From: an uncultured Hippea sp.
GTDB taxonomy: Bacteria; Campylobacterota_A; Desulfurellia; JAADFJ01
Direction: 5' to 3'
NCBI GenBank assembly: GCA_913009315.1
Contig: CAJVZA010000062.1
Location: forward strand, 1 to 11,731
Length of the DNA stretch: 11,731 nt
Below are positions 1 through 11,731 of the stretch, in pieces. How positions within the stretch are numbered: position 1 is the first letter of the stretch; every line of letters starts with the position of its first letter. The translations under genes and the position numbers were made by a program. The notes beneath the pieces are model-generated. The model was given only the letters and a program-made list of their open reading frames with translations. It was not told the DNA's origin and searched no databases.

Positions 1-95
1 TTATGCTATTTATTTTTTCTTTTTTTTTTCAAGCAGAAGACGGCATACGAGATATATCAGTGTGACTGGAGTTCAGACGTGTGCTCTTCCGATCT
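1..95 (+). other. Illumina TruSeq P7/index adapter (non-genomic contamination)
   Basis: Positions 30-53 are the complete P7 flow-cell sequence (CAAGCAGAAGACGG... ending CGAGAT). Positions 54-61 are an 8-base index, read as ACTGATAT on the other strand, which I recall as TruSeq LT index 25. Positions 62-95 are the TruSeq read-2 primer site ending GCTCTTCCGATCT. Positions 20-29 are exactly ten T, as in the T10 linker of grafted P7 oligos. Positions 1-19 are low-complexity sequence of no identifiable origin, probably poor-quality read-through. Genomic sequence starts at about 96. The adapter truncates the acyl-CoA dehydrogenase gene that enters from the right on the minus strand. Confidence 0.98.
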
Positions 96-1331
96 GATCT
101 GTTTAGTGAGCATTTTTGCTATGACTGCTCTGTTGATTTCATTTGTTCCCTCGAATATACGGAAAACGCGTTCGTCACGATAGGCGCGGGCAGCAGGGTA
201 ATCTTCCATAAATCCGTTTCCGCCGTATATCTGAAGCTCGTCATCTACAACAGATGCCAGTATGTCCGAAGCGGCCGTTTTTAAAATTGAGGATTCTTCT
301 GAGAGCACTCTCAGAATATTCATCATTTTTTTCCCGTAATCATCAGCGGTTCTATCCAGGCCGGAACAGAGTTTCTCCCACTTTCCGGCAAATCTGTATA
401 CACTCGATTCAGCAGCATATATCTGACCGGCTGCTTTGGCAAGTTTTTTCTGCGTCATACCGAAACTTGCAATCGGTCTGGCAAACTGTCGGCGTTCCTT
501 TGAATATTTTATCGCATTCATGAGATTATATTTGGCCTCTCCCATAAATGCCGCCGCGAGATCAAATCTCCCGACATCAAGAGCTGTAAGCGCTACATAA
601 TGCCCCTGATCTTCATGATACAGCATATTTTCCTTTGAAATTTTTATATCATCAAAAAAGAGTGTTGTGGTTGAAGAACCGCGAAGTCCAAGTTTGTTCT
701 CCTCTTTTCCGGTAGAAAAACCCGGCATATCTTTTTCGACAAGAAATGCGGCAAAGCTGTCGTCTAATCTTGCAAAAACCGTATAAATATCAGATATCCC
801 GCCGTTTGTAATAAATATCTTTTGACCGTTCAACAGGTAGCTGCCGTCAGATTGCTTTACCGCTCTGGTTTTCATGCCCCCCAGAGCATCGGAGCCTGCT
901 TCCGCTTCAGTCAAGGCGTAGGCTGTTACATAGTCTCCTGAACAGATTTTAGGCATAAGCCGTTTTTTCTGTTCTTCCGTTCCGTAATAAGCCAGCGGCA
1001 TTCTTCCGATTCCTATATTAACATTCCATGTAATTCCGTATGATGCCTGTCCTCCGAAAAGTTTTTCTGCAAGCACAGTATAGGAGATTTCTCCCATTCC
1101 GAGTCCGCCGTAACTTTCATCGACTCCAACAGATGTGAATCCAAGATCGGCAGCCTTTTTTATCAGTTCCCTCAAAAGGCCATGCTTCTTGGACTCAATC
1201 TCATCGGATATCGGTATAATCTCTTTGTCCATAAACTCTCTGGCACTTTTTGCCAGCAGCTTATCCTCCTGGCTTGCCTCCTCAGGTATAAACATATCAT
1301 CAGGAGACTTAACTAAAAATGATTCGCTCAT
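96..1331 (-). CDS. FadE/VLCAD-type acyl-CoA dehydrogenase, 3' end lost at the adapter
   Basis: FAD-dependent dehydrogenase that introduces the 2,3 double bond into an acyl-CoA, passing electrons to ETF. The 412 genuine residues cover the N-terminal helical, beta and C-terminal helical domains. Visible motifs are the FAD/substrate segment YALTEAEAGSDA (about residues 138-149), the NGQKIFITNG stretch (about 168-177), and RIFEGTNEINR with the catalytic Glu at about 394. The closest family resemblance is bacterial FadE (YusJ-like) and VLCAD, which run to about 590 residues, so roughly 180 C-terminal residues are probably missing. An upstream in-frame ATG at 1343 exists but falls inside the Shine-Dalgarno. 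The ATG at 1331 has GGAGG at 1337-1341 with a 5-nt spacer, and it overlaps the hydratase stop as ATGA (1328-1331), indicating translational coupling. Chain length and branching preference of the substrate cannot be read from sequence. Confidence 0.93.
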
Positions 1332-2095
1332 TTTCCCCTCCATTCGGGTTTGATTTTTTTCTTGAACGCACTCGTTCCTATTTTCAGATCCTCTGCCGCA
1401 AAATTTATAATTCTCAGCAGAGCCAAATATTTAGAATCGATCTTCTCTTCAGAAAGATCGTTTATCGCATTCATAGACAACTGCAGTACCGTTGGACTGA
1501 GAGATGCTATAGATTTTGCGATAGCCTTTGCCTTTTCAATCGGATCATCGGCAATTTCATATACAACGCCGATTCTTTTTGCTTCATTTGCATCAATGAT
1601 TTTTCTCGTTAGTGCAAGTGTCACTGCATTCCTCGCTCCGATTGCATTTTTTACATACGGAAAGATGACGTAGGGGAAAATGCCGAGCGAAAGCTCCGGC
1701 ATCCCGAATCTGCATGAAGGAGAACTCACTACGATGTGCGCACTGCAGGCGAGTCCGAATCCTCCGCCAAGTGCATAACCCTCAACTGCTGCAATCACCG
1801 GTTTGTTGATGATCTTTACTATATCAAAAACTTTAACATCTGTCTCCATGTTTTTATAATGGCCAAGCGCATCTTTTTCCAGCGCCGCCGAAAACTCGTT
1901 CAGATCGGCGCCCGAACAAAAGATATGATCCGTTCCCGCCAGTACAACAGCCCTTATGTCGTCATCTTTTGAAATATCGACAGCTTTGCTGATAAGTGCC
2001 TTTGACAGCTCGCTATCCAGCGCATTTCGTTTGTTTTTGTTTGACATAAAAATAACGGCATATCCATCGCCTTTTTCTATAATAACTTCAGACAT
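1328..2095 (-). CDS. Enoyl-CoA hydratase/isomerase family protein, methylglutaconyl-CoA-hydratase-like
   Basis: Crotonase-fold protein of 255 residues, the normal length for a single-domain family member. The oxyanion-hole segments are CSGADL (60-65) and EGYALGGGFGLA (105-116). Of the two glutamates used by rat mitochondrial enoyl-CoA hydratase, the second is kept (E134 in MPELSLG), while the position of the first is Gly114. This loss, the P-x-V-I-x-P-Y-V segment (141-148) and the C-terminal AFKKKIKPEW ending resemble the bacterial LiuC/AtuE 3-methylglutaconyl/isohexenylglutaconyl-CoA hydratase group rather than short-chain crotonase; this comparison is from memory. The start is one base after the preceding stop (TGA A ATG) and no good Shine-Dalgarno is visible, so initiation probably depends on coupling. 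The stop overlaps the next gene. A generic enoyl-CoA hydratase or isomerase role remains possible. Confidence 0.9.
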   Translation of the reverse strand: MSEVIIEKGDGYAVIFMSNKNKRNALDSELSKALISKAVDISKDDDIRAVVLAGTDHIFCSGADLNEFSAALEKDALGHYKNMETDVKVFDIVKIINKPVIAAVEGYALGGGFGLACSAHIVVSSPSCRFGMPELSLGIFPYVIFPYVKNAIGARNAVTLALTRKIIDANEAKRIGVVYEIADDPIEKAKAIAKSIASLSPTVLQLSMNAINDLSEEKIDSKYLALLRIINFAAEDLKIGTSAFKKKIKPEWRGK

Positions 2096-2096
2096 T

Positions 2097-2447
2097 TCAG
2101 GCAGGTCTTATGTGAACAGCTTTCAGCAGTGCTTCGGGCAGCTCCAGCTCTGTTGTGCTGAATATACCCCCGATCGATTTTCCAAGATTGTCGCTCCTGA
2201 GCGATCCCGAAGCTCCCCCGCCAAGTGCATCTGTAAGCAAAAATTTGAGCGCCAAAAGATTGGGTACTTCAAATCTGACAACCTTTCCATCAACAATAGA
2301 AGAAAGTGCAGACTTTACAACAGCAGGCGTCAGACTTTCTTTCAGGAAATTATATATATTTTCATTTGGAGCAAAAACCGAAACATCGGAATCGTTTGCC
2401 TTATCGCCGGAACGTACCTGCGCAATTTGATATAAAAACAGCTTCAT
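2097..2447 (-). CDS. AtuA-like C-terminal-domain (ferredoxin-fold) protein
   Basis: This 116-residue protein matches the C-terminal domain that is fused to AtuA in many genomes. Its signatures are the RSGDKAND segment (12-19) and the conserved VPNLLALKFLL...ALGGGASGSLR block (61-84). Here it is a separate gene directly after atuA: the atuA stop TAG (2448-2450) abuts its ATG (2445-2447), and its GGAGG (2453-2457, 5-nt spacer) lies in the last atuA codons. The tight arrangement implies a stoichiometric complex with AtuA. The biochemical role of the domain is not established, and nothing in the sequence (no Cys cluster, signal peptide or membrane segment) indicates a redox centre or export despite the 'ferredoxin fold' name. 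Confidence 0.88.
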   Translation of the reverse strand: MKLFLYQIAQVRSGDKANDSDVSVFAPNENIYNFLKESLTPAVVKSALSSIVDGKVVRFEVPNLLALKFLLTDALGGGASGSLRSDNLGKSIGGIFSTTELELPEALLKAVHIRPA

Positions 2448-3827
2448 CTATGCCTCCAAAATCTCTTTTGCGGTTTTGACATTGACTTTAACATCCCGCT
2501 CTATCAGCTCTCTGTCAATCAGCGCCGACCAGATGCCTATTGCCTGTCTCGGCTTAGGCGGAGCACCAAAGAAATCAGCTCCCGGAGGTCCGTCAAGTAT
2601 ATAAGCCGGAAACAGCTTTGTTACCTGCTGAGCTTCCTCTTTCGTATTAACTTTAACAGCCACACGTAGCAGAATTTCATCGGGCTCGTAGTCAGGTTCT
2701 TTGCGTTTAAGCGCACCTCCTCCTATAAATTCCGATTCATACGCAATTGGTTTTATGCCCAATATATCAAGCCGCTTTTTCATAATTTCAGCCATTGCCT
2801 TTGCCTTTCTCAAGGCATTAGGAACGCCATATAAAATTCTTCCCTCGGCAATATAGCCGTCAGGATATGCGAAAAGTGCCTTAAGCGCTGCAGGCGGCTT
2901 TTTGCCTCTGACGCCGGCTATCTTTACCCTGTTTTTCCCGATATCCGTAAGTATGGCAGAGGTAATATCGACAACACAATCGGGGCCTATGTAGTTTGAG
3001 GGATCATGTATCTCATAAAGCATCTGTTCTTTGACCGTATCAACTGATACCATTCCGCCGGTTCCCTCAGGTTTGGTGATAACGGCAGTTAAATCATCAT
3101 AGACTTCGGCTATAGGATATCCGAGCCGCTCAAGGTTCGGAATGCTTTCCCAATCACCGCTGAAGTTTCCTCCGGTTATCTGACCTCCGCATTCAAGCAG
3201 ATGTCCCAAAAGTGTTGCGAAGGCTACTTGATCTAAGTTATCGGTCTGCCAATTCATCCCCGAAAGAATAGGGCCGGCAAAAAGTGCCGGATCGGTAATG
3301 CGTCCGGCTACAACAATATCAGCGTTTCTATCAAGCGCATCTTTTACGGGAAGTGCTCCGAGATAGCAGTTTGCAAAAATTATATTGTTGAGAATTTCCT
3401 CAGGCATAGGTTCACCTGTATCGAGATTTTCAAATTTAAGTCCACTCTGTCTTAACTGTTTAATTTTACCTTTTATGTCATCGCCTGTAATGGTTGCAAT
3501 TTTAAGGTTGTCAAAATCAATCTCCTTTGCAAGCCTTGCCACTGCCTTTGCGGCTGCATTAGGATTTAGTCCGCCTGCATTTGTAACAAGCGATAATCCC
3601 CGCTCTTTGACAAAAGGAAGCAAAAGATTGGCATAAGTAATTATATCAGCGGCATACCCTTTGTCGGGATTTTTTTGTCTTGCCTTTTCCAATATTGCCA
3701 AAGTAAGTTCTGCGAGAGAATCAAATCCCATATAATCAACGTTGCCGTATTTGGCGCTCTGCAGTGCAAACCATGGATCATCACCATAAAATCCCTGCCC
3801 GGCTCCAACCCTTATAGCTTTACTCAT
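2448..3827 (-). CDS. atuA: AtuA family protein (DUF1446, acyclic terpene utilisation)
   Basis: Cytosolic protein of 459 residues matching the AtuA/DUF1446 family by the Gly-rich start IRVGAGQGFYGDDP (5-18), TNAGGLNP (82-89), VVAGRITDPALF (172-183) and LECGGQITGGNFS (211-223). In Pseudomonas, AtuA belongs to the atu cluster for citronellol/geraniol catabolism, but its reaction is unknown. Many homologues are about 590 residues because they carry a fused C-terminal domain; here that domain is the next gene. The longest frame opens at 3848, but the ATG at 3827 has AAGGAG at 3833-3838 with a 5-nt spacer, and conservation begins just after it, so I prefer 3827. A 93-bp gap separates it from the upstream dehydrogenase, with no clear promoter or terminator. 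Its partners suggest action on a branched or unsaturated acyl-CoA intermediate; that is inference. Confidence 0.9.
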   Translation of the reverse strand: MSKAIRVGAGQGFYGDDPWFALQSAKYGNVDYMGFDSLAELTLAILEKARQKNPDKGYAADIITYANLLLPFVKERGLSLVTNAGGLNPNAAAKAVARLAKEIDFDNLKIATITGDDIKGKIKQLRQSGLKFENLDTGEPMPEEILNNIIFANCYLGALPVKDALDRNADIVVAGRITDPALFAGPILSGMNWQTDNLDQVAFATLLGHLLECGGQITGGNFSGDWESIPNLERLGYPIAEVYDDLTAVITKPEGTGGMVSVDTVKEQMLYEIHDPSNYIGPDCVVDITSAILTDIGKNRVKIAGVRGKKPPAALKALFAYPDGYIAEGRILYGVPNALRKAKAMAEIMKKRLDILGIKPIAYESEFIGGGALKRKEPDYEPDEILLRVAVKVNTKEEAQQVTKLFPAYILDGPPGADFFGAPPKPRQAIGIWSALIDRELIERDVKVNVKTAKEILEA

Positions 3828-3920
3828 AAATTCTCCTTTATTTCCCATTTTTTCGTACGTTCTGCGGTTAACTCTGTCTTTCTCTCGTTTCCATGTTTCA
3901 CAACAATATTCAAACTGCTT

Positions 3921-5084
3921 TTAAAGATCATTAAATCCCTGCGCAATTCTTCTTGCAATAAGCAGCTTCATCATTTCACTTGTTCCTGCGCCTATCGCAA
4001 ACATTTTGGCATCGCGCCAATACATCTGAGGATAATAATCGGATGTATAGCCATAGCCGCCTAAAACCTGTATTGCTTCCTCTGCGCATTTAACGGCAGC
4101 CTCGGCAGATCTTATTTTTGAGATAGCTGTAGCTGTTCTTAATTTTTTGTCGCCTTTGTTTTCGTTCCAGAGATTTGCAAGCGAATATAGATATGTCCTG
4201 TTTAGCTCAAGCTCACCTAACATATAGGCTAATTTCTCCTGGACTAATTGATAGCTTATAATCGGCTTTCCAAACTGAATACGTTCTTCTGCATATTTGG
4301 CTGCAACATCAAGAGAGCCCTTCATCATTCCCAAATTTTCTCCGGAAAGGCCAATTCTCTCTGCATCAAGCCCCTCCATCATAATATGCACACCTTCCCC
4401 AACGCCGCGTAAAATATTTTCTTTCGGCACCGGTACATCATCAAAATAAACGATACCCGTAGGTGATGCTCTCATACCCATCTTATGCATCTTATCCACT
4501 GTAATTTCGTCGGACTTTTCCACCACAAAAGCCGAAACCCCAACAGATTTACCGTCTTCTATTGTATCTGCATAAACAACAAAGATATCGGCAACCGGTG
4601 CATTGGTTATAAATATCTTTTGACCTCGCAGCAGATATTTATCACCGTTTTTTATCGCTCTGGTTTTCGGATGAGCGGCATCTGAACCGCGCTCAGGTTC
4701 TGTAAGACAGATTGAAGCTATCTTTTTGCCGGAGGCTATATCAGGCAAAAATTGAGCCTTCTGCTCTTTGCTCCCTGCCCTGTTTATAACGTTTCCTGCA
4801 AGGATCGAGTGCGCTCCGAGACTCAATGCTACTGCGGGCGAGTAAACCGCCATCTCTTCCATAATTACAACCGACAGCAGGGCATCGGGGCCTATCCCGC
4901 CCAAATTAGTATCAATCATCATGCCGGTCAAACCGATATCGCCCATCTTGCCCCAAAGTTCATACGGCATGTTTTGGCTTTCATCCCATTTGAGGGTGTC
5001 TTTAAACTCTCTTTTGCAGAACTCTCTTACAGCTGTTTTCAGATCTTTTGCTTCATCAGTCAAAAGTTCATTGGAAATAAGCAT
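3921..5084 (-). CDS. Acyl-CoA dehydrogenase, isovaleryl-CoA-dehydrogenase type
   Basis: Full-length 387-residue flavin acyl-CoA dehydrogenase. Motifs: ICLTEPERGSDAA (125-137) for FAD/substrate binding, GQKIFITNA (154-162), and QVLGGYGYTSDYYPQMYWRDAK (about 339-360) in the C-terminal helical domain. The usual catalytic Glu of MCAD/SCAD (YEGT) is replaced: the sequence reads AIGAGTSE (363-370), with Ala366 at that place. Isovaleryl-CoA dehydrogenases have the same EIGAGTSE pattern and use a Glu in a different helix (LDLERL); the equivalent here is E242 in GLDAERIGLS. This supports a branched-chain (isovaleryl-type) substrate, giving a 3-methylcrotonyl-CoA-like product, but it is not proof. The ATG at 5084 is preceded by AAGGAGG (5090-5096) with a 5-nt spacer. 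It is the first gene of the minus-strand catabolic set. Confidence 0.93.
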   Translation of the reverse strand: MLISNELLTDEAKDLKTAVREFCKREFKDTLKWDESQNMPYELWGKMGDIGLTGMMIDTNLGGIGPDALLSVVIMEEMAVYSPAVALSLGAHSILAGNVINRAGSKEQKAQFLPDIASGKKIASICLTEPERGSDAAHPKTRAIKNGDKYLLRGQKIFITNAPVADIFVVYADTIEDGKSVGVSAFVVEKSDEITVDKMHKMGMRASPTGIVYFDDVPVPKENILRGVGEGVHIMMEGLDAERIGLSGENLGMMKGSLDVAAKYAEERIQFGKPIISYQLVQEKLAYMLGELELNRTYLYSLANLWNENKGDKKLRTATAISKIRSAEAAVKCAEEAIQVLGGYGYTSDYYPQMYWRDAKMFAIGAGTSEMMKLLIARRIAQGFNDL

Positions 5085-5280
5085 CCCGGCCTCCTTAATT
5101 TAAACATCCATTTTTAGAGCACGTCTATTATCTACAAACAATCATCCTGAGCCCCATACTAGTATCCTCTTTCGCTGCAAATTCCGGCAATAGTCAACTG
5201 TTATCTGCAATTTAAGCTTTGTCGGCATATTAGGACTTTCGAAGCGGAACATGCCGGAGTTAACAGAATTGTTTTTAATA
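5085..5280 (-). promoter_or_regulatory. Intergenic leader between the iclR-type gene and the acyl-CoA dehydrogenase operon
   Basis: This 196-bp gap has no ORF of note. It probably carries the promoter of the downstream operon, but no convincing -35/-10 pair was found; a minus-strand TTGACT near 5194-5199 lacks a well-spaced -10. Visible structure includes an inverted repeat CGGCAT (5223-5228) / ATGCCG (5251-5256) with a 22-nt loop, and a 10-bp palindrome ATACTAGTAT (5156-5165). Neither is followed by a T-run, so no intrinsic terminator is seen after the regulator gene and read-through from it is possible. Confidence 0.4.
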
Positions 5281-6039
5281 TTATACAAAAAGCGCCTTCA
5301 TGATTTTATCCGCACATCTTTTTACTTCAGGCATCCATTTGGCGAGTTTTTCCTGTGTAAATCTGCCCGCGGGGCCTGCCACCGAAACCGCAGCAACCGC
5401 AGTATTCTGATTATCAAGAACAGGAGCAGCCAAAGCTACAGCTCCGGAATCAGCCTCACCGAAACTGATTGTATAATGATTCTTTCTTGTCTCCTGCATT
5501 ACCTTTTTGAGCTGAGATTTATTAAAAGTTGAAGCGGTCAATTTAGAATTATGCTCAGCTATAATTTCCTCTCTTTTCTTTTCGGGCAAAAAAGCAAGTA
5601 TAGCCCTCATAGATGCTCCAACTGTAAGCGGCAGTTTTGCACCCACCGTTGTCCACAATCTTATAGCATTGGACGACTCAAGTTTTTCAAGATAAACACC
5701 ATACTTACCATCCGGAACGGTAAGATGAACTGTTTCATTGGTTAACTGCTGAAGCTCCTTCAAAAAAGGAAGTGCGACTTGGCGTATAACACTCTTCTGC
5801 CTGACCACTCCGCCTAAAACCAGCAGTTTATAGCCAAGCTGAAAACGCTTATTTGTGTCCTGAAGAATATAGCCATTCAGAACAAGACCGTTAATAAGTC
5901 TGTATACTGTTGGTTTGGGAATATCGAGCGCGGATGAAATCTCCGAAAGCGTGCAGGCTGATTCGCCGGATGCTACAAATTCCAAAATTCGCAATGCTTT
6001 CTTTAATGTTCCGGGGATTGACTTTTCCTCACCCATCAT
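5281..6039 (-). CDS. IclR-family transcriptional regulator
   Basis: Cytosolic DNA-binding regulator of 252 residues, the family's normal size. The N-terminal winged helix-turn-helix spans about 14-72, with the helix-turn-helix LSEISSALDIPKPTVYRLIN (31-50) followed by the wing KRFQLGYKLL (64-73). The IclR effector-binding domain follows (about 85-250), with TVGASMRAILAF (139-150) and the AVALAAPVLDNQN core (200-212). Two adjacent ATGs (6039 and 6036) are possible starts; GGAG at 6045-6048 is 5 nt from the first. The gene is divergent from icmF and upstream of the acyl-CoA operon on the same strand, so it probably senses an acyl-CoA or acid from this pathway and controls one or both units. The effector cannot be inferred from sequence. 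Confidence 0.93.
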   Translation of the reverse strand: MMGEEKSIPGTLKKALRILEFVASGESACTLSEISSALDIPKPTVYRLINGLVLNGYILQDTNKRFQLGYKLLVLGGVVRQKSVIRQVALPFLKELQQLTNETVHLTVPDGKYGVYLEKLESSNAIRLWTTVGAKLPLTVGASMRAILAFLPEKKREEIIAEHNSKLTASTFNKSQLKKVMQETRKNHYTISFGEADSGAVALAAPVLDNQNTAVAAVSVAGPAGRFTQEKLAKWMPEVKRCADKIMKALFV

Positions 6040-6048
6040 ATATTCTCC

Positions 6049-6075
6049 ATATATTGAAATATAATTTCACTATAT
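6049..6075. promoter_or_regulatory. 27-bp inverted repeat, probable IclR-type operator
   Basis: The repeat is centred on 6062 with core TGAAAT-ATA-ATTTCA (6055-6069). Symmetry extends to 6049 and 6075 with only one mismatched pair (6054/6070). It lies between the divergent regulator and icmF starts and overlaps -10 elements on both strands. This is the expected position for an operator that autorepresses the regulator and controls icmF. Binding by the neighbouring IclR protein is inferred from position and symmetry. Confidence 0.65.
6060..6065 (+). promoter_or_regulatory. Candidate -10 element for icmF
   Basis: A perfect TATAAT lies in the centre of the inverted repeat on the plus strand. 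No good -35 lies 16-18 bp upstream, so the promoter may be weak or need activation. It would give a leader of about 35 nt before the ATG at 6108. The call is tentative because the region is AT-rich. Confidence 0.35.
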
Positions 6076-6096
6076 AGAAAGATACTCTGCTGTCAA
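6069..6096 (-). promoter_or_regulatory. Sigma70-type promoter of the iclR-type gene
   Basis: On the minus strand there is a perfect TTGACA -35 (6091-6096) and a TATAGT -10 (6069-6074) separated by 16 bp. The -10 lies inside the 27-bp inverted repeat, and the -35 abuts the icmF ribosome binding site. Transcription would begin near 6062 and give a short leader before the ATG at 6039. Confidence 0.65.
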
Positions 6097-6107
6097 GAGG
6101 AGGAAAT

Positions 6108-9100
6108 ATGGAAAATGAAAAACCGGCGCGGTTTATAACGGCAACAAGTCTTTTCGACGGTCATGACGCAGCAATCAATATTATAAGAAGAGAACTTGTT
6201 TTAGGAGGAGCGGAAGTAATTCATCTTGCGCACAATCGTTCTGTAGAAGAGATCGTATCGGCAGCAGTAGATGAAGATGCAGATGCAGTTTCAATAAGCT
6301 CTTATCAGGGCGGACATATAGAATTTTTTAAATACATTGTAGATCTGGCAAAAGCAAAAGGCAGAAGCGATCTTAAAATATTCGGAGGCGGAGGAGGAGT
6401 AATTATTCCGCGTGAAATTAAAGAATTAGAGAAATACGGTGTAACAAAGCTGTTTTCCCCAGAAGACGGAATCAAGATGGGTCTCGAAGGAATGGCTTCA
6501 TATATGATCGAAAAGGCAGAAGAACGACCCAAACGATATGATATAACAAAGCTTATAAAAACAATAAAAAAGAGAGGTTCAGCGGCAAGACTTATAACTG
6601 TCCTTGAAGACAATATAGACATGGAAAGAAAAGCTGTCGAAATTCTCGATGCTCTTCCGCCGCCTGAAAAGGAAATTCCCGTAATTGGAATTACCGGAAC
6701 CGGAGGTTCGGGAAAAAGCAGCTTTATCGACGAGGTGTTAAGCAGACTAATCGAGGACAGCTCTTTGAATATAGCGGTTCTTGCGGTTGATCCGAGCAGA
6801 AGGAAAACCGGAGGCGCCCTTCTCGGCGACAGGATAAGAATAAATTCGCTTACGTATAACGCCGAACGGATATTTTTCAGAAGTATTGCGACAAGAATGA
6901 GCAATCTGGCGATTTCACCGGCAATAAAATATGGAATAGCGCTTTTGAAATCAGCAGGATTTGATCTGATTATTGTGGAAACCTCCGGTATCGGACAAAG
7001 CGACACGGAAATTGTGGATCTGGTGGATTATTCCATATACCTTATGACAAGCGAATACGGAGCTCCGATGCAGCTTGAGAAAATCGGTATGCTCGATTAT
7101 GCGGATACGATAATTATAAACAAGTTCGATAAGGCAGGCTCCGAAGATGCATTGCTTGCGGTAAGAAAAATAATATCAAGACGATTCAATGATAAGAAAC
7201 TTGAGGAACTTCCGGTATATCCCGCAATCTCAAGTCAGTTCAACGATTTGGGAGTAAACAGATTTTACCGTTATCTTCTCAGATACATTAATGATTTCGG
7301 GTATAATATAAAAAGCAGCAGAAAAGAAGGCAGTCCTCATATAAATCCCATTATACCTGCAGGCAGAAAAGATTATCTTCACAGAATTGTTGAAACGGTA
7401 AAAGATTATATTGATGAAGCGGAAACACAAGCAGATAAGGCGAGCGAGCTTTTCAGAATAGAAGGGGCGCTTGCACAGGTTAAAAACAGAAAGGAGCTCG
7501 AACAACTGCGGGATAAAAAGAAAACCGGGTTGGCGACTGAAAACCGGAAACTCATAGATGAATTTGATGATCTTGTGAACAAATATCAGAAGCCTCAATA
7601 CAGCTACTTTGTTAGAGGAAGAGAGATAAAAACCGAGCTGTTCGACAAAACATTGTCGGGAACCGCTGTTCCAAAAATAGCTGTGCCGCAATTCAGGGAC
7701 TGGGGAGATATTCTTTTGTGGAGAAAAATAGAAAATTTCCCCGGAATGTTTCCATATACCTCCGGAGTTTTTCAGTTCAAAAGGACATCCACCGAAATGC
7801 CGACCCGAATGTTTGCCGGAGAGGGAACACCGGAGCGGACCAACAGACGATTCCATCTTCTTGCAAAAGCGCAGCCGGCCAAACGGCTCTCGGTTGCATT
7901 TGACTCGGTTTCTCTGTATGGAGAAGACCCGGGCAAAAGCCCCGATATTTATGGTAAAATCGGTAATTCCGGTGTATCGATAGCCACATTGGATGATATG
8001 AAAAAATTGTTCAGCGGATTTGATCTTACCGATCCGATGACTTCCGTATCAATGACAATCAACGGACCTGCCCCGGCAATGCTTGCAATGTTCTTTAATA
8101 CAGCTATCAGCCAAAATATAGAAAAATTTGAAAAGCGTAACGGCAGGATGCCGACAGCAGAAGAAGAATCAAAAATTTATGATGAAACTCTCAAGAATGT
8201 CAGAGGAACCGTTCAGGCAGATATTTTGAAAGAGGATCAGGCGCAGAATACCTGTCTTTTTTCTACAGATTTCTCCTTAAGACTGATGGCAGATATTCAG
8301 GAATATTTTATAGAGCACGAGATAAGAAACTATTATTCGGTTTCAATATCAGGCTATCATATCGCAGAGGCCGGAGCAAACCCCATAACTCAGATTGCCC
8401 TGACGCTCGCAAACGGCTTTACATATGTTGAAAGTTATATTGCAAGGGGTATGGAAATCGATAAGTTTGCAAGAAATCTATCGTTTTTTTTCTCTAACGG
8501 TATGGATGCGGAATATTCCGTAATTGGAAGAGTGGCGCGATTTATCTGGGCAATAGCTATGAAATATTACTACGGCGCAGCAGAACGAAGTCAAAAACTT
8601 AAGTATCATATACAGACGTCCGGAAGATCGCTCCATGAACGGGAAATACAGTTTAATGACATTAGAACAACGCTCCAGGCATTGCTGGCAATAGCCGATA
8701 ACTGCAACTCTCTTCATACAAACGCCTATGATGAAGCCATAACAACACCGACGGAAGAATCGGTAAGAAGGGCACTGGCAATCCAGCTTATTATCAATAA
8801 AGAGTTCGGTATGATGAAAAACGAAAATCCAAACTCAGGATCATTCATAATAAACAAGCTTTTTTTTGATCTGTTAGAGGCGACGCTCAAAGAATTTGAA
8901 ACGATTAATCAGAGAGGCGGTGTATTAGGTGCTATGGAAACCGGCTATCAGCGTGCCAAAATTCAGGGTGAATCACTTTATTATGAAGAAAAGAAACAAA
9001 CGGGAGAATTACCGATAACCGGGGTTAACTATTTTCTGTCAAATAAGCCGGAATCGATATCCGGAGAACTGATACGTTCTACCGAAGAAGAAAAACAGTC

Positions 9101-9296
9101 TCAACTTGATAACCTGAACAGATTTAAGGCAAGGCATAAATTGGATTCGGCAGCCGCATTAAAAAGATTGAAAAAGGTAATACTTGGCGGGGGAAACAGT
9201 TTTGAAGAGCTTATAAAAACCGTTAGGGTTGCTACGCTGGGTGAGATTACCAATGCACTTTTCGAAGTAGGCGGCAGTTATAGAAGAAATATGTAG
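6108..9296 (+). CDS. icmF: Fused isobutyryl-CoA mutase (B12 domain, G-protein chaperone, mutase)
   Basis: Adenosylcobalamin-dependent isomerase of 1062 residues (family about 1,090) interconverting isobutyryl-CoA and n-butyryl-CoA. Order: the B12-binding domain (about 8-135) has the base-off ligand His19 in FDGHDAA and the GGGGGV loop (93-98). The MeaB-like GTPase (about 190-400) has a P-loop GTGGSGKS (197-204), ETSGIGQSD (291-299) and NKFD (338-341). A linker (about 400-520) follows, then the mutase TIM-barrel domain (about 530-1062). The residues that separate IcmF from methylmalonyl-CoA mutase are IcmF-like: Phe555 in TSGVFQFKR replaces the mutase Tyr, and Gln713 in EDQAQNT replaces the carboxylate-binding Arg. 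His751 (SGYH) is kept. AGGAGG (6098-6103) precedes the ATG. Known homologues also act on isovaleryl/pivalyl-CoA, so that use is possible. The attached G domain should gate cofactor loading and repair. Confidence 0.96.
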   Translation: MENEKPARFITATSLFDGHDAAINIIRRELVLGGAEVIHLAHNRSVEEIVSAAVDEDADAVSISSYQGGHIEFFKYIVDLAKAKGRSDLKIFGGGGGVIIPREIKELEKYGVTKLFSPEDGIKMGLEGMASYMIEKAEERPKRYDITKLIKTIKKRGSAARLITVLEDNIDMERKAVEILDALPPPEKEIPVIGITGTGGSGKSSFIDEVLSRLIEDSSLNIAVLAVDPSRRKTGGALLGDRIRINSLTYNAERIFFRSIATRMSNLAISPAIKYGIALLKSAGFDLIIVETSGIGQSDTEIVDLVDYSIYLMTSEYGAPMQLEKIGMLDYADTIIINKFDKAGSEDALLAVRKIISRRFNDKKLEELPVYPAISSQFNDLGVNRFYRYLLRYINDFGYNIKSSRKEGSPHINPIIPAGRKDYLHRIVETVKDYIDEAETQADKASELFRIEGALAQVKNRKELEQLRDKKKTGLATENRKLIDEFDDLVNKYQKPQYSYFVRGREIKTELFDKTLSGTAVPKIAVPQFRDWGDILLWRKIENFPGMFPYTSGVFQFKRTSTEMPTRMFAGEGTPERTNRRFHLLAKAQPAKRLSVAFDSVSLYGEDPGKSPDIYGKIGNSGVSIATLDDMKKLFSGFDLTDPMTSVSMTINGPAPAMLAMFFNTAISQNIEKFEKRNGRMPTAEEESKIYDETLKNVRGTVQADILKEDQAQNTCLFSTDFSLRLMADIQEYFIEHEIRNYYSVSISGYHIAEAGANPITQIALTLANGFTYVESYIARGMEIDKFARNLSFFFSNGMDAEYSVIGRVARFIWAIAMKYYYGAAERSQKLKYHIQTSGRSLHEREIQFNDIRTTLQALLAIADNCNSLHTNAYDEAITTPTEESVRRALAIQLIINKEFGMMKNENPNSGSFIINKLFFDLLEATLKEFETINQRGGVLGAMETGYQRAKIQGESLYYEEKKQTGELPITGVNYFLSNKPESISGELIRSTEEEKQSQLDNLNRFKARHKLDSAAALKRLKKVILGGGNSFEELIKTVRVATLGEITNALFEVGGSYRRNM

Positions 9297-9505
9297 CGAG
9301 AACCTATCATTTTCTTTTATAATTAAGAGGCTGTTAGAAGATAGAAGACTTTTGTGTTGCAGAGAAAAACAGTTCTGTTTCTGCTTTGTATCATGCGCTT
9401 TTTCGTTTTGCTTAAAGCATAATTTTGCTTACAATATAAATTGATAAGGCGGATCGGGATTTTCAGCCTGAAACGCAAAATTAATAATTTATCGGGGGCA
9501 GAGCT
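9297..9505 (+). other. Intergenic region between icmF and the amidohydrolase gene
   Basis: This 209-bp AT-rich gap has no gene. A weak hairpin at 9359-9384 (outer arms GCAGA/TCTGC, inner AACA/TGTT with a 4-nt left-side bulge) is followed by TTTGTA and could be a poor terminator for icmF. A TATAAA at 9435-9440 could be part of a promoter for the downstream gene, but the nearest TTGCTT -35 candidate (9408-9413) is 21 bp away. The gap suggests that the amidohydrolase is transcribed separately. Confidence 0.35.
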
Positions 9506-11206
9506 ATGTGGGACAGAAAAACAGTTATAAAAGCGGCTTTAGGACAAGAAGCTGCTGATATAGTCATACGCAACGGCAAAATTGTCAATGTAGATACACT
9601 CGAAATTCTAAAAGGGTATTCAATCCTTATTAAAAACGGACTATTTGCTTATGTCGGAAGAGAAATACCCGATGGCTCAATAGGCAGCGATACATTAGAA
9701 GTTAACGCTGAGGGTTCATATATTACTCCGGGGTTGATCGAATCACATACCCATATATCTTACTATTTTAAGATTAATGAGTTTGTTAAATATGCACTTG
9801 CTTCAGGAACCACAACAGTTATCACCGAAACAAGCGAACTCGGCAATGCACTCGGAAAAAAAGGAGTAGATAATTTTTTAAATCAGATAAAATTTATGCC
9901 GATGAAGCTATTTATCACAACACCTTGTTTTGCTCCTCTGCTTGCAGATCTGGAAACGAGCAGATCTATAAATGAAGATGAGATTATCTCACTTTTTTCA
10001 AATCCCAGAGTATTGGGTCTTGGTGAGGCATATTGGCCGAAAGTCGTGTATCCGGATGAAAGAACCGAGAAGCTGTTTGAGGCGGCAGAAAGATGCAATA
10101 TTAAGCTTCAGGGACATTCTGCCGGAGCAAGAGGAAACAAGCTTGATGCATATTTTGCAAGCGGCATTTCAAGCTGTCATGAGCCGATTGCACCCGATGA
10201 AGTAATGGAGCGTCTGAGAATGGGTATCCATGTTATACTGCGCGAAGGAAGCAATAGACACGATCTTAAAGCTGTAACTCCGATTAAGGATAAGATATCT
10301 GATTTTCGTCTGCTGTCGGCCTCAACAGACGGCATAAATGCACAGGACCTCATAAAAGGCCACATGAGCAGTATTTTAAGCAGGATGATAAAATTAGGCT
10401 GGGATCCGCTTATTGCGATTCAAATGCTTACATTGAATGCCGCTTCCGTATTTGACCTTGATGATAAATTAGGCAGCATTGCTCCGGGTAAGGTCGCCGA
10501 CCTGTGCATTGTTGACGATATTGCAGAATTCAGGCCAAAAACTGTAATATCAAATGGGAAGATTGCGGCGCAGGACGGTAAAAGCACAGTAAATATAAAA
10601 ACAGGCGATTATCCTGAGAGTTTCTATCATTCGGTAAAACTGAAGAAACTGAAAAAATCCGATTTTAAATTTAAAGCCGGCAAAACGGCTGATGCAATTA
10701 TACTCGAAAAGGAATTTGTGACAACGTTAAAGCATGTTGACTGCAGAGATGTGCCCGATGATTTTCTTTTCTATGCGGTTTTCGATAGATACGGAAATAA
10801 TAATTCAGCTTTTAGTTATCTCATCGGCACAGGCATAACAACCGGAGCATTTGCTACAACGCTCAACTGGGACTGTTTTCAGCTTGCTGTTTTTGGTAAA
10901 CAGATTGAAGATATGGCGGCTGCGGCAAACAGAGTAATAGAGATGCAGGGCGGCATTGCTGTTGTAAATAGCGGAGTCGTTATTGCAGATATTCCGCTTC
11001 CTATAGGCGGCATAATATCGGATCTGTCTATTGTTCAGCTTGCAGAAAAAGAAAAGGCGGCAGAGGGCGCACTTATAAGTATCGGCTGCAAAATTAAAAA
11101 TCCATTAGTACGTTTTCAAACGCTCTCATTTAGCGGACTCCCGTTTGTTAAGCTTACCGATAAAGGCTTGATTGATGTCAAGAATAGAAAACCCCTGAGC
11201 TATTAG
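9506..11206 (+). CDS. Adenine deaminase-family amidohydrolase, divergent
   Basis: Metal-dependent hydrolase of 566 residues with the full domain order of adenine deaminase (COG1001, Ade): N-terminal beta-sandwich (about 1-75), TIM barrel (about 76-345) and a C-terminal Ade-specific domain (about 390-566). Metal ligands are conserved: HTH (81-83), Glu174 in LGLGEAYW, His204 in QGHSAG, His225 in SSCHEP and Asp275 in STDG. Family motifs near the active site differ: the usual HIESS reads HISYY (83-87), the usual TDDRHP reads TDGIN (274-278), and the C-terminal AHDSHN-type motif reads LNWDCF (453-458). Ade normally converts adenine to hypoxanthine and ammonia; these changes make the substrate uncertain, so no ade symbol is given. 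The ATG at 9506 has a G-rich, atypical ribosome site (GGGGG, 9494-9498). No obvious link to acyl-CoA metabolism is visible. Confidence 0.85.
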   Translation: MWDRKTVIKAALGQEAADIVIRNGKIVNVDTLEILKGYSILIKNGLFAYVGREIPDGSIGSDTLEVNAEGSYITPGLIESHTHISYYFKINEFVKYALASGTTTVITETSELGNALGKKGVDNFLNQIKFMPMKLFITTPCFAPLLADLETSRSINEDEIISLFSNPRVLGLGEAYWPKVVYPDERTEKLFEAAERCNIKLQGHSAGARGNKLDAYFASGISSCHEPIAPDEVMERLRMGIHVILREGSNRHDLKAVTPIKDKISDFRLLSASTDGINAQDLIKGHMSSILSRMIKLGWDPLIAIQMLTLNAASVFDLDDKLGSIAPGKVADLCIVDDIAEFRPKTVISNGKIAAQDGKSTVNIKTGDYPESFYHSVKLKKLKKSDFKFKAGKTADAIILEKEFVTTLKHVDCRDVPDDFLFYAVFDRYGNNNSAFSYLIGTGITTGAFATTLNWDCFQLAVFGKQIEDMAAAANRVIEMQGGIAVVNSGVVIADIPLPIGGIISDLSIVQLAEKEKAAEGALISIGCKIKNPLVRFQTLSFSGLPFVKLTDKGLIDVKNRKPLSY

Positions 11207-11226
11207 AATTGTAAAATTGGTACCCG

Positions 11227-11247
11227 CCGAATATCTTTTTCGGATTT
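11227..11247 (+). terminator. Weak candidate terminator after the amidohydrolase gene
   Basis: A 5-bp hairpin CCGAA (11227-11231) / TTCGG (11239-11243) with a 7-nt loop is followed by ATTT, about 20 bp after the stop codon. A second 5-bp hairpin, CGTCC (11278-11282) / GGACG (11288-11292), is followed by a T5 run at 11302-11306. Either could end transcription, but neither is a strong intrinsic terminator. Confidence 0.3.
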
Positions 11248-11332
11248 AATGTCAGGTTGTGACGGAATGAACAGTAACGTCCTGTTGGGACGAGTCCTTG
11301 ATTTTTGAAATATTTTGATCTTCTAAATGACA

Positions 11333-11382
11333 AGACCGCTGCACAGTAAACAGATTCACAGCTGCTTATTGTGCAGTGGTCT
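11333..11382. repeat. Strong stem-loop with 17-bp arms
   Basis: The left arm AGACCGCTGCACAGTAA (11333-11349) pairs with the right arm TTATTGTGCAGTGGTCT (11366-11382) over 17 bp, of which two pairs are G-U in RNA and the rest are Watson-Crick. The loop is 16 nt. No T-run follows, so it is not a typical intrinsic terminator. It could be the end structure of a small mobile or REP-like element, a protein-binding palindrome or an RNA hairpin. Confidence 0.7.
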
Positions 11383-11395
11383 CACAGTGGTCTCA
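11374..11395 (+). repeat. Perfect tandem 11-bp duplication
   Basis: CAGTGGTCTCA occurs twice back to back (11374-11384 and 11385-11395). The first copy includes the outer half of the right stem arm, so the left arm could pair over about 9 bp with either copy. It looks like a slippage duplication or a target-site-type repeat. Confidence 0.75.
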
Positions 11396-11731
11396 TTATG
11401 AAAGCAGCAGAATTCAAAAGGCATAACGGAGCGGCCGGCAAAGCAGATGCAGCATATAAAAGTTAAAATGCAGGAAGGATGTTAAAGAATATGATGAAAA
11501 TTATAACTTTATCTATATTCTTATGATCGGTTCAAGGACACCATGCCTCGATGTCGTAAAAAAAACTGCAGACAATGACTTAAAAAATCTTTTTTGACAT
11601 TTAACCGATCTTCAACCATAAAGTCAATATAATCTCCTACAGTTAACAGATTATTTAAAAAGTTCTATACTACAATCGGTACATTCAGTTTCTTGATTCC
11701 GTACAAGTTCAATATCCTCTTTTGTTCTTCC

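Follow-up and report, generated by a model that had tools for sequence, protein, structure and literature searches.

The first 95 nt of contig C62 are, with near certainty, untrimmed library sequence: sequencing ran through an Illumina adapter at the end of the contig, and the acyl-CoA dehydrogenase gene that appears to end there, a bacterial gene for the breakdown of fat, continues on contig C78 of this genome. The contig, 11,731 nt in length and referred to as the window in the following, is one of 96 contigs of a 1.74-Mb genome (G000). Our reading draws directly on the identity, position and orientation of the adapter sequence, on the index common to the affected contig ends, on intact orthologues in congeners and on the continuation of the gene on C78.

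Adapter sequence and its boundaries

In an exact pattern search, window positions 30-95 of the plus strand matched the pattern of P7 (24 nt), eight variable bases (N8) and the read-2 adapter (34 nt) at 66 of 66 positions, with zero mismatches. The pattern was not recovered in any of 200 shuffled sequences, and a chance similarity to the adapter was rejected on these grounds. This agrees with the initial annotation, which had recognized a full Illumina P7, index and read-2 adapter in these bases. The P7 flow-cell sequence (exact pattern match) occupies positions 30-53 and is followed by the 8-base index at 54-61, which reads ATATCAGT on the plus strand and ACTGATAT on the minus strand, and by the read-2 adapter GTGACTGGAGTTCAGACGTGTGCTCTTCCGATCT at 62-95, again an exact match. 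We take the index to be TruSeq index 25 (ACTGAT plus a trailing AT).

The complete P7, index and read-2 adapter are preceded by 29 T-rich bases at the very start of the window. On the minus strand, the left end reads from genomic sequence into the read-2 adapter, the index ACTGATAT, P7 and finally AAAAAAAAAAGAAAAAATAAATAGCATAA, which corresponds to the orientation from insert through read-2 adapter, index and P7 to the end of the contig. The terminal AAAAAAAAAAGAAAAAATAAATAGCATAA (positions 1-29, minus strand, 79% A) consists of an A-run followed by A-rich noise. An A-run after the adapter is the usual outcome when a short library molecule ends before the read does. The artefact had originally been limited to positions 30-95; these bases are indeed artificial, but so is the read-through tail at 1-29, and it is confirmed that positions 1-95 should be trimmed as a whole. 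No second adapter was found at the right end of the window, and no adapter 12-mer elsewhere in it.

The junction between genome and adapter lies exactly at 95/96. Up to ...KQI (CAGATC) the window is in frame with the congener G001; beyond this point G001 reads ...CTTACTAAGCAGATC-GTAAAGGGT, while the window reads ...CTCACTAAACAGATC-AGATCGGAAGAG. The bases GATCT at 96-100 are genomic, though they have the same letters as the last five bases of the adapter. We rejected the idea of a second, partial adapter at this place, as the same CAGATC is present in G001.

At the right end, the last 127 bases (11605-11731) are identical in sequence to the end of contig C41 and represent an assembler k-mer common to both contigs, not adapter. 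Such an exact common end would fit SPAdes or another de Bruijn assembler run at k=127; other contigs from the sequencing run DRR093004 (see below) bear SPAdes-style NODE names. The preceding stretch, 11397-11605, has 93% identity to positions 1558-1767 of contig C37, and the right end as a whole (11397-11731) sits in a repeat. A short palindromic element is located at 11333-11384, with a strong hairpin (17-bp stem) at about 11333-11382. Copies resembling it are present at dozens of places in the genome and in that of G001, often on both strands, and we regard it as a REP- or MITE-like dispersed repeat.

The truncated acyl-CoA dehydrogenase gene and its false C-terminus

The open reading frame at 57-1343 of the minus strand runs through the adapter and ends with IRSEEHTSELQSH, followed by a TGA stop at 57-59. 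Its translation reproduced exactly what the initial annotation had described, a dehydrogenase frame reading into the adapter and gaining an artefact tail before a chance stop. The genuine 5' part of the gene comprises 416 codons (96-1343, minus strand), as judged from its Pfam domains and its identity to G001, and the remainder is not on the contig. In this 416-residue fragment, the N-terminal, middle and C-terminal domains (PF02771, PF02770 and PF00441) all score above the Pfam gathering thresholds. The segment at 57-95 (minus strand), in contrast, encodes the tail RSEEHTSELQSH and the chance TGA stop, both arising from adapter and index, and the tail recurs at other contig ends of the genome. 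At the sequence level, RSEEHTSELQSH is confirmed as translated adapter, a 12-residue false tail without biological meaning. No paper with this peptide turned up in the literature searched.

In the congener G001 the gene is uninterrupted and free of adapter, encoding 561 aa with 97% identity over the common part, and in G002 (559 aa, 90% identity) it likewise continues beyond the breakpoint without adapter. None of the six relatives tested carries the adapter; it is absent at the orthologous site, where G001 continues as genome. A search of the window's own genome located residues 30-145 of the missing stretch on C78 (positions 2-349, 93% identity). C62 and C78 align to one and the same G001 contig with 93% and 94% identity, respectively; in the fetched G001 stretch C62 ends at 2748 and C78 starts at 2835, so that the missing C-terminus lies across a gap of 86 nt. 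The C-terminus of the annotated frame is false, as had been proposed.

Since the intact gene of the congeners encodes 559-561 aa, about 145 residues are missing, and the true protein is longer by this number (416 of about 561 residues present). The initial annotation was right in expecting a longer gene, but its figure of about 180 residues is too high for this lineage: the closest relatives give about 145, though the Bacillus FadE profile, with 173, comes near it. In that profile, NF058590 (586 positions), which is the best NCBIfam match of the genuine part, positions 7-413 are aligned and 173 are left. With their C-terminal extension beyond the core domain, the congeners' proteins resemble the long-type (FadE-like, VLCAD-like) acyl-CoA dehydrogenases. 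Against the Bacillus-type FadE profile the truncated protein scores 466.3 bits, with a curated cut-off of 600, and is therefore not assigned to the NF058590 family.

The region 1328-9296 is predicted to be a cluster for acyl-CoA catabolism. It contains genes for an enoyl-CoA hydratase, AtuA, an AtuA ferredoxin-like protein, a second acyl-CoA dehydrogenase and an IclR-type regulator, as well as a divergent gene for the fused isobutyryl-CoA mutase IcmF (NF045497, 1614 bits vs. a cut-off of 1500).

Adapter ends in the same genome and in other MAGs

Among the 96 contigs we found 29 adapter ends, 16 of the P7 side and 13 of the P5 side. All 29 matches are located no more than 180 bases from a contig end and point outward, and each is joined to a different genomic sequence. 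Every complete P7-side adapter carries one common index, and nearly every complete adapter is followed by an A-run. The P5-side adapters (L017-L029) occur in two forms, ending in GTATCATT or GTAGCATT; the difference of one base may stem from an oligo or sequencing error. At six of the 29 ends, the longest frame is one of at least 100 codons that reaches up to or into the adapter. The tails at such ends include RSEEHTSELQS(H), KIGRAHV, RSEERRVGKECRSRWSP and QIGRASCRERV, and one of the six frames stops right at the junction between genome and adapter.

We recovered the identical 66-mer, index included, from at least 119 stretches in 11 MAGs of unrelated phyla; the labels of these assemblies include Gemmatimonadetes, Acidimicrobiia, Gammaproteobacteria and Deferribacteres. 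Within one library, the same index is joined to unrelated genomic sequences, and among the matches listed, every stretch with the 66-mer goes back to the run DRR093004. In the other MAGs of this run, 120 of 126 adapters are followed by an A-run, and the remaining six end no more than 5 bases past the adapter. DRR093004 is a metagenome from inactive deep-sea massive sulfide deposits of the Southern Mariana Trough (PMC6946796). As judged from the common index, the window probably stems from this run as well, index 25 not being unique to one laboratory.

Two further MAGs from the run have complete adapters with A-runs well inside contigs, at 4031-4096 in L106 and at 5839 in L152; beyond them the sequence continues for 1.1 kb and at least 2.1 kb, respectively. 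These adapters may join unrelated pieces and could represent false joins. Further, 16 phage records (MK249308, LC768500, KY442063 and others) show 90-100% identity to the whole adapter or part of it. In several of them the adapter-like sequence is located at the end of the record, and in one Stenotrophomonas phage record a hypothetical protein is annotated over it. No plasmid record with sequence similar to the 66-mer was found, and a general literature search on adapter contamination returned nothing on point.

Adapter read-through and its consequences

The structure of the contig end suggests how it could have originated. A library molecule with an insert ending in the acyl-CoA dehydrogenase gene would have been shorter than the read, so that the read, having passed the read-2 adapter, the index and P7, left the molecule and produced the A-run and noise seen at bases 29-1. 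Short inserts combined with long reads and a lack of adapter trimming would bring junctions between genome and adapter into the assembly graph. At the 86-nt assembly hole, the adapter-bearing read may have been the sole extension, and we infer that a k=127 de Bruijn assembler kept the junction as a contig end because nothing competes at a coverage hole. The gene caller would then read the gene into the adapter and halt at the chance stop, resulting in RSEEHTSELQSH. An exact P7-index-read-2 sequence at a contig terminus, its outward orientation, the A-run and one index across the run are what is known from Illumina TruSeq adapter read-through; there is no difference in kind, and the genome is heavily affected. 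We found no evidence against this explanation.

One could consider instead that two genomic pieces were joined through the adapter by a chimeric or adapter-dimer ligation. Internal adapters of this kind are present in DRR093004, in L106 (4031-4096) and L152 (5839), but in the window only 29 A-rich bases lie past the adapter, without a second genomic piece, which makes such an origin very improbable here. Even harder to believe is a genuinely short acyl-CoA dehydrogenase gene, in which bases 1-95 would be native DNA resembling the adapter by chance. It is true that the open frame crosses the region and that the core dehydrogenase domains are complete. However, native DNA at 1-95 is refuted by the exact 66-base match, by the same 66-mer in unrelated taxa of one run, by the missing segment on C78 and by the junction in G001, and the congeners' proteins of 559-561 aa have a different continuation.

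Read-through at the contig end is a common assembly artefact and not biology, and the feature is nothing novel. What it offers in practice is an exact position at which to trim and a probable source run that is now identified. Very probably nothing of biological interest lies behind it, and at most it bears on the number of false ends, adapters inside contigs included, among the public MAGs from DRR093004 and their predicted proteins. The matter is one of data hygiene only: at least 11 public MAGs contain contigs ending in the adapters of one library, and the false tails encoded by these adapters (RSEEHTSELQSH, RSEERRVGKECRSRWSP, DRKSTRLNSSH...) could pass for a C-terminal motif common to several phyla.
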